From Aquirufa antheringensis (GTDB lineage Bacteria > Bacteroidota > Bacteroidia > Cytophagales > Spirosomataceae): a DNA stretch of 64,000 nt. The notes below the pieces were generated by a model. It saw only the letters and a program-made list of their open reading frames with translations, had not been told where the DNA came from and ran no database searches. Of the stretch, positions 1 through 64,000 are shown one piece after another. The DNA lies in contig NZ_SEWZ01000002.1 in NCBI RefSeq assembly GCF_004307425.1, positions 500,935 through 564,934 on the forward strand. The letters are read 5' to 3'. Numbering within the stretch: the stretch's first letter is position 1; the number at the start of each line of letters is the position of its first letter. The translations under genes and the position numbers were made by a program.

Positions 1-726
1 GATGAGAGCTAAAGGAATGGTAAAGCTTTTGAACGGTTGATCTTCCTGGTCTTTTTTATCGTAACCTACCCGGTAAATGTGGAAAGAAGCTTGGCCAGAA
101 TCGGTTTTTGTTAGCCCGGAAATATCTAATTCCAGCTTAATATAGGATTGATTAGGACCGCTAGCCACGTCTTGAATATTCAGATTGCGGTTTTGTAATC
201 GCGGGTCATTTGCCCCAAAAACAAAGCTCGCCTTCGTTCCTTGATCGATTTGGACCCCATATTGAAACTTATAGACGGATAAATAGTGCGAATAGAATGT
301 CAGGTCATTGGATCCGATCCATTCCGCTCCTTTCCAGGCATCAAAACCCGGATTCATCAGGCCTGTTTCGAAGTGGGAGTTCTGTGTCGATTTCTTTTTG
401 GCGGAATCCCAAACCTCCAGCGTCCAGCGATACGCCGTTTTCGCTTGTAGGGCTTCTCCAGCATATGGAATGCCTAAGGAGATGTCCGTGTTTTGCTTTT
501 TAGAATCCCAAACTGCGCGTCCACTTTCGTCTTGCACCACAATTCGATAGGCTGATTGTTTTGCATTGCGAGCAGTAGAATTCATCTGCCAAGAAAAGCG
601 GGGATGAGCTTCATCAAGTCCGAGTGGAGCCTTTTGGTATTCTACTTGTAAGTTTTGAAGGGAAAACTGCGCTTGAGCCACAAAAGAAAGCACAAATAGC
701 AAACAGGCAAGGATCGACTTTTTCAT
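1..726 (-). CDS. Alpha-L-rhamnosidase-like glycoside hydrolase (GH78), N-terminal part only
   Basis: The reading frame starts at an ATG (complement of 724-726) and stays open to the left edge, so only the first 242 residues are present. It begins with a signal peptide (MKKSILACLLFVLSFVAQAQ). Next comes a stretch of the type VEYQKAPLGLDEAHPRFSWQ, which is characteristic of the N-terminal beta-sandwich domain of GH78 alpha-L-rhamnosidases of Bacteroidota. Members of the family remove terminal alpha-L-rhamnose from plant or bacterial glycans, usually in the periplasm or outside the cell. The catalytic (alpha/alpha)6 barrel would lie beyond the window and cannot be checked. The family call rests on the N-terminal signature alone. 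Confidence 0.75.
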   Translation of the reverse strand, partial: MKKSILACLLFVLSFVAQAQFSLQNLQVEYQKAPLGLDEAHPRFSWQMNSTARNAKQSAYRIVVQDESGRAVWDSKKQNTDISLGIPYAGEALQAKTAYRWTLEVWDSAKKKSTQNSHFETGLMNPGFDAWKGAEWIGSNDLTFYSHYLSVYKFQYGVQIDQGTKASFVFGANDPRLQNRNLNIQDVASGPNQSYIKLELDISGLTKTDSGQASFHIYRVGYDKKDQEDQPFKSFTIPLALI

Positions 727-833
727 ATTCAATAGGTTTCATTCGAATGTACGAAAAGAAATGGAAGCCGGTGTCCTAGGGGTGAGTAGGACGGCGGAAT
801 ATTTTTATTACCTTACGGAAAAATAAAACCCCC

Positions 834-1289
834 ATGAACAAATTAACACTTAGTTTCACCCTGTTAGTAGTGTTCGCGCTTAGCGCGTTTGCACAACCGA
901 AAACAGAACTTATTCAAGCCCGTATCATCAACGGAAACTGCAAGGTCAATTATTCTAAAGTGACCTCAGACGACGGTAAAGAGCACTTTGAGGTGACTCT
1001 GGCCTTTATGAGCACTCGAGATCTTTGGTCTACCTTAACCCTGGATACACCGGAAAAATTCCGTCGTTTTAACAATGATTTATTGAATAGAACACGGGAG
1101 ACAACGAATGAAGACAAGTCAGCGTATTTGAGCGAGACGCGTAAAGATTATTATATCTCGAAAGACTTGAAAACGGATAACATTTCTATTATGCTGTTAG
1201 CGAATCAGGAACGTTGGATTCTTTTTAAAGAAGCAGCGAAGGAATTATCGCTGTATGTAAACACCATTCCGTACGGCGAAATGAAGTAA
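834..1289 (+). CDS. Exported protein of unknown function, 151 aa
   Basis: Not recognised. A clear type I signal peptide (MNKLTLSFTLLVVFALSAFA, cleavage before QPKTE) leaves a soluble mature protein of about 130 residues rich in charged residues, with no membrane segment or cysteine cluster apart from one Cys (NGNCKVNY). It stands alone between the divergent rhamnosidase and a convergent lipoprotein gene. The two share the short space around the hairpin at 1295-1323. Periplasmic location is inferred from the signal peptide only. Confidence 0.6.
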   Translation: MNKLTLSFTLLVVFALSAFAQPKTELIQARIINGNCKVNYSKVTSDDGKEHFEVTLAFMSTRDLWSTLTLDTPEKFRRFNNDLLNRTRETTNEDKSAYLSETRKDYYISKDLKTDNISIMLLANQERWILFKEAAKELSLYVNTIPYGEMK

Positions 1290-1294
1290 AAAAA

Positions 1295-1323
1295 TGTTGC
1301 AGCGTCCGCAGGACGCTGCAACA
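1295..1323 (-). terminator. Intrinsic terminator, 13-bp stem with 3-base loop
   Basis: A perfect 13-bp inverted repeat (left arm 1295-1307, right arm 1311-1323) closes on a 3-base loop. Read on the minus strand it is followed by a run of seven or more T, so it fits as the terminator of the lipoprotein gene ending at 1330. The loop (TGC on the minus strand) and the GTCC/GGAC inner stem match one unit of the micro-hairpin arrays near 51 kb. Confidence 0.8.
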
Positions 1324-1329
1324 AATCAA

Positions 1330-1857
1330 TTATTTTGAAATTTCAACAAAAGCACTTCTGTCATAGTGTAACCATTCTTCGACTTGCTTGCCATCTTTGA
1401 TCGCATCTACTGCGAAAATGACCATTTTCGTTTGCTTTTCACCTCTTGTGAAGATAAAGGTACTCTTACTCATGACATAGTTTGTATAGCCTTTTTTCTT
1501 AGAAGGCTTATCGAATTGATTTTCCCAAACTGGCCCCATCTCGACTTTTAACTTAATGCCTTTTTCTGCCATCGTTTTAAACATGGTCATATTTTCATTA
1601 AGACCCATGGAATCTAAATTGTCGTGAAATACGACATCTGGCGCATATGTTGCACGGTAAGCCGCAGAATCACCTGATTCAATCGCACGAATTGCCTTCA
1701 TCACTAAACCTACGTTAGCGGAAGTATCGATAACAACTCCAGCTAAAACTGCGGAAGGATCAGTTGAAGTGCTTGCAGATGCTGCTGCACCGTCCTCTTT
1801 TTTAGAACAAGCGAAAATGCTTCCCGCTAGTACAAATAATAGAATGATTTTTTTCAT
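1330..1857 (-). CDS. SnoaL/NTF2-like lipoprotein
   Basis: The start is placed at MKKIILLFVLAGSIFACSKK because this gives a standard lipoprotein signal with the lipobox ending in Cys17. The longer reading upstream adds 20 residues with no signal character. The mature protein (residues about 45-175) looks like a ketosteroid-isomerase/SnoaL-type alpha+beta cone: a helix followed by AIRAIESGDSAAYRATYAPD and DVVFHDN, typical of that fold. Such proteins bind or convert small molecules, but no catalytic set can be assigned. It lies 115 bases downstream of the Dabb gene on the same strand and may or may not belong to that operon. Confidence 0.65.
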   Translation of the reverse strand: MKKIILLFVLAGSIFACSKKEDGAAASASTSTDPSAVLAGVVIDTSANVGLVMKAIRAIESGDSAAYRATYAPDVVFHDNLDSMGLNENMTMFKTMAEKGIKLKVEMGPVWENQFDKPSKKKGYTNYVMSKSTFIFTRGEKQTKMVIFAVDAIKDGKQVEEWLHYDRSAFVEISK

Positions 1858-1971
1858 TTCTTTGGTTTTTAATGGGTGAATAATTTTGCCAAAGAAAGGG
1901 GATATTTTACTACACAAAGTCAGTACGTGGGGGCACTTTTGTTCCGTTTACGGATTTGGGAACAAATTTAG

Positions 1972-2355
1972 CTACGCATCCACCGAATCATAGACCAGTA
2001 CTTTTTTCCACAAGTGTGCATAATTCTTCACGAAATCGACGTGAATGGGGTGATCCTGGTAGACTTTTTGTCCCGCTTCGTCATCGAAAAACATCAATTC
2101 TGAAACATCCCAGCTCGTATCGACTACCTCGCGTTTTTCGGTAGAAGCCAAGGTCCCGATGTGAATTTCCTTGATGGAAGGAATGCCTTTCAGCGCTTTT
2201 AAGCCTTTGATTAATTGTTGTTTATCCTCTTTCGAATTCGGATTATTCAGCCAGAAAAACACGTGGTGTAATAAGGGCTTTTTCGCAGCAGTTTTCGCTG
2301 TTGTTCCTGTGCTCGCTAATAAGCCAGCTGAGGCAATAAAGTGACGTCTTTTCAT
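1972..2355 (-). CDS. Dabb-domain protein with Tat-like signal
   Basis: 127 residues. The N-terminus MKRRHFIASAGLLASTGTTA has a twin-arginine-like start, so export is likely. The rest matches the stress-responsive A/B barrel (Dabb) family: LLHHVFFWLNNP near the start, DTSWDVSELMFFDDEAG in the middle, and the ending HPIHVDFVKNYAHLWKKVLV. Dabb proteins form dimeric ferredoxin-like barrels; some plant and bacterial members cyclise or bind polyketide or aromatic intermediates, but most have no known activity. It is the last gene of the monooxygenase operon (5-base gap). A paralogue lies at 50464-50850. Confidence 0.75.
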   Translation of the reverse strand: MKRRHFIASAGLLASTGTTAKTAAKKPLLHHVFFWLNNPNSKEDKQQLIKGLKALKGIPSIKEIHIGTLASTEKREVVDTSWDVSELMFFDDEAGQKVYQDHPIHVDFVKNYAHLWKKVLVYDSVDA

Positions 2356-2360
2356 ATGTG

Positions 2361-3599
2361 TTAAGATTTAGCGTTCAGGCTTTGGATATCAAAACCTGCT
2401 ACTTGTTTATACTGATTCATAATTTGTGCTAGTTCTTCGTGCGGAATTTCGTCCTCTCTAAAACCCGCAGGGAAACGCTCTTCCATGAGATCCATAATGA
2501 AATCGGGTCCTTTTTGGCGGTTTTGTAAGACTACTTTTGCCGTGGCAGGTACGCGCTCTTGGTCGTAATGAACGAGCGCTTGAATGACATCTTTTTCCGC
2601 TAATAAAGCTAAGGCCAAAGCGTCCGCATCCAAAATCGCTTGCGAAGCGCCATTCGATCCAATGGGGTACATTGGATGCGCCGCATCCCCTAAAAGAGTG
2701 ACACGGGAGAATGACCATTTGTCTAAAGGATTGCGGTCTGACATCGGGAATTCGAAGATGCCGTCAGCTGTTTTTTCGATCATTTCCGGCACATCGATCC
2801 AGTCAAATTTCCAGTCTTTGTAAAGCTCCAATAACGGACCCTTTTCCACTTTGCGATTCCAATCACGCACCGTAATTTTTGCCCCTTCAGGCTCGCGAAC
2901 GTTTGCCACCCAGTTGATGACTTGGTTCCCATCTGCGTCCGGTTCGCCTATGGGATAGATGACCATTTTCTGCTTGTTTGACCCGATCATGGCCATCGAA
3001 GAACCTGTTTGATAGGGTTTGATTTTGGCCGTTCCTCGGTATAAGATATTGCCAGAAAACACGACTCCACCCTCATTCGGGTATAATTTTTGACGCAAAA
3101 CGGAATTGATTCCGTCGGCACCTATCAAGATATCTCCCTCTTCTTCCGCTACGATCTGCCCCGTTTCCTTGTTGATAAACGTCGCCGTGATTTTGTCTCC
3201 CTTTTCTTCAAAAGAATGCAGATGGCAATTCGTTTTCAAGTTTTCAGCACCGATTGTTTTCAGTGTTTCTTCCCAAAGCATCACTTGGAATTTCCCGCGG
3301 TGAATCGAGAACTGTGGCCAGCGATATCCCGCGAATTTCCCCCGCGGTTCTGACCAGAAAAATTGCCCAAAACGGTTCGCATAAATTAATTCTTTAGTCT
3401 CGACCGCAATGGCTGAGACTTTGGGTAACAAACCAATATTTGTCAAAACGCGCACGGCATGAGGTAGAATATTAATTCCCACCCCGAGCGGTTTTACTTC
3501 TTCCACGGATTCGAAAACCTTTACTTCAAATCCGGCCTGATGTAAGCGCAAAGCAGTCACCAAACCTCCAATTCCTCCGCCGGCGATGATTATTTTCAT
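2361..3599 (-). CDS. FAD-dependent aromatic-type monooxygenase
   Basis: 412 residues with the three signatures of the class A flavoprotein hydroxylases: the N-terminal dinucleotide motif IIAGGGIGGLVTALRL, the DG motif in DILIGADGINSVLR (around residue 160), and the GD motif in VTLLGDAAHPMYPIGSNG (around residue 300). These enzymes use NAD(P)H and O2 to hydroxylate aromatic or heteroaromatic rings. Salicylate and 3-hydroxybenzoate hydroxylases and PhzS are known relatives; the substrate here is unknown. Its start overlaps the serC stop (ATGA), so the two are translationally coupled. The aromatic-acid-type transporter two genes upstream supports an aromatic substrate. Confidence 0.8.
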   Translation of the reverse strand: MKIIIAGGGIGGLVTALRLHQAGFEVKVFESVEEVKPLGVGINILPHAVRVLTNIGLLPKVSAIAVETKELIYANRFGQFFWSEPRGKFAGYRWPQFSIHRGKFQVMLWEETLKTIGAENLKTNCHLHSFEEKGDKITATFINKETGQIVAEEEGDILIGADGINSVLRQKLYPNEGGVVFSGNILYRGTAKIKPYQTGSSMAMIGSNKQKMVIYPIGEPDADGNQVINWVANVREPEGAKITVRDWNRKVEKGPLLELYKDWKFDWIDVPEMIEKTADGIFEFPMSDRNPLDKWSFSRVTLLGDAAHPMYPIGSNGASQAILDADALALALLAEKDVIQALVHYDQERVPATAKVVLQNRQKGPDFIMDLMEERFPAGFREDEIPHEELAQIMNQYKQVAGFDIQSLNAKS

Positions 3600-4657
3600 A
3601 GGGGCAAGTTTTGTAATAAATCCACTAAATGAGCTACGCTGGCTAGCGGTTGGCCGTTATAGATGGAGGCTCTAAATCCTCCTTTGGTAGGAAAACCTTT
3701 AATCCCCACGACATCATTTTGCTCTAAAAACAAGTTAATCTGCTGATCCATCTCTGGTGATTGACTCGTAAAGCAGGCGTTCATCACCGAGCGATCTTCT
3801 GTAGCTACGATGCCTTTCAGCAGCGGGTTTCTATCGATTTCGTTGTAAATCAAGGCTGATTTTTGCCGACTTAAGCGCTGCATTTCCGCTAGCCCACCTT
3901 GTTTATCGATATACCGAAGCATCAATAGCGCCACATAAACCGGGTAAGTCGGGATGGTATGGTAAAGTGAATTTTCGGCGATATGCGTATGATAATCAAA
4001 TATCTTAGGAACCTTGCGGCTATTTTTCTCAGGCAAAACCGCTTTATTCACCAGCACGCAGGTAATCCCTGCAATCCCAAAATTCTTCTGTGCGGACGCG
4101 AAAATCACCCCAAATTTCTCCATCGGTAAAGGTCTTGACAAGAAATCAGAGGTCATATCCGCCACTAAGGGAACATCGACTTCCGGAAAATCGTGGTATT
4201 GCGTTCCGTCGATCGTCTCGTTCGAAACGACGTGTAAATAACGTGCACCTTGAACGTCTGTGATTTTAGGGATTCGGTCGAAGTTCGTGTCTTTGGAAGA
4301 AGCTAAAAAGAAGGCATTCGCCTCATTTGCCGCCGCTTCGATTGCACGTCCCGCCCAAAATCCGGTATCCACAAATGCAATCTTATCCTGGGGTTCTGTC
4401 AGATTCATCGGTGCCACGGTCAGCTGACTAGATGCCCCTCCGGGTAACCAAAGCACAGCCCAATCATCCGAAAGGCCATATAATTTTTTCACGAGCGCAT
4501 TCGCCTCGTCTAATAAATCTGTGAAAATGGGTGAACGGTGGCTGATTTCAGCGATGGAAACGCCCATCCCATGGTAGTCAACTAAACCCGCCGCTGCCTC
4601 TTGAATAACCTCAAAGGGAAGAGTCGCCGGTCCAGGAAAGAAATTGTGTTTGCGCAT
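3596..4657 (-). CDS. serC: Phosphoserine aminotransferase
   Basis: 353 residues, matching SerC (class V, fold-type I PLP enzyme) along its whole length: the start NFFPGPATLPFEV, GMGVSIAEISHRS, LWLPGGASSQL, the PLP-lysine motif ASAQKNFGIAG, and the C-terminal KGGFRASIYNGQPL. It converts 3-phosphohydroxypyruvate plus glutamate to phosphoserine and 2-oxoglutarate, and can also act in pyridoxal phosphate synthesis. The usual partner serA is not adjacent. Instead serC sits inside an operon with a monooxygenase and a transporter, overlapping both neighbours (TAATG upstream, ATGA downstream). Whether it serves serine synthesis or a second role in this operon cannot be told from sequence. Confidence 0.88.
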   Translation of the reverse strand: MRKHNFFPGPATLPFEVIQEAAAGLVDYHGMGVSIAEISHRSPIFTDLLDEANALVKKLYGLSDDWAVLWLPGGASSQLTVAPMNLTEPQDKIAFVDTGFWAGRAIEAAANEANAFFLASSKDTNFDRIPKITDVQGARYLHVVSNETIDGTQYHDFPEVDVPLVADMTSDFLSRPLPMEKFGVIFASAQKNFGIAGITCVLVNKAVLPEKNSRKVPKIFDYHTHIAENSLYHTIPTYPVYVALLMLRYIDKQGGLAEMQRLSRQKSALIYNEIDRNPLLKGIVATEDRSVMNACFTSQSPEMDQQINLFLEQNDVVGIKGFPTKGGFRASIYNGQPLASVAHLVDLLQNLPL

Positions 4658-5835
4658 TAGGAAATGGTTTGGGAACTAATTTTTAGCGTAATAATTCCGG
4701 CAAGTAAGGAAGGCAAGGCGAAGAACAAAAAGCTTTCGGCCATACCTAAACCTAGTCCCACTAAAATGCCGCCTAAGATCGGACCTAAAATACCACCTAA
4801 ACGACCCATGCCGATCGCCCAGCCAATACCCGTCGAACGAATTGCCGTCGGATACATTCTCGCCGCTACGGCATACAATCCTACGAAGCTGCCCTGCACT
4901 CCGAAACCGAGGAAGAACAACACCACTAAGATCAAATTAGATCCAGAAAATTGTCCAAAAATTCCTAATAGAACCGCCGTAATTAATAACAACACTCCGA
5001 TCGATTTTTTCAAGCCAAAACGGGTCGAAAAATAACCTTGCACCGGAATGCCCACGATGGCTCCCAGATTAAAGATCGTTCCGGAATAAATCGCTAATTC
5101 CATCGATAGGCCAGCATTAGAGGCTAATTTTGGAATCCAATTCATCAAGAAATACAGGGTAGTGAAAGATAAAAATAAAGCACTCCATAACTGCCAAGTG
5201 CTCCACTTAAATTCGGTTGTAAACAGGGCACTGATCTTGGCGTCTTCTGGCTTGGCTTTGGCCTTAAATTCATCAGACTCTTTCAGGAAGAAAAACAAGA
5301 TAGGAATCACTAAAAAAGTGGCATATCCCGCCAATTCAAATAGGTGCTCCCAGCCATTTTCTGCGATAATTTTCGCGGAAGAAATGCCGGTTAACACGGC
5401 ACCCACGGGATAACCCGCCACCACCGTGCTCACCCAAAAATCGCGTGTAGATGCCGGAGCATATTCCGCCGTAATCGCCGCCGTACTCGCCATCATCGTC
5501 CCGATGCCGAGTCCACTGATAAATCGATAGATCATCAAAATGTTCACATCCGTCGCGTAGGAGGTCAAATATATGCAGGTTCCCATAATCACCGCCGCCA
5601 GAATCATTAACGGTTTCCGCCCAAAACGATCCGCCAGCGGAGCTAAAAAAATCGCTCCCACCGTCATTCCCACCAGGCCGGAACTAAATACTATCCCTAA
5701 ATTCGCCGGGGAAATACTCCAGGCCTTCGCAATCGCCGGAGCCGTATAAGAAATGATCAACACATCCATGCCATCGAGCATGTTGCACAGAAAACAGATC
5801 AAAATAATGAGTACTTGTATCGCTCTCATCGGCAT
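4657..5835 (-). CDS. MFS transporter, aromatic acid:H+ symporter-like (AAHS type)
   Basis: 392 residues from the ATG at 5835; the extra 27 residues of the longer reading lie inside the preceding gene and have no transporter character. Twelve hydrophobic segments are apparent. The first helix carries MLDGMDVLIISYTAPAIAK, the D-x-D-type TM1 motif of AAHS carriers. LADRFGRKPLMI is the MFS loop 2-3 motif. The family imports benzoate-type or hydroxylated aromatic acids with protons. The start codon overlaps the stop of the DUF3237 gene (TAATG), and its stop overlaps the serC start in the same way, so the block is translated as a unit. Confidence 0.8.
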   Translation of the reverse strand: MPMRAIQVLIILICFLCNMLDGMDVLIISYTAPAIAKAWSISPANLGIVFSSGLVGMTVGAIFLAPLADRFGRKPLMILAAVIMGTCIYLTSYATDVNILMIYRFISGLGIGTMMASTAAITAEYAPASTRDFWVSTVVAGYPVGAVLTGISSAKIIAENGWEHLFELAGYATFLVIPILFFFLKESDEFKAKAKPEDAKISALFTTEFKWSTWQLWSALFLSFTTLYFLMNWIPKLASNAGLSMELAIYSGTIFNLGAIVGIPVQGYFSTRFGLKKSIGVLLLITAVLLGIFGQFSGSNLILVVLFFLGFGVQGSFVGLYAVAARMYPTAIRSTGIGWAIGMGRLGGILGPILGGILVGLGLGMAESFLFFALPSLLAGIITLKISSQTIS

Positions 5836-6344
5836 TACATTACTTTCCAAACACGAATCAACACGTAATCCGGCAAGCGTTCTCCCGTACACACAAATAG
5901 GCTGTTGTTGACCCAATCGTATTGGCCTTTAGGCGCATCGAATTTAGGCATCGCTCGGAAATAGTATTCATTCGCATCCACCTTTTCGCCTTTAGCTAAT
6001 CGTGCCGCGATTTCTGGAGTGGCAGCACGAATACCTGTATTTTTGACATAAATCAAGGTGCCATCATCCGTTCTAAATTGGTAATGCGCCTCTAATTCGG
6101 TCACTCCATCCGCTCGCAATATTTGCCAATCTGCTCCACCATTCAAGATTTCTCCCTTGATTTTAGGACCTTCCACCGTTCCACCGATAATGGGAATAAT
6201 GCGGCGCGTTCCGTGAGGGGTTTCTCCTACGATTAAGGCAGGATCCAGTTTTACTTTCAGTTCACAGAAGAAATCGAGCGCTGGCGCCGTTTGGGCCTGG
6301 GACATAGTAATGCTCATAAAGAATAGGAATAGAATTTTTTTCAT
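5835..6344 (-). CDS. DUF3237 family protein with signal peptide
   Basis: 169 residues. A signal peptide (MKKILFLFFMSITMSQAQ) precedes one DUF3237 domain. Recognisable blocks are FCELKVKLDP, GETPHGTRRIIPIIGGTVEG, GGADWQILRADGVTELEAHY and RTDDGTLIYVKNTG. DUF3237 is a small beta-barrel family of unknown activity that recurs near aromatic or cyclic-ketone catabolic genes. It overlaps the MFS start by one base and may head the coupled block, although the lipoprotein 13 bases upstream could be co-transcribed. Confidence 0.75.
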   Translation of the reverse strand: MKKILFLFFMSITMSQAQTAPALDFFCELKVKLDPALIVGETPHGTRRIIPIIGGTVEGPKIKGEILNGGADWQILRADGVTELEAHYQFRTDDGTLIYVKNTGIRAATPEIAARLAKGEKVDANEYYFRAMPKFDAPKGQYDWVNNSLFVCTGERLPDYVLIRVWKVM

Positions 6345-6357
6345 AGGTTTAGTTTAA

Positions 6358-6738
6358 TCAGGGCAATCCTTGCTGAAAGGTAATTTCAGTCGTTAATCCC
6401 ATTGCACTGAAACGAAAAGCCATCGTTCGTGCTTGAGACGGATTCGTAATTTTATCACAATGAGGGCCTTTTTCCAAAAAATACACGTAATATTCCTGAT
6501 TTCGGTCCGCTAATTGTTGAATATCGGGTTTCCCCAGGATGTCTTCCAAATCATTAGAGCTAACCCCCTTCCACGTCATTTTATGCGTTTTCAGCCAGTC
6601 GATCTGCTTTTCTCTCGTCCCGCCACAACTCCCGCGGTCTTTTTTAAAGCTTTCTACATCGAAACCGGTCAAATCAGGTTGATTCGTACACGAAACGGAT
6701 ATCAAAAATAAGAGGGCAAAGGCTGTCAGTATTCTCAT
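6358..6738 (-). CDS. Small lipoprotein of unknown function, possibly BamE/SmpA-like
   Basis: 126 residues. The signal ends in a lipobox (FLISVSC), giving an acylated Cys at residue 17. The segment around residues 63-95 (DLEDILGKPDIQQL followed by a YYVYFL strand) resembles the SmpA/OmlA/BamE fold used by small envelope lipoproteins, but the match is weak. Cys residues at GSCGG and GPHCDK could form a disulfide. It is divergent from glycerate kinase and 13 bases upstream of the DUF3237 gene. Confidence 0.5.
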   Translation of the reverse strand: MRILTAFALLFLISVSCTNQPDLTGFDVESFKKDRGSCGGTREKQIDWLKTHKMTWKGVSSNDLEDILGKPDIQQLADRNQEYYVYFLEKGPHCDKITNPSQARTMAFRFSAMGLTTEITFQQGLP

Positions 6739-6787
6739 ACCTTAAATTTAAGGAATTGTGGCTAAATTGCGGCATAAATCCATCGCT

Positions 6788-7888
6788 GTGCATATTTTAA
6801 TCTCTCCTGATAAGTTTAAAGGCTCTCTTTCCGCCTCGCAAGTGTGCGTAGCGCTTGAAAAAGGGATTAAGAAACGTCGTCCCAAAACCGTTTTCACCAC
6901 CCTCCCCCTCGCCGATGGCGGGGAAGGTACCTTGGAAGTAATTCAACAATTGCATGGCGGAACGTGGATTACAGCAGACACGTTCGATCCGCTAATGCGC
7001 CCCATTCAGGCAGATTATTTATGGTTAGCGGATCAAAAAACCGCATACATCGAAATGGCCCGCGCCTCTGGGCTCGCCTTATTGTCTGTAAAAGAGCGTA
7101 ACCCATTTAAAACCTCGACTTTCGGAACTGGAGTTCTCATCGCGGATGCGTTACAACGCGGCGCCACCCAAATCATTCTCACCATCGGTGGTTCAGCCAC
7201 AAATGATGCGGGAATTGGAATGGCTGCTGCTATGGGTTGGACCTTTTTGGATGAAGAAGGGGCTACTCTGAATCCAGTAGGCAAAAACATGATTCGCATT
7301 GCTTCCATATCAGCTGCTGAACCAGTCTCTTGTTCTTTCACGGTCGTTACAGACGTAACCAATCCCCTGGCTGGGAGCGATGGAGCAGCCCACGTTTTCG
7401 CCGCTCAAAAAGGTGCGACCGCCACGGCAATTAAACAATTAGACAAAGGTCTAAATAACATCGCTTCTTTCTTCGGATCCATCGCATCAGAACCCGGAGC
7501 GGGTGCCGCCGGTGGGCTTGGAGCAGGCGCCCGTTATTTCCTAAACGCTAAAATTGTCTCGGGATCTAGCTGGGTAATGGACAAGATTCATTTTAACCGG
7601 GCCCTTTTAAAAGCGGATTTCATTATCACTGGCGAAGGCAAGATCGATTCCTCTACCTGGGGAGGCAAAGTAGTGTCCGAAGTCGTGAAACGTTGCGATA
7701 AAGTCTTTAAGCAAACTATTTTGGTCTCAGGTGCCTTTGAAAGTTCTGCTAATTTCCCCCTGTTTTTGGATGAAAATGACGTGTTTACGATTGCGTCCCG
7801 TTCTACAGATGCAACTGATTCAATCGAACGTGCCGCTGAGATTTTAGAGCAGATCGGGGAAGAGATTGCGTTAAAGTATTTGAATTAG
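6788..7888 (+). CDS. Glycerate kinase (GarK/GlxK type)
   Basis: The start is placed at the in-frame GTG at 6788, giving MHILISPDKFKGSLSA, the usual N-terminus of this family. A GTG 30 bases earlier adds residues with no match. The 366-residue product phosphorylates D-glycerate with ATP. Signatures include LADGGEGTLEVI, IGGSATNDAGIGMAAAMGW, GAGAAGGLGAGARYFL and DFIITGEGKID. The type 1 fold is a two-domain alpha/beta structure, normally about 375 residues. Glycerate kinase feeds 2- or 3-phosphoglycerate to lower glycolysis. The gene is isolated, with a minus-strand gene on each side. Confidence 0.85.
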   Translation: MHILISPDKFKGSLSASQVCVALEKGIKKRRPKTVFTTLPLADGGEGTLEVIQQLHGGTWITADTFDPLMRPIQADYLWLADQKTAYIEMARASGLALLSVKERNPFKTSTFGTGVLIADALQRGATQIILTIGGSATNDAGIGMAAAMGWTFLDEEGATLNPVGKNMIRIASISAAEPVSCSFTVVTDVTNPLAGSDGAAHVFAAQKGATATAIKQLDKGLNNIASFFGSIASEPGAGAAGGLGAGARYFLNAKIVSGSSWVMDKIHFNRALLKADFIITGEGKIDSSTWGGKVVSEVVKRCDKVFKQTILVSGAFESSANFPLFLDENDVFTIASRSTDATDSIERAAEILEQIGEEIALKYLN

Positions 7889-7904
7889 GGATTTAATTAC
7901 CTTA

Positions 7905-8093
7905 TTAAGAGTGATTTTTTCTTAAGACAGAATAATATAATATTGGCCCTAGTAATGGCATATAAAATATCATAAAGGAAAGATTCAATTTTGCCTTTTT
8001 TGAAATCGTTTTTGATTTATATATATCTAGGATTGCAACAATACTTGTTAAAATTGTTGATATTAATAAGAGGCCTATAATTGTATTTTTCAT
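7905..8093 (-). CDS. Small PLDc_N-like membrane protein, 62 aa
   Basis: Two hydrophobic segments (residues about 4-22 and 38-57) flank a basic loop (YKSKTISKKAKLN), ending in LLGPILYYSVLRKN. This P-x-LGPILYY...RK pattern is typical of the PLDc_N domain, the N-terminal membrane hairpin of cardiolipin synthases that also occurs alone. The gene follows the Cys-rich lipoprotein gene by 10 bases, so they probably form an operon. A second copy of the same arrangement is at 13285-14612. Free-standing PLDc_N proteins have been linked to sigma-factor control and to peptide immunity in other bacteria; here the role is unknown. Confidence 0.6.
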   Translation of the reverse strand: MKNTIIGLLLISTILTSIVAILDIYKSKTISKKAKLNLSFMIFYMPLLGPILYYSVLRKNHS

Positions 8094-8103
8094 AATTGAA
8101 TAG

Positions 8104-8868
8104 CTAGTAAGCGGAACTTAAATAAACGCATGTTGCACTTTTTGATACCCAACATGAAGCCCATCCTAATATAGGAATATCGCAAACAAATGTTGAAAAT
8201 CCATCTGCTGATATTGCATCCGTTGCACATTTGTAACATTCTGAAAAGGATATATTTTGATCACTGTTACTATCGCAAAGTGAATAAATTCCTCCAGTAG
8301 AACCAAGTAATTGCGAGGATTTTTCTACTTGTTTAGAGGACTGTTTCAAATTAGGATTATCGTATTTTTCTTCAAGATTTTTCGAAAGTCCTTTTGAATC
8401 CCATTTTTTAATTAGGTTATTGACTACGTAAACAGACGAGTGATTGAATAAATCATAGTTGATGTCAACCATTTCTATGTTACCTGTTTTTGTTTTAAAA
8501 TCATACTTTCGATAATCTACTAGGTTTATAGCATAGTCATCATTGTGGGGAAGTCTATTATTGGGGATTTTGATTGACTCTATTGTAGCTACAACAACTC
8601 CATTTTTTATAATTGGTGTTATGATTAGCGTTGCTGTATCGCCAGATGAAATCATTAATGTAATGACTTTAGATTCACTAAAGTTTATAATTCCAAAGCT
8701 TGAGATATATTCTTGATTTCTATGAACCGTAGAAGAAAGCATTAATTTTTTAGCTTCAAAGGAAAGGTCGTTTTGAGGTAAGGCAATTTCCATTTTTGTA
8801 CATCCTAAAATGACAACTAATGTAAAAATGAAAAAGTAAAAAGCGCGGGTCATTTGTGTTAATTTCAT
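8104..8868 (-). CDS. Lipoprotein with EF-hand loop and Cys-rich C-terminal tail
   Basis: 254 residues; the lipobox ends VILGC. The body (30-190) has no recognised domain. The last 60 residues differ sharply: a 12-residue loop DSNSDQNISFSE fits the canonical calcium EF-hand spacing (acidic or Asn at 1, 3, 5, Ile at 8, Glu at 12) and is bracketed by cysteines. It is followed by CYKCATDAISADGFS and three further Cys in a Gly/Ala-rich stretch. This layout recalls halocin C8-like peptide tails, but that is only a resemblance. The base composition is visibly more AT-rich than the neighbouring metabolic genes. A PLDc_N membrane protein follows 10 bases later. Confidence 0.55.
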   Translation of the reverse strand: MKLTQMTRAFYFFIFTLVVILGCTKMEIALPQNDLSFEAKKLMLSSTVHRNQEYISSFGIINFSESKVITLMISSGDTATLIITPIIKNGVVVATIESIKIPNNRLPHNDDYAINLVDYRKYDFKTKTGNIEMVDINYDLFNHSSVYVVNNLIKKWDSKGLSKNLEEKYDNPNLKQSSKQVEKSSQLLGSTGGIYSLCDSNSDQNISFSECYKCATDAISADGFSTFVCDIPILGWASCWVSKSATCVYLSSAY

Positions 8869-9076
8869 TTTGTGGAATATTAGGTGGTTTGATATTTTGT
8901 TCCCTACTCTTATCTGGTTTTTAGGGGTTCACCATTTACTCGGTGCGAAAAAATCGCAAAAATTAAGTGTACTATGAAGTATGAAGGGGGAACAGATGTA
9001 CCTAATCGATCGCTTAGGCCGAGGTAAATGTAGGATTGTTTTTGGAGAAACAATATAAAATAGAAAATGAGGACAT

Positions 9077-9100
9077 AAATTATCAAGAAACTGATAATTT
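9077..9100 (-). terminator. AT-rich hairpin downstream of the ggt-nagA-aminotransferase operon
   Basis: Arms AAATTATCA and TGATAATTT pair perfectly over 9 bp around a 6-base loop, 8 bases past the stop at 9108. No strong T-run follows, so it may be a terminator or an mRNA 3'-end stabiliser. The same two arms recur at 13215-13242, at the other end of this operon. Confidence 0.45.
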
Positions 9101-9107
9101 AATGAAG

Positions 9108-10256
9108 CTAAAATGCGTTTACTAAACGTTTCGCCGCTTCCACCAGCACTTCATCCTCTTTCGCAAAACAGAAGCGCAAGATTTTATCCCCAGGATCGGT
9201 TTCGTAGAAAACGGAAACGGGAATGGAGGCCACTTTGATTTCACGCGTAAGGCGATCGGCTAAATCCACATCCTTCTCGTTAGATATAGCTGAATAATCG
9301 AGGCATTGGAAGAAACTTCCGGCGCTAGGGAGTATTTTCCAACGACTTCCCACGAATTGGGAGGCGAAAAGGTCGCGCTTTTTTTGGTAAAAATCAGACA
9401 AACCGAGGTAATGAGCGGGCTCTTTCAAGTAATCTGCCAAAGCATATTGCAAAGGTGTCGCACTCGAAAAGGTGACCCATTGGTGGAGTTTTCTAAACTC
9501 AGCAGTCAAGAACGCCGGAGCGATACAATAGCCTATTTTCCAGCCCGTGATGTGGTAAGTTTTGCCAAAAGATCCACACACAAAACTGCGTTTACGCAAT
9601 TCTGGATGTAATAAAACACTGGCGTGTTGTGCGCCATCGAAAACGATATGTTCATATACTTCGTCAGAAACGATCAATATATTCGTTCCTTTAACCACCT
9701 GTGCAAAGGCATCTAAATCCGCCATTGACCATACCGCTCCGGTCGGATTGTGCGGGCTATTCACCATAATCGCTCTCGTTCGGGGCGTAATTTTCGCAGT
9801 AACGGAAGACCAATCAATCGCAAAATTGTTCGAAGCCTTAAGTGGAATATGGATAGGAATTCCCCCTGCTAATCGAATGATGGGATCATAAGCATCGTAA
9901 CTTGGGTCGAATAGTATGACCTCATCTCCGGGCGAAACGCAACAATGAATGGCAGCAAAAATGGCTTCCGTCGCGCCAGAAACAATTGTCATTTCTGAAT
10001 CTGCATCGACAGGTATGTTATAAAAAGACGACGTTTTTGCCGCTAGCGATTGACGTAAAGCGGGAACACCGGCCATGGGGGCATATTGGTTATGGCCTTT
10101 GGCATACTGCTGTAATAATTCCTGCAAAGCGGGGGCACAATCGAAACCCGGAAAACCTTGGGAAAGGTTTAATGCCCCGTGCTCGATGGCGAGGGCAGAC
10201 ATTTTGGTAAAAATAGTGGTCTGAACTTGTGGCTGCTTCGATGGAAATGTAATCAT
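9108..10256 (-). CDS. Methionine aminotransferase-like class I/II aminotransferase
   Basis: 382 residues, PLP fold-type I. Signatures are NLSQGFPGFDCAPAL near the N-terminus, NQYAPMAGVPALRQ, VSGATEAIFAAI, the substrate motif NSPHNPTGA, the SDEVYEHIVFDG block and the PLP-lysine site SFGKTYHITGWKIGY. The closest characterised type I recall is YbdL of Escherichia coli, a methionine/aromatic 2-oxo acid aminotransferase. It is the last gene of a three-gene operon with ggt and nagA (3-base gap). Gamma-glutamyl transfer upstream would release amino acids it could transaminate, but that link is inference. Confidence 0.8.
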   Translation of the reverse strand: MITFPSKQPQVQTTIFTKMSALAIEHGALNLSQGFPGFDCAPALQELLQQYAKGHNQYAPMAGVPALRQSLAAKTSSFYNIPVDADSEMTIVSGATEAIFAAIHCCVSPGDEVILFDPSYDAYDPIIRLAGGIPIHIPLKASNNFAIDWSSVTAKITPRTRAIMVNSPHNPTGAVWSMADLDAFAQVVKGTNILIVSDEVYEHIVFDGAQHASVLLHPELRKRSFVCGSFGKTYHITGWKIGYCIAPAFLTAEFRKLHQWVTFSSATPLQYALADYLKEPAHYLGLSDFYQKKRDLFASQFVGSRWKILPSAGSFFQCLDYSAISNEKDVDLADRLTREIKVASIPVSVFYETDPGDKILRFCFAKEDEVLVEAAKRLVNAF

Positions 10257-10259
10257 AGC

Positions 10260-11330
10260 CTAATTTAACAAGGCTTTTCCATCGTACCAAACTTGTGCCA
10301 CTTCCAGCGCCGGATTCAGCTCCACAAAGCAAGCACGTTTCCCTACTTCAATACTGCCTAAATCAGGTAAATTCGCCACTTCTGCCGGGTAAACTGTCGC
10401 CATCCGTATCGCCTCTTCTAACGGGATCGAAGCCTGTTCAACACAGTTTTGAATCGCCTCCATCATCGTCAAGGAAGAACCTGATAAAATACCCGCTTCG
10501 TTCGTGAAGCGACCGTCTTTGGCTAAAAAGGAATAGGGTCCAGACACATCATTCGTCACCGCATCCGTAATCAAAAACAGGCGACCTTTTTTCAAGCGAT
10601 AGGCCAGTTCTAGTGATTTGAAATCGCAATGCAAACCGTCCGCAATAATGCTCGTCCACGCCTGAGATTGGAAGCTAGCTCCCACTAGACCTAAAGCCCG
10701 TGACTGCCACTGCGACATCGCATTAAACAGGTGTGTGATGCGAGATACACCCTTATCTATGGCGTTCATCGCTTGCTCAAAAGTGGCGTCGCTATGTCCC
10801 AGAGAGCACATGATGTGGCTTTTTACTACTAATGAAAGCTCCTCAGCGCTGAACATTTCAGGCGCAATTGTCAAGTAGGTGGGAATACCTTTCGTTCGCT
10901 CGATAAGCTCTTCTAGGAAAGCCAAAGATGGCTTTTGGACGAAGGCCTCCTGGTGCGCCCCGCGTCTAACCGGATTAAAAAAGGGCCCTTCTAAATGCAA
11001 TCCCACTAGCCCAGGCCCGGTGTAAGTTGAATAAGCTTCGATAGCCTTCCACATGGAAGAAGCTGGCGAACAGTTCAGCGTAATTTGAAAGGCAACCGTA
11101 CCTGTTTTATAGTGCTCGTCGAAGGTCGCTTGGATGGCCTCCGTTGTCTGGTGATTGGAAAAGAGAATCCCACCACCACCGTAAATTTGGAGGTCAATAA
11201 ATCCGGGAACAAGGATGTTTTCAGACGCCGCGCCTACTCCGTCCGAAATAGCCGAAATGAGACCATTTTCTACAATGATTTCTTTGTTCTCTAGCCATTC
11301 GTGGCCCGTGAAAATGCGACTTGCAAACAT
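10260..11330 (-). CDS. nagA: N-acetylglucosamine-6-phosphate deacetylase
   Basis: 356 residues of the amidohydrolase superfamily. It shows the NagA hallmarks VPGFIDLQIYGGGG, the metal-ligand region GLHLEGPFFNPVRRGAHQ, SLGHSDATFEQA, RITHLFNAMSQ and the catalytic aspartate in ITDAV. NagA removes acetate from GlcNAc-6-phosphate, the first committed step in recycling or catabolising amino sugars from peptidoglycan or chitin. nagB is not adjacent. It is co-transcribed with ggt (2-base gap) and an aminotransferase, suggesting a cell-wall or peptide salvage unit. Confidence 0.9.
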   Translation of the reverse strand: MFASRIFTGHEWLENKEIIVENGLISAISDGVGAASENILVPGFIDLQIYGGGGILFSNHQTTEAIQATFDEHYKTGTVAFQITLNCSPASSMWKAIEAYSTYTGPGLVGLHLEGPFFNPVRRGAHQEAFVQKPSLAFLEELIERTKGIPTYLTIAPEMFSAEELSLVVKSHIMCSLGHSDATFEQAMNAIDKGVSRITHLFNAMSQWQSRALGLVGASFQSQAWTSIIADGLHCDFKSLELAYRLKKGRLFLITDAVTNDVSGPYSFLAKDGRFTNEAGILSGSSLTMMEAIQNCVEQASIPLEEAIRMATVYPAEVANLPDLGSIEVGKRACFVELNPALEVAQVWYDGKALLN

Positions 11331-11332
11331 CC

Positions 11333-13021
11333 TTAATATCCTGTGGCTTGTCCGTCTTTTCTCGATTCTGTCGCTCCATAATATACTTTGCGAACCGGAT
11401 CGTATTTAATGCATTGGTAGCCTCCATAAATACCGCTCATATAGCCCACCTGATGCCCTTTTTGCAATAAATCGCGAATGACTTCATACGGATAACCGTG
11501 CTCCAGGGTAATCATACCGCCAGTCGTTTCCATTGTCTCGCCCGTAGGTTCAGAGGAACCTTCGTGGTTCATGCGGGGATAATCGCCTGCTTCTTGTACG
11601 TTTAGGCCAAAGTCCACCACGTTCATCACAATCTGCACATGACCCATCGGTTGGAACGCGCCACCCATCACGCCAAAGCTCATCACCGGCTGACCATCCT
11701 TCGTCATAAAGGCTGGAATGATCGTTTGGAATGGTCTTTTTCCTGGCGCATAGCTATTGTTTTCACCTTCTTTTAGGTTGAATAATTCTCCCCTATCTTG
11801 GAACATAAAGCCTAAACCATCCGGCATCATGCCTGACCCAAAACCTCGGTAATTACTCTGGATTAATGACACCATATTGCCGTCCTTATCAGCCACGGTC
11901 AAGTAGATCGTGTCCCCCTCTTTCAAGGCAGGATTTCCCGCCTCGTAATGGCGACCCGCGCGATTCGGGTTGATCAACGCCCGGCGCTTCGCGCCGTACT
12001 CTTCTGAGATGAGTTCCGCTACCGGAATTTTGGCAAACTCAGGATCTGCATAGTATTTTGCGCGGTCTTCGAACGCTAGTTTTTTGGCCTCCGTAAACAA
12101 ATGCACGTGCTCCGCAGAACCAAGTTTAATTTTGGAAAAATCATAGCCCTCTAAAATGGTTAACATCTGTAAAGCCGCGATTCCCTGGCTATTCGGTGGC
12201 AACTCCCACACATCATATCCGCGGTAATTCACGGAAACCGGCTCCACCCATGTAGACGTGTGCGACGCTAAATCCTCATAGCTCAAAAACCCACCATTCT
12301 TCTTCATAAACGCGTCCATTGTCCGCGCCATATCGCCCTTATAAAAGGCATCACGTCCCTCTTTTCCTAGTTTCTCTAAGGTATTCGCTAAGTTCGGGTT
12401 CTTGAAAATATCACCCTCCACCGGCGTTTTTCCAGTTGGATAGTAGTGGTTTGCCACATTCGGAAACTTACCATAATTCGCCGGAACCCGACCTAATGCG
12501 GAAGCAAATTCACCGTGCACAGGGAAGCCATTGCGCGCATAGGAAACGGCCTTTTCTAACACCTTGTTCATCGGCATCGACCCGAATTTCTTGTGCAATT
12601 CAAACCAGCCATCCACACAACCCGGCACGCTCACCGGCAATGGACCCAGCGACGGAATGTGTGTCAATCCGCGCTTTTTGAACTCCGCTAAAGTCAAGGA
12701 TTTGGGTGATCTCCCCGACGCATTCAAACCATATAATTTCTTTGTTTTTGCATCCCAAACAATCGCAAACAAATCCCCTCCTATTCCATTCACGTGTGGC
12801 TCCACGACACCTTCCATCGCATTCGCCGCAATAGCTGCGTCGATCGCATTTCCACCGGCTTTCAGCACATCAAGTGCAGCCTGAGTAGACAATGGATGTG
12901 AGGTAGCGGCCATCCCATTTTGGGCAATGGCCTGTGAGCGAGTCGCCCAAACTTTACCATACGGACGATCTTGCGCCTGAGCAAACAGGGGCAAACAAAG
13001 GAGTAGGAGTAATTTCTTCAT
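11333..13021 (-). CDS. ggt: Gamma-glutamyltranspeptidase
   Basis: 562 residues, an Ntn hydrolase made as a precursor. A signal peptide (MKKLLLLLCLPLFAQAQ) sends it to the periplasm. HPLSTQAALDVLKAGGNAID, GIGGDLFAIV and LNASGRSP are family blocks of the large subunit. The small subunit should begin at Thr371 in GDTIYLTVADKDGNMVSL; the usual T-T-H after the cleavage point is replaced here by T-I-Y, seen in GGT-like branches. FGSGMMPDGLGFMFQDRG and GVMGGAFQPMGHVQ are the later substrate loops. It transfers or hydrolyses gamma-glutamyl groups such as in glutathione. It is the first gene of the ggt-nagA-aminotransferase operon. Confidence 0.88.
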   Translation of the reverse strand: MKKLLLLLCLPLFAQAQDRPYGKVWATRSQAIAQNGMAATSHPLSTQAALDVLKAGGNAIDAAIAANAMEGVVEPHVNGIGGDLFAIVWDAKTKKLYGLNASGRSPKSLTLAEFKKRGLTHIPSLGPLPVSVPGCVDGWFELHKKFGSMPMNKVLEKAVSYARNGFPVHGEFASALGRVPANYGKFPNVANHYYPTGKTPVEGDIFKNPNLANTLEKLGKEGRDAFYKGDMARTMDAFMKKNGGFLSYEDLASHTSTWVEPVSVNYRGYDVWELPPNSQGIAALQMLTILEGYDFSKIKLGSAEHVHLFTEAKKLAFEDRAKYYADPEFAKIPVAELISEEYGAKRRALINPNRAGRHYEAGNPALKEGDTIYLTVADKDGNMVSLIQSNYRGFGSGMMPDGLGFMFQDRGELFNLKEGENNSYAPGKRPFQTIIPAFMTKDGQPVMSFGVMGGAFQPMGHVQIVMNVVDFGLNVQEAGDYPRMNHEGSSEPTGETMETTGGMITLEHGYPYEVIRDLLQKGHQVGYMSGIYGGYQCIKYDPVRKVYYGATESRKDGQATGY

Positions 13022-13084
13022 GTTGTTGATTTTGAAACAGTAAATTAGGGAATGGTGGGGGGAAATGCAAATGGGGTTGTGGGG

Positions 13085-13178
13085 GTCGGGAGTCGATAGT
13101 TGCTAGTCGATAGTCGGGAGTCGATAGTCGGGGGTCGATAGTCGGGAGTCGATAGTCGGGAGTCGATAGTCGATAGTT
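13085..13178. repeat. Heptad/14-bp tandem repeat (AGTCGAT-AGTCGGG)
   Basis: About six copies of a 14-bp unit made of two 7-bp words, AGTCGAT and AGTCGGG, in the space upstream of ggt. A few single-base changes and one AGTTGCT variant occur. The period is strictly a multiple of seven. It lies between the ggt start and the plus-strand gene at 13285, with no obvious promoter inside. The open frame that crosses it is a repeat artefact. Confidence 0.85.
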
Positions 13179-13214
13179 CGAAGTCCGCAGGGAAAGAGTC
13201 CGGAGGGACGGGGC

Positions 13215-13242
13215 AAATTATCAGTTTGTTTATTGATAATTT
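13215..13242. repeat. Inverted repeat AAATTATCA / TGATAATTT
   Basis: 9-bp arms separated by 10 bases. The arms are identical to those of the hairpin at 9077-9100, and a half copy (with the shared continuation CAGTTT on the opposite strand) occurs at 51650-51662. It may be a small dispersed repeat or a protein site; no function can be assigned. Confidence 0.6.
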
Positions 13243-13284
13243 TCTCAATAATGCATAACTAGTGCTTTCCCAAACCGAATCAGG

Positions 13285-14397
13285 ATGAAAAAATATCTAC
13301 TACTACTCTTATTGCTAATGATTTCCTCTGCGAAGGCATTTGCTTGTACTTGTGTTTATACGCGGCCATTTCAAATTTTAGATGATTTAAAAGGCTATGA
13401 GTTTATCGCGCATGTAAAAATTGTGAATGATCATGATAAAGAACCGCTTACCAATCCCAAAGGAAATTCATTTGATAAAGTAGACATTCAGGTGCAAGAA
13501 TTATTCAAAGGAAAAATGACAAACGTAATTTACGAAGTTGATAAGAAAAACTTTTGTAGTTTGAATATAGTGAACGGACAGGAATGGATATTTTTTGCGG
13601 TACGTTTGAACGGAAAACTCGTGGTTCGGTATTGTGATGATAACCTAATTTATCGAGAAGCAGATGGTCAAAGAGATTGGGAATACCAGAGGGGATTTAG
13701 GGAAATAAAATTACTAAGAGAGCTTTTTGGGATCCCAGAAAGGAAGCTTGCGAATGGAAAGCATACAGAATACTATGAGAATGGCCAAATTGAAATAGAG
13801 GAGAATTATGAAAACGAAAAGCGGGTTGGGGAGAGGAAAATTTGGTATCCCAATGGTGTTCTAACCTCCAAAAAGTTTTTTGTAAATGATTCTTTAGATG
13901 GAAAATTAGAACGGTATTACCCTTCCGGACAACTAAAAGAAGTAGGGTTTTTCCAAAGAGGCAAACCCTATAATGTCCATCGAAGCTACAATGACACAAC
14001 CTACTTCCCGGATCATTGGTATAATTCGAGAGATGATTATGAGCGTATAAAAGATTCTTTAATGAAAGAGCATAAACGAATAAGTCTCTCAGAGGAGCTA
14101 GTTTTTAATGAGAAAGGAGAGAATATTGTATATAGGAAGTATGATCATTTAGGGATACTTCAAAGAGAAATAATTACCCATCCTGAGACCAATACTGTAA
14201 CCGAAATTGATTACCACGATGATCATTATGGAAGACTAGTGTCTTCCATAACGTATAGGAAGGTTGGAGAATATAAGCCGCTTGGGCATTACCAATCCTA
14301 CGATTATGAAGGATATCCAGAAAGAAGTTGGGATTACGATGACTCAGGAAAACGAATAAATGAAAAAATTGCTCCCCGAATTAAGAAAATGAATTAA
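13285..14397 (+). CDS. Exported protein with TIMP/NTR-like N-terminus and MORN-variant repeats
   Basis: 370 residues. The signal peptide is cleaved after AKAFA, leaving a mature N-terminus CTC, the arrangement of TIMP/netrin (NTR)-type domains in which the first Cys is structural. Further Cys at about residues 92 and 118 could pair with it. Residues about 150-240 contain short repeats of the toxin-antitoxin MORN-variant type (HTEYYENGQIEIEENY, RKIWYPNGVLTSKKFF, LERYYPSGQLKEVGFF). These beta-hairpin repeats are common in Bacteroidota exported proteins and usually mediate binding. The stop overlaps the next start (TAATG). Function is unknown. Confidence 0.6.
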   Translation: MKKYLLLLLLLMISSAKAFACTCVYTRPFQILDDLKGYEFIAHVKIVNDHDKEPLTNPKGNSFDKVDIQVQELFKGKMTNVIYEVDKKNFCSLNIVNGQEWIFFAVRLNGKLVVRYCDDNLIYREADGQRDWEYQRGFREIKLLRELFGIPERKLANGKHTEYYENGQIEIEENYENEKRVGERKIWYPNGVLTSKKFFVNDSLDGKLERYYPSGQLKEVGFFQRGKPYNVHRSYNDTTYFPDHWYNSRDDYERIKDSLMKEHKRISLSEELVFNEKGENIVYRKYDHLGILQREIITHPETNTVTEIDYHDDHYGRLVSSITYRKVGEYKPLGHYQSYDYEGYPERSWDYDDSGKRINEKIAPRIKKMN

Positions 14398-14612
14398 TGG
14401 AATTTTTAAACGCTAATGATGCTATGATAATGAAACTTTTCTTGTTAATTGTCTTACTTGTTTACGCTTTCGTTTTTATAAAGGTGGTGCTAGAAATTGC
14501 AAAAGACCCCAGAAAAACAGCTTTGCAGAAAATCCTGTTTATATTAATCCTATTCTCCACTCCTGGTTTAGGGTTGTTGTATTTCTTCTTGTTTGAAAGG
14601 AAAAGAGATTAA
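14397..14612 (+). CDS. Small PLDc_N-like membrane protein, 71 aa
   Basis: Two transmembrane segments (residues about 11-31 and 44-63) are separated by a basic loop (KDPRKTALQK), with the end LGLLYFFLFERKRD. This is the same build as the 62-residue protein at 7905-8093 and resembles the PLDc_N hairpin. Its start overlaps the stop of the exported MORN/NTR-like protein, so the two are translationally coupled and probably work together at the envelope. A hairpin follows at 14622. Confidence 0.6.
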   Translation: MEFLNANDAMIMKLFLLIVLLVYAFVFIKVVLEIAKDPRKTALQKILFILILFSTPGLGLLYFFLFERKRD

Positions 14613-14621
14613 AACACCCCC

Positions 14622-14650
14622 CCCCCTAGACCTTCGTCCAGGGGGTTTAT
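14622..14650. terminator. Convergent terminator hairpin
   Basis: A CCCCCTAGAC arm pairs with GTCCAGGGGG (one A-C mismatch) around a 4-base loop, ending in TTTATTAATTATT. It lies between the convergent genes ending at 14612 and 14654 and could serve both. An unusually long C-run (about 12) precedes the stem. A second hairpin with the same TAGAC/GTCC inner stem is at 15227. Confidence 0.7.
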
Positions 14651-14653
14651 TAA

Positions 14654-15172
14654 TTATTCTTCAGCTTTTTCGAAGCCGATACCACCAAGTGGTAATGTCA
14701 TATACATATTCTGAATATCGCTTTTTAATCGATTGTTTAATTCCTCGAAACTAGAGTAAGTTGAAAGGGCTAAATCATTCCCTTTCCATTGTTTATAAGT
14801 TCCACCGTAATAAGGAATGACTATCCACTTGTAAGCTTTTGGGTCTCGTTTAGGAGTGGTCCACATAGGTTTTGACTTTAGGATGGCTGATTTTACAACA
14901 GTAAAAACTGGTTTATATAGCCCTCCAATATATTGGACATCAGTTATATCTCCAGAACCATGAATTTTGAAAATCAAAAAACTAAAGCTTGCCATCTGTG
15001 ATTCCTCTGTTGAAAAATTCTGTTCTAAGAATTTAATGAAATAAAAGGACGTATTAGCTTCTTTGAAATAGAATTCATTCGGCTTTTGGGCTGTTTGCGC
15101 TAAGGCACTTAGGCTTAAAAATAAGCCTATTAAGGCCCCGGTGAATGATTTGCTAGTTAAAATGTGTTTCAT
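14654..15172 (-). CDS. Exported protein of unknown function, TonB-C-like fold possible
   Basis: 172 residues with a signal peptide ending SALAQ. The middle (FKIHGSGDITDVQYIGG, then a proline and AILKSKPMW before TTPK) has the rhythm of a TonB C-terminal-like domain, a small alpha/beta module frequent in Bacteroidota exported proteins. The match is suggestive only. The gene is separated from the RND operon by a terminator and reads in the same direction, so it is probably transcribed separately. Confidence 0.5.
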   Translation of the reverse strand: MKHILTSKSFTGALIGLFLSLSALAQTAQKPNEFYFKEANTSFYFIKFLEQNFSTEESQMASFSFLIFKIHGSGDITDVQYIGGLYKPVFTVVKSAILKSKPMWTTPKRDPKAYKWIVIPYYGGTYKQWKGNDLALSTYSSFEELNNRLKSDIQNMYMTLPLGGIGFEKAEE

Positions 15173-15226
15173 AGTGGTCTTATTTTGATTTTAGAAAGTA
15201 AGCTAGTTTATTATTTCACAAAAACA

Positions 15227-15259
15227 AAAAACCCCTAGACTTATCGTCCAGGGGTTTTT
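15227..15259 (-). terminator. Intrinsic terminator of the RND efflux operon
   Basis: A stem CCCCTAGAC / GTCCAGGGG (one mismatch) is extended by A-T pairs (A-run at 15227-15231, T-run at 15255-15259) around a 5-base loop. It lies 22 bases beyond the RND permease stop at 15282 and is followed by T residues on the minus strand. Confidence 0.8.
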
Positions 15260-15281
15260 GCAATTCTTGAACCTCAATAAA

Positions 15282-18200
15282 TTAAACGGTTTTCGTGAAC
15301 CACTTTTGCTTGATACGCTCTGAGATGTAGTACATACACGGAACGATGATTAAGGTTAAAATGGTGGAGAACGTTAATCCGAAGATGATCGTCCAGGCTA
15401 AGATTCCCCAGAAAACGGCGGATTCAGAACCGATGAAGATGTGTGGATTTAATTCTGTGAACATGCCCACGAAGTCGATGCTTAAGCCTAATGCCAAAGG
15501 AATTAAGCCTAATACCGCCGCCGAAGCCGTCAACAATACCGGAGTTAAACGAATTCCTCCCCCCTCGATGATTGCCTCTTTCAAATCGTAACCACGCTTA
15601 AAGCGAAGTTCCTCGATGAATTCGATTAATAGGATACCATTCTTTACTACGATACCAGCCAGGGCGATGATACCTACACCGGACATAATCACGGAGAAGG
15701 TCATTCCGAAAGCCATGAATCCTAATAAAACGCCGATTAACGATAATAAGATGGTTGCGAAGATGATCATTGGTTTTACCGCAGAGTTAAACTGCGTTGC
15801 CAGGATCAGGTAGATTAAGATTAACGCGACTAAGAAGGCTACGCCTAGGAAGGCGCCGGATTCTTTTTGGTCCTCTTGCTCACCACCCATGCGAAGTGTA
15901 TAGCCTTGCGGCACTTCGATTCCTTCGAAAAGCGTGGTTAATTCGCCTACGATCTCATTCGCGTTATAGCCTTGAACGACGTCAGACCCTAGGGTTACGA
16001 CACGCTCTTGGTTTTTGCGGTTGATTTGGCTGAAAGAAGTGGCATAGCGAATATCAGCGATAGAGTTCAATGGAACCTGGCGCAAGGCGCCGCCCATGTT
16101 CATATCGCGGTAGGTGATATTCATTTGCAATAATTTCTCGATTTGGTTGCGAGAATCTCCTTTTAAGCGCAATTGAATAGGATATTCATCCTTTGTATCG
16201 CGGAATTTCGAGATTTCTGCGCCAAATAATCCCGTACGCACCGCCATCGCCACTTGAGCTGATGATATGCCCTCGCGGGACGCTTTCTCGCGGTCTACGT
16301 CGATGATGATTTCCGGCTTGTTTGTCACTAAATCGGATTTCAACTCTTGGATACCTTGGATGCCAGCGCTCGAGATCGCTGCACGTACTTTTTTCTCTAA
16401 AGATTGTAAAACCGCGAAGTCTTCTCCAGCGATTTCGATTGAAATAGGCTTACCCGTAGGCGGTCCATTGTTCTCGCGTTCGATGGCAATTTCGACGCCG
16501 GCTAGGGGATTTTTGGCAAAATCCGCTTGAATTTTACTCAAAACCTCACCCGTTTTAATGCCCTCGCGCAATTGCAATTTCTCGAATGCAATCGTCACCT
16601 TACTCTTGTGTGGCGTTGCCCCACGGTCTGGTTGCATCGGATCTCCCGCGTTTTTACCCACGTTCGAAATGACCGAATTGACAATTTTATTGTAACCCTC
16701 TTTGTTCAAGAAAGCAGAAACACGCTTCTCGATCACTTTCGTCACGGAATCCGTTACAACCGCATCGGTACCGATTGGGTTTTTGGAATAAATATAAATG
16801 TAATCCGGATCGCCTGAAGGGAAGAAAACCACCTTCGGCTTCACCACGCCTAAAAGCATGATTGTCACGATCAATAAAACGAAGGAAGAAATCGTGGCAT
16901 AAATAGGGCGCTTACCCATCAATACCCATGAAATTAACTTACGGTAATTCGTTTTGAAATTAGGCAAAGTAACCTCCTGGAACGGCACAATCCACTTTGG
17001 AGTAATCACAAAGTGATTGAATATGTACAGAATGATACAAAGCACGAAGAAGTTTCCAAAGCCAAAGTGACCCAAGCCAAAGCCCATCACATAACCGAAA
17101 ACCGCCAAGCTCAACAAGATGAATACCGTACGACGGATATCCGAAAACTGCGGATTTTTCACGTCGTTCACCTCTTCATCGTGACGCTTCATAAACGTAA
17201 TCGCGAACACCGGGTTCATGACATAAGCCACAAAAAGGGAGGCAAAAAGCGTAATGATCAACGTAATAGGCAAGTATTTCATGAACTCACCCACGATCCC
17301 TGGCCAGAATAACAAAGGTAAGAATGGCGAAATCGTCGTCAATGTTCCAGACAATACCGGTACGAATACCTCTGAAGCGGCTAATTTCACCGACTCGGTA
17401 ATCGTCAATTTCTTGAAGTTATTGAATAAACGGTGGGCATTCTCGATCACCACGATCGCGTCATCCACCACAATACCGAGGCCTAAAAGGAAACCAAATA
17501 AGACGATGGTATTTAAGCTAAAGTCTAAAGAAGGCATGAACAAGAAGGTCATCAAAGCCGATAAAGGCACCGATAGGCCCACGAATACCGCATCTCTAAC
17601 ACCCATGAAGAACATCAATACGATGACGACAAAGATGAAACCTAGGATTACGGTATTAATCAAATCCGCTAAATCACCACGCGTACGCTCGGATTGATCC
17701 GCCGTCGTTGTGACCGTTAAGCCCGCTGGGAAACGGTTTTCTTTGTATTCTTCGATCGTCTTCTCGATGCGATCTGCCGCCTCGATTAAGTTCGCACCCC
17801 CACGCTTGATGACGTTTAAGGTGATTACCGACTTATTGTTCAAACGCGCAAAATCTTGCTTTTCTTCGTAGCTATCTTTTACTTCAGCCACGTCCTTTAA
17901 ACGAACGCGTGCACCCGTAGAAGAACCGATCATTAGATTAGCTAACTGATCTACTGCTTTGAATTCACCTGTCACTCGAAGGGAACGACGAACGCCATCC
18001 ACGGCCAAATCACCGCCTGAGATGTTCACGTTTTCGCCTTGAACGGCAGATTGGATATCGTAGAAAGTCAAACCATAACTTTGCATCTTGTACAAGTCTA
18101 GGTTGATTTGGATCTCTCTTTTCAAGGCACCGATGATGTCTACGCGGTTAATTTCCGGCATCCCCTCGATCTCGTCTTGTAAATCCTCCGCATACTTTTT

Positions 18201-18710
18201 CAACTTATCTAAGGGATAGTCCCCCGCGATGTTGATGTTCATAATCGGGAATTCGGAGAAGTTTACCTCAGCGACAGAAGGCTCACGCGTTAAGTCTTTA
18301 GGCAAATCTGCGATCGCTTTATCCACCGCATCTTGCGTGCGTTGCTTCGCAATGGGGACGGTGACGTCCGTATTGAATTCCACGATGATGACCGAAATAT
18401 CTTGCAAAGCATTTGACTTCACACGCTTGACGCCCGTGATCGATTTGATTTGCTTTTCGATCGGTTTATTGATCGTGTTTTCGATGTCCGAGGGAGTCGT
18501 TCCGGCGTAGACCGTTTGGATGACCATTTGTGGCACCACGATGTCTGGGAATTGTTCCTTAGGTAAGCTCGAATAGATTCCCATCCCCGCCACAAATATG
18601 ATGAACGTGAAGATGTAAACCGTCGTGCGGTTTTGGGCTAACCAGCCCACCATGTTATAGATCAAGCCTTTGCCTTCTGGCAATTGCTCATTTTTGCTAT
18701 TTTTTTCCAT
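15282..18710 (-). CDS. RND efflux permease (HAE1/AcrB type) with extra central membrane segments
   Basis: 1142 residues. It exports substrates by proton exchange across the inner membrane as part of a tripartite pump. Family features are the N-terminal helix followed by YSSLPKEQFPDI, TPSDIENTINKPIEKQI, the TM4 acidic pair in GIVVDDAIVVIENAH, and the late VVKNGILLIEFIEEL block. It is about 100 residues longer than AcrB. Most of the excess lies between the two halves (about residues 510-590), where two additional hydrophobic stretches occur (RRTVFILLSLAVFGYVMGFG and NFFVLCIILYIFNHF). It follows the adaptor gene by 7 bases. The substrate is unknown. Confidence 0.88.
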   Translation of the reverse strand: MEKNSKNEQLPEGKGLIYNMVGWLAQNRTTVYIFTFIIFVAGMGIYSSLPKEQFPDIVVPQMVIQTVYAGTTPSDIENTINKPIEKQIKSITGVKRVKSNALQDISVIIVEFNTDVTVPIAKQRTQDAVDKAIADLPKDLTREPSVAEVNFSEFPIMNINIAGDYPLDKLKKYAEDLQDEIEGMPEINRVDIIGALKREIQINLDLYKMQSYGLTFYDIQSAVQGENVNISGGDLAVDGVRRSLRVTGEFKAVDQLANLMIGSSTGARVRLKDVAEVKDSYEEKQDFARLNNKSVITLNVIKRGGANLIEAADRIEKTIEEYKENRFPAGLTVTTTADQSERTRGDLADLINTVILGFIFVVIVLMFFMGVRDAVFVGLSVPLSALMTFLFMPSLDFSLNTIVLFGFLLGLGIVVDDAIVVIENAHRLFNNFKKLTITESVKLAASEVFVPVLSGTLTTISPFLPLLFWPGIVGEFMKYLPITLIITLFASLFVAYVMNPVFAITFMKRHDEEVNDVKNPQFSDIRRTVFILLSLAVFGYVMGFGLGHFGFGNFFVLCIILYIFNHFVITPKWIVPFQEVTLPNFKTNYRKLISWVLMGKRPIYATISSFVLLIVTIMLLGVVKPKVVFFPSGDPDYIYIYSKNPIGTDAVVTDSVTKVIEKRVSAFLNKEGYNKIVNSVISNVGKNAGDPMQPDRGATPHKSKVTIAFEKLQLREGIKTGEVLSKIQADFAKNPLAGVEIAIERENNGPPTGKPISIEIAGEDFAVLQSLEKKVRAAISSAGIQGIQELKSDLVTNKPEIIIDVDREKASREGISSAQVAMAVRTGLFGAEISKFRDTKDEYPIQLRLKGDSRNQIEKLLQMNITYRDMNMGGALRQVPLNSIADIRYATSFSQINRKNQERVVTLGSDVVQGYNANEIVGELTTLFEGIEVPQGYTLRMGGEQEDQKESGAFLGVAFLVALILIYLILATQFNSAVKPMIIFATILLSLIGVLLGFMAFGMTFSVIMSGVGIIALAGIVVKNGILLIEFIEELRFKRGYDLKEAIIEGGGIRLTPVLLTASAAVLGLIPLALGLSIDFVGMFTELNPHIFIGSESAVFWGILAWTIIFGLTFSTILTLIIVPCMYYISERIKQKWFTKTV

Positions 18711-18717
18711 TTTCTAC

Positions 18718-19827
18718 TTAGAAAGAGATGGCTGTACCATCTACTAAATCTTGAAATCCTTGTGTAATGATCGCGTCACCTGCTTTTAAACCTTCAGAAA
18801 TCTCTGCTTGGCCGTTATAGGTTAAACCGATCGTGACTTGACGTGCACGCGCTACTTTCTTGCCATTCTCCTCTACCGCTACGTATACTAAATTGCCTTT
18901 CTCGGTCTTTTGGATGATGTTTTCGCTGATCACGATCGCATTTTTCTTAGACGTATCGTTAATGTTGATCACCGCTAATAAGTTCGGCTTTAACTCGCCA
19001 CCTGCGTTCGGGATACGCGCTTCGATGTCAAACGTACGGGTTAAGGGGTTTACGATTTTCGAAACTAATGAGATACGCGCCTTTAATTCCTTGTTTAAAT
19101 CTGGGAATTTGATGCTGATTTCATCGCCTTGTTTCACCGTTCCTACATACGAATCAGCGATTTTAGCCGCGATCTTCAAGTTGCCTAAGTTCACGATTTG
19201 AACGATAGGTACACCAGGAGCGCCCATTTCACCTGCTTTTTGGCGAACTAATTCGATGGTTCCAGCGATCGGAGCCGTTACGCGAGATAAGCCTAATTGC
19301 GCTTTCAAGGTGACGATTCTTTTCTCTAAAGACTCCATGTTCGACTTCGCACTCAAGTATTGTACTTCTGTCCCGATTTGTTGATCCCAAAGCGCTTTTT
19401 GCTTCGTATAGATCGTCTTCGCTAACGACAATTGTTGACGAACCTCTTCTAAGGACTCTTTTAAGATGTTATTGTCCAAAGTCGCAATTAATTGACCTTT
19501 AGACACCGATTGTCCCGCTACGACTGGCAAGGATAAAATCACGCCACCCGTTTGTGGGCTTACTAAAACCGTGTTTTCAGCGACTACATTTCCTTGTGCT
19601 TCTACGAAGTGTAGGAACGTTTGTGCTACTAATGGGCTCACCGTTACGGCGATTACTTTCGCTGTGGCTTGCTCAGTAGGCTTACCTACTTCTTTTTCTA
19701 ATTGCGCGATTTTTGCCTGGATTTCTTTTTCCTGAGACTTCAAATCCGCTAATTCTTGCTTTTTGTCTTTTGATCCGCATGCCGCGAAGAAAAGAATTCC
19801 ACTTAGGAGGATGGCTATTTTTTTCAT
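18718..19827 (-). CDS. RND membrane-fusion (periplasmic adaptor) lipoprotein
   Basis: 369 residues. A lipoprotein signal ends FFAACG, anchoring the adaptor to a membrane. A short coiled coil (residues about 25-48) precedes the usual order of lipoyl-like, hairpin and beta-barrel domains: VVAGQSVSKGQLIATLDN and TAPIAGTIELVRQKAGE mark the split lipoyl domain. The protein bridges the RND permease and the TolC channel. The gene sits between them in the operon (7- and 7-base gaps). Confidence 0.88.
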   Translation of the reverse strand: MKKIAILLSGILFFAACGSKDKKQELADLKSQEKEIQAKIAQLEKEVGKPTEQATAKVIAVTVSPLVAQTFLHFVEAQGNVVAENTVLVSPQTGGVILSLPVVAGQSVSKGQLIATLDNNILKESLEEVRQQLSLAKTIYTKQKALWDQQIGTEVQYLSAKSNMESLEKRIVTLKAQLGLSRVTAPIAGTIELVRQKAGEMGAPGVPIVQIVNLGNLKIAAKIADSYVGTVKQGDEISIKFPDLNKELKARISLVSKIVNPLTRTFDIEARIPNAGGELKPNLLAVININDTSKKNAIVISENIIQKTEKGNLVYVAVEENGKKVARARQVTIGLTYNGQAEISEGLKAGDAIITQGFQDLVDGTAISF

Positions 19828-19834
19828 GTTTTTG

Positions 19835-21178
19835 TTAGTCTATGTATAGTGTACCGTTTGCTTTTTCTAATTCCACTTTCGCCACTAGGGCATTGTAAAG
19901 GGCCGTAAAGTAGTTTGCTTGTGATTCTTTAATGGATGATTCTGCGTTCAAAACCTCTAAGTTTGAACCTACCCCTTGTTGGTATTTCACCCGGGTAACG
20001 CGCGAAATCTCGTTCGCTAAGTCCAGGTTCGCCTTTTGTTCTTTCATGGATTCCAAAGCGTTTTTCATCGTAATGCTCGCCTGTGAACGCTGCAAGTCGA
20101 TAGACGACTTTAACAAGCTGTAAGACTGACGCACCTTTTGTAAGTTATTCGCTGATTGAACCGCTTTGTATTTCTTCGAAAATCCGTCAAAAATCGGGAT
20201 CTGCAAAGCCACCGTAACAGCTGCGTTATCGAACCATTGTTTAGTGATCAAATCGCTGAATGCATTGGCCCCTGCGTTATAACCGTAGTTCGCGTTCAAC
20301 ACTAAACGAGGCAAATAACCTGCCTTGATGCTCTTCAGATCTAGTTCGGCTAAGTTCTCTTGTGTTTGCAAGATGGAATACTCGATGCGGTTCGCATAAT
20401 TGAAATCCCCCGCCGCATTCGTGTTGAAGGTCGCTAATTCCACCTTCTCTAAGCTCTCGCTTAGGCGAATCGGTTCTTCCATGGGGAAACCCATTTGGAA
20501 TTTGAGTAAGGAATAGCTCAATGCCTGAAGGCGCTCAATATTCTCTAATTCCGTGCGCAGGTTATTGGCTTGCACATCTAAACGCTGCACGTCGATCTTT
20601 TCTACGAAACCTTGCTTGTTTAACTCGCGCGTCTCCTTCAGTAAGGTATCTAAGCGAGCTACATTTAAGGCTAAAAGTCCTTGGCGTTTTTCGTTCACCA
20701 AAATCCCATAATAAGCCTTCGTCACATTCTCTGCTACTTGCTGCTTCGATTGGGTAACCGATTTAACGGCTAAGTCTTTGTAAACGCTAGAAGCCTTCAA
20801 ACCTAATAAATAAGTTCCGTCAAAAACCAGTTGGCTCAAACCCACACTAGCAAATCCGGAATTATCCACACCGAATTTCGCGGCAATTAATTCACCATCC
20901 GCTGCAGCCGGGTTAAATATTTTAGCAGGAATGAACGCACGTTGTAAGACGATATTGTTCGTTAATGCAAGAGAACCATTGACTTGAGGTAAGCCCATGG
21001 CTTTGATCTCACTGATTTTCGCACTTGCGTTCTGCAAGTCGATTTGGCTATTTTTCACCTGGACCTGGTGGGCGATGGCATAGTCTACGGCCTGCTTGAG
21101 GCTATAAGTCTGTGCATTCGCTGCAAGGGAGGTCAACAAAAATAGACCGGCATAGATTTTTCTTAGGCGGATCATCAT
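19835..21178 (-). CDS. TolC-family outer-membrane efflux protein
   Basis: 447 residues with signal peptide (cleaved after AANAQ). The protein shows the internal duplication of long helical repeats expected of TolC proteins, with YSLKQAVDYAIAHQVQVKNS at the start of the first repeat and GVGSNLEVLNAESSIKESQ in the second. It forms the outer-membrane exit duct of the pump encoded downstream. Its start overlaps the stop of the TetR gene (ATGA), so regulator and pump are co-expressed. Confidence 0.88.
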   Translation of the reverse strand: MMIRLRKIYAGLFLLTSLAANAQTYSLKQAVDYAIAHQVQVKNSQIDLQNASAKISEIKAMGLPQVNGSLALTNNIVLQRAFIPAKIFNPAAADGELIAAKFGVDNSGFASVGLSQLVFDGTYLLGLKASSVYKDLAVKSVTQSKQQVAENVTKAYYGILVNEKRQGLLALNVARLDTLLKETRELNKQGFVEKIDVQRLDVQANNLRTELENIERLQALSYSLLKFQMGFPMEEPIRLSESLEKVELATFNTNAAGDFNYANRIEYSILQTQENLAELDLKSIKAGYLPRLVLNANYGYNAGANAFSDLITKQWFDNAAVTVALQIPIFDGFSKKYKAVQSANNLQKVRQSYSLLKSSIDLQRSQASITMKNALESMKEQKANLDLANEISRVTRVKYQQGVGSNLEVLNAESSIKESQANYFTALYNALVAKVELEKANGTLYID

Positions 21179-21777
21179 TTTAAATTGTTTTGGTAAGATG
21201 TGTAAAGTGTTAAACCTTTTTCGGTCAAAATGCCTCGCATGAAAATGTCCATCAGCGTGAGCTGGGTTTCATACAAGGATAATTTATTGTTGGGGTAAAA
21301 ATCAGGGTTGAAGGCTAAATCTACTTCGGCCATCCGCAAACGCGCTAGCAATTCGAAATCGATATCATTTCTGAAATACCCGAATTGTGCCCCCTTTTTA
21401 AAGTCAGCGATTAAATTTCCGTGAATATAATTTTCACCGTGGTTCTTGAATAATTGAAAGGCGGTAGGGAAGTATTTCTGGATTTCAAACAGTAAACGAG
21501 GGTTCATCTGCACTAGCATATCCTTCACCATCTCGAAAGATTTGAACATCTTTTCGATGACGTTAGCATATAAGCGATCTAATTCTTCCCATTTCGCAGC
21601 ATCTTGCTCGATGAAGGATTTGACCACTTCACAGACCATCGAATCTTTATCCGGAAAATGTTGATAAATCGTTTTCTTCGAAATGCCTAACTCGCTGGCA
21701 ATCGCATCCATCGTTACGGTCTTAACACCATAGCGGAAGAATAATTCAGTTCCTTTTTCTAGAATGCGCGATTTCAT
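21175..21777 (-). CDS. TetR-family transcriptional regulator
   Basis: 200 residues. The N-terminal helix-turn-helix (VKTVTMDAIASELGISKKTI followed by YQHFPDKDSMV) is typical of TetR/AcrR. The C-terminal two thirds form the ligand-binding helical domain, here with no recognisable subfamily. As the first gene of the regulator-tolC-adaptor-RND operon it most likely represses its own operon and is released by a pump substrate. A palindromic operator was not identified with confidence in the 100 bases upstream. Confidence 0.88.
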   Translation of the reverse strand: MKSRILEKGTELFFRYGVKTVTMDAIASELGISKKTIYQHFPDKDSMVCEVVKSFIEQDAAKWEELDRLYANVIEKMFKSFEMVKDMLVQMNPRLLFEIQKYFPTAFQLFKNHGENYIHGNLIADFKKGAQFGYFRNDIDFELLARLRMAEVDLAFNPDFYPNNKLSLYETQLTLMDIFMRGILTEKGLTLYTSYQNNLK

Positions 21778-21879
21778 TTGCTAACCCCATAAGTTATCGG
21801 GATGGCAAAACTATGGAAACTTTTAGAGACTACAAAGTTTTCTTGTATTATTTTAAGATTACCGGCTGGTTAAATTTGA

Positions 21880-22389
21880 TTAACGGCCAAAATCATCCTG
21901 CAAACGGACGATATCCGATTCATCTGATGGATGCGCTACATCGGTATGTTGCCAAATCTCCGTCACCACTCCCCAGTTGTCTAAACCGACTAATCGATGG
22001 CGCATACCAGTGGGTAAGGTGATCAATTCACCTTCCTGATAAACCCCCGGAGCCGATTGCTCATCCGTCTCCGAAATCACCACTCCTACCGGACCCGCAT
22101 TCACCGTCCAAACCTCCGCTCTGCGGAAGTGGTATTGCCACGACAAACGCTTCTCTGGCGCCACCACTAAAAACTTAGGACTTAGTTTCTGCGTGATTTG
22201 GATCGCATCTAGTGAAAGTTGTGGGAAGAATTGAGCCGCAAATTTCGCTGCCTGGCTTTCATCTAACACAAAGAAACCTCCCCAAGGGCGGCTGTGGTCT
22301 TTGTCGATAATGGTATAACCGTGGGAAAGGATGTAGGCCTCGACTTGTGCGAAGACTTGGGAGGCAGGAGTAGTTGCGCTAAAATTCAT
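21880..22389 (-). CDS. Cupin-fold sugar-phosphate isomerase-like protein
   Basis: The start is set at MNFSATTPASQVF (169 residues), since the upstream extension is untypical and runs into a terminator. The single cupin domain shows YHFRRAEVWTVNAGPVGVVI and ITLPTGMRHRLVGLDNWGVV, and ends EIWQHTDVAHPSDESDIVRL. This resembles the cupin part of type II mannose-6-phosphate isomerase/GDP-mannose pyrophosphorylase proteins. A metal-binding His cluster (H-x-RR-x-E, then MRH) is plausible. The reaction and substrate are not certain. It lies just after the Gfo/Idh/MocA gene across a terminator. Confidence 0.65.
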   Translation of the reverse strand: MNFSATTPASQVFAQVEAYILSHGYTIIDKDHSRPWGGFFVLDESQAAKFAAQFFPQLSLDAIQITQKLSPKFLVVAPEKRLSWQYHFRRAEVWTVNAGPVGVVISETDEQSAPGVYQEGELITLPTGMRHRLVGLDNWGVVTEIWQHTDVAHPSDESDIVRLQDDFGR

Positions 22390-22404
22390 AGTACAAAAAT
22401 AAAA

Positions 22405-22431
22405 AAAAGACGGGAGAGCATCCCGTCTTTT
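22405..22431 (-). terminator. Intrinsic terminator after the MocA-type oxidoreductase
   Basis: An 11-bp perfect stem (AAAAGACGGGA with its complement) closes a 5-base loop. On the minus strand it is followed by a run of T, 25 bases past the stop at 22456. Confidence 0.85.
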
Positions 22432-22455
22432 CACTTCTATTTATCGAATGGTCAC

Positions 22456-23889
22456 TTACAGTGTCCAGCCTTTGCGGTATTCGCGTTTTACAAATTGGTT
22501 CGCTGCCTCGAAGTTCGTGATGCGCATGTTTTTCGCATCCCATTCTAGCTTTTGGCGACCAATGTATTTCGCATTACGGCCTTCTCCATCACGTAATAAA
22601 TACGAACGAATAGCCAGATTACCCATCAACACTGATTCCGTAAATGGAGCCGCATAATCAAATGGAGAACTGACTTCCATATTGCCAAAACCCGCTTTAC
22701 AAGCCTCCACCCACTGGGTATTGTGACCGCCATCGCCGCCTTTTACCCGTGCTATGCTTGCTTTAGGAAGTTCTGATTCATCTACCCGCACACCATTACG
22801 GTAAACTTTTGGATTCATACCATACGTTCCGCAGGTCATGATTCCTTTCGAACCGATCAGGATAACGCCATTCGTTCCATCCGCATCTCCGATCACATCG
22901 GTCGAAGGAATTCCGTCTGGATGTGGTGCGCGAAGGCCACCGTCAAACCAGGTTAACTTCACAGGAGAATTATTTTTCTTCGAAGGACCATAGTGTAAGG
23001 TTACCATCGAGCTAGGAGGACATCCTTGTGGAATGTGCTCCGGTGTCCAATCCTGTAAGAAAACAGAACCTACAGAACATTCTACGTCGATCGCATCGCG
23101 GATGCCTAGCACTTTGAAGGGAGGGTCTAATAAGTGACATCCCATATCTCCTAGGGCACCTGTACCATAATCCCACCAGCCTCTCCATTTGAAGGGAAGA
23201 AAAGCAGGGTTATATTCTCTGTATTTCGAAGGTCCTAACCATAGATCCCAATCTACCTCAGCCGGTGCTGGGGAACCAGCCGCTGGGTAAGCAATTCCTT
23301 GTGGCCACACTGGACGGTTTGTCCACACTAACACTTCTTTTACTTTTCCGATCGCCCCGCCATCGAACCATTCCATCATTTTACGAACACCGTCGCCGGA
23401 TGAACCTTGGTTACCCATTTGGGTGACTACTTGCATCTCACGTGCTTTCTCCCCTAGGATACGAGCCTCGTAGATGTCGTGTGTCAAAGGCTTTTGCACA
23501 TATACGTGTTTCTTGCGACGCATGGCCTCCATCGCAATGGTAGCGTGGGTGTGGTCAGGCGTAGAAACAATGACTGCATCTACATTGCTGCCTTCTTTAT
23601 CTAAAGCAGCACGGAAGTCACGGTAATAGTTTGCTTTGGGTAGGTCGCCTTTGATTCGAGCGATTTGGCGATCATCGACATCGACGATAGCGACGATGTT
23701 TTCTGCCCCTTTATTATAGGAACTCATGATATCGCTGTAGCCTTTTCCGCCACCACCGACACCCATGATGTTTAATTTGTCTGAAGGAGCAATGTAGCCC
23801 TTGCCTAGCACGTGGCGAGGTACAATGTAGAAACTGGCTGCGGCTAATCCTGCCTTACGCAGGAAGTCCCGTCTTGATTCGTTACTCAT
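22456..23889 (-). CDS. Gfo/Idh/MocA-family oxidoreductase with Tat signal
   Basis: 477 residues. The N-terminus SRRDFLRKAGLAAASF is a twin-arginine signal, so the enzyme is folded with its cofactor before export. The Rossmann domain begins LNIMGVGGGGKGYSDIM, and AIVSTPDHTHATIAMEAMR-type residues (about 110-130) are followed by KHVYVQKPLTHDIYEA, the catalytic-lysine region of the family. The C-terminal beta-sheet domain includes GALGDMGCHLLDPPF. Such exported MocA enzymes in Bacteroidota act on sugars or glycosides through a bound nicotinamide cofactor. The substrate is unknown. Confidence is high for the family, low for the reaction. Confidence 0.85.
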   Translation of the reverse strand: MSNESRRDFLRKAGLAAASFYIVPRHVLGKGYIAPSDKLNIMGVGGGGKGYSDIMSSYNKGAENIVAIVDVDDRQIARIKGDLPKANYYRDFRAALDKEGSNVDAVIVSTPDHTHATIAMEAMRRKKHVYVQKPLTHDIYEARILGEKAREMQVVTQMGNQGSSGDGVRKMMEWFDGGAIGKVKEVLVWTNRPVWPQGIAYPAAGSPAPAEVDWDLWLGPSKYREYNPAFLPFKWRGWWDYGTGALGDMGCHLLDPPFKVLGIRDAIDVECSVGSVFLQDWTPEHIPQGCPPSSMVTLHYGPSKKNNSPVKLTWFDGGLRAPHPDGIPSTDVIGDADGTNGVILIGSKGIMTCGTYGMNPKVYRNGVRVDESELPKASIARVKGGDGGHNTQWVEACKAGFGNMEVSSPFDYAAPFTESVLMGNLAIRSYLLRDGEGRNAKYIGRQKLEWDAKNMRITNFEAANQFVKREYRKGWTL

Positions 23890-23949
23890 GGTTGATAGGT
23901 TTAAATGATTGGATGTAAGTTTGGAAAAAAATAGGAGAAAACAAAAAAA

Positions 23950-23973
23950 AGGGGTCAGCTTTCGCTAACCCCT
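23950..23973 (-). terminator. Intrinsic terminator of rpsA
   Basis: On the minus strand a 10-bp stem (AGGGGTTAGC, one U-G wobble) closes a GAAA tetraloop and runs directly into eight T. It is 26 bases beyond the rpsA stop. Confidence 0.88.
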
Positions 23974-23998
23974 CTCAGTATAGAACAGTTGAATGTTA

Positions 23999-25840
23999 CT
24001 ATTCAGCCTTTTTAGATTTTTTCTCTAATTTTTTAATCGCTTGTTCTCTTTCAGCACCTTCCATTTGCTCTTTTAAAGCAGATAAAGCACCGATATCTCC
24101 CATAGTCGATTTCTCAGCTGTTACACTAGCAGGCTTGTCAGCAGATTTCGCTGCTTTCTTTTTCTCTGGCTTCGCAGCAGCAGCATCAGCCGCTACTTCT
24201 TCCGCCGTTGCCGCCGTGAAAGTACGTGTGTGTGATAAGATGATCTTACGCTCTTCTTTGTGGAATTCTGTTACCACGAAGTCTAACGCTTCACCTACCT
24301 CAGCCACTGTTTCGTCTGCTTTCGTTAACTGCTTCAAAGGAGCTAATCCTTCGATACCGTATGGCAATTCTAATACACCGAACTTCTCGTTCTTCGAGAT
24401 GATCGTTGATTTGTGAGTTGAGCCTAAAGTGAACACACTTTCAAATGTATCCCAAGGGTTTTCCTCTAATTGTTTGTGGCCTAAAGCTAAACGACGGTTA
24501 TCCGCGTCTAATTCGATCACTATAACATCTAAAGAATCACCTACTTTAACGAATTCAGATGGGTGTTTGATTTTCTTTGTCCAAGACAAGTCAGAAACGT
24601 GAACTAAACCGTCGATTCCTTCTTCTAATTCTAAGAATAAACCGAAGTTAGTTAAGTTACGAACGGTTCCTTTGTGCTTCGTACCGATTGCGTATTTCGC
24701 TAATAAATCAGTCTTAGTCCAAGGATCTTCTGTTAATTGCTTGATACCTAGAGACATCTTGCGCTCAGAACGATCTAATGTTAACACGACTGCTTCCATT
24801 TCGTCGCCTACTTTCAAGAAATCTTGTGGGTTACGTAAGTGTTGAGACCATGACATCTCAGACACGTGGATTAAACCTTCAACGCCTGGCAATACTTCTA
24901 AGAAAGCACCGTAATCAGCTACGTTAACAATTTTACCTTTTACTTTCGAACCTACTTCAGTTCCAGCAGCTAAAGCCTCCCAAGGGTGCGCTTGTAATTG
25001 CTTCATACCTAAAGAGATACGTTTTTTGTTTTCGTCGAAGTCTAATACCACCACTTGGATTTTTTGATCCAATTTCAACACCTCTTGTGGGTGGTTGATA
25101 CGACCCCATGAGATATCTGTGATGTGAAGTAAACCATCTACACCACCTAAATCGATGAACACACCGAAATTAGTCATGTTTTTGATCACACCTTCTAGTA
25201 CTTGACCTTTATCTAAGTTCGTTAAGATCGTTTGACGTTGAGCCTCTAGATCTTTCTCGATTAATACTTTGTGAGATACAACTACGTTGTCATTTGTGTG
25301 GTTGATCTTAACCACCTTAACCTCCATGTTTTTACCTACGAAAATATCGAAGTCACGGATAGGCTTCACATCAATTTGAGAACCAGGTAAGAATGCCTCG
25401 ATTCCAAAGATATCTACGATTAAACCACCTTTTGTACGGCGCTTAACGAAACCATTGATGATGGTATCTTCTTCTAATGCTTTCTCGATGTTAGTCCATG
25501 CACCCATCACCTTAGCTAACTTACGTGACAATGTTAATTGTCCGTTTGCGTCTTCTTGGTTCTCGATGTATACTTCAACCTCGTCACCAGCTTTCAAATC
25601 CGGCATATCGCGGAATTCTGAAGCAGATACTAAACCATCAGATTTGAATCCAATGTTAATGATTACTTCACGGTCAGTCTTGCTTACAACAATACCTTTC
25701 ACTACTTCCTTCTCAGTGACCGAGTTCAAGGTTGCTTCGATAGCAGCCTCCATTTTTTCTTTTTGTTCTGTAGTATAGTTACCACCGAACCCTTTTCCTT
25801 CAACTAAATCCCAGTCGAAATCTTTTGGTTGTTTTGACAT
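23999..25840 (-). CDS. rpsA: Ribosomal protein S1
   Basis: 613 residues with six S1/OB repeats. The first two are divergent (about residues 45-110 and 125-195). The others start at KGQVLEGVIKNMTNFGVFID, VKGKIVNVADYGAFLEVLPG, HKGTVRNLTNFGLFLELEEG and STIISKNEKFGVLELPYG. An Ala/Lys-rich tail follows (about 545-613). S1 binds mRNA on the small subunit; in this phylum, where the anti-Shine-Dalgarno is sequestered, it is thought to matter for initiation. It is single-gene, with a strong terminator and a leader of about 95 bases counted from the promoter box at 25941. Confidence 0.95.
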   Translation of the reverse strand: MSKQPKDFDWDLVEGKGFGGNYTTEQKEKMEAAIEATLNSVTEKEVVKGIVVSKTDREVIINIGFKSDGLVSASEFRDMPDLKAGDEVEVYIENQEDANGQLTLSRKLAKVMGAWTNIEKALEEDTIINGFVKRRTKGGLIVDIFGIEAFLPGSQIDVKPIRDFDIFVGKNMEVKVVKINHTNDNVVVSHKVLIEKDLEAQRQTILTNLDKGQVLEGVIKNMTNFGVFIDLGGVDGLLHITDISWGRINHPQEVLKLDQKIQVVVLDFDENKKRISLGMKQLQAHPWEALAAGTEVGSKVKGKIVNVADYGAFLEVLPGVEGLIHVSEMSWSQHLRNPQDFLKVGDEMEAVVLTLDRSERKMSLGIKQLTEDPWTKTDLLAKYAIGTKHKGTVRNLTNFGLFLELEEGIDGLVHVSDLSWTKKIKHPSEFVKVGDSLDVIVIELDADNRRLALGHKQLEENPWDTFESVFTLGSTHKSTIISKNEKFGVLELPYGIEGLAPLKQLTKADETVAEVGEALDFVVTEFHKEERKIILSHTRTFTAATAEEVAADAAAAKPEKKKAAKSADKPASVTAEKSTMGDIGALSALKEQMEGAEREQAIKKLEKKSKKAE

Positions 25841-25940
25841 ATTTGGTGCCCGTTTGGCTAATCGTTTTTGATTTTGCCTACATCAACAAGCTGGGCTAAC
25901 CTGCTGAAATTAAGTTTGAAACAATTTTTAAATTGGGGTG

Positions 25941-25948
25941 CAAAGCTA
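25941..25948 (-). promoter_or_regulatory. rpsA promoter -7 box
   Basis: The minus strand reads TAGCTTTG, an exact match to the Bacteroidota -7 consensus TAnnTTTG. No clear TTG -33 element was found at 19-20 bases upstream. If used, transcription starts near 25937 and leaves a leader of about 95 bases, long enough for autogenous control by S1. Confidence 0.55.
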
Positions 25949-26009
25949 CGAAGAATTAGTTTATTTTCCATCTTTTGTGCTAAATTGTTGTCACAAACCT
26001 CGTTAACCT

Positions 26010-27113
26010 ATGAAATATTGCTTTTTAGCCCTTTTTTTCTTGTCCCAAAACCTATTTGCTATGTCTAATCCCGGAAAACCTTTCGGTCAAACGCCTGCGG
26101 GCGAGTCTGTTACCTTGTATACCTTGAAGAATGCCAAAGGCATGGAAGTGCACATCATGAACTACGGCGGTATCATCCAAAAAATCCTAACGCCGGATCG
26201 CAATGGAAAAGTGGAAGATGTGGTGCTGGGATTCGAGACTTTACAAGAATACATTAAAGACACTCCCTATTTCGGAGCGATCGTAGGACGGTTCGGAAAC
26301 CGCATTGCAAACGGGAAATTTACGCTGGACGGGAAAGAATACACCCTCGCTGCCCAAAACAACGGCCAACACCTTCACGGTGGTCTCATCGGTTTTGATA
26401 AGAAAGTGTGGAAAGTGGAAGCGGCCTCCGCGCAGAGCCTTAGCTTATCCTATGTTTCGAAAGACATGGAAGAGGGATTCCCCGGGAACCTACGCGTTAA
26501 GATGACCTATACCTTATCGGAGGATAACGAATTAGGGATCTCTTATGAAGCCACAACGGATAAAGCGACCGTATTAAACCTGAGCAATCACTCGTATTTT
26601 AACCTGAGCGGAAACGCGAAACGCGATATTTTGAACCAAGAAGTGCAGATTGATGCGTCGCGATTAGTCGCCGTGAATAAGGTGTTAATTCCGACGGGCG
26701 AATTGACTCCGGTAAATGGTACGCCGTTTGATTTTACGAAGCCACATGTCGTAGGCGATCGCATAAACGACACTTCGTCAGAGCAGATTGTGTTAGGCGG
26801 AGGCTATGACCATTGCTGGGCTTTGGATAAACCGGCGGGATCGTATGCGAAGATTGCGACAGTAAAAGATCCAGTTTCGGGTCGTAAAATGACCGTGTCA
26901 ACAGACCAGCCTGGGGTACAGTTTTATACGGGGAACTTCCTAGATGGACATTTGACGGGGAAATACGGGGTGCAAATCACCAAGCGATACGGATTGTGTT
27001 TAGAGACCGAGCATTTCCCGGATTCACCTAATCAACCAAACTTCCCTAGCACGGTTTTGCGTCCAGGGGAAGTCTATAAAACGAAAACAGCGTATCAGTT
27101 TAGCGTGAACTAA
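26010..27113 (+). CDS. galM: Aldose 1-epimerase (mutarotase), exported
   Basis: 367 residues with a signal peptide (MKYCFLALFFLSQNLFA). The galactose mutarotase fold is shown by MNYGGIIQKILTPDRNG, GAIVGRFGNRIANGKF, the catalytic-His region QHLHGGLIGFDKKVW, LSNHSYFNLSG, and the catalytic Glu in GLCLETEHFPDSPNQPNFPS. It interconverts alpha and beta anomers of aldoses. The signal peptide puts it outside the cytoplasm, as is common in glycan-degrading Bacteroidota. It converges with mazG, overlapping by 4 bases. Confidence 0.92.
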   Translation: MKYCFLALFFLSQNLFAMSNPGKPFGQTPAGESVTLYTLKNAKGMEVHIMNYGGIIQKILTPDRNGKVEDVVLGFETLQEYIKDTPYFGAIVGRFGNRIANGKFTLDGKEYTLAAQNNGQHLHGGLIGFDKKVWKVEAASAQSLSLSYVSKDMEEGFPGNLRVKMTYTLSEDNELGISYEATTDKATVLNLSNHSYFNLSGNAKRDILNQEVQIDASRLVAVNKVLIPTGELTPVNGTPFDFTKPHVVGDRINDTSSEQIVLGGGYDHCWALDKPAGSYAKIATVKDPVSGRKMTVSTDQPGVQFYTGNFLDGHLTGKYGVQITKRYGLCLETEHFPDSPNQPNFPSTVLRPGEVYKTKTAYQFSVN

Positions 27114-27895
27114 AGCGTTTTCGCCTCGTTCCAGTAGATATCCATTTCTGCCAAAGTCATCTCGGAAAGCGTCTGGCCATTCTCTGCCGCGCGTTTTTCG
27201 AGGTGCTGGAAGCGCTTGATGAACTTCTTGTTCGTCCGCTCCACGGCTGTTTCGGGATTAATATCGATGAATCGGGCAAAGTTCACGAGACTGAAGATCA
27301 AGTCCCCTAGTTCGCCCTCTGCCTCCGCCTTTCCCGCGGCATCGAGGTCTTTACCCACAAAAGTCTCTTTGAATTCGCCCAGTTCTTCCTCCACTTTCTC
27401 CCAAACCTGCTCTTTTTCTTCCCAGTCAAAACCCGCACCGCGCGCCTTTTCCTGTATCCGCATCGCTTTCACGAGTGCTGGGAGAGAACCTGGAACGCCG
27501 CCCAGAACGGACGTGTTCCCCTCTTTTAATTTCAAGGTTTCCCAATTCTGCTTTACCTGGTCCTCCGTCTCAGCTACCACATCGCCATAGATATGCGGAT
27601 GGCGACTGATCAGTTTTTCACACACCCCGTGCAACACGTCGCTTACGTCAAACGCTCCTTTTTCGGAACCGATTTTGCTATAGAACACAAGGTGTAAGAA
27701 AATATCCCCTAGCTCTTTGCGGATTTCGGTCAAATCATTTTCCATGATCGCATCGGAAAGCTCGTAGGTCTCCTCGATGGTCAAATGGCGTAATGATTCC
27801 AGCGTCTGCTTCTTGTCCCAAGGGCATTTCTCCCGCAGGTCGTCCATGATGACAAGTAAACGATCGAATGCCTCCGCGGCTTTGGGGTATTTCAT
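27110..27895 (-). CDS. mazG: Nucleoside triphosphate pyrophosphohydrolase MazG
   Basis: The start is set at MKYPKAAEAFDRLLVIMDDL (261 residues); the longer reading adds 32 residues lying within the upstream gene. Two MazG domains are visible. The first has REKCPWDKKQTLESLRHLTI followed by the EEtyE...ELgD metal motif (IEETYELSDAIMEND, then ELGDIFLHLVFY). The second has EELGEFKETF and EGELGDLIFSLVNF. The enzyme hydrolyses NTPs, including damaged ones, to NMP and pyrophosphate. It starts one base before the stop of the GH16 gene and is probably co-transcribed with it. Confidence 0.92.
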   Translation of the reverse strand: MKYPKAAEAFDRLLVIMDDLREKCPWDKKQTLESLRHLTIEETYELSDAIMENDLTEIRKELGDIFLHLVFYSKIGSEKGAFDVSDVLHGVCEKLISRHPHIYGDVVAETEDQVKQNWETLKLKEGNTSVLGGVPGSLPALVKAMRIQEKARGAGFDWEEKEQVWEKVEEELGEFKETFVGKDLDAAGKAEAEGELGDLIFSLVNFARFIDINPETAVERTNKKFIKRFQHLEKRAAENGQTLSEMTLAEMDIYWNEAKTL

Positions 27896-27896
27896 A

Positions 27897-28751
27897 CTAA
27901 GGATTAAGTGCGTAAACGCGAATGTAGTCGATTTGGAATTTGTTTGGGAAGATCGTGTCATCCACGCCTTTTTGTCCACCCCAGTTTCCACCGATCGCTA
28001 GGTTCATTAAGATATGTTGCTTCTTGTCAAAAGGCCATTGTTCCCAGCCACCTTTCGGATTTTTGAATTCGAAGTATTGCTTGTCATCGATAAAGGCACG
28101 CACGTAGTCAGGCGTCCAATCCACGCGGAACGTATGGAATTCGGTATCCCAATTCGCTAGGGTTGTCGTTGCTGTTTTTTGCGTTCCGATGACGTGATTA
28201 TACGCTTTTGTGTGCACACTCGCGTGCATCACACCCGGGTCGTAACCCACGTGTTCTAAGATATCGATCTCGCCATTGTCTGGCCAGTATTGTGTGCCGT
28301 AATCAGATTGAGACGCAAGCATCCAGATCGCAGGCCAGTTTCCACGGCCAGCTGGAATCTTTGCTTTGGCCTCAATACGACCATATAAAAAGTCATTCTT
28401 GCCTTTTGTGACGATACGCGCGGAGGTGTAGGCGCTCGATCCAGCCGTCTCCTTGATCGCTTCAATCGTCAAAATGCCGTTCTCGATATGCGCATTTTTG
28501 ATGTTTGCGTTGGTGTAGTTTTGGAGTTCATTATTACCCCAGCCGCTATTTCCTACGTCATAACCCCATTTCGACGCATCTGGAAGACCATCTTTTTCGA
28601 ATTCATCCGCCCAAAAAGGCGTCGTCGCAAACGTATATTCCTTAGGTGGAACCACCGGTAAATCAATAATATTGATCTTAGGCGCAACAGGTTCCTCTGA
28701 TTTACAAGAGAAAGTACTTAAGCTAAAGATGATGAGTGCAAGTCTTAACAT
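27897..28751 (-). CDS. GH16 family glucanase lipoprotein
   Basis: 284 residues. A short lipoprotein signal (LIIFSLSTFSC) is followed by a jelly-roll GH16 domain. The catalytic motif is NGEIDILEHVGYDPG (E-x-D-x-x-E, about residue 170), preceded by GRIEAKAKIPAGRGNWPAIW and followed by HTFRVDWTPDYVRAFIDD. GH16 enzymes of this shape cleave beta-1,3 or mixed beta-1,3/1,4 glucans (laminarin-like). A surface or periplasmic location is expected from the lipobox. It probably heads a two-gene transcript with mazG. Confidence 0.9.
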   Translation of the reverse strand: MLRLALIIFSLSTFSCKSEEPVAPKINIIDLPVVPPKEYTFATTPFWADEFEKDGLPDASKWGYDVGNSGWGNNELQNYTNANIKNAHIENGILTIEAIKETAGSSAYTSARIVTKGKNDFLYGRIEAKAKIPAGRGNWPAIWMLASQSDYGTQYWPDNGEIDILEHVGYDPGVMHASVHTKAYNHVIGTQKTATTTLANWDTEFHTFRVDWTPDYVRAFIDDKQYFEFKNPKGGWEQWPFDKKQHILMNLAIGGNWGGQKGVDDTIFPNKFQIDYIRVYALNP

Positions 28752-28823
28752 AGAGAGGTTTGATTTTTGCCAAAAATAGTATTTCCTCCCGAATTATCCT
28801 CTCCATTATTCGTATATTTCGGG

Positions 28824-30842
28824 ATGGATTTTAAACTCACTTCTTCTTATAAGCCCACCGGAGATCAGCCGGAGGCGATTCGGCAATTAGTCGAGGGGGT
28901 GAACAAAGAAGAAGCCGCGCAAACGCTGCTGGGCGTAACCGGCTCTGGAAAGACCTTTACGATCGCGAATGTGATCCAGCAGGTGAACCGGCCAACCCTG
29001 ATTTTGAGCCATAACAAAACCCTCGCCGCCCAATTATACGGGGAATTCAAGTCCTTTTTTCCGGAAAATGCGGTCGAGTATTTCATCTCTTATTACGATT
29101 ATTACCAGCCCGAGGCCTTCATCGCCTCTACGGGAACCTACATAGAAAAAGATCTCTCGATTAACCAGGAGATTGAAAAGTTGCGTTTGGCGACGACCTC
29201 TTCCTTGATGTCTGGCCGCCGCGACATTATTGTGATCGCCTCCGTTTCCTGTATTTATGGTATGGGAAATCCGGATGAGTACCGAAATTCCATCATGCGC
29301 GTCGCCGTGGGAGACATCATCTCTCGGAACCAGTTTTTGTTCCGTTTGGTGGAGATTCTTTACGCGCGGACCGAAGGCGAATTCTTGCGCGGAACGTTCC
29401 GGGTGAAAGGCGACACCGTCGATATTTTCTTGGCTTACGCGGATTTTGGGTATCGCTTCGTTTTTTTTGGCGATGAGATCGAGGAGATTCACCGCATTGA
29501 TCCCTGGACGGGCAAGAAGATCTCTTCGGAGACGATGGTGGCCGTTTTCCCGGCGAACTTGTTTGTGACGGGACGTGAAACCTTGAACAATGCGATCTCC
29601 CATATCCAGGAAGATTTAGTGAACCAAATTTCCTATTTCGGCCGCGAGGGTCGCCTCACAGAAGCGGAGCGCATTAAGCAGCGGACAGAGTTTGACTTAG
29701 AAATGATGCGCGAGCTAGGGTATTGCTCGGGGATTGAGAATTATTCTCGGTATTTTGACCAAAGAAAATCCGGCCAGCGCCCCTTCTGCCTATTGGACTT
29801 CTTCCCAGACGACTTCCTAATGGTGGTGGACGAAAGCCACGCCACGATGCCCCAAATCCGCGCGATGTACGGCGGCGACCGCTCCCGCAAAGAATCCCTA
29901 GTGGAATACGGTTTCCGTTTGCCCTCGGCGATGGACAACCGCCCCTTGAAATTCGATGAATTCGAAGACCTCATCGGCCAAACCATCTTCGTCTCCGCCA
30001 CCCCATCCGACTACGAATTACGCCGCTCGGAGGGAGTTGTGGTCGAGCAGATTATTCGCCCTACTGGACTTTTAGATCCTTTAATCGAAGTCCGCCCTAC
30101 GAAGAACCAAATCGATAATTTACTCGAAGAGGTCTACGACCGCATCAAGAAAAACGAACGTGTTTTAATTACGACCTTAACCAAACGGATGGCCGAAGAG
30201 CTATCGAAATACCTCGACCGCGTAGGCATCAAATGCCAATATATTCACTCCGAGGTGAAAACCCTGGAGCGCGTCGAAATTCTGCGCAATTTGCGTCTGG
30301 GCGTCATCGACGTCTTAGTGGGGGTGAACTTGCTCAGGGAAGGTTTGGACTTACCGGAAGTTTCGTTGGTCGCGATTATGGATGCGGATAAGGAAGGCTT
30401 CTTGCGCGATATTCGCTCATTAATTCAGACCATCGGTCGTGCGGCGCGTAATGAAAACGGTAAGGTGTTGATGTACGGAGATAAGATCACGGGTTCGATG
30501 GAGCTCGCGATTTCGGAAACCAATCGCCGCCGCGCCATCCAAATGGCCTATAATGAGAAGCACGGTATTACGCCAAAAACCATTTGGCGTTCGCACGACG
30601 AGATCATGGAGCAAACCTCCATCGCAGATCGCATGGCGAAACCCACGAAGAATTACACGATTCATCCGGATCAAGCACCAGTCGCGGCGGATCCTTTATT
30701 AGCCTATATGAAGCCGGCGGAGCTCAAAAAGCAATCCGAAACCATTCGCAAAGAGATGGAGAAAGCGGCGCGCGACCTCGACTTCCCATTAGCCGCGCGT
30801 CTTCGCGACGAATTAGTGGTGATCGAATCGATGCTGACTTAA
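28824..30842 (+). CDS. uvrB: Excinuclease ABC subunit B
   Basis: The start is set at MDFKLTSSYKPTGDQPEAIR (672 residues), the family N-terminus. Features in order are Walker A GVTGSGKT, the beta-hairpin YYDYYQPEAF, Walker B MVVDESH, helicase motif VI in IQTIGRAARN, and a C-terminal UVR motif (ARDLDFPLAARLRDEL) that contacts UvrC. UvrB verifies DNA damage and loads UvrC in nucleotide excision repair. A TAnnTTT-type box lies only three bases before the ATG, so the mRNA may have almost no leader. The 3' end overlaps the convergent pxpC by 30 bases. Confidence 0.95.
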   Translation: MDFKLTSSYKPTGDQPEAIRQLVEGVNKEEAAQTLLGVTGSGKTFTIANVIQQVNRPTLILSHNKTLAAQLYGEFKSFFPENAVEYFISYYDYYQPEAFIASTGTYIEKDLSINQEIEKLRLATTSSLMSGRRDIIVIASVSCIYGMGNPDEYRNSIMRVAVGDIISRNQFLFRLVEILYARTEGEFLRGTFRVKGDTVDIFLAYADFGYRFVFFGDEIEEIHRIDPWTGKKISSETMVAVFPANLFVTGRETLNNAISHIQEDLVNQISYFGREGRLTEAERIKQRTEFDLEMMRELGYCSGIENYSRYFDQRKSGQRPFCLLDFFPDDFLMVVDESHATMPQIRAMYGGDRSRKESLVEYGFRLPSAMDNRPLKFDEFEDLIGQTIFVSATPSDYELRRSEGVVVEQIIRPTGLLDPLIEVRPTKNQIDNLLEEVYDRIKKNERVLITTLTKRMAEELSKYLDRVGIKCQYIHSEVKTLERVEILRNLRLGVIDVLVGVNLLREGLDLPEVSLVAIMDADKEGFLRDIRSLIQTIGRAARNENGKVLMYGDKITGSMELAISETNRRRAIQMAYNEKHGITPKTIWRSHDEIMEQTSIADRMAKPTKNYTIHPDQAPVAADPLLAYMKPAELKKQSETIRKEMEKAARDLDFPLAARLRDELVVIESMLT

Positions 30843-31676
30843 TTTCAGCGTACACACATTCCGTACTTGTTGTAGATAGTTTTGGACAAGAATCCATTCG
30901 TATTCTGCCGTCATCGAATCGGTTAGGGTGAAGCGGAGGCTGTCGCCGGGGCCTTTTTGGGCTAAACGGGGCAAATCCGCCGAAATCACATGCGCTAAAC
31001 GCGGGTACCCCCCCGTCGTCTGATGTCCTGCCATTAAAACCACTATCTGACCTGAAGGGAGCAGTTGAATCGTGCCGGCTGTGACCGCGGAAGATATCAG
31101 GTTTTGCGAAGGCAGTATCTTCAACGGTTCCTGAATCAATTGATATCCCATCCGATTCGAGGTGGGCGAAATGCCAAAAGGTCTACTTAAAAAACATTGT
31201 TGTGAACATGCCTTTATTTGATCCCATTCCCTCCCACATAAAATCCTGATCGGTTCATCCGTGAACACATTCTCCGGGTTCATCGACCAAGGCAAAATCT
31301 TCACGCGGGAAACCTGCTCGTCATGTAAGGTTCGGGTGGCGACGTAGACTCTTTGGCCTGAAACTGGCTTTTTACAACTAAAAATGGCTCCAGGCGGAAC
31401 TTTAATCGGTTGGTTCAGTGGGACTTCCACATTATCCACACAGGCTCTAAAGTCCGCACCACAAATCGCCAGCAAAGTGCTCGTCTCGAACTGGTAAACC
31501 CCAGCGGGGAAGTGCATTTCCAGCACCTTATCATATAGATCGTTTCCCACTAACGCGTTTGCAATCTGCAAGGAAAAGGTGTCCATCGCTCCACCGGGCG
31601 GGATTCCCTCGTGCTGTAAACCGAAGCTGGGAAGGCCCTGCCATGTATCCAATAAACCTTTTTTGATCAGCTTCAT
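30813..31676 (-). CDS. pxpC: 5-oxoprolinase subunit C
   Basis: 287 residues of the KipA/PxpC family, with LDTWQGLPSFGLQHEGIPPG and GGAMDTFSLQIANALVGND near the N-terminus and QIVVLMAGHQTTGGYPRLA late. With PxpB and PxpA it forms the prokaryotic ATP-dependent 5-oxoprolinase that converts 5-oxoproline to glutamate. It overlaps the pxpB stop (ATGA). The third subunit, pxpA (LamB/YcsF), is not in this window. The C-terminal 30 bases overlap uvrB on the other strand. Confidence 0.9.
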   Translation of the reverse strand: MKLIKKGLLDTWQGLPSFGLQHEGIPPGGAMDTFSLQIANALVGNDLYDKVLEMHFPAGVYQFETSTLLAICGADFRACVDNVEVPLNQPIKVPPGAIFSCKKPVSGQRVYVATRTLHDEQVSRVKILPWSMNPENVFTDEPIRILCGREWDQIKACSQQCFLSRPFGISPTSNRMGYQLIQEPLKILPSQNLISSAVTAGTIQLLPSGQIVVLMAGHQTTGGYPRLAHVISADLPRLAQKGPGDSLRFTLTDSMTAEYEWILVQNYLQQVRNVCTLKLSQHRFDHH

Positions 31677-32302
31677 ACGGTGACGGGGATAAAACGAACG
31701 CGGTCACCCGCTCTGAAATGAGGAATATCCGTCGTCCGACCGATGATCTGCCAGCCGCCGGGAGAAGCGCTGGGGTAGATGCCGGTTTGGTTGCCGGCTA
31801 GACCGATGTCTCCCTTCTGTATGGGAGCCGGCGTCAATTTTCTAGACACGGTAATGCGTTCGTCCGTGGTGCCCATATAGGCGAATCCCGGGAGGAAGCC
31901 TAGGAAGTAGACGGTGTATTCTTTTTCACTATGAATGCGGATGATTTCCGCCTCGCTGAGTCCGCAGGCGGAGGCCACGGAGGCTAAATCTGGGCCCTCG
32001 TAAACACAGGGGATTTCGTGGAGGCGTCCCTCTGGAATGACCGCCGTAAAAGCCTCCGCTAGTTTTTGTTCGATGAGTGTTTTCATTCCTGCCAAACCTT
32101 CAAAGCGGCTCGCCACCACTCTTAAGTCAAACACGATCGTGAGGCTCGTATAAGCCGGAATTAAATCCAAGGTGCCGGGTAAGGGAAAGGATTGAAACTG
32201 ATAAAACCGCCTCATCACCTCCTGGTGTGTATCCGCACTGATTTCGTTACCGAATTCAATCGTTAATGCGCTGTCGCCTAGTTCGTAGATTTGCGGGTTC
32301 AT
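31673..32302 (-). CDS. pxpB: 5-oxoprolinase subunit B
   Basis: 209 residues of the KipI/PxpB family: YELGDSALTIEFGNEIS at the start, IPCVYEGPDLASVA, YFLGFLPGFAYMG, and PAPIQKGDIGLAGNQTGIYP near the end. It is the partner of PxpC, with which it overlaps by four bases. In Bacillus the KipI homologue also inhibits a sporulation kinase, which is irrelevant here. The gene is divergent from the DUF1684 gene at 32351. Confidence 0.9.
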   Translation of the reverse strand: MNPQIYELGDSALTIEFGNEISADTHQEVMRRFYQFQSFPLPGTLDLIPAYTSLTIVFDLRVVASRFEGLAGMKTLIEQKLAEAFTAVIPEGRLHEIPCVYEGPDLASVASACGLSEAEIIRIHSEKEYTVYFLGFLPGFAYMGTTDERITVSRKLTPAPIQKGDIGLAGNQTGIYPSASPGGWQIIGRTTDIPHFRAGDRVRFIPVTV

Positions 32303-32350
32303 GGGGTAAATTTCTAAGGTAATTTAGTATTTTTAGGCAAATATCCCGCT

Positions 32351-33163
32351 ATGAAAAAGATCCTATTTTTGTGCCTTATGATGTTAGCCTTCACAGCGCG
32401 TTCTCAGGAGGATTACACCGGTTTTTATGCCAAAAGAGAAGCCAGCCTTAAATCCGAAACTGGTTGGTTAAACCTAGCCGGCTTGTTTTGGCTGAAAGAG
32501 GGCGAAAACACCATTGGTGGTGCGGAATCAAACGATTTTGTCTTCCCACACGCGGAGGCTTCCTTAGGGAAGGTCATCTTGCAAAATAATCAAGTACTTT
32601 ATAATCATCTGGTCATTTTCACCCCGGAGGGTAAAAGCACAGTAATTAGTCATCAATCGCTACGTTGGTTTATCATTAAACGCGGAGATAAATACGCTAT
32701 TCGTCTGCGCGATTTGGAGGGTGAATACTTGAAGGCTTTTCACGGAATTGATCATTTCCCGGCAGATGCTAAATGGAAAATCAACGCCAAATTCATTCCT
32801 ACCGTCGGTAAAAAAGTCACCATCATCGACATCACGGGGCGTTCCTACCAAGAGGATTCTCCGGGTTTATTGGAGTTCCAGGTGGACGGGAAGACCTATC
32901 GCCTAGAGGCGGGGCCGGGGGAGACGAAGGAGGATTTCTTTGTCGTTTTTGGCGATGCTACCAATAAAACAACGACCTATGGCGGAGGCCGTTTCCTGGA
33001 TACGAAAGGGTTTAATCCGGACGGAACTGTCACGCTTGATTTCAATAAGGCCTACAATCCGCCGTGTGCCTTCACGCCATTTGCGACGTGTCCGCTACCT
33101 ACCAAAGAGAACAAATTGATAATCGCCATTCCAGCAGGGGAGAAATACGCAGGGCATCACTAA
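32351..33163 (+). CDS. DUF1684 exported protein
   Basis: 270 residues with signal peptide (cleaved after FTARSQ). DUF1684 features are FYAKREASLKSETGWLNLAG, LFWLKEGENTIGGAESNDFV and the terminal CAFTPFATCPLPTKENKLII. In the family the first block looks like an FHA-like beta region and the conserved Cys pair near the end may be structural. Function is unknown in all members I recall. It stands alone, 53 bases upstream of the helicase. Confidence 0.8.
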   Translation: MKKILFLCLMMLAFTARSQEDYTGFYAKREASLKSETGWLNLAGLFWLKEGENTIGGAESNDFVFPHAEASLGKVILQNNQVLYNHLVIFTPEGKSTVISHQSLRWFIIKRGDKYAIRLRDLEGEYLKAFHGIDHFPADAKWKINAKFIPTVGKKVTIIDITGRSYQEDSPGLLEFQVDGKTYRLEAGPGETKEDFFVVFGDATNKTTTYGGGRFLDTKGFNPDGTVTLDFNKAYNPPCAFTPFATCPLPTKENKLIIAIPAGEKYAGHH

Positions 33164-33181
33164 AATCCGGCCTAAATTACG

Positions 33182-33189
33182 TATTTTTG
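33182..33189 (+). promoter_or_regulatory. Helicase gene promoter -7 box
   Basis: TATTTTTG is an exact TAnnTTTG match, 27 bases before the ATG chosen at 33217. No good -33 TTG was found. If it is used, the TTG reading start at 33199 would lie close to the transcription start. Confidence 0.45.
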
Positions 33190-33216
33190 AAGCCCTAATT
33201 GATTAGCCCAAAACAG

Positions 33217-35493
33217 ATGGATTACCTAGCTGGCCTGAACGAGCCTCAACGAAATGCAGTCGAACATATTGATGGTCCTTTGATGATCATCGCCGGTGCC
33301 GGATCTGGAAAGACCCGCGTGCTGACCTACCGTACGGCGCATTTGATTGAGAAAGGCGTGGATCCATTTGCGATCTTGCTGTTGACCTTTACGAACAAGG
33401 CGGCGGGCGAAATGCGTCACCGGATTGAAACGGTGATCGGGAATGCGGCGAAGAACATTTGGATGGGGACGTTTCACTCGATTTTTGCCAAAATTCTTCG
33501 TTTCGAAGGCACCCGCCTCGGCTACACCTCGAACTTCTCTATTTACGATACAGACGATTCTAAATCCCTGATCCGTGCGCTGATCAAGGAGAAGAATTTA
33601 GACGATAAAGTGTACAAAGTGAATTTGGTCTTGAACCGAATCTCTAACGCGAAAAACCGCTTGATCGGTCCGGCACAATACACCGGTTCTTCCATTCTAG
33701 CCGAAGAAGATCGCCTCGCGCGCATCCCGGCGATGGGCGAATTATACCAATTGTACTGTGCGCGTTGCTTCGCAGCAAACGCAATGGATTTTGATGATTT
33801 ATTATTCCAAACCAACATCCTCTTCCGCGACCATTTGGACGTATTGAATAAATACCAACACAAGTTCAAGCACGTGATGGTGGATGAGTTTCAGGATACG
33901 AACGTTTCCCAGTATTTGATCACGAAGAAGTTATCTGCCGTGAACCGCAACATTTGCGTGGTGGGTGATGATGCTCAGTCCATTTATGCCTTCCGCGGCG
34001 CGGATATCCAGAATATCTTGAACTTTGAGCGTGATTATTCGGATTTAGTGACCATTAAATTAGAGGAGAATTACCGTTCCACGAAGGCCATCGTGGCCGT
34101 GGCGAATTCGATCATCTCCCGCAATAAAAACCAATTAAAGAAAGACGTTTTCACCTCGAATGAGGATGGTGATGATATCGAAATCATCCGCGCATCCAGT
34201 GATAACGAGGAAGGCCGCATGATTGCTTCGGCGATTTTCGAAGCTGCCCAAAAAGAGAATTTAACTTGGTCGGATTTCGCCATTTTATACCGCACGAACG
34301 CCCAATCCCGTTCTTTTGAGGAGGCCTTGCGTCGCTTGAACATCAAATACCGCATCATCGGGGGTGTTTCTTTCTACCAACGCAAGGAGATCAAAGACGT
34401 ACTCGGTTATTTGCGTTTTACGGTGAACCAGAACGATGAGGAGGCCTTTAAGCGCATCATCAACTTACCTAAACGCGGTATCGGAGACACGACCATCGCG
34501 AAAATTGTGGTGACGGCGGCGGAAAATAATGTACCTATTTGGGACGTGGTTTCGAATATCTCCCAATTCCAGGCGGCTCGCGGGAGTGCCGGAATCGAGG
34601 CTTTCTCTGATTTGATCAAGTCCTTCAAATTGATGGTGGAGGTAGAAAATAAAGATGCCTACGAAGTGGCGAATCACGTGGCGAAAGCGTCGGGTTTGTT
34701 GCGTGAATTATACGAAGACAAGACGGTAGAGGGCCTAGCGCGCTACCAAAACTTGCAAGAATTACTGAATGCCATCAAATCCTTCGTGGACAATCCAGAA
34801 AACGAGGACAAATCGCTCGCGACCTTCTTGCAATCGGTTTCCTTACTAACGAACGCGGATGCGGATGAAGATCCGGCGGATCGCGATAAGGTGACTTTGA
34901 TGACGATTCACTCGGCGAAGGGGCTAGAATTCAACCGCGTCTTTTTAGTGGGATTAGAGGAGGATTTATTTCCTTCCCAAATGATGTTGCAGTCCCAGCA
35001 GGACCTCGAAGAGGAGCGCCGCTTGTTCTACGTGGCCGTGACGCGGGCAGAGAAGAAATTGCAAATCTCGTATGCGGAATCACGTTACCAGTTTGGTCGA
35101 TTGAAGGCTTGTGAGCCGAGTCGCTTCTTGAATGAATTAGATCCGAACTTTGTGAAGATGGCGAAACCCGCCGGTGCGCGCAAAGAAGTATCTAGCTTCC
35201 GCCCGGTTCAAAAGACTGGTTTCACCGCGAAACCAGCTCTATCAGCAGCACAACTGATCCAAAAACCTACGACGAACACGAATTACCAGCACGTGGTTTC
35301 AGCAAACTTCCAGGCCACGGACGCCTTAGCTTTAGCAGCTGGCCAAAAAGTCGAACACGCTAAATTCGGTTTCGGCCTCATCAAACGCATCGAAGTCAAT
35401 GGCGCTGAACGCAAAGCGGTGATTGATTTTGAAAAGGGAGTAGGCGAGAAGACGCTCTTATTGAGCTTCGCGAAATTAATGATCGTAACTTAA
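33217..35493 (+). CDS. UvrD/PcrA-type superfamily 1 DNA helicase
   Basis: The ATG at 33217 gives MDYLAGLNEPQRNAV, the common N-terminus; the upstream TTG adds six residues. 758 residues with the SF1A motifs: Walker A IIAGAGSGKTRVLTYR, motif Ia LTFTNKAAGEMRHR, motif II VDEFQDTN, motif III GDDAQSIYAFRGAD, motif IV ENYRSTK, motif V MTIHSAKGLEF and motif VI YVAVTRAEKKL. It translocates 3'-5' and acts in excision repair, mismatch repair and removing RecA or stalled polymerase. The C-terminus ends with a compact Tudor-like domain (about 700-758). It converges with gldE, overlapping by 4 bases. Confidence 0.92.
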   Translation: MDYLAGLNEPQRNAVEHIDGPLMIIAGAGSGKTRVLTYRTAHLIEKGVDPFAILLLTFTNKAAGEMRHRIETVIGNAAKNIWMGTFHSIFAKILRFEGTRLGYTSNFSIYDTDDSKSLIRALIKEKNLDDKVYKVNLVLNRISNAKNRLIGPAQYTGSSILAEEDRLARIPAMGELYQLYCARCFAANAMDFDDLLFQTNILFRDHLDVLNKYQHKFKHVMVDEFQDTNVSQYLITKKLSAVNRNICVVGDDAQSIYAFRGADIQNILNFERDYSDLVTIKLEENYRSTKAIVAVANSIISRNKNQLKKDVFTSNEDGDDIEIIRASSDNEEGRMIASAIFEAAQKENLTWSDFAILYRTNAQSRSFEEALRRLNIKYRIIGGVSFYQRKEIKDVLGYLRFTVNQNDEEAFKRIINLPKRGIGDTTIAKIVVTAAENNVPIWDVVSNISQFQAARGSAGIEAFSDLIKSFKLMVEVENKDAYEVANHVAKASGLLRELYEDKTVEGLARYQNLQELLNAIKSFVDNPENEDKSLATFLQSVSLLTNADADEDPADRDKVTLMTIHSAKGLEFNRVFLVGLEEDLFPSQMMLQSQQDLEEERRLFYVAVTRAEKKLQISYAESRYQFGRLKACEPSRFLNELDPNFVKMAKPAGARKEVSSFRPVQKTGFTAKPALSAAQLIQKPTTNTNYQHVVSANFQATDALALAAGQKVEHAKFGFGLIKRIEVNGAERKAVIDFEKGVGEKTLLLSFAKLMIVT

Positions 35494-36839
35494 TTCTGGG
35501 AATCGTCTTGGTCTGCTGAAACGCGTTGCGTAACGCGCACCTTCTTAATGCGGCGGGTATCGACTGATTGAACCTTGAAGGTAAAGTCTTCGAATTCGAT
35601 TTCTTCTCCTGCACTCGGAATACGACCAAAAAGTTCGATAATCAATCCTGCCAGCGTTTCACTTTCGCCTTTGGCCTTCTCGAAATAGGAAGCCTCGATC
35701 TCAAAAACGCGGCAGAAATCATTTAAAGAGGTCTTCGCCTCGAACACATAAATGTTATCGCCTATTTTCTTGTAATCCGCTTCTACCTCATCGAACTCGT
35801 CATTGATTTCACCCACGATCTCCTCGATGATGTCCTCCATTGTTACGAGCCCTTCAGTCTCGCCGTATTCGTTCACGATGACCGCCATGTGTACGCGTTT
35901 TTCTTGAAAATCGTATAGTAAATCATCGATTTTCTTGTTTTCCGGTACAAAAAACGGACTATGCAAAAGCGGTAACCAGTCGAATTTCTCGTCCTGATCG
36001 ATGTGCTTCAATAAGTCTTTGATGTATAAAATCCCCTCGATCTTGTCGATGGTTTCGTTGTATACCGGAACACGCGAATAGCCATTCTTATTGATGAGGT
36101 CCATTAACTCGTGGAAATTCATACTCGTATCGAAGGCCACAATGTCGCGTCTTGCCTGCATGACCGATTTCACGGAGATATTCCCAAAATTCAGAATCCC
36201 ACGTAAAATATCTTTCTCCCGATCACTCGTGTTTTCATCCGTCGTAATCTCCAGTGCCTGATTCAATTCTTGGGAAGTCAGTGTATAGGATTTCTTCTTC
36301 ACGCGTTTCTCGATTAAGCCAGAAATGCCTAGAAGCGCTTTGGAAAGCGGAGCAAACACAAAATTCAAGAAGCTGATGAAAGGAGCGGAGTAGCGGGCGA
36401 AGTTGAGGTTATTTTGCTGGGCCCATACTTTGGGAATCAATTCTCCAAAAAACGTAATGATAAACGTCACTCCAAACAATAAAAACAAGGTCACGAGCAA
36501 GGTCTCCATCGACTGTTGACCTAGGACCATGGAGGTTAAATAATTTGCTAGGGTAATGAAAATAATATTGACAAAGTTGATGGAAATCAACAAAGTAGCC
36601 AGTAATTGTTGGGGTTTATCTAGCAAATGGCTCACCTTTTTCTCGCTGCTTACCTCACTCTCGCGAAGGCTAATACGCTGGTCTGCGTTTAGGGAAAAGA
36701 ACGCTACTTCTGAGCCAGCTAAAACAGCGGATAGGAACAATAGAGCCACTAAAATGAAGGAAATAAGAGCAATCGAACTCACACTAATGGAAGGCTCCAA
36801 GGCGAGTAAAAACAGATTGGGTAAGGGGTCTGGGTCCAT
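35490..36839 (-). CDS. gldE: GldE-like CorC/HlyC-family transporter-associated protein
   Basis: 449 residues. Residues about 20-195 form the DUF21/CNNM membrane domain (LSAVLAGSEVAFFSLNADQR, TFFGELIPKVWAQQ). Two CBS domains follow (about 220-345, with GYSRVPVYNETIDKIEGILY and GLVTMEDIIEEIVGEIND). A CorC_HlyC domain sits at the end. In Flavobacterium, GldE is this kind of protein, encoded directly after mutY and ssb, and is required for gliding together with gldD. The order mutY-ssb-gldE is kept here but gldD is not next; a convergent helicase follows. It could therefore be a gliding/type IX secretion helper or simply a divalent-ion transporter. Confidence 0.82.
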   Translation of the reverse strand: MDPDPLPNLFLLALEPSISVSSIALISFILVALLFLSAVLAGSEVAFFSLNADQRISLRESEVSSEKKVSHLLDKPQQLLATLLISINFVNIIFITLANYLTSMVLGQQSMETLLVTLFLLFGVTFIITFFGELIPKVWAQQNNLNFARYSAPFISFLNFVFAPLSKALLGISGLIEKRVKKKSYTLTSQELNQALEITTDENTSDREKDILRGILNFGNISVKSVMQARRDIVAFDTSMNFHELMDLINKNGYSRVPVYNETIDKIEGILYIKDLLKHIDQDEKFDWLPLLHSPFFVPENKKIDDLLYDFQEKRVHMAVIVNEYGETEGLVTMEDIIEEIVGEINDEFDEVEADYKKIGDNIYVFEAKTSLNDFCRVFEIEASYFEKAKGESETLAGLIIELFGRIPSAGEEIEFEDFTFKVQSVDTRRIKKVRVTQRVSADQDDSQN

Positions 36840-36870
36840 AATTTGGGTGAACTGATCGATGCAAATTTAC

Positions 36871-36906
36871 AAAAAAGGGAATACGAAATGCGATATCCCC
36901 TTTTTT
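36871..36906 (-). terminator. Probable terminator of ssb
   Basis: AAAAAAGGG pairs with CCCTTTTTT around an imperfect inner stem. It lies 12 bases past the ssb stop, in the 78-base gap before gldE. It implies that gldE has its own promoter or depends on read-through. Confidence 0.6.
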
Positions 36907-36917
36907 GTAATAAAAAT

Positions 36918-37373
36918 TTAAAACGGTAGATCGTCCCCTTCTTCCATCATGGGTGGAAATGGATCGGTCTTCGAAGCACCGGCTAAAACGGCTTCAGGCT
37001 TTGGTCTTTCTGCCGCCGGAGCAGACGCTGGCGACCCTTCGTTACGCCCTCCGATTAAATTGATCGACGTTGCGCGTACTTTGTACCCACGCACGGTCGC
37101 GCCATTTTTATCTTGCCACTCTTCGGAACGAATTTTTCCTTCGATATAGACTTGGTTTCCTTTCTTTAAATATTGTTCTGCGATGTTCGCCAGGTTATCC
37201 CAAAGCTCTACGCGGTGCCATTCGGTTTGGTCTACTCGCTGTCCGTCCTTTCCCGTATACGACTCAGAGGTCGCAATGTTAATATTTGCCACTTTTACAC
37301 CGCTAGGTAGGGCGCGCACCTCTGGGTCAGCACCTAAATTTCCTAGTAAAATAACTTTGTTTACTCCAGCCAT
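36918..37373 (-). CDS. ssb: Single-stranded DNA-binding protein
   Basis: 151 residues. An N-terminal OB fold (MAGVNKVILLGNLGADPEVR, then TEWHRVELWDNLANIAEQYL and YIEGKIRSEEWQDKNG) is followed by a disordered Pro/Ala/Glu-rich linker and the acidic tip ending DDLPF, used to recruit repair and replication partners. It coats single-stranded DNA as a tetramer. The neighbourhood mutY-ssb-gldE is conserved in the phylum. Confidence 0.95.
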   Translation of the reverse strand: MAGVNKVILLGNLGADPEVRALPSGVKVANINIATSESYTGKDGQRVDQTEWHRVELWDNLANIAEQYLKKGNQVYIEGKIRSEEWQDKNGATVRGYKVRATSINLIGGRNEGSPASAPAAERPKPEAVLAGASKTDPFPPMMEEGDDLPF

Positions 37374-37421
37374 AATGATTTGTCGTTTAAAGGGTTAGCT
37401 CAGCAAGGCTCCTTGCATTGC

Positions 37422-38477
37422 CTAAAGGTACGTGGGCGAAATGTCTTGTAAAATAGGACAATCTAAATTATCAGTTATTAGGTTCAAAAGCAAAACTGGT
37501 TTTCCTTTGCTCTCGAAGTCTGAAGGGCTCATCCAGCCATATCCTTCCGGAATTTCCAATTCAAAATTATCAGGAACTTGAACATACCAAGCGTCGCAAT
37601 GGATTTTGCGGTGACTTAATAGATGTACCGCTGGGGATTTCAAGGCTTGGCGCTGAAAAGGCAACCAATCGCATGAATCTTCGATGAGATAAAACTCCCA
37701 CAATCCCTTCCAAATACCCTTTTCCGTACGTTCACGCACTAGAAGCTGGCCATTTTGCTCGATGACGAGGTAATTCATCTCTATCTCTTTGACCTTTGTC
37801 TTTTTTGACTTTAAAGGTAATTCAGCTACGCGACCTACACTTAAAGCCGCACAAGAGACACGCAAAGGACAATCCGAGCAATCTGGCGCTGGCGTGCATT
37901 GCAAAGCGCCAAACTCCATGATCGCCTGATTAAAGGTCGCCGGATCCTGCGTTGGAATCAATGATTGTGCTAAAGAGGTGAAAACTCCACGCGCCGCAGA
38001 AGAAGCAATGTCCGTTTCGATGGCAAAGACACGAGACAAAACCCGGTATACATTGCCGTCTACCACGGCTTTGGCCTCATCAAAAGCAAAGGACGCAATC
38101 GCTGCTGCCGTATAGGGACCCACGCCGGGCAATCGAATGATCTCGTCATAGCTTTGTGGGAAAACGCCCGAGAAGTCACGCATGACCATTTGGGCTGCTT
38201 TTTGGAGATTCCGAGCACGGGAATAATAGCCTAAGCCCTGCCATAAACGTAATAGAGAGGCCTCTGGAGCCTCAGCTAAATCGCGAACCGTAGGAAAAGC
38301 GGTGATTAATCGGTCAAAATAGGGCAGTCCCTGCGCCACCCGCGTCTGTTGCAAGATGATTTCGGATAGCCAAATCGCGTAGGGATCCTGTGTTTGGCGC
38401 CACGGCAGCTCGCGCTGGTGTTCCGCGTACCAGGCCATAATAGTGGCCGAAAAAGGATGTAAAGGGCTTTTTTGCAT
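37422..38477 (-). CDS. mutY: A/G-specific adenine DNA glycosylase
   Basis: The start is set at MQKSPLHPFSATIMAWYAEH (351 residues). It shows the HhH-GPD fold: WLSEIILQQTRVAQGLPYFD, the hairpin and catalytic-Asp region IIRLPGVGPYTAAAIASFAF followed by DEAKAVVDGNV, and a Fe-S cluster loop with Cys in CTPAPDCSDCPLRVSC. Here the first two Cys are five residues apart rather than the six I recall as usual. The C-terminal half is the NUDIX-like domain that reads 8-oxoguanine. MutY removes adenine opposite 8-oxoG. A TAAATTTG box lies nine bases before its ATG. Confidence 0.93.
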   Translation of the reverse strand: MQKSPLHPFSATIMAWYAEHQRELPWRQTQDPYAIWLSEIILQQTRVAQGLPYFDRLITAFPTVRDLAEAPEASLLRLWQGLGYYSRARNLQKAAQMVMRDFSGVFPQSYDEIIRLPGVGPYTAAAIASFAFDEAKAVVDGNVYRVLSRVFAIETDIASSAARGVFTSLAQSLIPTQDPATFNQAIMEFGALQCTPAPDCSDCPLRVSCAALSVGRVAELPLKSKKTKVKEIEMNYLVIEQNGQLLVRERTEKGIWKGLWEFYLIEDSCDWLPFQRQALKSPAVHLLSHRKIHCDAWYVQVPDNFELEIPEGYGWMSPSDFESKGKPVLLLNLITDNLDCPILQDISPTYL

Positions 38478-38486
38478 GGATAAAAT

Positions 38487-38494
38487 CAAATTTA
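38487..38494 (-). promoter_or_regulatory. mutY promoter -7 box
   Basis: The minus strand reads TAAATTTG, an exact TAnnTTTG match ending nine bases before the mutY ATG. With the start point a few bases after the box, the mRNA would have a leader of at most about five bases. Confidence 0.5.
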
Positions 38495-38549
38495 CGAAAA
38501 AAATCACCCCGATTTCGAAAGAATTTTTAGAGAATTGAGAGAAAAACGT

Positions 38550-38557
38550 TACTTTTG
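38550..38557 (+). promoter_or_regulatory. HU gene promoter -7 box
   Basis: TACTTTTG matches TAnnTTTG exactly. It is 64 bases before the GTG start of the HU gene, in a divergent promoter region shared with mutY. The nearest upstream TTG is only 12 bases away, so the -33 element is uncertain. Confidence 0.55.
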
Positions 38558-38621
38558 TGTCCCTTTTACGGAGGGGAAATTGTAATTACCTAAGAATCAT
38601 CATTTAATAAATTTATAAAAC

Positions 38622-38915
38622 GTGACTAAGGCAGATGTAATTGCTGAGATTGCCAGCAAAACAGGGATTGATAAGAAAGATGTATCGGAAACGTTAGAGT
38701 CATTTTTCGAAGTAGTTAAAAACAACCTAGCAAACCAAGAGAATATTTATGTTCGTGGTTTTGGTAGCTTCATCAACAAAAAACGCGCGCAGAAGATTGC
38801 TCGCAACATTTCTAAGAATACGGCGATCACAATCGACGCACATTATGTGCCTAGCTTTAAGCCAGCGAAAGTATTTGTAGAGCAAGTAAAAACGAGTACT
38901 GACCCCACTAAATAG
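38622..38915 (+). CDS. HU/IHF-family DNA-binding protein
   Basis: 97 residues from a GTG start (MTKADVIAEIASKTGIDKKD). The HU fold is shown by ETLESFFEVVKNNLANQENI, VYVRGFGSF-type beta strands (YVRGFGSFINKKR) and the DNA-binding arm with RNISKNTAITIDAHYVPSFK and PAKVF at the end. It bends and compacts DNA. Housekeeping HU/IHF proteins are normally 90-100 residues. It is divergent from mutY and is followed closely by the TPR gene. Confidence 0.92.
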   Translation: MTKADVIAEIASKTGIDKKDVSETLESFFEVVKNNLANQENIYVRGFGSFINKKRAQKIARNISKNTAITIDAHYVPSFKPAKVFVEQVKTSTDPTK

Positions 38916-38944
38916 GCTTTCGAGCTAAAAAAGGGTCTAGAATA

Positions 38945-39790
38945 ATGAAAAAAAACCTTTTGATCATTCTTCTGGCAGGCCTAGGGATAACCGCCCTATT
39001 GTACTCTTTACCGAAAGGTAATGTGGCGGGAAAGACACAAAATACTCCTTCGGGGGGCGCTAACCGAGACGCGGGAAGCGAAAAGACGGAAAAAGTCGCA
39101 GAGAAAGAAGAGCACGCTGCTCCTTTGACTCCAGCGCAGCTAAAAGAGATTTCTGCCTTGAAATCCGCTTTTGCTGCGGCTAAGACAGATGCCTCACAGG
39201 TGAAAGCCTTAGAGAATCTGATGCGCGCTTTTATGAATGCGAGTCATTATGATTCTGCTGCGGTTTTTGCAGCGAATTATGCGGATCAGCATCCCAGTTT
39301 GACGAACGTTTTACGTGCTGGACAGCTGTATTTTGAAGCACAAACGTATGCTTTGAATGCACAGAAAGGCGGTAAAATGGGAGAAAAAGCAAGAATGTAC
39401 TTCTCGAAGGCTTTGGCCATCGACCCGAACAACTTGCTGGTAAAATCGAACATGGCGATGACTTACGTAGATACACCCACTCCGATGAAGGGCATTACGC
39501 TACTTCGCGAAGTGATTGAACAGGAGCCCACGTTTGTGCCAGCGCTGTTTAATTTAGGGATATTATCGATTAAATCGAATCAGTTTGGCAAAGGCCAAGA
39601 ACGATTCACCCAGATATTGAAGCTGGAGCCGAATAACCACAAAGCCGCGTTAAATCTCGGTTTTTGTTTAGCCCAGTTAGATAAAAAAGAAGAGGCTCAG
39701 AAGGTTCTGAAGCGTGTTTTAGAGCAATCTAAAGACGCAGAAGAGCAGAAGGCCGCGAAAGAGTTGCTTGCAGAAATGCAGGAGCATTGA
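38945..39790 (+). CDS. TPR-repeat protein with N-terminal membrane anchor
   Basis: 281 residues. One N-terminal hydrophobic helix (residues 4-23) anchors or exports the protein. An acidic low-complexity linker (about 30-65) is followed by three or four TPR motifs (residues about 140-275), for example RMYFSKALAIDPNNLLVKSN, FVPALFNLGILSIKSNQFGK and GQERFTQILKLEPNNHKAAL. It is probably a scaffold at the cytoplasmic membrane. It lies 29 bases after HU and before the mS38-like gene and RNase G, a grouping I recall as common in Cytophagales and relatives. Confidence 0.75.
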   Translation: MKKNLLIILLAGLGITALLYSLPKGNVAGKTQNTPSGGANRDAGSEKTEKVAEKEEHAAPLTPAQLKEISALKSAFAAAKTDASQVKALENLMRAFMNASHYDSAAVFAANYADQHPSLTNVLRAGQLYFEAQTYALNAQKGGKMGEKARMYFSKALAIDPNNLLVKSNMAMTYVDTPTPMKGITLLREVIEQEPTFVPALFNLGILSIKSNQFGKGQERFTQILKLEPNNHKAALNLGFCLAQLDKKEEAQKVLKRVLEQSKDAEEQKAAKELLAEMQEH

Positions 39791-39839
39791 GGTTGAAAGT
39801 CAATCTCGTATAGTATTTAACACATTAATTCTTAACATT

Positions 39840-39929
39840 ATGCCTTGCGGTAAAAAAAGAAAACGTCACAAGATCTCTACTCACAAAAGAAAGAAGCGTC
39901 TTCGCAAGAATCGTCACAAGAAGAAATAG
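39840..39929 (+). CDS. 29-aa AURKAIP1/COX24 (mS38)-like basic protein
   Basis: A very short gene: ATG at 39840, stop TAG at 39927-39929, translating to a Lys/Arg/His-rich peptide beginning MPCGKKRKRHKISTHKRKKR and ending LRKNRHKKK. I recognise this as the small COX24-C-terminal-domain protein of Bacteroidota, the bacterial counterpart of mitochondrial ribosomal protein mS38. Most family members begin MPSGKKRKRH. With over half basic residues it is expected to bind rRNA in the ribosome. It lies between the TPR protein and RNase G and is followed by a terminator at 39980. It is short enough to be skipped by automatic gene callers. Confidence 0.85.
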   Translation: MPCGKKRKRHKISTHKRKKRLRKNRHKKK

Positions 39930-39979
39930 TCTTCATAAATCCATTTTCCTTCATGGAATTTGCATTTAGGTAACCCAGG

Positions 39980-40010
39980 AACAGGCATTTTTCGAAATGG
40001 CCTGTTTTTG
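39980..40010 (+). terminator. Intrinsic terminator after the mS38-like gene
   Basis: A stem AACAGGC / GCCTGTT, extended by ATT/AAT past a one-base bulge, is followed by TTTTT. It lies 50 bases past the micro-gene stop and before RNase G. Confidence 0.7.
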
Positions 40011-40080
40011 GTGTTTAATTTCCTGTATATTTAGACTATATAGGCCAAAAGGCCTTGTACCCTTCTTCTCGACATAAATT

Positions 40081-41637
40081 GTGAGCAATGAATTAATCAT
40101 TAATTCGACTCCCAAGGGGGATCGGATCGCCCTTTTGCACGACAAAAGGATAGTAGAGTACCATATAGAACAGTCGGAACCTCAATTTTCTGTAGGAGAT
40201 ATTTATCTTGGCACAGTAAAGAAATTGGTTTCAGGACTGAACGCCGCTTTTATTGACATCGGTTATGAGAAGGATGCATTCTTGCATTACCATGACCTAG
40301 GTCCTAATTTGCCTACCCTGCAGAAGTTTACGCGGGAGGTGATGACGAAGAAAAACAAAGTTGTCCGTTTAGAGAACTTCAAACTTGAGCCCGAAATTGA
40401 TAAATTAGGGAAGATCGAGAAAGCCGTTCAAAAAGGACATTTAGCTTTAGTTCAAGTCGTTAAGGAGCCTATTTCCACTAAAGGCCCTCGTTTATCTTGC
40501 GATATTTCCATCGCAGGTCGTTTCCTTGTTTTAGTTCCTTTTGCGAACGGTGTGAACATCTCGAAGAAGATCACGTCGAAAGCGGAACGCAATCGCTTGC
40601 AAAAGCTGATGACCTCGATTAAGCCGAAGAATTACGGTGTGATCGTGCGTACGGTGGCGGAAGGCAAAGCGGTGGAAGAAATGGAGCGCGACCTTAAAGA
40701 TTCCATAGCGAAATGGGAGGAAGGTTTAGTGAAATTAGTGGATGCTAAAGCTGGAGACCGCATTATTGGAGAAATGAGCCGCGCAACTTCGATGTTACGT
40801 GACTTGTTGAACAATGATTTTGATAATGTCATCGTTGATACACCAGAATTGTACAATGAGGCAAAAGGCTATGTACACAATGTGGCTCCTGAAAAGGAGA
40901 AGATTGTTAAGTTACACCAAAGTAAAACCAAGTTATTCGAGCAATTAGGCATTGAGAAGCAATTGAAAATGCTTTTTGGCCGTTCGGTTTCCTTGCCTGG
41001 TGGAGGTTATTTAATCGTGGAACACACGGAAGCATTGCACGTGATTGACGTGAATTCGGGAAATAAGTCGAATTCAGAAGAAGATCAGGAGGCGACGGCT
41101 TTAAGTGTGAACCGAGAAGCGGCGAAAGAAGTAGCTCGCCAATTACGTCTACGCGACATGGGCGGTATTATCGTGATCGACTTCATCGATATGAAGAAGG
41201 CAGATAACCGCAAGTTAATTCAGGACATCATGCGCGATGAAATGCGTGGTGATCGTTCGAAATACACCATTTTGCCGCTAACGAAGTTTGGCTTGATGCA
41301 AATCACCCGCCAGCGTGTTCGTCCTGAGATGAACGTAGCGACGCACGAAACGTGCCCTAGCTGCGGAGGAACAGGAAGTATCACGGCGAGTATCGCGGTA
41401 TCTGACATTGTTGAACAGCATTTGGAACATTTAGTGACGAAGCAAAACGAGAAGAAATTGACCATTTTGGCACACCCCTTCTTGAGCGCTTATTTCACGA
41501 AAGGTTTCCCTTCTATTCGCATGAAGTGGTTCTTGAAGTACAAGACCTGGATTACGATCATGGAAGATTCCTCATTTGGCATTACAGAATTTAAATTCTT
41601 AAACCAAAATGGAGATCAAATTGAGATATCATCTTAG
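40081..41637 (+). CDS. rng: Rne/Rng-family ribonuclease (RNase G/E)
   Basis: 518 residues from a GTG start (MSNELIINSTPKGDRIALLH). An S1 domain (about 38-125, GDIYLGTVKKLVSGLNAAFI then DIGYEKDAFLHYHD) is followed by the RNase H-like catalytic domain: IDVNSGNKSNSEEDQEATAL contains the catalytic aspartate, and GGIIVIDFIDMKKADNRK the second. A zinc-link Cys pair appears in CPSCGGTGSI. The length fits RNase G rather than RNase E. It cleaves single-stranded AU-rich RNA and matures 5S/16S rRNA. It overlaps the next gene by 29 bases. Confidence 0.9.
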   Translation: MSNELIINSTPKGDRIALLHDKRIVEYHIEQSEPQFSVGDIYLGTVKKLVSGLNAAFIDIGYEKDAFLHYHDLGPNLPTLQKFTREVMTKKNKVVRLENFKLEPEIDKLGKIEKAVQKGHLALVQVVKEPISTKGPRLSCDISIAGRFLVLVPFANGVNISKKITSKAERNRLQKLMTSIKPKNYGVIVRTVAEGKAVEEMERDLKDSIAKWEEGLVKLVDAKAGDRIIGEMSRATSMLRDLLNNDFDNVIVDTPELYNEAKGYVHNVAPEKEKIVKLHQSKTKLFEQLGIEKQLKMLFGRSVSLPGGGYLIVEHTEALHVIDVNSGNKSNSEEDQEATALSVNREAAKEVARQLRLRDMGGIIVIDFIDMKKADNRKLIQDIMRDEMRGDRSKYTILPLTKFGLMQITRQRVRPEMNVATHETCPSCGGTGSITASIAVSDIVEQHLEHLVTKQNEKKLTILAHPFLSAYFTKGFPSIRMKWFLKYKTWITIMEDSSFGITEFKFLNQNGDQIEISS

Positions 41638-42841
41638 TATTATAGCCTTATTTTTCGGCCTTCTTCTACCCGCTTTCAACTCGAATGCACAATGGTGGAA
41701 GAAGGCGGATGAGGCAGAGAAAGAGCGTTCTAAAGGAATGCTGTTGCTCACCACCGAAGTTCAGACGGAGGCCACCGTGGCCATTAACCAGATGTATAAC
41801 TTCCATTTCCCGGAAGCTGAACGCGAATTCAATTATTTAAAGATCAAATACCCCCAGCATCCGCTGCCTGATTTTCTATTAGGCCTGATGCAATGGTGGA
41901 AAATCGTCCCTAACACGAGAAATGAGGTTTATGATGATCGTTTGATCGAGTATATGGACCAAAGTATCGAAAAGGCCGAAAAGATCTACGACGAAACCGA
42001 AAACCCAGAAGCCGCCTTCTTCATGGCTGCTGCCTATGGCTTCAAAGGCCGTCTGCACGCAGAGCGCAAGCACTGGACGCGCGCCACGTTGGCCGCCAAA
42101 AACGCCCTCAAATACCTCGAATATTCCCGCAACTTCGCTGATTTCAGCCCAGAATTGATGTTCGGCGATGGCTTGTATAACTACTATTACTTCTTCATTA
42201 AGCAGAACTTTCCCCTTTTGCGCCCCGTCTTGTGGCTTTTCCCTAAGGCAGACAAATCGCAAGGAATTGCTCAATTAGAGAAGGTAAGCTATCAAGCTTT
42301 TTATACCCGGACCGAAGCCCGCTACTTCCTCTTGCAGATTTACGGCATCGAGAATATGAATGAGAAGGCTTACGGAATGGCCAAATACACCTCCGAAACC
42401 TTCCCTGACAATCCCTATTTCCATCGTGCCTATGCCCGTTCGGCCTACATGAATGGAAATATCCAGGAAGCTTCGGCCCTATGTAAAGAAATCTTACGCC
42501 GCATCGAGCAACACCAAATAGGCTACGAAGGCACCTCAGGTCGCTACGCCAGCTATATTTTGGGCTATTACGCCCTGTATGTCTACCGTGATCATGCGGA
42601 AGCGATGCGCTATTTCAAGCAGTGCATGGCCTACACTAAGGAGACGGATGCCACCGATTCAGGTTATTACTGGGCCTCCGTTTTAGGTTTAGCCCGCATT
42701 TCCTACCAACAACAACACTACGACGAAGCCGTCGACTTCTGCAAGGAAGTACTAGAGCGTGCCGAAAAGAAATCTCCCCAACACACGGAGGCAAAGAAAT
42801 TGCTTTCTGAATCCAAGAAAGCCAGACGCAAAAAACGATAA
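41609..42841 (+). CDS. Exported TPR protein, 410 aa
   Basis: A signal peptide (cleaved after FNSNAQ) precedes a helical protein rich in Trp, Tyr and TPR-like hairpins. Examples are YNFHFPEAEREFNYLKIKYP near residue 65, AAFFMAAAYGFKGRLHAERK near 130, and a final block GLARISYQQQHYDEAVDFCK. It may belong to the group of Bacteroidota periplasmic TPR proteins of unknown function. The start lies within the 3' end of the RNase gene, so translational coupling is likely, and rsmG follows by one base. Confidence 0.75.
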   Translation: MEIKLRYHLSIIALFFGLLLPAFNSNAQWWKKADEAEKERSKGMLLLTTEVQTEATVAINQMYNFHFPEAEREFNYLKIKYPQHPLPDFLLGLMQWWKIVPNTRNEVYDDRLIEYMDQSIEKAEKIYDETENPEAAFFMAAAYGFKGRLHAERKHWTRATLAAKNALKYLEYSRNFADFSPELMFGDGLYNYYYFFIKQNFPLLRPVLWLFPKADKSQGIAQLEKVSYQAFYTRTEARYFLLQIYGIENMNEKAYGMAKYTSETFPDNPYFHRAYARSAYMNGNIQEASALCKEILRRIEQHQIGYEGTSGRYASYILGYYALYVYRDHAEAMRYFKQCMAYTKETDATDSGYYWASVLGLARISYQQQHYDEAVDFCKEVLERAEKKSPQHTEAKKLLSESKKARRKKR

Positions 42842-42842
42842 C

Positions 42843-43469
42843 ATGAAAGCAGCCATCATCAAACAGTATTTCCCCACCATCACCGAGCAGCAATTAGCCC
42901 AATTCGAGCAATTGTTCCCCCTGTATGCAGAGTGGAATGAGAAAATCAATGTCATTTCCCGCAAAGACATTGATAACCTGATGCTGCACCACGTATTACA
43001 CTCCCTCGCCATCGCCAAATTCGTCGATTTCAAACCCGGCACCGAAATCTTAGACGTCGGCACCGGCGGCGGCTTCCCCGGCATCCCTTTGGCCATCCTA
43101 TTCCCGGAAGTAAACTTCCACCTTGTGGATAGCATAGGGAAGAAGATCAAAGTCGTTCAAGGCGTCGCAGAAGCCCTAGGCCTCAAAAACGTCCAAGCCA
43201 CCCACGGCCGTGCCGAGGATGTGGACGGCGAGTTTGAATTCGTCGTATCTCGCGCGGTCACCCGTCTACTGCCTTTCTTCGGTTGGGTGAAGAATAAGAT
43301 TAGCCTAAACAGCTACCACGATGTGAAGAATGGCCTGCTTTGCCTAAAAGGCGGAGACTTGCAAGAGGAATTGCAAGAATTCGGTAGAAAGCACAAGGTC
43401 TATCATCTTTCCAAAAGCTTTAAAGAGGATTTCTTCGAGACGAAGAAGTTGGTGCATGTAGCGCTGTAA
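42843..43469 (+). CDS. rsmG: 16S rRNA (guanine-527-N7)-methyltransferase
   Basis: The ATG at 42843 gives MKAAIIKQYFPTITEQQLAQ (208 residues); the longer reading lies inside the TPR gene. RsmG hallmarks are LYAEWNEKINVISRKDIDNL, the SAM-binding motif ILDVGTGGGFPGIPLAILFP and SRAVTRLLPFFGWV. It methylates G527 of 16S rRNA, and its loss gives low-level streptomycin resistance. The last codons and the stop form the first small hairpin of the repeat array that follows (GCGC on both sides of TGTAA). Confidence 0.93.
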   Translation: MKAAIIKQYFPTITEQQLAQFEQLFPLYAEWNEKINVISRKDIDNLMLHHVLHSLAIAKFVDFKPGTEILDVGTGGGFPGIPLAILFPEVNFHLVDSIGKKIKVVQGVAEALGLKNVQATHGRAEDVDGEFEFVVSRAVTRLLPFFGWVKNKISLNSYHDVKNGLLCLKGGDLQEELQEFGRKHKVYHLSKSFKEDFFETKKLVHVAL

Positions 43470-43471
43470 GC

Positions 43472-43620
43472 GCAGTCGTCACTACGTGACTTAGTCGCCC
43501 TGCGGGCTTGGTCATCGCTGCGCGATTTAGTCATGACGCTTCGCTTAGTCGGCGCGTTGCGCCCTAGTCGCCCTGCGGGCTTGGTCATCGCTGCGCGATT
43601 TAGTCGACTCCGTCTTAGTC
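43472..43620. repeat. Micro-hairpin array 1 (TTAGTC-separated)
   Basis: About nine units, each a short perfect or near-perfect palindrome with a 3-base loop, separated by TTAGTC or variants TTGGTC and CTAGTC. Stem-loop-stem units in order include GTCAC-TAC-GTGAC, GCCC-TGC-GGGC, ATCGC-TGC-GCGAT, a degenerate GC-TTC-GC, GGCGC-GTT-GCGCC, GCCC-TGC-GGGC again, ATCGC-TGC-GCGAT again and GAC-TCC-GTC. Stems differ in sequence while base pairing is kept. This begins the 325-base gene-free stretch after rsmG, which also holds the heptads and the palindrome element listed next. Confidence 0.85.
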
Positions 43621-43626
43621 AATGCT

Positions 43627-43670
43627 TTGAACTTTGGTCTTTGCTCTTTGAACTTTGATATTTGAATCTT
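43627..43670. repeat. Degenerate heptad repeat TTTGNNN
   Basis: Consecutive 7-base words TTTGAAC, TTTGGTC, TTTGCTC, TTTGAAC, TTTGATA and TTTGAAT run in phase straight into CTTGACA, the left arm of the palindrome at 43669. The period of seven is exact. Confidence 0.8.
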
Positions 43671-43738
43671 GACAGAATGTGTCAATACCTGAAAACGCCT
43701 CTGAGTGCCTCGACGTTATTTTACTAAAAGTGTATTTA
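43669..43738. repeat. Palindrome element, copy 1
   Basis: TTGACA, five bases, TGTCAA (43669-43685), followed by a right flank that starts TACCTGAAAACGCC and continues TGAGTGCCTCGA to a T-rich end. The flank is shared with the copies at 47.9 and 51.8 kb. The left side is occupied by heptads instead of a matching arm. Confidence 0.8.
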
Positions 43739-43755
43739 CGGATCAGGAGGGCCTA

Positions 43756-43790
43756 TCTATACTCTATAATCTCTACTCTCTTATCTAAGT
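43756..43790. repeat. Degenerate heptad repeat TCTNTAN
   Basis: Five in-phase 7-base words: TCTATAC, TCTATAA, TCTCTAC, TCTCTTA and TCTAAGT. They end five bases before the 3' end of the LytTR gene. Confidence 0.65.
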
Positions 43791-43794
43791 CGCT

Positions 43795-44148
43795 CTACGA
43801 CTGCTGCGCAGCAGCTTTAAACAAATCCTTCAACGGTTTAATTTGGCGACGCGAGATGGTCACCTGATGTTGGTTGATTAAACGAATGCTTTTGTGGATA
43901 TTGAAATCGATCGCCTGAATGGCATTCATGTTTACGATAGCTGATTTAGACGGGCGAATGAATCCGCGATCTAGTAGGCTGGGCTCGAAGTATTTTAATG
44001 TTCGGCAGGAGATGATCTTTCGTCCGTCCGATAAATAGAATTTGGAATAATTTCCTTCGCCTTCGATGCGTAAAATAGTATCAATACAAACTTTTTGATC
44101 GCCGATCAGAAGTTCATAGCATTGCTCTCTCTTAATATTAACGGTCAT
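43795..44148 (-). CDS. Stand-alone LytTR DNA-binding regulator
   Basis: The ATG at 44148 gives MTVNIKREQCYELLIGDQKV (117 residues); the TTG 24 bases upstream is less likely. The LytTR domain spans almost the whole protein: DTILRIEGEGNYSKFYLSDG, RKIISCRTLKYFEPSL, RGFIRPSKSAIVNMNAI and TISRRQIKPLKDLF. LytTR proteins bind direct repeats in the major groove through beta strands and usually carry a receiver domain; here there is none, so activity must be controlled by level or a partner. No histidine kinase is adjacent. The 254 bases upstream hold nothing I recognise except the promoter box of the next gene. Confidence 0.82.
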   Translation of the reverse strand: MTVNIKREQCYELLIGDQKVCIDTILRIEGEGNYSKFYLSDGRKIISCRTLKYFEPSLLDRGFIRPSKSAIVNMNAIQAIDFNIHKSIRLINQHQVTISRRQIKPLKDLFKAAAQQS

Positions 44149-44378
44149 AATTTGGAACAGTTGATGAGACAAAACTACGTCCTTGGATCCCCTTTTGTAA
44201 TAATAATTAGGTTATTTGCGTTATTGACTATTATTGGGTTTATTTCGTTTATTTACCGGTGGATAAATGATAGCTTACATATATTTTTTATATGAAATAC
44301 ATATAAAAAGCAACATGAAAGGTGTTGCAAACAAGTCTTTCACGTAGTATTCGGGGCAGGGGTAACGAGAATTTTGCT

Positions 44379-44386
44379 TATTTTTG
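44379..44386 (+). promoter_or_regulatory. Aldo/keto reductase promoter -7 box
   Basis: TATTTTTG is an exact TAnnTTTG match, 16 bases before the ATG at 44403. The -33 element is not clear. Confidence 0.5.
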
Positions 44387-44402
44387 GAAATAAATAAACA
44401 CT

Positions 44403-45374
44403 ATGAAAACAAGACGATTTGGCCGGACGAACTGGCATGTGAGTGAAGTGGGATATGGCATGTGGGGCTTGGCCGGTTGGACCGGATCTGATATTGAGGA
44501 AGTCAATAAATCTTTAGACCGTTCGGTTGAGCTGGGTTGTAATTTTTTTGACACGGCTTGGGGCTATGCGGAGGGTAAGAGTGAGGAAATCTTGGGAGGT
44601 CTTTTGAGACGTCATAAAGAAACCACCTTATACGCTGCGACGAAGATTCCGCCCAAAAACTTTACCTGGCCATCCAAGTCTCATTTCAAAATAGAGGACT
44701 GTTTTCCGGCTGCGCACATCGTGGAATACACAGAGAAAAGTTTGCGCAATCTGAAAGTGGAGCAAATTGATTTGCAGCAGTTCCATGTGTGGGAAGATGC
44801 GTGGGCAGATCGCGATGAGTGGAAAATGGCGGTGGAGAAATTAACGAAAGAGGGAAAAGTCGCTCATTGGGGAGTTTCGGTGAACCGTTGGGAGCCAAAC
44901 AACTGCTTGCAGACCTTGGAAACGGGATTGATTTCCTCGGTGCAGGTGATTTACAATATTTTTGACCAAAATCCAGAAGACCAATTATTCCCCCTTTGTA
45001 AGAAATTAGACGTGGGTGTGATTGCGCGTGTGCCTTTTGATGAGGGAAGTTTGACGGGTTTGATGACTTATGAAACGACTTTCCCGGCGAATGATTGGCG
45101 TTCGACCTATTTCGTTCCGGAGAATTTGATTTCGAGTGTGGATCACGCGAATGCGTTGAAACCGTTGGTTCCAGAAGGGATGGATTTACCTGAAATGGCC
45201 TTGCGTTTCATCCTGTCGAATCCAGATGTGGGCACGATTATTCCAGGTATGCGGAAGATTAAGCACGTAGAAAGTAATACAGCCACTTCGGATGGCAATG
45301 GTTTATCAACAGAATTAGTAGAGGAGTTGCGCGCGCACCGTTGGGAGCGTCAGCCTACTTCTTGGTCGCAGTAA
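44403..45374 (+). CDS. Aldo/keto reductase
   Basis: 323 residues forming a TIM-barrel NADPH-dependent oxidoreductase. Typical features are SEVGYGMWGLAGWTGSD, the catalytic-Asp and Tyr region in GCNFFDTAWGYAEGKSEEIL, and VEQIDLQQFHVWEDAW. The usual catalytic His-loop (K/H in the LYAATKIPPKN region) is present. The C-terminal SNPDVGTIIPGMRKIKHV binds cofactor phosphate. It reduces carbonyls of sugars or aldehydes; the substrate is unknown. Its 3' end overlaps the convergent rhodanese-thioredoxin gene by 20 bases. Confidence 0.88.
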   Translation: MKTRRFGRTNWHVSEVGYGMWGLAGWTGSDIEEVNKSLDRSVELGCNFFDTAWGYAEGKSEEILGGLLRRHKETTLYAATKIPPKNFTWPSKSHFKIEDCFPAAHIVEYTEKSLRNLKVEQIDLQQFHVWEDAWADRDEWKMAVEKLTKEGKVAHWGVSVNRWEPNNCLQTLETGLISSVQVIYNIFDQNPEDQLFPLCKKLDVGVIARVPFDEGSLTGLMTYETTFPANDWRSTYFVPENLISSVDHANALKPLVPEGMDLPEMALRFILSNPDVGTIIPGMRKIKHVESNTATSDGNGLSTELVEELRAHRWERQPTSWSQ

Positions 45375-46062
45375 AGAGTTCTTTTAACGCGGCCTCTTCC
45401 CGAAATCCCGATGTTTTAGTGATCAACTCCCCTTTGGAGAAGACCATGAAACTCGGGATTTCGTCTATTCCGTAGGCCTGCATGATGGCCTGGTTGCCGT
45501 CCGCTTCGACCTTTAAAACGGTAACTTTACCTTTGAATTCTTCGGCTAATTTATCGACGATGGGCATCATTTTAAGGCATGGCGCACACCATTTGGCATA
45601 GAAATCAACCACAACGGCGTCAGATGAAGCGATTTCTTTTTTGAAGTCTCCCAAATTCCAAGCCGCATCATGCTTCACATCGGGTACTCCCTCTAAAGGC
45701 TTCAGACGAGTCGTCCATTTCAAATAGCCCCCTTTCATTTCGGTCACTTGAAAACCAGCCGCGCGCATTTGTTCTGCTGCTTGGGCAGAACGACCGCCGG
45801 AAAGACAATAGATTAATACTGGTTTATCTTTTGAAAGTTGCGCGACCTTGGCGCTGAAATCGGGGGAACGAAAGTCGATGTTCATCGCCTTTGGCAAATG
45901 TCCTCCTCCAAATTCCCCCGTCGTCCGCACATCCAGCAAATAAGCGTTCGGCGTCTCTTTGATCTTCTTTTCGAAGGTATCCACGTCTACATTTTGGCCA
46001 AACGTGTTGAGCTTCAGTAGTGAAACAAAAATCAATGACAGATAGGCGATGCGAATTTTCAT
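45355..46062 (-). CDS. Exported rhodanese-thioredoxin fusion protein
   Basis: The start MKIRIAYLSLIFVSLLKLNT gives a signal peptide ending FGQ (235 residues). Residues about 30-125 are a rhodanese domain with YLLDVRTTGEFGGGHLPKA and the active-site loop VLIYCLSGGRSAQAA (catalytic Cys). Residues about 135-235 are a thioredoxin domain with DFYAKWCAPCLKMMPIVDKL (CAPC redox pair) and the cis-Pro in DEIPSFMVF. The fusion probably handles sulfane sulfur or disulfides in the periplasm. It is divergent from eno and converges with the aldo/keto reductase. Confidence 0.85.
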   Translation of the reverse strand: MKIRIAYLSLIFVSLLKLNTFGQNVDVDTFEKKIKETPNAYLLDVRTTGEFGGGHLPKAMNIDFRSPDFSAKVAQLSKDKPVLIYCLSGGRSAQAAEQMRAAGFQVTEMKGGYLKWTTRLKPLEGVPDVKHDAAWNLGDFKKEIASSDAVVVDFYAKWCAPCLKMMPIVDKLAEEFKGKVTVLKVEADGNQAIMQAYGIDEIPSFMVFSKGELITKTSGFREEAALKELFTATKK

Positions 46063-46129
46063 GACTTTAATACGGATTTTAGGCAAAATTTACGTTATTT
46101 TGCAAGGCAATTTAGCCAATAATAAGTAA

Positions 46130-47434
<1,305 letters not shown>

Positions 47435-47438
47435 TTCT

Positions 47439-47759
47439 ATGCTCGATCGCGTACGTAGTTTATTTTTAGGGCCAAATCGTTTCTATTACGTCTCCACCAG
47501 TGTTTTATTGGTTTGGATGTTCGTATTAGATACAAACGATCTTTCGGTCCAATATAGACTCTACACCGAATTGGCAGACCTGAAGGCAGAACACGAATAC
47601 TATCGGCACAAATTAAAGGAGCTGAAACAGGAGCGTGCTGCCGTGATGGGCAATCCAGCGTTGTTAGAAAAATACGCTCGCGAAAAGTACTTCATGAAGC
47701 GACCATCCGAGGATGTCTTCGTGATAGTAGATCAGGAGAATCAACCGATTGAAAAATGA
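47439..47759 (+). CDS. FtsB/DivIC-family septum formation protein
   Basis: 106 residues. One transmembrane helix (about 14-32) is followed by a coiled coil (about 45-75, ADLKAEHEYYRHKLKELKQE) and the conserved end LLEKYAREKYFMKRPSEDVF and VIVD. This is the DivIC/FtsB build; in the divisome these proteins link FtsL and FtsQ. The gene is 4 bases after eno, a pairing common in bacteria (eno-ftsB). A strong terminator follows immediately. Confidence 0.85.
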   Translation: MLDRVRSLFLGPNRFYYVSTSVLLVWMFVLDTNDLSVQYRLYTELADLKAEHEYYRHKLKELKQERAAVMGNPALLEKYAREKYFMKRPSEDVFVIVDQENQPIEK

Positions 47760-47790
47760 AAAAAGTCCAGCAGAAATGCTGGACTTTTTT
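47760..47790 (+). terminator. Intrinsic terminator of the eno-ftsB operon
   Basis: A 13-bp stem (AAAAAGTCCAGCA and its complement) with a GAAA tetraloop ends in six T. It begins one base after the stop codon at 47759. Confidence 0.92.
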
Positions 47791-47795
47791 CATTT

Positions 47796-47843
47796 CAAAG
47801 AGCAAAGTTAAAAGTTCAAAGAGCAAAGCTCAAAGTTCAAAAG
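47796..47843. repeat. Degenerate heptad repeat (complement TTTGNNN)
   Basis: On the minus strand seven in-phase words read TTTGAAC, TTTGAGC, TTTGCTC, TTTGAAC, TTTTAAC, TTTGCTC, TTTGAAA. It begins right after the eno-ftsB terminator. A lone micro-hairpin (CGCC-TGC-GGCG) follows at about 47850-47860. Confidence 0.8.
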
Positions 47844-47898
47844 TGGCATCGCCTGCGGCGAATCGTATAGAGGAATTTATGCAATCTGCCTTTCCGGC

Positions 47899-48016
47899 CT
47901 CTAAACCCAATAAAGTGTGAAATAAACTTCGAGGCACTCAGGCGACTTTTCAGGTATTGACAGAATTTGTCAATACGCGAAAATGCCATTTAGTGCCTTG
48001 AAAGTATTTTAACCCA
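47899..48016. repeat. Palindrome element, copy 2 (full-length imperfect inverted repeat)
   Basis: The centre is GTATTGACA, five bases, TGTCAATAC (47954-47976, perfect 9-bp arms). Both flanks are related in inverted orientation: the complement of the left flank reads CTGAAAAG..GCCTGAGTGCCTCGAAGTTTATTTC in pieces, and the right flank reads GCGAAAATGCCATTTAGTGCC then TTGAAAGTATTTT. This makes an imperfect hairpin of roughly 100 bases. It lies in the 396-base gene-free stretch between ftsB and gpmI, with heptads on one side and array 2 on the other. Confidence 0.8.
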
Positions 48017-48060
48017 TTTGTGCCCTAGGAGCACCCAGGGCCATATCGGACTCATTCCCT

Positions 48061-48154
48061 CCGGACTAAGCGACGCAGTCGCGACTAAGTCCCGTAGGGA
48101 CGACTAGATCGCGTAGCGATGACTCCGACGCAGTCGGAATGACTTCTAGTCGAC
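48061..48154. repeat. Micro-hairpin array 2 (complementary orientation)
   Basis: Read on the minus strand the units are CCGAC-TGC-GTCGG, ATCGC-TAC-GCGAT, GTCCC-TAC-GGGAC and GCGAC-TGC-GTCGC, separated by TTAGTC, CTAGTC or AGTC. All have 5-bp stems and 3-base loops. Orientation relative to palindrome copy 2 is the same as in loci 1 and 4. Confidence 0.85.
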
Positions 48155-48156
48155 TT

Positions 48157-48193
48157 ATTTTAAATCAAAAAGCGGAGCTTTTCAATTTAAAAT
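48157..48193 (-). terminator. Large AT-rich hairpin containing the gpmI stop codon
   Basis: 17-bp arms (48157-48173 and 48177-48193) pair with two mismatches around a 3-base loop. The gpmI stop codon (48187-48189) lies in the stem. On the minus strand there is no clear T-run beyond it, so it may terminate weakly or protect the mRNA end. Confidence 0.5.
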
Positions 48194-49707
48194 AATGCCA
48201 CCCCCGTCATCTCTTTCGGTTGAGCCACGCCCATCATTTTCAAGATCGTAGGAGACACATCACCCAGTTTACCGTCGCGAAGCGTAGGTTTGAATTCGTT
48301 GTCTACCAAAATACATGGAACAAGGTTCGTTGAATGGGCTGTGTTTGGCGAACCATCTTCATTCATCATTACGTCCGCGTTACCGTGGTCAGCGATGATG
48401 ATGAAGGAATAGCCGTGGGCTAGACCCGCTGTTACGACTGCCTCGGCGCAAGCGTCTACCGTTTCGACTGCCTTCACTACGGCAGAGAAAACGCCCGTGT
48501 GGCCTACCATGTCAGGATTAGCAAAGTTTAAGCAGACGAAGTCTACCTCCTCTTTTTCTAATTCTGGGATCAACGCATCGCGAAGATCTGCGGCAGACAT
48601 TTCGGGTTGAAGATCGTAGGTGGCGACTTTTGGGGAGTTGCGTAGGATGTTTTGTTGTCCTGTGAAAAGGGCCTCGCGACCGCCTGAGAAGAAGAATGTA
48701 ACGTGTGGGTATTTTTCGGTTTCGGCGATGCGAATTTGTTTTTTGCCTGCGCCCTCAAGGACCTCGCCCATTGTCATTGGTAGGTTGGAGTCGTTGAAGA
48801 TGACGTGGACGTTTTGGAATTCTTTATCGTATTCCGTCATCGTCAAGTAGTACAAATTCATTTTGTGCATGTTCTCCTCGTGGAAATCACGCTGTGTTAA
48901 AGCCTGCGTGATTTCGCGGCCACGGTCCGTGCGGAAGTTGAAGCAGATTACTACGTCGCCCTCTTGGATGTTGCCAATTGGAGCACCGGACGCATCCGTC
49001 ATGATGATTGGGTGGATGAATTCGTCCGTTACACCTGCAGCGTAGCTCGCTTCGATGGATTTCAATACATCGGTAGAAGGAGTTCCTTCGCCGTGGACCA
49101 TCGCTTTGTAGGCCAAAGCCACGCGCTCCCAGCGATTATCGCGGTCCATCGCGTAGTAACGACCCGTTACTGAAGCGATTTGCGTGTTGGTTTTAAGTGT
49201 ATGTTGGTATAAATCGGTCATGAATTTCAGACCTGATTTGGGATCCGTATCACGGCCATCTGTGAAAGCGTGGACGAAAACGTTGCCCAAACCTGCCTCT
49301 GACGCCGTCGAAAGCAAGGATTTCAAGTGCTCGATGTGTGCGTGAACGCCGCCGTCGGACACAAGACCCATGAAGTGAACGGATTTGTTATTTGCTTTAG
49401 CATAGTCGAATGCTTTCGCTAATTCAGGCTCCTGGCCCAAAGTATTTTCTGTGACTGCTTTGTTGATGCGAACGAGGTTTTGGTAGACCACGCGGCCTGC
49501 CCCTAAGTTCATGTGGCCCACTTCTGAGTTGCCCATTTGGCCCTCTGGTAAACCTACTGCTAAGCCGGACGCCTCTAATTTCGAGTGCGCATATTTGCTG
49601 TAAAGCGAAGAAATAAATGGCGTTTTGGCCGCGTCGATTGCGGAAACTTTGGGGTTTGTTGCGATGCCCCAGCCATCTAAGATCATTAAAACTACTTTCT
49701 TATCCAT
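48187..49707 (-). CDS. gpmI: 2,3-bisphosphoglycerate-independent phosphoglycerate mutase
   Basis: 506 residues of the alkaline-phosphatase superfamily. Features are VVLMILDGWGIATNP (first Asp metal ligand), the nucleophile Ser in MGNSEVGHMNLGAGRVVYQN, HAFTDGRDTDPKSGL, SVTGRYYAMDRDNRWER, NFANPDMVGHTGVF and IIADHGNADVM with late metal ligands. It interconverts 3- and 2-phosphoglycerate with Mn2+, the step before enolase encoded 750 bases away on the other strand. A TAATTTTG promoter box lies upstream at 49732. Confidence 0.96.
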   Translation of the reverse strand: MDKKVVLMILDGWGIATNPKVSAIDAAKTPFISSLYSKYAHSKLEASGLAVGLPEGQMGNSEVGHMNLGAGRVVYQNLVRINKAVTENTLGQEPELAKAFDYAKANNKSVHFMGLVSDGGVHAHIEHLKSLLSTASEAGLGNVFVHAFTDGRDTDPKSGLKFMTDLYQHTLKTNTQIASVTGRYYAMDRDNRWERVALAYKAMVHGEGTPSTDVLKSIEASYAAGVTDEFIHPIIMTDASGAPIGNIQEGDVVICFNFRTDRGREITQALTQRDFHEENMHKMNLYYLTMTEYDKEFQNVHVIFNDSNLPMTMGEVLEGAGKKQIRIAETEKYPHVTFFFSGGREALFTGQQNILRNSPKVATYDLQPEMSAADLRDALIPELEKEEVDFVCLNFANPDMVGHTGVFSAVVKAVETVDACAEAVVTAGLAHGYSFIIIADHGNADVMMNEDGSPNTAHSTNLVPCILVDNEFKPTLRDGKLGDVSPTILKMMGVAQPKEMTGVALF

Positions 49708-49731
49708 CTTTTATTGTATTACATTTCACCA

Positions 49732-49739
49732 CAAAATTA
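49732..49739 (-). promoter_or_regulatory. gpmI promoter -7 box
   Basis: The minus strand reads TAATTTTG, an exact TAnnTTTG match, 24 bases before the ATG at 49707. A TTG occurs only 12 bases upstream, closer than the usual -33 spacing. Confidence 0.5.
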
Positions 49740-49759
49740 CCCATTTCTAGGCAATTCCC

Positions 49760-50437
49760 CTAGATTCTATTGCTCATTTGTTCTGCCAAAGCCTTGATAT
49801 CCACCACCTCAATCGTCTTCTTTTCGGTCGGAAAGGCAGCCACCTCGATCATCGCCTTTGCTAATTCCTCCAAAGTAGACGCCGTCTTCCCCGCCACCAA
49901 AAGCAGCAGCGGATACATCCAGTCGATGTATTTATAGTATTTCAAGGTGAATTTATTCCCCCTCATTGGCTGCAAATACCCCGGTCTAAACGAATAAGAA
50001 TCCCGAAAACCCATCTTTTTCAGATCATTTTCCGTCTTCCCCTTCACCCTCGCCCACATAATCGAACCCTTTTCGGTGCTGTCTGTGGACATCCCGGAAA
50101 TATAGCTGAAGCTTATATGTTTGGGCATTTGAGCCGCAAAACCCAAAGTCAAATCATAGGTCTTACGCCTAAACTCCTCTTCTTTCATCCCCACGGACGA
50201 AACTCCGAGGCAAAATAGGCACGCATCGTAATCTTTGGCGACCTCTTTAATCTCCTCCGGCTGATAAAAATCGGCCAAAAAATACTCTTTTAATTTCGGG
50301 TGCGAGTGACCAGACGGCTTGCGACTAATCGCCAAAACCTCTTTCACAAACGGCGAACGCAACGCCTCCAACATCACGCCCTCGCCCACCATCCCGGTTA
50401 CCCCGGTCACAATCACTTTGATTTGTGGATTTTCCAT
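49760..50437 (-). CDS. NAD(P)-binding Rossmann-fold protein (HTATIP2/atypical SDR-like)
   Basis: 225 residues. The N-terminal VIVTGVTGMVGEGVMLEALR is a GxxGxxG dinucleotide motif of atypical short-chain dehydrogenases, followed by YDACLFCLGVSSVGMKEEEF and SFSYISGMSTDS with ARVKGKTENDLKK (Y/S and K of the active-site region replaced). The C-terminus has one hydrophobic stretch (YIDWMYPLLLLVAGKTAST). Such proteins reduce or epimerise sugar- or lipid-linked groups, or only sense NADPH; the activity here is unknown. It is divergent from the Dabb gene. Confidence 0.8.
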   Translation of the reverse strand: MENPQIKVIVTGVTGMVGEGVMLEALRSPFVKEVLAISRKPSGHSHPKLKEYFLADFYQPEEIKEVAKDYDACLFCLGVSSVGMKEEEFRRKTYDLTLGFAAQMPKHISFSYISGMSTDSTEKGSIMWARVKGKTENDLKKMGFRDSYSFRPGYLQPMRGNKFTLKYYKYIDWMYPLLLLVAGKTASTLEELAKAMIEVAAFPTEKKTIEVVDIKALAEQMSNRI

Positions 50438-50463
50438 TGTAGAATTGAAAAAATATTAAACCT

Positions 50464-50850
50464 ATGTCTACTTCCCGCCGCGATTTTATCGCCCTAGCCT
50501 CGACCTTGCCCTTTGTGGCATCAGCTGAACCTTCAACGAAAATGACCTTTATACATCATGTGTTGTTTTGGGCCAAAAACCCAGCCTCCACCACCGAAAC
50601 CGATCAACTCTACCGCGCCCTAAAAACGTTAGGCACCCTCCCGATGATCACTTCAGCCCACGTAGGCAAGCCCATCGTCACCGATTTTGACAAATCCGTT
50701 ACAGAAGCAAGTTACACCTTTTCGGTAGTCCTTGTTTTCGACAGCGCCGAAAAAGAAAAAGAATACCTCTACCACCCACTCCACAAGAAGTTCATTGAGG
50801 AGAACATGCACCTTTGGGGAAAAGTTCAGGTGATAGATTCGCTTGCGTAG
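50464..50850 (+). CDS. Dabb-domain protein with Tat-like signal, second copy
   Basis: 128 residues. The N-terminus STSRRDFIALASTLPFVASA is a twin-arginine-like signal. The Dabb barrel shows FIHHVLFWAKNPAS, SYTFSVVLVFDSAEKEKEYL and the ending HPLHKKFIEENMHLWGKVQV. It is clearly paralogous to the protein at 1972-2355 but stands alone, so the family is not tied to the monooxygenase operon. The last codons and stop (TAG at 50848-50850) form the loop and arm of the first hairpin of array 3. Confidence 0.75.
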   Translation: MSTSRRDFIALASTLPFVASAEPSTKMTFIHHVLFWAKNPASTTETDQLYRALKTLGTLPMITSAHVGKPIVTDFDKSVTEASYTFSVVLVFDSAEKEKEYLYHPLHKKFIEENMHLWGKVQVIDSLA

Positions 50851-51036
50851 CAAGTCGCCGCGAAGCGGCTTAGTTGCGACGCTTCGCGAAGTCGCCCTGT
50901 GGGCTTAGTCGACGCGTTGCGTCTTAGTCATCGCTGCGCGATTTAGTCAATGGGCTTCGCTTAGTCGCCTTCGGCTTAGTCATTGCTTCGCGATTTAGTC
51001 ACGACTTTGTCGTTTAGTCGTCCTGCGGACTTAGTC
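50842..51036. repeat. Micro-hairpin array 3, overlapping a stop codon
   Basis: The longest array, about eleven units. It starts inside the Dabb gene with CTTGC-GTA-GCAAG (containing the stop codon), then GCCGC-GAA-GCGGC, GCGA-CGCT-TCGC (4-base loop), GCCC-TGT-GGGC, GACGC-GTT-GCGTC, ATCGC-TGC-GCGAT, a degenerate unit, GCC-TTC-GGC, ATTGC-TTC-GCGAT (one wobble), ACGAC-TTT-GTCGT and GTCC-TGC-GGAC. Separators are TTAGTC. No palindrome element lies between it and the next gene. Confidence 0.88.
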
Positions 51037-51042
51037 AGCGGA

Positions 51043-51333
51043 TTATTTTTTGAGTAATATCATAATGGCTACAACGTTGACCGCCATCTGAGTAATCCAA
51101 AAGAAGCACATCCATTGGAATATTTCCAATTTAGCTTCTATTAACTGAATTTCTAGTTTATTGAATTTTTCAAGGAGCCTTATTTCTAAGGTGTTCATAC
51201 GTTCTATGCTTCTCAATTCCAAATGATTCAATTTTACCGGTATCTCAGAAAGTTTTTGATCCAGGTATTCTTTCGTCACCAGATTTTCGAATCGGTGATC
51301 TTGCAGTTTATTAATACTTGAATCAGCGTTCAT
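51043..51333 (-). CDS. Small coiled-coil membrane-anchored protein (DUF1640/CCDC90-like), copy A
   Basis: 96 residues. A charged helix with LVTKEYLDQKLSEIPVKLNH and a heptad-patterned coil (ERMNTLEIRLLEKFNKLEIQ) leads to one C-terminal membrane helix (about 72-93) ending LLKK. This build matches the DUF1640/CCDC90 group, whose members have a coiled coil and a tail anchor. It is paralogous to the next gene (TKEY/TKEF, KLEIFQW/KFEILKW, then FFW/FIFW). The pair lies between micro-hairpin arrays 3 and 4. Confidence 0.6.
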   Translation of the reverse strand: MNADSSINKLQDHRFENLVTKEYLDQKLSEIPVKLNHLELRSIERMNTLEIRLLEKFNKLEIQLIEAKLEIFQWMCFFWITQMAVNVVAIMILLKK

Positions 51334-51358
51334 GGCATCGCGTTGATAGGATATGAAT

Positions 51359-51610
51359 TTATTTTTTGATTAGCATTAGAACGATGCCAATTGTGATGGA
51401 TAACTGGCCTACCCAAAAGATAAATAGCCATTTTAGAATTTCAAATTTCGTTTCAGAAAGTTCTTTGCTTACAAATTCCTTTGTGGCCAGATTCTGATCT
51501 AAGTGGTCGTGCATTTCGTGAATGGTGGATACAAATTCCATGGCGTCAGAATCTTTCAGGTGCAATTTAGCACGAGCTAAATCGTATAGTTTGATGTTTA
51601 GTGGTTGCAT
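51359..51610 (-). CDS. Small coiled-coil membrane-anchored protein (DUF1640/CCDC90-like), copy B
   Basis: 83 residues. The N-terminal part includes LYDLARAKLHLKDSDAMEFV. A short coil (DQNLATKEFVSKELSETKFE) precedes a C-terminal membrane helix ILKWLFIFWVGQLSITIGIV that ends LIKK. It is 25 bases upstream of copy A on the same strand, and a tandem duplication is likely. In some genomes DUF1640 proteins are linked to addiction-like or mobile regions, but nothing here proves that. Confidence 0.6.
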   Translation of the reverse strand: MQPLNIKLYDLARAKLHLKDSDAMEFVSTIHEMHDHLDQNLATKEFVSKELSETKFEILKWLFIFWVGQLSITIGIVLMLIKK

Positions 51611-51661
51611 GGATAAATGTAACCCATTTTTTGGATATTACCCTTTAATAAACTGATAATT

Positions 51662-51784
51662 TGGTCGTCCTGCGGACTTAGTCACTACGCTTCGCTTAGT
51701 CGCCTTCGGCTTAGTCATCGTTGCGCGATTTAGTCATCACGCTTCGCTTAGTCGCCTTCGGCTTAGTCATTGCTTTGCAATTTG
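51662..51784. repeat. Micro-hairpin array 4
   Basis: Units in order: GTCC-TGC-GGAC, a degenerate unit, GCC-TTC-GGC, ATCGT-TGC-GCGAT (one wobble), a degenerate unit, GCC-TTC-GGC and ATTGC-TTT-GCAAT, separated by TTAGTC and ending with TTGGTC. This opens the 373-base gene-free stretch that also holds heptads, palindrome copy 3 and a second heptad run. Confidence 0.88.
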
Positions 51785-51815
51785 GTCTTTGAACTTTGCA
51801 ATTTGAATCTTGACA
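51785..51815. repeat. Degenerate heptad repeat TTTGNNN leading into a palindrome
   Basis: In-phase words TTTGAAC, TTTGCAA and TTTGAAT run into CTTGACA, the left arm of palindrome copy 3. The order array, heptads, palindrome is the same as at 43.5 kb. Confidence 0.75.
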
Positions 51816-51890
51816 CAATCTGTCAATACCTGAAAAGCTGCCTGAGTGGCTCGAACTTTATTTCGCACTTTATTGGGTTTAGGACTCATA
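51810..51890. repeat. Palindrome element, copy 3
   Basis: TTGACA, five bases, TGTCAA (51810-51826). The right flank reads TACCTGAAAAG, then GCCTGAGTGGCTCGAA, TTTATTTCGCACTTTATTG and GGTTTA. It agrees with the complement of the left side of copy 2 almost base for base over about 65 positions. Confidence 0.82.
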
Positions 51891-51936
51891 GAGGCAGATC
51901 ACATAAAATCCAACACCGATTCGCCGGAAGCGAAAC

Positions 51937-51981
51937 CTTTATACTTTATGCTTTATGCTCTATGCTTTGATCCGAAGGATC
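51937..51981. repeat. Heptad repeat CTTTATN ending in a micro-hairpin
   Basis: Words CTTTATA, CTTTATG, CTTTATG, CTCTATG and CTTTGAT are in phase (51937-51971). They lead into a hairpin GATCC-GAA-GGATC (51969-51981) with the same 5-bp stem and 3-base loop geometry as the arrays. It ends two bases before the stop codon of the TVP38-type gene, so it may also act as its 3'-end structure. Confidence 0.7.
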
Positions 51982-51983
51982 GT

Positions 51984-52631
51984 TTATTGCAAAGAACGGC
52001 GGCCTAAAAGATACATCCCTACAGCGGAAACGATTAAAAGCAGCACAGAAATCACATCTTGCCAACGCAATAATTCGGGCCGGGCAAATAATAAAGCCCA
52101 AGATGAAGCAGAGATCCCCGTAAAAACGGCTAAGAAAGTTCTTGGTAACATTCCCAAAGTTCCAGCTGTAATAAAGGCGCGGAAGGGAACACCTACAAAG
52201 GCCATGATTGCGTTTGTGATGGCGAATGGGAAAATTGGAGAAAGCCGTGCGAGGAACACCCAGGAAAAGGAGGAAGACCGCACGTTCGCTAGGAAACTAG
52301 AAGGTACGCGCGACAGCAAAGCTGTCGCGCCGAACTTTTTGGCCAGAAAATAACCCAAAGCCGAAGCCGCCGAGTAAGCCAAAATCAATGGCAAGAGTCC
52401 CGAAAAGCCATAAACGTAACCCGTAAATAAGGCAAAAAACGTTGTAGGGCAGAGGGCCAGGCCCATAATCAAAGCGGCGCAAATCCAAAAAACTACCGAC
52501 CCCAGCAGAGAAAACGTCGTAAAAAACGAAGGATTCGCCAGCGCGTAGTAGCCCAAAAAGCCAGACGCCAGCAGGGGCAATAGGCCCATCCAAACGAGGT
52601 AGAGCGTTTCGTAAACGAGTTTTTTGTTCAT
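51984..52631 (-). CDS. TVP38/TMEM64 (VTT domain) membrane protein
   Basis: The start MNKKLVYETLYLVWMGLLPL gives 215 residues with about six membrane segments. The VTT domain core is FALFTGYVYGFSGLLPLILA, SAASALGYFLAKKFGA, and FLARLSPIFPFAITNAIMAF. Members of this DedA-related superfamily are thought to move lipids or polyprenyl phosphates across membranes. Codons for about residues 101-108 (ATALLSRV) are made by a perfect 10-bp palindrome with a 3-base loop at 52308-52330, discussed as a finding. It is divergent from hisH over a 56-base gap. Confidence 0.82.
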   Translation of the reverse strand: MNKKLVYETLYLVWMGLLPLLASGFLGYYALANPSFFTTFSLLGSVVFWICAALIMGLALCPTTFFALFTGYVYGFSGLLPLILAYSAASALGYFLAKKFGATALLSRVPSSFLANVRSSSFSWVFLARLSPIFPFAITNAIMAFVGVPFRAFITAGTLGMLPRTFLAVFTGISASSWALLFARPELLRWQDVISVLLLIVSAVGMYLLGRRSLQ

Positions 52632-52672
52632 AAAAGGGCCCCGCAAAGGGGGCAATTATCCCCCAAAGTTAA

Positions 52673-52680
52673 TACCTTTG
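52673..52680 (+). promoter_or_regulatory. his operon promoter -7 box
   Basis: TACCTTTG is an exact TAnnTTTG match that ends seven bases before the hisH ATG (52688). The transcript would therefore start within a few bases of the start codon. No TTG -33 element is evident in the preceding 25 bases. Confidence 0.5.
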
Positions 52681-52687
52681 TACGCTT

Positions 52688-53275
52688 ATGGAAATTGCGA
52701 TCATAAAATACAATGCGGGGAATGTGGCATCGGTGATGTACGCGTTGGATCGTATTGGGCAGAAATACCAACTGACAGATGACCATGAGCAGATTAAAAA
52801 AGCCGACAAAGTGATTTTTCCGGGGGTGGGCGAGGCGAGTACGGCGATGGCTTATTTGAAAGAAAAAGGCCTGGACGAGGTGATAAAGGGGTTGAAGCAG
52901 CCTGTTTTGGCGACCTGCATCGGAATGCAATTGTTGTGCAAGCACTCGGAAGAGGGAAACGTGGATTGCATCGGGGTGTTTGACGTGGAGGTGAAGAAAT
53001 TCATTAGTAAAGACTTGAAAATTCCGCATGTCGGCTGGAATTCGATCGTGCAGAAAGGCGAGAATCCCTTAATGAAAGGACTGAAAGAAGAAGAGTTCGT
53101 CTATTTCGTGCACTCTTTTTATGCGCCCGTAAATCAGTATACGACAGCGGTTTGTGAGTATGAGCAGCCGTTTTCGGCGATGTTACACAAGGATAATTTT
53201 TATGCCGCGCAGTTTCACGCGGAGATCAGCGGAAAGGCTGGCGAACAGATTTTGAAAAATTTCTTAGCACTCTAA
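52688..53275 (+). CDS. hisH: Imidazole glycerol phosphate synthase, glutaminase subunit
   Basis: 195 residues of class I glutamine amidotransferase. The nucleophile Cys is in LATCIGMQLLCKHS, and the catalytic His and Glu are in AAQFHAEISGKAGE. KYNAGNVASVMYALDRIG is the N-terminal block and VIFPGVGEASTAMAYL forms the oxyanion strand region. It makes ammonia from glutamine for HisF. It is first in the his cluster, with hisA one base after its stop. Only hisH-A-F-IE are here; hisG, hisD, hisC and hisB are not in the window. Confidence 0.95.
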   Translation: MEIAIIKYNAGNVASVMYALDRIGQKYQLTDDHEQIKKADKVIFPGVGEASTAMAYLKEKGLDEVIKGLKQPVLATCIGMQLLCKHSEEGNVDCIGVFDVEVKKFISKDLKIPHVGWNSIVQKGENPLMKGLKEEEFVYFVHSFYAPVNQYTTAVCEYEQPFSAMLHKDNFYAAQFHAEISGKAGEQILKNFLAL

Positions 53276-53276
53276 T

Positions 53277-54008
53277 ATGTTTCAACTAATTCCGGCGATC
53301 GATCTGATAAATGGGCAATGCGTGCGTTTGACTCAGGGGGATTATGGCCAAAAAACGGTCTATTCAGAAGACCCTTTGGAGATCGCCAAAGCCTTTGAGG
53401 GGGCCGGAATTCAGCGTTTGCACTTAGTGGATTTGGATGGGGCGAAAGCGAAGAAGATTGTGAATGCGGCGGTTTTGGAACGCATTGCGTCGAACACGTC
53501 GCTGCACATTGATTTTGGCGGCGGAGTTCAGTCCGACGAGATGATTGATACGGCTTTTTCTGCGGGTGCCGCGCAGATTACCGCCGGCAGTATTGCCGTG
53601 CGTAATCCTGCGCTGGTCTGTGAATGGTTGCAGAAGTATGGGTCGGAGAAGATTATTTTGGGGGCGGATGCGCAGAATGAGATGATCGCTGTTTCGGGCT
53701 GGCAGGAGAATTCGAACATTTCGATTTTTGACTTTCTACAGGATTATACCTCGAAAGGCGCGAAGTATGTGATTTCGACGGATGTCGCCAAAGACGGTTT
53801 GTTGCAAGGCCCCAGCTTCGATTTATATGAAAAAATTCAGGCTTCGAGCCCGTCGCTGAGCGTGATTGCGAGCGGTGGGGTAGCTTGTATGGAGGATTTA
53901 GTGCGCTTGCGGGAGATGAATTTGTTTGGGGTGATTGTGGGGAAGGCGTTTTATGAGGGTCGGATTAGTTTAGCGGATTTGGCCAAATTTTCAGCAGCAG
54001 CATGTTAA
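53277..54008 (+). CDS. hisA: Phosphoribosylformimino-AICAR-phosphate isomerase
   Basis: 243 residues in a TIM barrel. [20 protein letters not shown] includes the catalytic Asp, and the phosphate-binding loops are [13 protein letters not shown] and [16 protein letters not shown]. It isomerises ProFAR to PRFAR in histidine synthesis. Its 3' end overlaps hisF by 7 bases. The gene is typical in length. Confidence 0.95.
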
Positions 54009-54763
54009 CAAAGCGCATCATACCTTGTCTCGATATTAAAGAAGGGCGGACCGTGAAAGGGACGAACTTTGTGGACCTGCGCGATGCTGGCGATCCGGTG
54101 GAGCTGGGTGCACTATATGCGCAGCAGGGGGCGGATGAGCTGGTTTTTTTAGATATTACGGCGACGGTCGATGACCGGAAGACCTTAGTGAATTTAGTGC
54201 GTGAAGTCGCGCGGCACGTGAATATTCCCTTTACCGTGGGCGGCGGAATTTCGTCTATTGCTGACGTATCGGCGTTGCTGAACGCCGGCGCGGACAAAGT
54301 GTCCATCAACTCGTCTGCGGTGCGCCGGCCAGAGCTGGTGGATGAACTGGCTTTGGCTTTTGGCTCCCAATGCATCATTGTCGCGATCGATACGCGCTTT
54401 GAACCCGCCGCGGGCCAGGACTTCGTCCACACCCACGGCGGCCGTCGAATAACAGAATTAAAAACCCTCGAATGGGCCCGCGAAGTCGAAAACCGCGGCG
54501 CCGGCGAAATCTTATTAACCTCGATGGACGCGGACGGAACGAAAGCAGGCTTCGCCTGTGATTTGACCGCACGCATATCCTCAGCAGCCTCCATTCCCAT
54601 TATTGCCTCTGGCGGAGCGGGAACGATGGAACATTTTACGGAAGTATTCACGACCGGCAAAGCAGACGCAGGCCTCGCCGCGAGTATATTTCACTTTAAA
54701 GAAATTGAAATTTTGGCATTGAAGAATTACCTTGCAACCCAAGGCATCCCGATGCGCATTTAA
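54002..54763 (+). CDS. hisF: Imidazole glycerol phosphate synthase, cyclase subunit
   Basis: 253 residues in a TIM barrel homologous to His[21 protein letters not shown] has the first catalytic Asp, [20 protein letters not shown] the phosphate loop, AIDTRF the second Asp, and [18 protein letters not shown] the late loop. With HisH it forms imidazole glycerol phosphate and AICAR. It starts inside hisA and ends 7 bases before hisIE. Confidence 0.95.
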
Positions 54764-54770
54764 TAGAAAT

Positions 54771-55370
54771 ATGTCCAAGCAACCCGATTTTTCCAAAGGC
54801 CTCGTGCCCGCCATCATCCAAGATGCCAGCACTCGTACCGTTTTGATGTTAGGCTACATGAATGAGGAAGCCTATGCAAAGACCGTTGCAGAGTCCCGCG
54901 TGACCTTTTTTAGCCGCTCGAAGAACCGTCTTTGGACTAAAGGCGAAGAATCAGGCAACTTCTTAGACGTGGTCAGCCTCTCAATCGATTGCGACGCAGA
55001 CACCATTTTAATTCAGGCCAAACCTTTTGGACCCACTTGCCACACTGGCGCAGATACCTGTTTCGATGAGTCAAACGCAGACAATGCAGCCTGGTTAGAT
55101 CAATTAAAACATGTTATCCGTAGCCGCAAAACTGCCCCTGCAGCGTCTTCCTATACCGCTTCTTTATTCCAATTAGGCACCCACAAAGTGGCCCAAAAAG
55201 TAGGCGAAGAAGCCGTCGAGCTCGTCATCGAAGCCTTAATGCAAAACGATGACCTCTTTAAAGGCGAAGCGGCGGATCTAATTTTCCACTTATTAGTCTT
55301 ATTAGAGGATCGCGGAATCGATTTAAGCGAAATCATCGCCGTTCTTCAGTCTCGTCACGCTGCTAAATAA
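54771..55370 (+). CDS. hisIE: Bifunctional phosphoribosyl-AMP cyclohydrolase / phosphoribosyl-ATP pyrophosphatase
   Basis: The ATG at 54771 gives MSKQPDFSKGLVPAIIQDAS (199 residues); the longer reading runs into hisF. Residues about 1-105 are HisI, with MLGYMNEEAYAKTVAESRVT, FFSRSKNRLWTKGEESGNFL, zinc/Mg ligands in SIDCDADTILIQAKP and CHTGADTCF. Residues about 115-199 are HisE, with KVGEEAVELVIEALMQND and LIFHLLVLLEDRGI. It carries out steps 2 and 3 of histidine synthesis. It ends the his cluster; the holin-like protein is 8 bases on. Confidence 0.94.
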   Translation: MSKQPDFSKGLVPAIIQDASTRTVLMLGYMNEEAYAKTVAESRVTFFSRSKNRLWTKGEESGNFLDVVSLSIDCDADTILIQAKPFGPTCHTGADTCFDESNADNAAWLDQLKHVIRSRKTAPAASSYTASLFQLGTHKVAQKVGEEAVELVIEALMQNDDLFKGEAADLIFHLLVLLEDRGIDLSEIIAVLQSRHAAK

Positions 55371-55378
55371 TCTTTCTT

Positions 55379-55717
55379 ATGATCGGATTCATCATTCGTT
55401 ACATCATCATTGCCTGCGTAGTTATGGTCATTCCTCGCTATTTAAAAGGCATTACGGTAGACGGTTTCACGACCGCACTTTTAGTCGCTCTAGCGATGGG
55501 CTTTGTGAATTCCTTCGTCAAACCCGTGTTGAAGATCATCAGCTTCCCTATTACGTTTATGACTTTAGGGTTGTTTTCTCTTGTGATCTCGGTAGGTCTG
55601 GTCTATCTAGTCGCTGCCTATGTGCCCGGTTTTGCGGTGACAGGGTTTATCGCTCCTTTGATTTTTAGTTTTCTGGTGTCGCTGTCTACTTCATTTGTAG
55701 GGCTGTTTACGCGCTAG
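55379..55717 (+). CDS. Four-helix membrane protein (Phage_holin_4_2/DUF360-like)
   Basis: 112 residues with four membrane segments. The typical block is GFVNSFVKPVLKIISFPITF followed by MTLGLFSLVISVGLVYLVAA. The family name refers to phage holins, but most members are plain bacterial membrane proteins of unknown role, and nothing else here suggests a prophage. The gene follows hisIE by 8 bases and is probably carried on the his transcript. Palindrome copy 4 lies downstream. Confidence 0.75.
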   Translation: MIGFIIRYIIIACVVMVIPRYLKGITVDGFTTALLVALAMGFVNSFVKPVLKIISFPITFMTLGLFSLVISVGLVYLVAAYVPGFAVTGFIAPLIFSFLVSLSTSFVGLFTR

Positions 55718-55734
55718 GGCACTTTTTGCTATTA

Positions 55735-55788
55735 TAAGTCGCGTGGTACGCAGGCGGCTTTTCAGGTATTGACAGATTTTGTCAATAC
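55735..55788. repeat. Palindrome element, copy 4 (half element)
   Basis: GTATTGACA, five bases, TGTCAATAC (55766-55788, perfect arms). The left flank complement reads TACCTGAAAAGCCGCCTG, as in other copies. The right arm ends exactly on the first base of the antitoxin stop codon (55788), so the right flank is missing. No micro-hairpin array is nearby. Confidence 0.82.
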
Positions 55789-56087
55789 TAAAGTTTGATG
55801 GAAACTTCTAATCGACCTCCAAAACCTAATTCAACAATCTTTTGCAGTGTGGAGATTCTAGCCTCTTTGAGGTTATTCTCAATTTTAGAAATATAGGACT
55901 TAGTTGTTCCCGCTTTTTCTGCAAGTTCTGCCTGAGTCATGCCTAATTCTAGGCGCTTAACTTGAATCAATACGCCTGCCTTGAAGATTTGATATCCCGC
56001 TTCGTATTCATCTCTTTTTTTTGTACCCAATTTGCCGTAGTGTTTGTCTTTATGCTCCGCGAAGGTCGTCAGGTTTTTGTTTTTCAT
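55788..56087 (-). CDS. HigA-type XRE-family antitoxin
   Basis: 99 residues. The HTH_3 domain covers about residues 37-91: VKRLELGMTQAELAEKAGTT and KSYISKIENNLKEARISTL. An N-terminal extension (KDKHYGKLGTKKRDEYEAGY) is typical of HigA antitoxins paired with Gp49-like HigB toxins. It would bind and neutralise the toxin and repress the operon. Its start lies inside the toxin reading frame (38-base overlap), but that toxin gene has lost its 5' end, so this antitoxin is an orphan. Confidence 0.85.
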   Translation of the reverse strand: MKNKNLTTFAEHKDKHYGKLGTKKRDEYEAGYQIFKAGVLIQVKRLELGMTQAELAEKAGTTKSYISKIENNLKEARISTLQKIVELGFGGRLEVSIKL

Positions 56088-56289
56088 ATTCTGATTTTAG
56101 TTTTAAAGCTAATCGTATCTCTTTTTTAGGTGTTTTTTGAGTCTTTTTCTGAAATCCATTGATTAGAATAACTAGTTTCCCCGTCTCGAAAAAGCAAAAT
56201 ATTCGAATGATATCGTTCCCTACCTGAATTCTAATTTCATAAAGCCCATCCGTATTAACGATATGCTTTAAATAGGTGTCTGGGACACA
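56050..56289 (-). pseudogene. 5'-truncated HigB/Gp49-like toxin relic
   Basis: The minus-strand frame from 56289 to the stop at 56050-56052 translates to about 79 residues that match the C-terminal two thirds of HigB (Gp49-like, RelE superfamily): VNTDGLYEIRIQVGNDIIRI, FCFFETGKLVILINGFQKKT and QKTPKKEIRLALKLKSEY. An in-frame TGA lies immediately upstream (56290-56292), no start codon is present in the open part, and the expected N-terminal 40 or so residues are not found in any frame of the preceding 100 bases. A GTGTC-TGG-GACAC palindrome sits right at the break. Confidence 0.82.
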
Positions 56290-56327
56290 TCAAAGGTAGT
56301 TAAGTTTCACTATAGTGCAACAATTAA

Positions 56328-56528
56328 TCATCTATTCCTCAGCTCAGTCAAGAACTTCTTCGAGTCAAATATCAGCTGAGATCTGGCTGCCGGAGCAACG
56401 ATGACCGATTCTGTGTAGACTTCTTGGTCTTTTTCGAAGATGGTGACGGTGACTTTTGTGAATTTGTAGGGGCCCATGTGGCCGTTGTAGAAGAGCAGAG
56501 GCTCTTTATTGCCAAAGAAATTGAACAT
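56328..56528 (-). CDS. Hypothetical protein, 66 aa
   Basis: Not recognised. The peptide begins MFNFFGNKEPLLFYNGHMGP and has alternating beta-prone stretches (YKFTKVTVTIFEKD, ESVIVAPAARSQLIFD) with no signal or membrane helix, suggesting a small beta-rich cytoplasmic protein. It follows the XRE regulator gene by 11 bases and is likely in its operon. Coding status is supported by the operon spacing and the clean start only. Confidence 0.45.
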   Translation of the reverse strand: MFNFFGNKEPLLFYNGHMGPYKFTKVTVTIFEKDQEVYTESVIVAPAARSQLIFDSKKFLTELRNR

Positions 56529-56539
56529 GTTTGTAGGGT

Positions 56540-56959
56540 TTAGTGGTTATTGACGCCGTGGTGGCGGTATTGAAAATAGCGTAGGTTTTTAACCTGCTTG
56601 ATGTCGTAGGTAATGGCGTTTTTAGGGATGAGCTTGAAGCTGAATTTCCGTTCTAATTTGACTTTGCGGAGCCGGAGGAAGTACTTGACGTCTTTTTCTG
56701 CGTGGGGCAAAGCTTCTTCGACTAAATTTTCGTAGCCTACAAAGGATCGTTTGATGCGCTCCCGCATCCAATAGATGCAAAGTTCGCGTGCATTTACCTG
56801 GTGGTAATGGGCAAAAATAATGACGAGGTCGAGGTCTGGGATGCGATTGCCGTTTTCGTATTTGCTCAAAAGCCCGGCGTCGATCCCGAGATCCTGCGCC
56901 ATCACGTGCAGCGGAACGGCACGGATGAGCTTCAGGTATCTAGAGAAGTGGTTAAACAT
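56540..56959 (-). CDS. XRE-family regulator with C-terminal extension
   Basis: 139 residues. The N-terminal HTH (residues about 5-60) reads LKLIRAVPLHVMAQDLGIDA followed by GLLSKYENGNRIPDLDLVII, with a clear recognition helix. The C-terminal half is basic (KYFLRLRKVKLERKFSFKL) and unrecognised. It probably controls itself and the 66-residue gene downstream. The pair lies next to the higBA remnant, so this 1.2-kb patch looks accessory. Confidence 0.7.
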   Translation of the reverse strand: MFNHFSRYLKLIRAVPLHVMAQDLGIDAGLLSKYENGNRIPDLDLVIIFAHYHQVNARELCIYWMRERIKRSFVGYENLVEEALPHAEKDVKYFLRLRKVKLERKFSFKLIPKNAITYDIKQVKNLRYFQYRHHGVNNH

Positions 56960-57104
56960 ATTGATTAGTGGTTTGGTGTTCCAAATGTATTCCCGCCCAT
57001 CCTGTCTTCCTAACAGCTTATTGATAATGTGAATTTAGGGGCCTCAAATTTGTCTTTATGTGCCTTGTGTGCGTCTCAGGGGGCTATTGGTAAAATAGGC
57101 GCGT

Positions 57105-57170
57105 GCCACTGAGAGCCGTTTCCAGGTATTGACAGATTGTGTCAAAAGCTGAAAAAGCCGTTTATACAAT
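57105..57170. repeat. Palindrome element, copy 5
   Basis: TTGACA, five bases, TGTCAA (57129-57145) with both flanks related in inverted orientation: the left complement reads ACCTGGAAACGGCTCTCAGT and the right reads AGCTGAAAAAGCCGTTTATA. It is the second copy with two arms. The remaining gene-free bases of 56960-57314 show only a short GCCTATAGGC palindrome (about 57193) and an AT-rich stretch just before the MHS gene. Confidence 0.75.
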
Positions 57171-57314
57171 TGCAAGTTATAATAGCAAAAACCGCCTATA
57201 GGCTCTTCAAAGCCTATATTATCAGTTTTAGGTAAGGAATTACAACAATTGTCGCCCCATAAAGATGAGATAGTGATATTTTGTGTATTTTTAGGAAGAA
57301 ATTGAGAATGTACT

Positions 57315-58673
57315 ATGCAAGAGTTCGATAATAATAAAGTACCCATTAAGAAGTTGTGGCAGGTGATTGTGGCGTCGAGTGTGGGGACGGTGATTGAGTG
57401 GTATGACTTCTATATTTTTGGGAGTTTGAGTGCGATTATTTCGTTGAGTTTCTTTCCGAAGGAGGATCCGACGGCGGCGTTTATATCGACGTTGGCGGCT
57501 TTTGGGGCAGGGTTTGTGGCGAGGCCTTTTGGTGGGGTGCTTTTTGGGAGGCTGGGGGATTTGATAGGGAGGAAGTATACGTTTTTGTTGACGCTGCTTT
57601 TGATGGGTGGGTCGACGTTTGCGATTGCGTTTATACCGAGTTATGAGAAGATTGGGTTAGTGGCTCCGGCTGTGCTTTTGGCATTAAGAATCATCCAAGG
57701 ATTAGCCTTAGGGGGCGAATATGGGGGCGCCGCGACTTACGTCGCGGAATATGCACCAGACGCCGAACGCGGGAAGTACACGTCCTACATCCAAACGACC
57801 GCCACGCTCGGTTTCTTCGTCTCCATCCTGGTCATCTTAGCGACGCAGCAGCTTTTAGGCGATGCGGCCTTTAAGGACTGGGGCTGGCGGGTGCCTTTTG
57901 CGCTTTCTGGTATTTTAGTGGTTGTGTCTTATTTCATTAGGCGGAATATGGATGAATCTCCTCTCTTCTCCAAACTCAAGGCGGAAGGCAGACTCTCCGA
58001 AAATCCTTTAAAGGAAGCTTTCGCCAGTAAGGCGAATCGCCGCTTAATGTTAATTGCGATGTTTGGGGCGATTGTGGGACAGGGGGTTGTTTGGCATACA
58101 GGACAATTTTATGCCCAAATCTTCATCAACAAAATCCTTCAGGTCGATTTCATTACGACGAACCTCATTATCGCTGCTAGTCTGGTAGTGGGCACGCCCC
58201 TCTTCGTGTATTTCGGGAGCCTGTCTGATCGGGTGGGTCGCAAGAAAATTATGCTGGGCGGTATGGCCCTCGCTGCGCTCGGGTACTACCCCCTTTTCTC
58301 GTGGATGTCCACGATCGTCGCCCAGGAAGGCACGATGGTCAATGGCGCGATCTTCCTGAACTGGACTGGAAAGCTCAAACTGGCTTTTATTTGCAGCTTA
58401 TTGGTGACTTTCGCGGCGATGGCCTACGGCCCGATCGCCGCGTTCCTCGTCGAACTTTTCCCTACCAAAATCCGCTATACCTCCCTCTCCATCCCTTATC
58501 ACTTTGCTAATGGGGTGTTCGGCGGATGTGCCCCTTTTGTGGCCACTTGGCTGGGAGCGGTCACTCATTCGAATTTTGCCGGATTGTTCTATCCCATCGC
58601 CCTAGCGGCCTTAACGGTCATCGTGGGCGCGATTTATTTACCTGAAACCAAAGGCCGAGCCCTTAGCGACTAA
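57315..58673 (+). CDS. MFS transporter, metabolite:H+ symporter (MHS) type
   Basis: 452 residues with twelve membrane segments. The MHS signatures are VIVASSVGTVIEWYDFYIFG in TM1, GAGFVARPFGGVLFGRLGDL and IGRKYTF in the loop 2-3 motif, LRIIQGLALGGEYGGAATYV in TM4, and a second loop motif GSLSDRVGRKKIML. MHS carriers import dicarboxylates, osmolytes such as proline/betaine, or aromatic acids; the substrate cannot be told. Codon use in the first 330 bases is unusually G-rich (GGG, GTG, TTG) compared with the rest of the gene. Confidence 0.87.
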   Translation: MQEFDNNKVPIKKLWQVIVASSVGTVIEWYDFYIFGSLSAIISLSFFPKEDPTAAFISTLAAFGAGFVARPFGGVLFGRLGDLIGRKYTFLLTLLLMGGSTFAIAFIPSYEKIGLVAPAVLLALRIIQGLALGGEYGGAATYVAEYAPDAERGKYTSYIQTTATLGFFVSILVILATQQLLGDAAFKDWGWRVPFALSGILVVVSYFIRRNMDESPLFSKLKAEGRLSENPLKEAFASKANRRLMLIAMFGAIVGQGVVWHTGQFYAQIFINKILQVDFITTNLIIAASLVVGTPLFVYFGSLSDRVGRKKIMLGGMALAALGYYPLFSWMSTIVAQEGTMVNGAIFLNWTGKLKLAFICSLLVTFAAMAYGPIAAFLVELFPTKIRYTSLSIPYHFANGVFGGCAPFVATWLGAVTHSNFAGLFYPIALAALTVIVGAIYLPETKGRALSD

Positions 58674-58736
58674 AATAGGACTATTCGAATAATTCGATGG
58701 ATATAATTTTAAATATTCCCATTAAATAAATTGTCT

Positions 58737-58767
58737 TTGGCGCTAAACCAAAATGGGGGTATATTTG
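58737..58767 (+). promoter_or_regulatory. Full Bacteroidota promoter of the polysaccharide operon
   Basis: TTG (58737-58739), a 20-base spacer, then TATATTTG (58760-58767). Both elements and the spacing match the Bacteroidota consensus, the best promoter I see in the window. Transcription should begin near 58772, leaving a leader of about 85 bases before the first gene. Confidence 0.75.
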
Positions 58768-58783
58768 TTATTAAAACCATTTT

Positions 58784-58809
58784 CTGAGGCACAATTTTGT
58801 GTGACTCAG
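58784..58809 (+). promoter_or_regulatory. Leader hairpin of the polysaccharide operon
   Basis: CTGAGGCACA pairs with TGTGTGACTCAG-type bases over nine pairs with one mismatch (outer stem CTGAG/CTCAG), around a small AT loop. It sits about 12 bases after the predicted transcript start and 50 bases before the first ATG, with no T-run behind it. It could be a leader structure affecting elongation or stability. Confidence 0.45.
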
Positions 58810-58858
58810 GATAGCGAAGCCGTGGAGAAAATATCAATTAATTTTTTTAGATATTAAA

Positions 58859-60133
58859 ATGAATATTGAAAATAAACATATTGCAGTTATTGGTCTTGGA
58901 TATGTAGGACTTCCATTAGCTGTAGAATTTGGTAAAAAGTTTAAGACCATTGGTTTTGATATTAATAGCAACAGAATTAACGAATTAAACAAAGGGATTG
59001 ATAGTACTCTTGAAGTATCAAATGAGTATTTGAGGGAAACATTAAATAATAATTTATTTTCAGTTACTTCAGATTGTACAAAAATTTCTGATTGTACAGT
59101 TTATATCGTAACAGTACCCACTCCTACTGATAAAAATAATAGACCTGTATTGACCCCGCTAATAAAAGCAAGTGAAACTGTAGCCTCCGTTTTAAAAAAA
59201 GGAGATATTGTAATTTATGAAAGTACTGTATATCCAGGAGTAACTGAGGAAGAATGTGTTCCAGTCCTAGAAAAAAATAGTGGACTAAAATATAATGTTG
59301 ATTTTTATGCTGGTTATAGCCCTGAACGAATTAATCCAGGTGATAAAGAGCATACCGTAACTAAAATACTTAAAGTTACATCAGGATCAACACCTGAAAT
59401 TGCGGAAGTTGTAGACAAGCTATATAGCTCAATCATTGTAGCCGGAACCTATAAAGCTAGCTCTATAAAAGTTGCAGAAGCGGCAAAGGTTATAGAGAAT
59501 TCACAAAGAGATATCAACATTGCATTTGTTAATGAGCTTTCAAAAATATTTAATTTATTAAATATTGATACTAACGAAGTATTAGAGGCCGCAGCTACTA
59601 AATGGAATTTTTTGAAATTCAAACCTGGTTTAGTTGGGGGACATTGTATAGGAGTAGATCCTTATTACTTGGCACAAAAAGCGCAAGAAGTTGGTTACCA
59701 TCCTGAAATTATTTTAGCTGGGAGAAGATTAAATGATGGCATGGGGAAGCATATTGCTACAGAAACAGTAAAATTGATGATTAAAAAAAGTATTAAAATT
59801 ATAGATTCTAAAATTTTAATACTTGGTTTTACTTTTAAAGAAAACTGTCCCGATGTAAGAAATACTAGAGTTATTGACATTGTTAATGAATTGAAAACTT
59901 ATAATACAATTCTGACAATTGTTGATCCATGGGCTAATCCTGATGAAGTAAAAAAAGAATATGACACAGCAACCTTGGTAGAAATACCAAATGACAATTA
60001 TGATGCAATTATATTGGCTGTTGGACATTTAAATTTCTTGAAAATTAATTTACAAGATTATCAAAATTCTAATTCTGTTGTATTTGATGTAAAAGGAATA
60101 TTAAGTAAGCACTTAACTGACGGAAGACTATAA
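58859..60133 (+). CDS. UDP-N-acetyl-hexosamine 6-dehydrogenase (WbpO/TviB type)
   Basis: 424 residues of the nucleotide-sugar dehydrogenase family. [20 protein letters not shown] is the NAD motif, [16 protein letters not shown] and [20 protein letters not shown] follow, the NAE-like lysine block is [20 protein letters not shown], and the catalytic Cys is in [19 protein letters not shown]. The subgroup converts UDP-GlcNAc or UDP-GalNAc to the uronic acid, as in Vi antigen and O-antigen routes. An epimerase follows 3 bases later, which fits that pathway. Base composition is strikingly AT-rich. Confidence 0.88.
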
Positions 60134-60136
60134 TTT

Positions 60137-61141
60137 ATGTATAATAACAATTTATATAACACTCCTTATCATACAGAAGATTTATCTAAGTATAAATTTT
60201 TGGTAACAGGTGGTGCTGGTTTTATAGGCAGCAATATTGTTGAATATTTATTAAGATATAATGCAGGGCACGTAAGAGTGCTTGATAATTTATCAAATGG
60301 ATATATTGAAAATATTCAAGATTTTATGGCTCTTCCAAATTTCGAATTTATGGAAGGAGACATTCGTAATGTAGAAACTTGTAAGAAAGCACTTAATGGA
60401 ATAGATTTTGTAACACACCAGGCAGCATTGGGCTCAGTTCCAAGATCCATAAGTGATCCAATAACATCTAATGAAGTCAATATAGATGGGTTTCTTAACA
60501 TTTTAAACAGTGTAAAAGAATCAAAAAATATAAAAAGAATGGTTTATGCTGCGTCATCTTCTACATATGGCGATAGTAAGGTATTGCCTAAAGTAGAGGG
60601 TAATGAAGGCAAACCTTTGTCTCCATATGCCGTAACTAAGTTGGTTAATGAATTATATGCAGATGTTTTTAGTCAAGTTTATGGCACTCATACAATTGGA
60701 CTAAGGTATTTTAATATTTTCGGACCAAAACAAAATCCCAATAATCCTTATGCAGCAGTAATTCCTATTTTTTGTGATGCCTTTTTAAAAAACCAACAAC
60801 CTAATATAAATGGAGATGGTGAAACAAGCAGAGACTTTACATTTGTTGAAAATGCTGTTCAAGCAAATATTAGAGCCCTTTTTTATGATGATTTGCAAAA
60901 ACACGAGGTAATGAATGTTGCATGTGGAGATCAAGTTACTTTAAATAGTTTAATTAAAATGTTGAATGTAATTTGTGATAAAAATATTACTGCAAATTAC
61001 TTACCAGAGAGATTGGGTGATGTAAAACATTCGAAAGCGGATATTACAAAAATAAAAAGTTTACTGAAATATGAACCTGAATTTTATTTTCAAAGAGGAT
61101 TAGAGGAAGTGCTGAACTGGTACTTAAAAGAGAATAGATAA
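60137..61141 (+). CDS. UDP-sugar 4-epimerase, extended SDR (WbpP/TviC type)
   Basis: 334 residues. KFLVTGGAGFIGSNIVEYLL is the NAD motif, the catalytic triad is in YAASSSTYGDS and SPYAVTKLVNELYA (Ser, Tyr, Lys), and GLRYFNIFGPKQNPNNPYAA followed by RDFTFVENAVQANIRAL bind the sugar nucleotide. The GlcNAc/GalNAc(A)-type subgroup often keeps a small residue near the gate. Coupled with the dehydrogenase it would give UDP-GalNAcA-like precursors. It lies 3 bases after the dehydrogenase and 1 base before the flippase. Confidence 0.88.
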   Translation: MYNNNLYNTPYHTEDLSKYKFLVTGGAGFIGSNIVEYLLRYNAGHVRVLDNLSNGYIENIQDFMALPNFEFMEGDIRNVETCKKALNGIDFVTHQAALGSVPRSISDPITSNEVNIDGFLNILNSVKESKNIKRMVYAASSSTYGDSKVLPKVEGNEGKPLSPYAVTKLVNELYADVFSQVYGTHTIGLRYFNIFGPKQNPNNPYAAVIPIFCDAFLKNQQPNINGDGETSRDFTFVENAVQANIRALFYDDLQKHEVMNVACGDQVTLNSLIKMLNVICDKNITANYLPERLGDVKHSKADITKIKSLLKYEPEFYFQRGLEEVLNWYLKENR

Positions 61142-61142
61142 T

Positions 61143-62576
61143 TTGAGTTTAGCAAAACAATCTTTTAAAGGAGTAACATGGACTATGTTAGATATTATAT
61201 TTAACAAAGCCATTTATTTTATTTCTACACTTATACTTGCTAGGTTATTAGGGCCCTCCGAATTCGGTATATTAGGTATGATAACTATATTCTTTACAAT
61301 TGGAACTACATTGGTTGACAGTGGTTTATCAATTTCAATTGTAAGAACTCTTAGCCCCAATAAAATAGAATATTCCACAATCTTTTATTTAAATATTGTA
61401 TTTAGTACCGGGGCTTATTTTCTGATGTTTTTCATCGCTCCTTATGTTGCAGATTTTTATAAACAGGAAATTCTTACAAATTTAATTAGAATCTATTGTA
61501 TTGGATTTTTAATTAATGCATTAAAAATGGTTCCGCAATCTATTTTGATTAAAGAAATGGATTTTAAAAAAATTGCAATATTCAATATTCCTGGAAATAT
61601 TATAGGACTTGTTATAGGTGTTTTGATGGCATTAAATGATTATAAGGTTTGGAGTATTGTTGGGTTATTTCTTAGTTCACAATTAATTAGCTCTTTAGTT
61701 TATATATTTTTTAGTAAATGGAAGCCGTCATTTTATTTCTCTATTAAATATGTCAAAAGGCATTTGAGCTTTGGATATAAACTTATGCTCTCCGCTCAAC
61801 TAAATACAATTTTTGAAAATATCTATAATGTATTAATTGGAAAATATTTCACAATTCAGGTTTTAGGTTATTATGATAGAGCATACACCTTAAATAATTA
61901 CCCAACATCAATATTATCATTAATTGTAAGTAAAGTATCGTTGCCATTATTTTCAAATATCCAGGAGGATTCCTTAAAATTCAAGCAGATATATAGGAAA
62001 ATTCAATTATTTTCATTTTTCCTCGCTGCTCCAGTAATGTTAGGAGCTTTAGTTTTAGCAAAACCACTAATTTTAGTATTGATGGGAAATGGGTGGATTG
62101 AAATTGTTCCGTTTTTTCAGATACTATGTTTGGCTTATGTTTTATTCCCAATTCATACATTAAATATTAATATTCTTAATGCATTTGGTAAGAGCAATAC
62201 TTTTCTTAAAATTGAAATTTTTAAAAAGATCATTACAGTTTTATTCATAATTATTGGTTTGCAGTTTGGAATTATGGGTTTAGTTTGGAGCAATGTTTTT
62301 GGATCAATATTTTCTTTAATTATAAATACTCATTTTTGTGGTAGTCTAATTTCATATAAATCAAAAAATCAAATTTTTGATTTAATTCCAACACTTGGTA
62401 TTGCTATAATTATGGCAGTAACTGTACATTTAGCCTCTCTTTATTTAATTAAGTTTAGTAGTTTAACACAATTAGTATCATTAACTATTTTGGGAGTTAC
62501 ATCATTTATTGGGTTGTCCTATTTTACCAAAAATGAATCTTTATTTACATTTTTAGATTTTATAAAATCAAATTAA
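61143..62576 (+). CDS. Oligosaccharide flippase (Wzx/MOP superfamily)
   Basis: 477 residues from a TTG start (MSLAKQSFKGVTWTMLDIIF) with about 14 membrane segments. STLILARLLGPSEFGILGMI is the MOP/Polysacc_synt signature, and the following DSGLSISIVRTLS helix is typical. It flips undecaprenyl-linked repeat units to the periplasm for polymerisation by Wzy. The gene is the third of the AT-rich operon. The TTG start is chosen because it continues the family N-terminus and no ATG occurs nearby. Confidence 0.87.
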   Translation: MSLAKQSFKGVTWTMLDIIFNKAIYFISTLILARLLGPSEFGILGMITIFFTIGTTLVDSGLSISIVRTLSPNKIEYSTIFYLNIVFSTGAYFLMFFIAPYVADFYKQEILTNLIRIYCIGFLINALKMVPQSILIKEMDFKKIAIFNIPGNIIGLVIGVLMALNDYKVWSIVGLFLSSQLISSLVYIFFSKWKPSFYFSIKYVKRHLSFGYKLMLSAQLNTIFENIYNVLIGKYFTIQVLGYYDRAYTLNNYPTSILSLIVSKVSLPLFSNIQEDSLKFKQIYRKIQLFSFFLAAPVMLGALVLAKPLILVLMGNGWIEIVPFFQILCLAYVLFPIHTLNINILNAFGKSNTFLKIEIFKKIITVLFIIIGLQFGIMGLVWSNVFGSIFSLIINTHFCGSLISYKSKNQIFDLIPTLGIAIIMAVTVHLASLYLIKFSSLTQLVSLTILGVTSFIGLSYFTKNESLFTFLDFIKSN

Positions 62577-62612
62577 GTTCATATTCTTATATATAATTAA
62601 TTATTACTACTT

Positions 62613-63689
62613 GTGACGAACGTAACAAAAACATATTTCCCAGATATAAATGAATATATTATTCAACTTAATCGAATCTGGGCAAACCAATGGCTTACCA
62701 ATAGGGGAGAACTTGTTTTGGAACTAGAAAATAGGTTAAAATCGTTTTTAAAAACTGACAATATTATTGTAATGAACAATGGTACGATTCCAATCCAAAT
62801 TGCGCTTAAATTATTAGGAAATAATGGAGAAGTCATCACCACCCCGTTTAGTTATATTGCTACTACATCATCTATAATTTGGGAAAATTGTAAGCCTATC
62901 TTTGTTGATATAGATAAAGATCATCTAACTATTGATGAAGATAAGATTGAAGAGGCAATTACAAATAAAACAACTGCAATCTTAGCTACTCACGTATTTG
63001 GTAATCCATGTAATGTGGCTGTAATTGAAAGAATTGCACAAAAGTATAGTTTAAAGGTTATTTATGATGCTGCTCATTCTTTCGGAGTTAAGTATTTAGG
63101 GGAGTCAATTTTTAATTATGGTGATGTAAGTACTTGTAGTTTTCATGCTACTAAAATTTTTCATACTGGGGAGGGCGGCGCTGTATTTTGTAAAAATGAA
63201 GAATTGAGAAATAAATTATATTATAGTCATAATTTTGGCCACAATGGACCGAGTTCTTTTTTTGGGCTGGGAATAAATGCTAAAATTTCGGAGCTTCAAG
63301 CGGCTATGGGTATCGTCGTTTTAGACCATATTGATGAAATATTTAATGGAAGAAAAGATATAGTAGCGTTCTATGATGAAAATATAAAGTTTGACAAGTT
63401 GAGTAAAATGAAAATCAGAGAGGGTACGGAATGGAATAATAGTTATTATCCAATTATCTTTCAATCTGAAAAAGAATTAAGTAATGTTCAAACTAAATTA
63501 AATGAAATTGGAATTTTTCCCCGGAGATATTTTTACCCATCTCTAAATACAATTGAATTTGTAAATGGTAAAAGCATGAAAATTTCAGAAAGTGTGTCCT
63601 CCCGGATTTTATGTTTGCCCTTATCCCATCAAATAGAAGATAGTATTTTAGAACTAATTTCTTCAACAATCAATAATTCTATATGGTAG
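62613..63689 (+). CDS. DegT/DnrJ/EryC1-family sugar aminotransferase
   Basis: 358 residues from GTG (MTNVTKTYFPDINEYIIQLN). PLP fold-type I with NNGTIPIQIALKLLGNNGEV, the conserved TTPFSYIATTSSIIWENCKP, PLP-Asp in LKVIYDAAHSFGVKY and PLP-lysine in SFHATKIFHTGEGGAVF. It transaminates a keto-sugar nucleotide to an amino sugar, e.g. 4-amino-4,6-dideoxyhexose. It fits an operon making an amino-sugar repeat unit. Its stop overlaps the glycosyltransferase start (ATGGTAG). Confidence 0.88.
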   Translation: MTNVTKTYFPDINEYIIQLNRIWANQWLTNRGELVLELENRLKSFLKTDNIIVMNNGTIPIQIALKLLGNNGEVITTPFSYIATTSSIIWENCKPIFVDIDKDHLTIDEDKIEEAITNKTTAILATHVFGNPCNVAVIERIAQKYSLKVIYDAAHSFGVKYLGESIFNYGDVSTCSFHATKIFHTGEGGAVFCKNEELRNKLYYSHNFGHNGPSSFFGLGINAKISELQAAMGIVVLDHIDEIFNGRKDIVAFYDENIKFDKLSKMKIREGTEWNNSYYPIIFQSEKELSNVQTKLNEIGIFPRRYFYPSLNTIEFVNGKSMKISESVSSRILCLPLSHQIEDSILELISSTINNSIW

Positions 63690-64000
63690 TTGTTTCTGTT
63701 GTAATGATCACTTATGGGCACGAAAATTATATATCGGAGGCAATTAATGGTGTATTAAGTCAAGAATGCAATTTTGAGTTTGAATTGATTTTGTCAAATG
63801 ATGCATCTCCTGATAATTCAGATTTTGTAATAAATAAATGTTTATCTAGTCATCCCAAAGCTCATTTGGTTAAATATTTCAATCATGATACTAATCTTGG
63901 TATGATGGGCAATTCACTTTTTGCAATGAATCGAGCTAAAGGCAAGTATATTGCTTTTTGTGAGGGAGATGATTATTGGACAGATAATCGCAAGCTTCAG
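63683..64000 (+). CDS. Family 2 glycosyltransferase, N-terminal part
   Basis: The ATG at 63683 overlaps the end of the aminotransferase gene and the frame is open to the window edge (106 residues). VVVSVVMITYGHENYISEAI, the nucleotide-binding region FELILSNDASPDNS, and the metal-binding acidic motif in KYIAFCEGDDYWTDN are classical GT2 (GT-A fold) features. The enzyme would add a sugar of the surface polysaccharide. It is truncated only by the window. Confidence 0.88.
   Translation, partial: MVVVSVVMITYGHENYISEAINGVLSQECNFEFELILSNDASPDNSDFVINKCLSSHPKAHLVKYFNHDTNLGMMGNSLFAMNRAKGKYIAFCEGDDYWTDNRKLQ

Follow-up and report, generated by a model that had tools for sequence, protein, structure and literature searches.

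The intergenic arrays of very short hairpins described here are confirmed as a genuine feature of the genome that carries them. Their stems are tandem and perfect, changes in the stems are compensated, and the rule that governs the loop is laxer only on all-GC five-pair stems. Judged from the sequences, the changes that are permitted and those that are forbidden fit known rules for small hairpins extruding from supercoiled DNA. The explanation preferred here, to which we assign roughly even chances, is that the arrays constitute an AGTC-tagged minisatellite whose units persist because a C-GNA-G mini-hairpin forms in the GACTAA strand.

Arrays in the window and their distribution

Each unit consists of a perfect stem of three to five pairs, a three-base loop and a TTAGTC joint, an architecture proposed in the preliminary description and recovered both by a strict parser and by spacer-blind detection. 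Four intergenic arrays lie in the window (the whole stretch of DNA analysed, 64,000 nucleotides), all of them where they were first reported, as judged from sequence and hairpin positions; three read on the plus strand and one, at 48061-48154, on the minus strand. The features are as follows.

43461..43620, plus strand: array 1, 3' of an rsmG/gidB-like gene (sequence, hairpin positions, gene call and Pfam GidB)
43461-43473, plus strand: first hairpin of array 1, GCGCTGTAAGCGC, spanning the stop codon of the rsmG/gidB-like gene
43478-43490, 43497-43507, 43514-43526, an irregular 12-mer, 43551-43563, 43570-43580, 43587-43599 and 43606-43614, plus strand: further units of array 1
48061..48154, minus strand: array 2, 3' of a 2,3-bisphosphoglycerate-independent phosphoglycerate mutase gene
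48070-48082, 48089-48101, 48108-48120 and 48124-48138, minus strand: units of array 2
48155..48195, minus strand: long gene-end hairpin beside array 2, with a 19-position stem, 2 mismatches and the plus-strand loop GGA, one arm lying within the 3' end of the mutase gene
50842..51036, plus strand: array 3, 3' of a Dabb-domain gene
50857-50869, 50894-50904, 50911-50923, 50930-50942, 50967-50975, 51001-51013 and 51020-51030, plus strand: among the units of array 3
51662..51784, plus strand: array 4, lying upstream of a small ORF on the minus strand, whose 5' end it faces
51667-51677, 51702-51710, 51754-51762 and 51769-51781, with ANNACGCTTCGC 12-mers, plus strand: among the units of array 4
13085..13178, plus strand: array of AGTCNNN heptads, with the AGTC word in common and without hairpins

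The strict parser required AGTC or GGTC both before and after a hairpin of 9, 11 or 13 nucleotides and tolerated a single mismatch at most in the 11- and 13-mers, with none in the 9-mers. It returned 22 units from the four arrays (7+3+7+5); irregular units that it misses, among them the ANNACGCTTCGC 12-mers and gene-end hairpins, bring the total to about 30 by an estimate made by eye, in agreement with the number first proposed. In 762,161 bases of the same genome (the window and 35 further stretches) it recovered 131 units in 25 arrays, counts that are not independent because units are related by duplication; 20 first-order Markov resamplings of those bases all yielded no array. Spacer-blind detection gave 30 chains with 126 units in this genome as against 3 chains with 9 units in one shuffle, and TTAGTC/GACTAA was the most frequent joint, with 55 joints across the 30 chains. 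Pairing was evaluated at unfiltered AGTC-N13-NN[A/G]GTC places in the stretches of two genomes, G000 and G007, the array counts of which reflect common ancestry. All five positions are paired at 128 of the 178 places, and among the 100 distinct 13-mers the paired fraction is 0.718, compared with 0.379 after column shuffling (sd 0.018, maximum 0.440 of 1000). The excess over shuffled sequence and the retention of pairing in related strains, on which the preliminary description had staked its reading, are thus both observed, pairing being mostly retained in sister species.

Arrays are abundant in 10 of 38 genomes of the same genus. A scan with a pattern fixing only AGTC and CTNCG yielded 428 matches in these ten, as against 1 reversed-control match in the same ten, and 1 match in one further genome. 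In a phylum-wide pattern search 33 of 395 genomes matched; the 32 besides the window's genome had one hit each, of which one was paired at all four free positions and one had a single mismatch. At 80 named loci of other Bacteroidota (1.26 Mb) the same spacer-blind detector, with its fixed 6-base joint, found 8 chains with 24 units; none of these chains uses one joint word at least twice, compared with 18 of 30 chains in the window's genome. A looser detector (spacers of 3-9, loops of 3 or 4) does not discriminate, because it gave 26 chains at these loci and 28 in the window's genome; a TTAGTC-like array is absent from the 25 chains listed of those 26. A blastn search of plasmid and phage collections with one 195-base array returned no match, and of three exact 13-mer pattern matches in viral contigs none was a paired unit by the parser, which weakens the case for a phage- or plasmid-borne repeat. 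In the open-licence literature, as represented by titles and the openings of abstracts, none of the matches listed describes such arrays.

Loop rule, stem variation and turnover

The closing pair and the loop edges follow a regularity that the preliminary description had missed. The rule C-TNC-G, or C-GNA-G on the other strand, is obeyed by 82 of the 85 stems with three pairs, 47 of the 50 with four and 185 of the 263 with five, and overall by 314 of 398 perfect units, so that exceptions occur mainly in five-pair stems (78/263). Only 3 of 31 all-GC five-pair stems obey it; 47 of the five-pair rule-breakers are not all-GC and belong to ordinary stems such as ATCGC (16 of 83) and ACGAC (13 of 37). 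In 194 aligned orthologous unit pairs, restricted to those with at most three differences, the loop has changed at its first base in 5 pairs, at its middle base in 66 and at its last in 30. In the spacer, positions 1, 2 and 3 vary in 22, 13 and 13 of the 194, and positions 4-6 are invariant because the parser selected units carrying [A/G]GTC. TTAGTC is the right-hand neighbour of 305 of 371 units, and close variants of it adjoin the remainder.

Among the perfect units of that 371-unit set are 34 distinct stems, and orthologous units show double stem changes, for example GTCCC/GGGAC versus GCCCC/GGGGC. The earlier proposal that structure and not sequence is kept is therefore borne out as far as pairing survives stem change; sequence is constrained as well, however, in the spacer word, at the closing C-G pair and at the first base of the loop, less strictly at its last base, and the middle base is free. 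Transition-type single mismatches favour a G.T reading on the GACTAA strand by 16 to 5 (p = 0.027).

Between sister species, orthologous arrays differ in unit number and stem sequence with pairing mostly retained, whole units are gained and lost, and unit number and order vary freely. The arrays nevertheless remain at orthologous sites across species, and orthologues of array 2 are present in six sister genomes. By phosphoglycerate mutase, the closest named records to the window's genome are a pond Cytophagaceae MAG (86%) and Flectobacillus sp. (76%). Blocks are duplicated in tandem, as in a two-unit block repeated along one locus (L005). The orthology clustering, into which 102 arrays entered, omitted arrays without a matched flank and gave 30 clusters covering more than one genome label; 30 loci from the genus scan carried no genome label in it.

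A purely mutational origin, in which slippage and copying from arm to arm generate the units and folding is unconstrained, would account for the tandem blocks, the heptads and the palindromes at gene ends that have one arm inside a coding sequence. It is nonetheless highly improbable, since arm copying leaves unexplained the held closing pair and loop edges, the free middle base and the laxity of all-GC stems, and the three loop positions change at the unequal rates given above. One-arm changes are not rare among the 703 non-closing pairs of aligned orthologous units (24, as against 19 two-arm changes), and this too is listed against a mutational origin.

The AGTC word, gene edges and the preferred explanation

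The constant word is AGTC, which is common to the hairpin arrays and to the more widespread AGTCNNN heptad arrays, found in 17 of the 38 genus genomes (all but one of the ten carriers, plus eight non-carriers). This link was the second thing missed in the preliminary description. Both kinds of array point away from the nearest gene, whichever end of the gene faces the array. Outward polarity is seen in 22 of 25 solo hairpin arrays and 10 of 11 AGTC heptad arrays, and in only 1 of 7 arrays of TTTGNNY heptads. The polarity set comprises 42 arrays at least 1.5 kb from the end of a stretch and with genes on both sides, gene edges being taken from a purpose-written simple hexamer gene finder; the 22 of 25 excludes 17 arrays that share an intergenic region with another array. 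Array pairs in one intergenic region face each other in 7 of 10 cases. Neighbouring genes are of unrelated kinds.

These observations bear on the possibility that the arrays are RNA elements, with hairpins in untranslated parts of transcripts that end or stabilize mRNA. In 24 of 42 arrays it is the 3' end of the 5'-side gene that faces the array, in the window two arrays start at a stop codon or close to one, and folding of array RNA is favourable. However, the remaining 18 of 42 face the 5' end of a gene, some arrays lying 2-11 bases from a start codon; the loop rule holds equally in both transcript senses of the nearest gene (79/102 and 73/93 units); the TTAGTC strand shows no bias of mismatches towards G.U; and no Rfam family out of 4227 matches the window at gathering score. 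The structured RNA suggested at the outset is accordingly disfavoured by the equality of the loop rule in both senses and by the arrays at 5' as well as 3' gene ends, and RNA elements of this kind are considered unlikely. Of the other functions suggested at the outset, a landing pad or a slippage product favouring short palindromes may each still apply.

Single units have equal energies on both strands in ViennaRNA. For whole arrays, the TTAGTC strand is lower in three of four with RNA energies and the GACTAA strand in two of four with DNA energies, so that whole-array folds of these four reveal no consistent strand preference. In genome G007, the quarter of the chromosome centred on its half-way point contains 11 of 23 array places, and across 66 hits TTAGTC falls 29 times on the strand presumed to be leading and 37 times on the lagging one. 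No link to replication is claimed, because origin and terminus are not fixed in this genome, with dnaA at 0.4 kb and the third-position skew flip near 220 kb.

Alternatively, the arrays may serve the host as a DNA site. A protein would read AGTC/GACT, and folded linkers would bring the words from 15-19 to about 6 bases apart, near the heptads' 7; or the arrays would act as torsion buffers at gene edges. The presence of AGTC in both kinds of array, an outward polarity that tracks AGTC and not the hairpin, the retention of orthologous placement, and spacer positions 1-3 that change less than the middle loop base all point in this direction. Against it, no reader protein was identified, the flanking genes are of unrelated kinds, unit number and order vary freely among sisters, and the parser, in requiring [A/G]GTC, fixed spacer positions 4-6 in the aligned units. 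A host-serving site is rather doubtful on this balance.

Under the preferred explanation, that of an AGTC-tagged minisatellite, the hairpins would form in the DNA of the cell when it is single-stranded or negatively supercoiled, and changes that spoil folding would be removed or compensated. Folding of the nascent or template strand may cause units to be duplicated and lost, and arrays would therefore extend up to the gene edge. AGTC itself could be either a word read by a protein or a slippage register. Maintenance at the level of the unit, as a self-keeping DNA element, is somewhat more likely than service to the host. The explanation draws on the loop rule and its independence of the transcribed strand, the free middle loop base, the reported stability of GNA loops, the tandem block duplications, the AGTC heptads with their outward polarity and the lean of mismatches to G.T on the GACTAA strand. 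Several observations are unfavourable to the preferred explanation: extrusion is deduced, ViennaRNA shows no strand difference and the five-pair stems include 78 exceptions. The conserved array sites and the constrained spacer are equally compatible with a host function.

A more specific reading is put forward tentatively, as a possibility with the balance against it: these would be chromosomal arrays of supercoil-extrudable DNA mini-hairpins in which the folding of single-stranded DNA is inherited, and not the stem sequence or an RNA, and in which folded linkers set protein-read AGTC words at a constant short spacing. If this is so, natural variants of very short DNA hairpins, compensated and following the N4 loop rule, exist by the hundred in ten related genomes, the formation and relevance of tiny cruciforms in living chromosomes become testable by comparison and probing, and a route is indicated by which plain 7-base repeats may become structured ones.

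Comparison with known systems

CRISPR arrays have longer identical repeats with unique spacers between them, and cas genes; they are rejected on repeat layout, as only 6 bases are constant here and the part that varies is complementary to itself. Assignment to an Rfam RNA family is likewise weakened, with none at gathering score in the window. The preliminary description did not recognise the arrays as REP or as any CRISPR type, and this stands for the CRISPR layout and for the REP tag, size, tail, dimer and Y1 features, although a resemblance to tagged REP elements remains.

Tagged REP elements, as portrayed in the available text of PMC3733652, form GTAG and CGTC super-families, with stems of 8-9 and loops of 4-5 in CGTC and stems of 5-13 and loops of 2-20 in GTAG. 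A three-base tail, mostly CCA, is present in CGTC and GTAG-1 and -2, dimers of opposite orientation predominate, head-to-tail pairs are rare, and the CGTC group has no known transposase and includes the tags TGTC and CCTC (PMC3733652). The arrays resemble them in having a short unpaired tag beside a palindrome, many intergenic copies and some stem variation within a family, and AGTC has the letters GTC in common with the CGTC tag (PMC3733652). The arrays fail several defining features, however. Their tag is AGTC and not GTAG or CGTC (TGTC, CCTC); no unit, with stems of 3-5 and loops of 3, falls within CGTC sizes; and of the 398 perfect units, the 263 with five pairs lie inside the GTAG range and the 135 shorter ones outside (PMC3733652). 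Units run head to tail with a joint fixed at 6 bases, more than thirty different stems occur in one genus under a GNA loop rule, and a CCA tail is not seen beside the units (371 right-hand neighbours), in contrast to the tagged REP elements of that source (PMC3733652).

Mobilization of such tagged palindromes by a REP-type single-strand transposase would agree with the short tag 5' of an intergenic palindrome, and five-pair perfect stems are reported for some REPs (PMC8266576). The tag, tail and tandem layout are nevertheless unlike REP, and the Y1-family transposase (RAYT; PF01797) was matched in none of the ten carriers, several of which are incomplete drafts; it did match in 12 of the 38 genomes of the genus, every one of them a non-carrier. 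Mobilization by Y1/RAYT is thereby weakened and a REP-like origin considered very unlikely.

The TAACTGA heptamers of Beggiatoaceae, cyanobacteria and some Bacteroidetes are, like the AGTCNNN arrays, intergenic 7-base direct repeats by gene edges (PMC4679880). They differ in being a fixed heptamer, in the main genome mostly in one orientation before start codons, and the accessible portion of that report describes no arrays of hairpin units (PMC4679880). The short palindromic repeats of Volvox organelles and the repetitive hairpin elements of sponge mitochondria are similarly variable, proliferating intergenic hairpin repeats (PMC2670323, PMC2800124). As presented in those sources, they are organellar and related in sequence, with a mean of about 50 nt in Volvox, whereas in the arrays the stems change in sequence and the units are spaced in register by a constant word (PMC2670323, PMC2800124).

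DNA hairpins with a GNA loop on two or more G-C pairs are reported to be extraordinarily stable (PMC4686876). Extrusion of the promoter hairpin of the phage N4 virion RNA polymerase requires a C-G pair that closes the loop and G..A at the loop edges, and the remaining stem bases are reported to be free save for what they must maintain (PMC4496689). The N4 hairpins are single phage promoters for the phage's own polymerase, unlike the tandem intergenic arrays of a bacterium, in which extrusion would be the counterpart (PMC4496689). The likeness, in how the two would work and not by descent, lies in a tiny stem, a three-base loop and C-GNA-G on one strand (PMC4496689).

Hairpin arrays in the window and among relatives

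Read directly in the four arrays of the window, the regular unit is a 3-base loop on a stem of 3, 4, or 5 pairs (9, 11, or 13 nt), and the joints between units are TTAGTC or close variants.

Arrays of the window
43461–43620 (+), mini-hairpin array 1
48061–48154 (−), mini-hairpin array 2
50842–51036 (+), mini-hairpin array 3
51662–51784 (+), mini-hairpin array 4
13085–13178, AGTCNNN heptad array (others lie elsewhere in the genome)

A spacer-blind detector applied to 762 kb of the window's genome returned 30 chains comprising 126 units, with TTAGTC emerging as the commonest joint without being specified. With a parser anchored on AGTC, the window's genome yields 25 arrays (131 units) versus none in 20 first-order Markov resamplings, confirming the hairpin arrays with TTAGTC spacers reported in the preliminary description. 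The arrays are genuine and reach well past the window: the pattern AGTC...CTNCG...AGTC, scanned by these fixed letters only, gives 428 matches in ten of 38 same-genus genomes (the carriers), versus 1 match for the reversed control in those ten, and one further genus genome holds a single match. Across the phylum, 33 of 395 genomes match, the window's included; the other 32 have one hit each, and one of these 32 pairs at all four free positions. The 2,3-bisphosphoglycerate-independent phosphoglycerate mutase encoded beside array 2 is 97–100% identical to the window's in seven of the ten carriers, and a search with the window's protein gave no match in the other three; in genomes without arrays, full-length matches do not exceed 90% identity and partial ones reach up to 94%. 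Arrays of AGTCNNN heptads, 7-base repeats that share the word AGTC and lack hairpins, occur in 17 of the 38 genus genomes: eight non-carriers and all but one of the ten carriers. The simplest reading of this distribution, among relatives that are mostly incomplete drafts, is that the plain AGTC heptads are older and that the hairpin form arose within one sub-clade. The reversed word pattern also matched several times in five heptad-only genomes. Array places are uneven along the single contig of same-genus genome G007, where the part from 1.46 Mb to the end at 2.51 Mb holds 4 of the 23; third-position skew on this contig flips near 220 kb, though dnaA lies at 0.4 kb.

Loop rule and turnover of units

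Among 398 perfect units, the rule C-TNC-G, which reads C-GNA-G on the opposite strand, is obeyed by 82 of 85 three-pair, 47 of 50 four-pair, and 185 of 263 five-pair stems, counts taken without phylogenetic independence; five-pair stems of G-C pairs only obey it in 3 of 31 cases. Short and five-pair stems differ in adherence with a Fisher p of 3e-10, calculated on units related by duplication. A loop constraint that is strict on weak stems and lax on strong ones is the pattern expected from selection on folding. The N4 promoter hairpin, which the array units resemble in loop chemistry, is reported to depend for extrusion on an identical closing pair and identical loop edges, and it was seen to form below physiological superhelical density (PMC4496689). 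Extraordinary stability in DNA is reported for GNA loops that sit on at least two G-C pairs (PMC4686876).

All seven carriers having the mutase gene hold array units at that locus (2 to 10 per fetched locus), and in each of them an array occupies the same place directly downstream of the gene. Non-carriers have no units at this locus (23 fetched loci), and no array directly follows the gene in the 14 non-carrier loci displayed with downstream sequence. The orthologous arrays gain and lose whole units, the middle loop base varies freely, and the window's stem GTCCC/GGGAC corresponds to GCCCC/GGGGC in G007. Thirty array clusters, connected through their flanks across genome labels, show turnover of this kind too. 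In 194 aligned unit pairs, each having at most 3 differences, loop-base differences number 5 at the first, 66 at the middle, and 30 at the last position, and the closing pair changed in 5. The proposal that complementarity survives changes of stem is supported: among the 703 non-closing stem pairs compared, both arms changed and pairing was kept in 19, and another 24 show a change on a single arm or lack pairing in one of the species. Pairing is kept in most orthologous units and intermediates are present; because these exist, mutation followed by compensation fits better than whole-unit copying alone.

Strand polarity and a DNA-level reading

With direction taken from the nearest gene, the loop rule is followed by 79 of 102 units whose TTAGTC strand would be transcribed versus 73 of 93 whose other strand would be. 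A transcript-based role would make the rule follow the transcript, which it does not, and the structured RNA suggested earlier is accordingly disfavoured. With gene edges given by a simple gene finder, the gene flanking the array at its 5′ side turns its 3′ end toward the array in 24 of 42 cases and its 5′ end in 18; five arrays facing gene 5′ ends lie 2–11 bases from the start codon. Of 25 solo arrays, 22 have the TTAGTC strand pointing outward from the nearest gene; array pairs are convergent (7) or tandem (3), never divergent. AGTC heptads share this outward direction (10 of 11 intergenic cases), but TTTGNNY heptads do not (1 of 7). Transition-type single mismatches number 16 versus 5, the majority being G.T on the GACTAA strand, which carries the GNA loop (p = 0.027). 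The transcript-independent rule, the outward polarity, and the mismatch bias, the last a weak point, favour DNA rather than RNA with one strand singled out, a strand preference drawn from the literature and the mismatch count, as the two loop types are not distinguished by the energy model applied.

Hairpin units display structure, constraint, turnover, and polarity, and we read the arrays at the DNA level as an AGTC-tagged minisatellite whose units persist because they fold. The mini-hairpins would extrude from DNA in the cell, units may duplicate through folding, and the AGTC word may have a role. The chief alternative is that the arrays serve the host, with folded linkers that would set AGTC words ∼6 bases apart, a spacing near the 7 of the heptads; no AGTC-reading protein was identified.

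Neighbouring repeats and known classes

A second dispersed repeat has the palindromic centre TTGACANNNTNTGTCAATACC followed by a similar stretch of ∼50 bases. All 13 matches in the window's genome are on one contig, C2, nine of them at most 400 bases from a hairpin array; the repeat occurs in every one of the ten carriers, and a single match lies in one further genome of the 38 in the genus.

Other features near the arrays
43669–43689 (+), TTGACANNNTNTGTCAATACC-centred repeat
47953–47973 (−), TTGACANNNTNTGTCAATACC-centred repeat
51810–51830 (+), TTGACANNNTNTGTCAATACC-centred repeat
55765–55785 (−), TTGACANNNTNTGTCAATACC-centred repeat
57125–57145 (−), TTGACANNNTNTGTCAATACC-centred repeat
43625–43670, TTTGNNC heptads adjoining a hairpin array
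47794–47841, TTTGNNC heptads adjoining a hairpin array
48155–48195, long hairpin, one arm being the end of the mutase gene
51043–51333 (−), small ORF between arrays 3 and 4, no Pfam match
51359–51610 (−), small ORF between arrays 3 and 4, no Pfam match

TTTGNNC heptad arrays number 7 in 762 kb, and 3 have a hairpin array less than 400 bases away. In sister genome G015, the mutase coding end carries a T-to-C change (TTATTTTAA to TTATTCTAA) and the other arm of the long hairpin is altered to match. A locus of same-genus genome G006 (L232) holds AGTCCGNAGG-type repeats whose AGTC strand could fold CC-GNA-GG into a mini-hairpin; several hairpin arrays are followed by similar ends, CGGAGGGAA.

No member of the Y1 transposase family, which moves REPs, turned up in any of the ten carriers. 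Among named classes the tagged REP (PMC3733652) comes nearest, and the array units resemble it in combining a tag with a palindrome in intergenic DNA. The units differ from it in tag, tail, layout, and transposase, and the shorter ones also in stem size, and for these reasons we do not file them under tagged REPs. What is unusual in the arrays is the inheritance of folding through more than 30 stem sequences.
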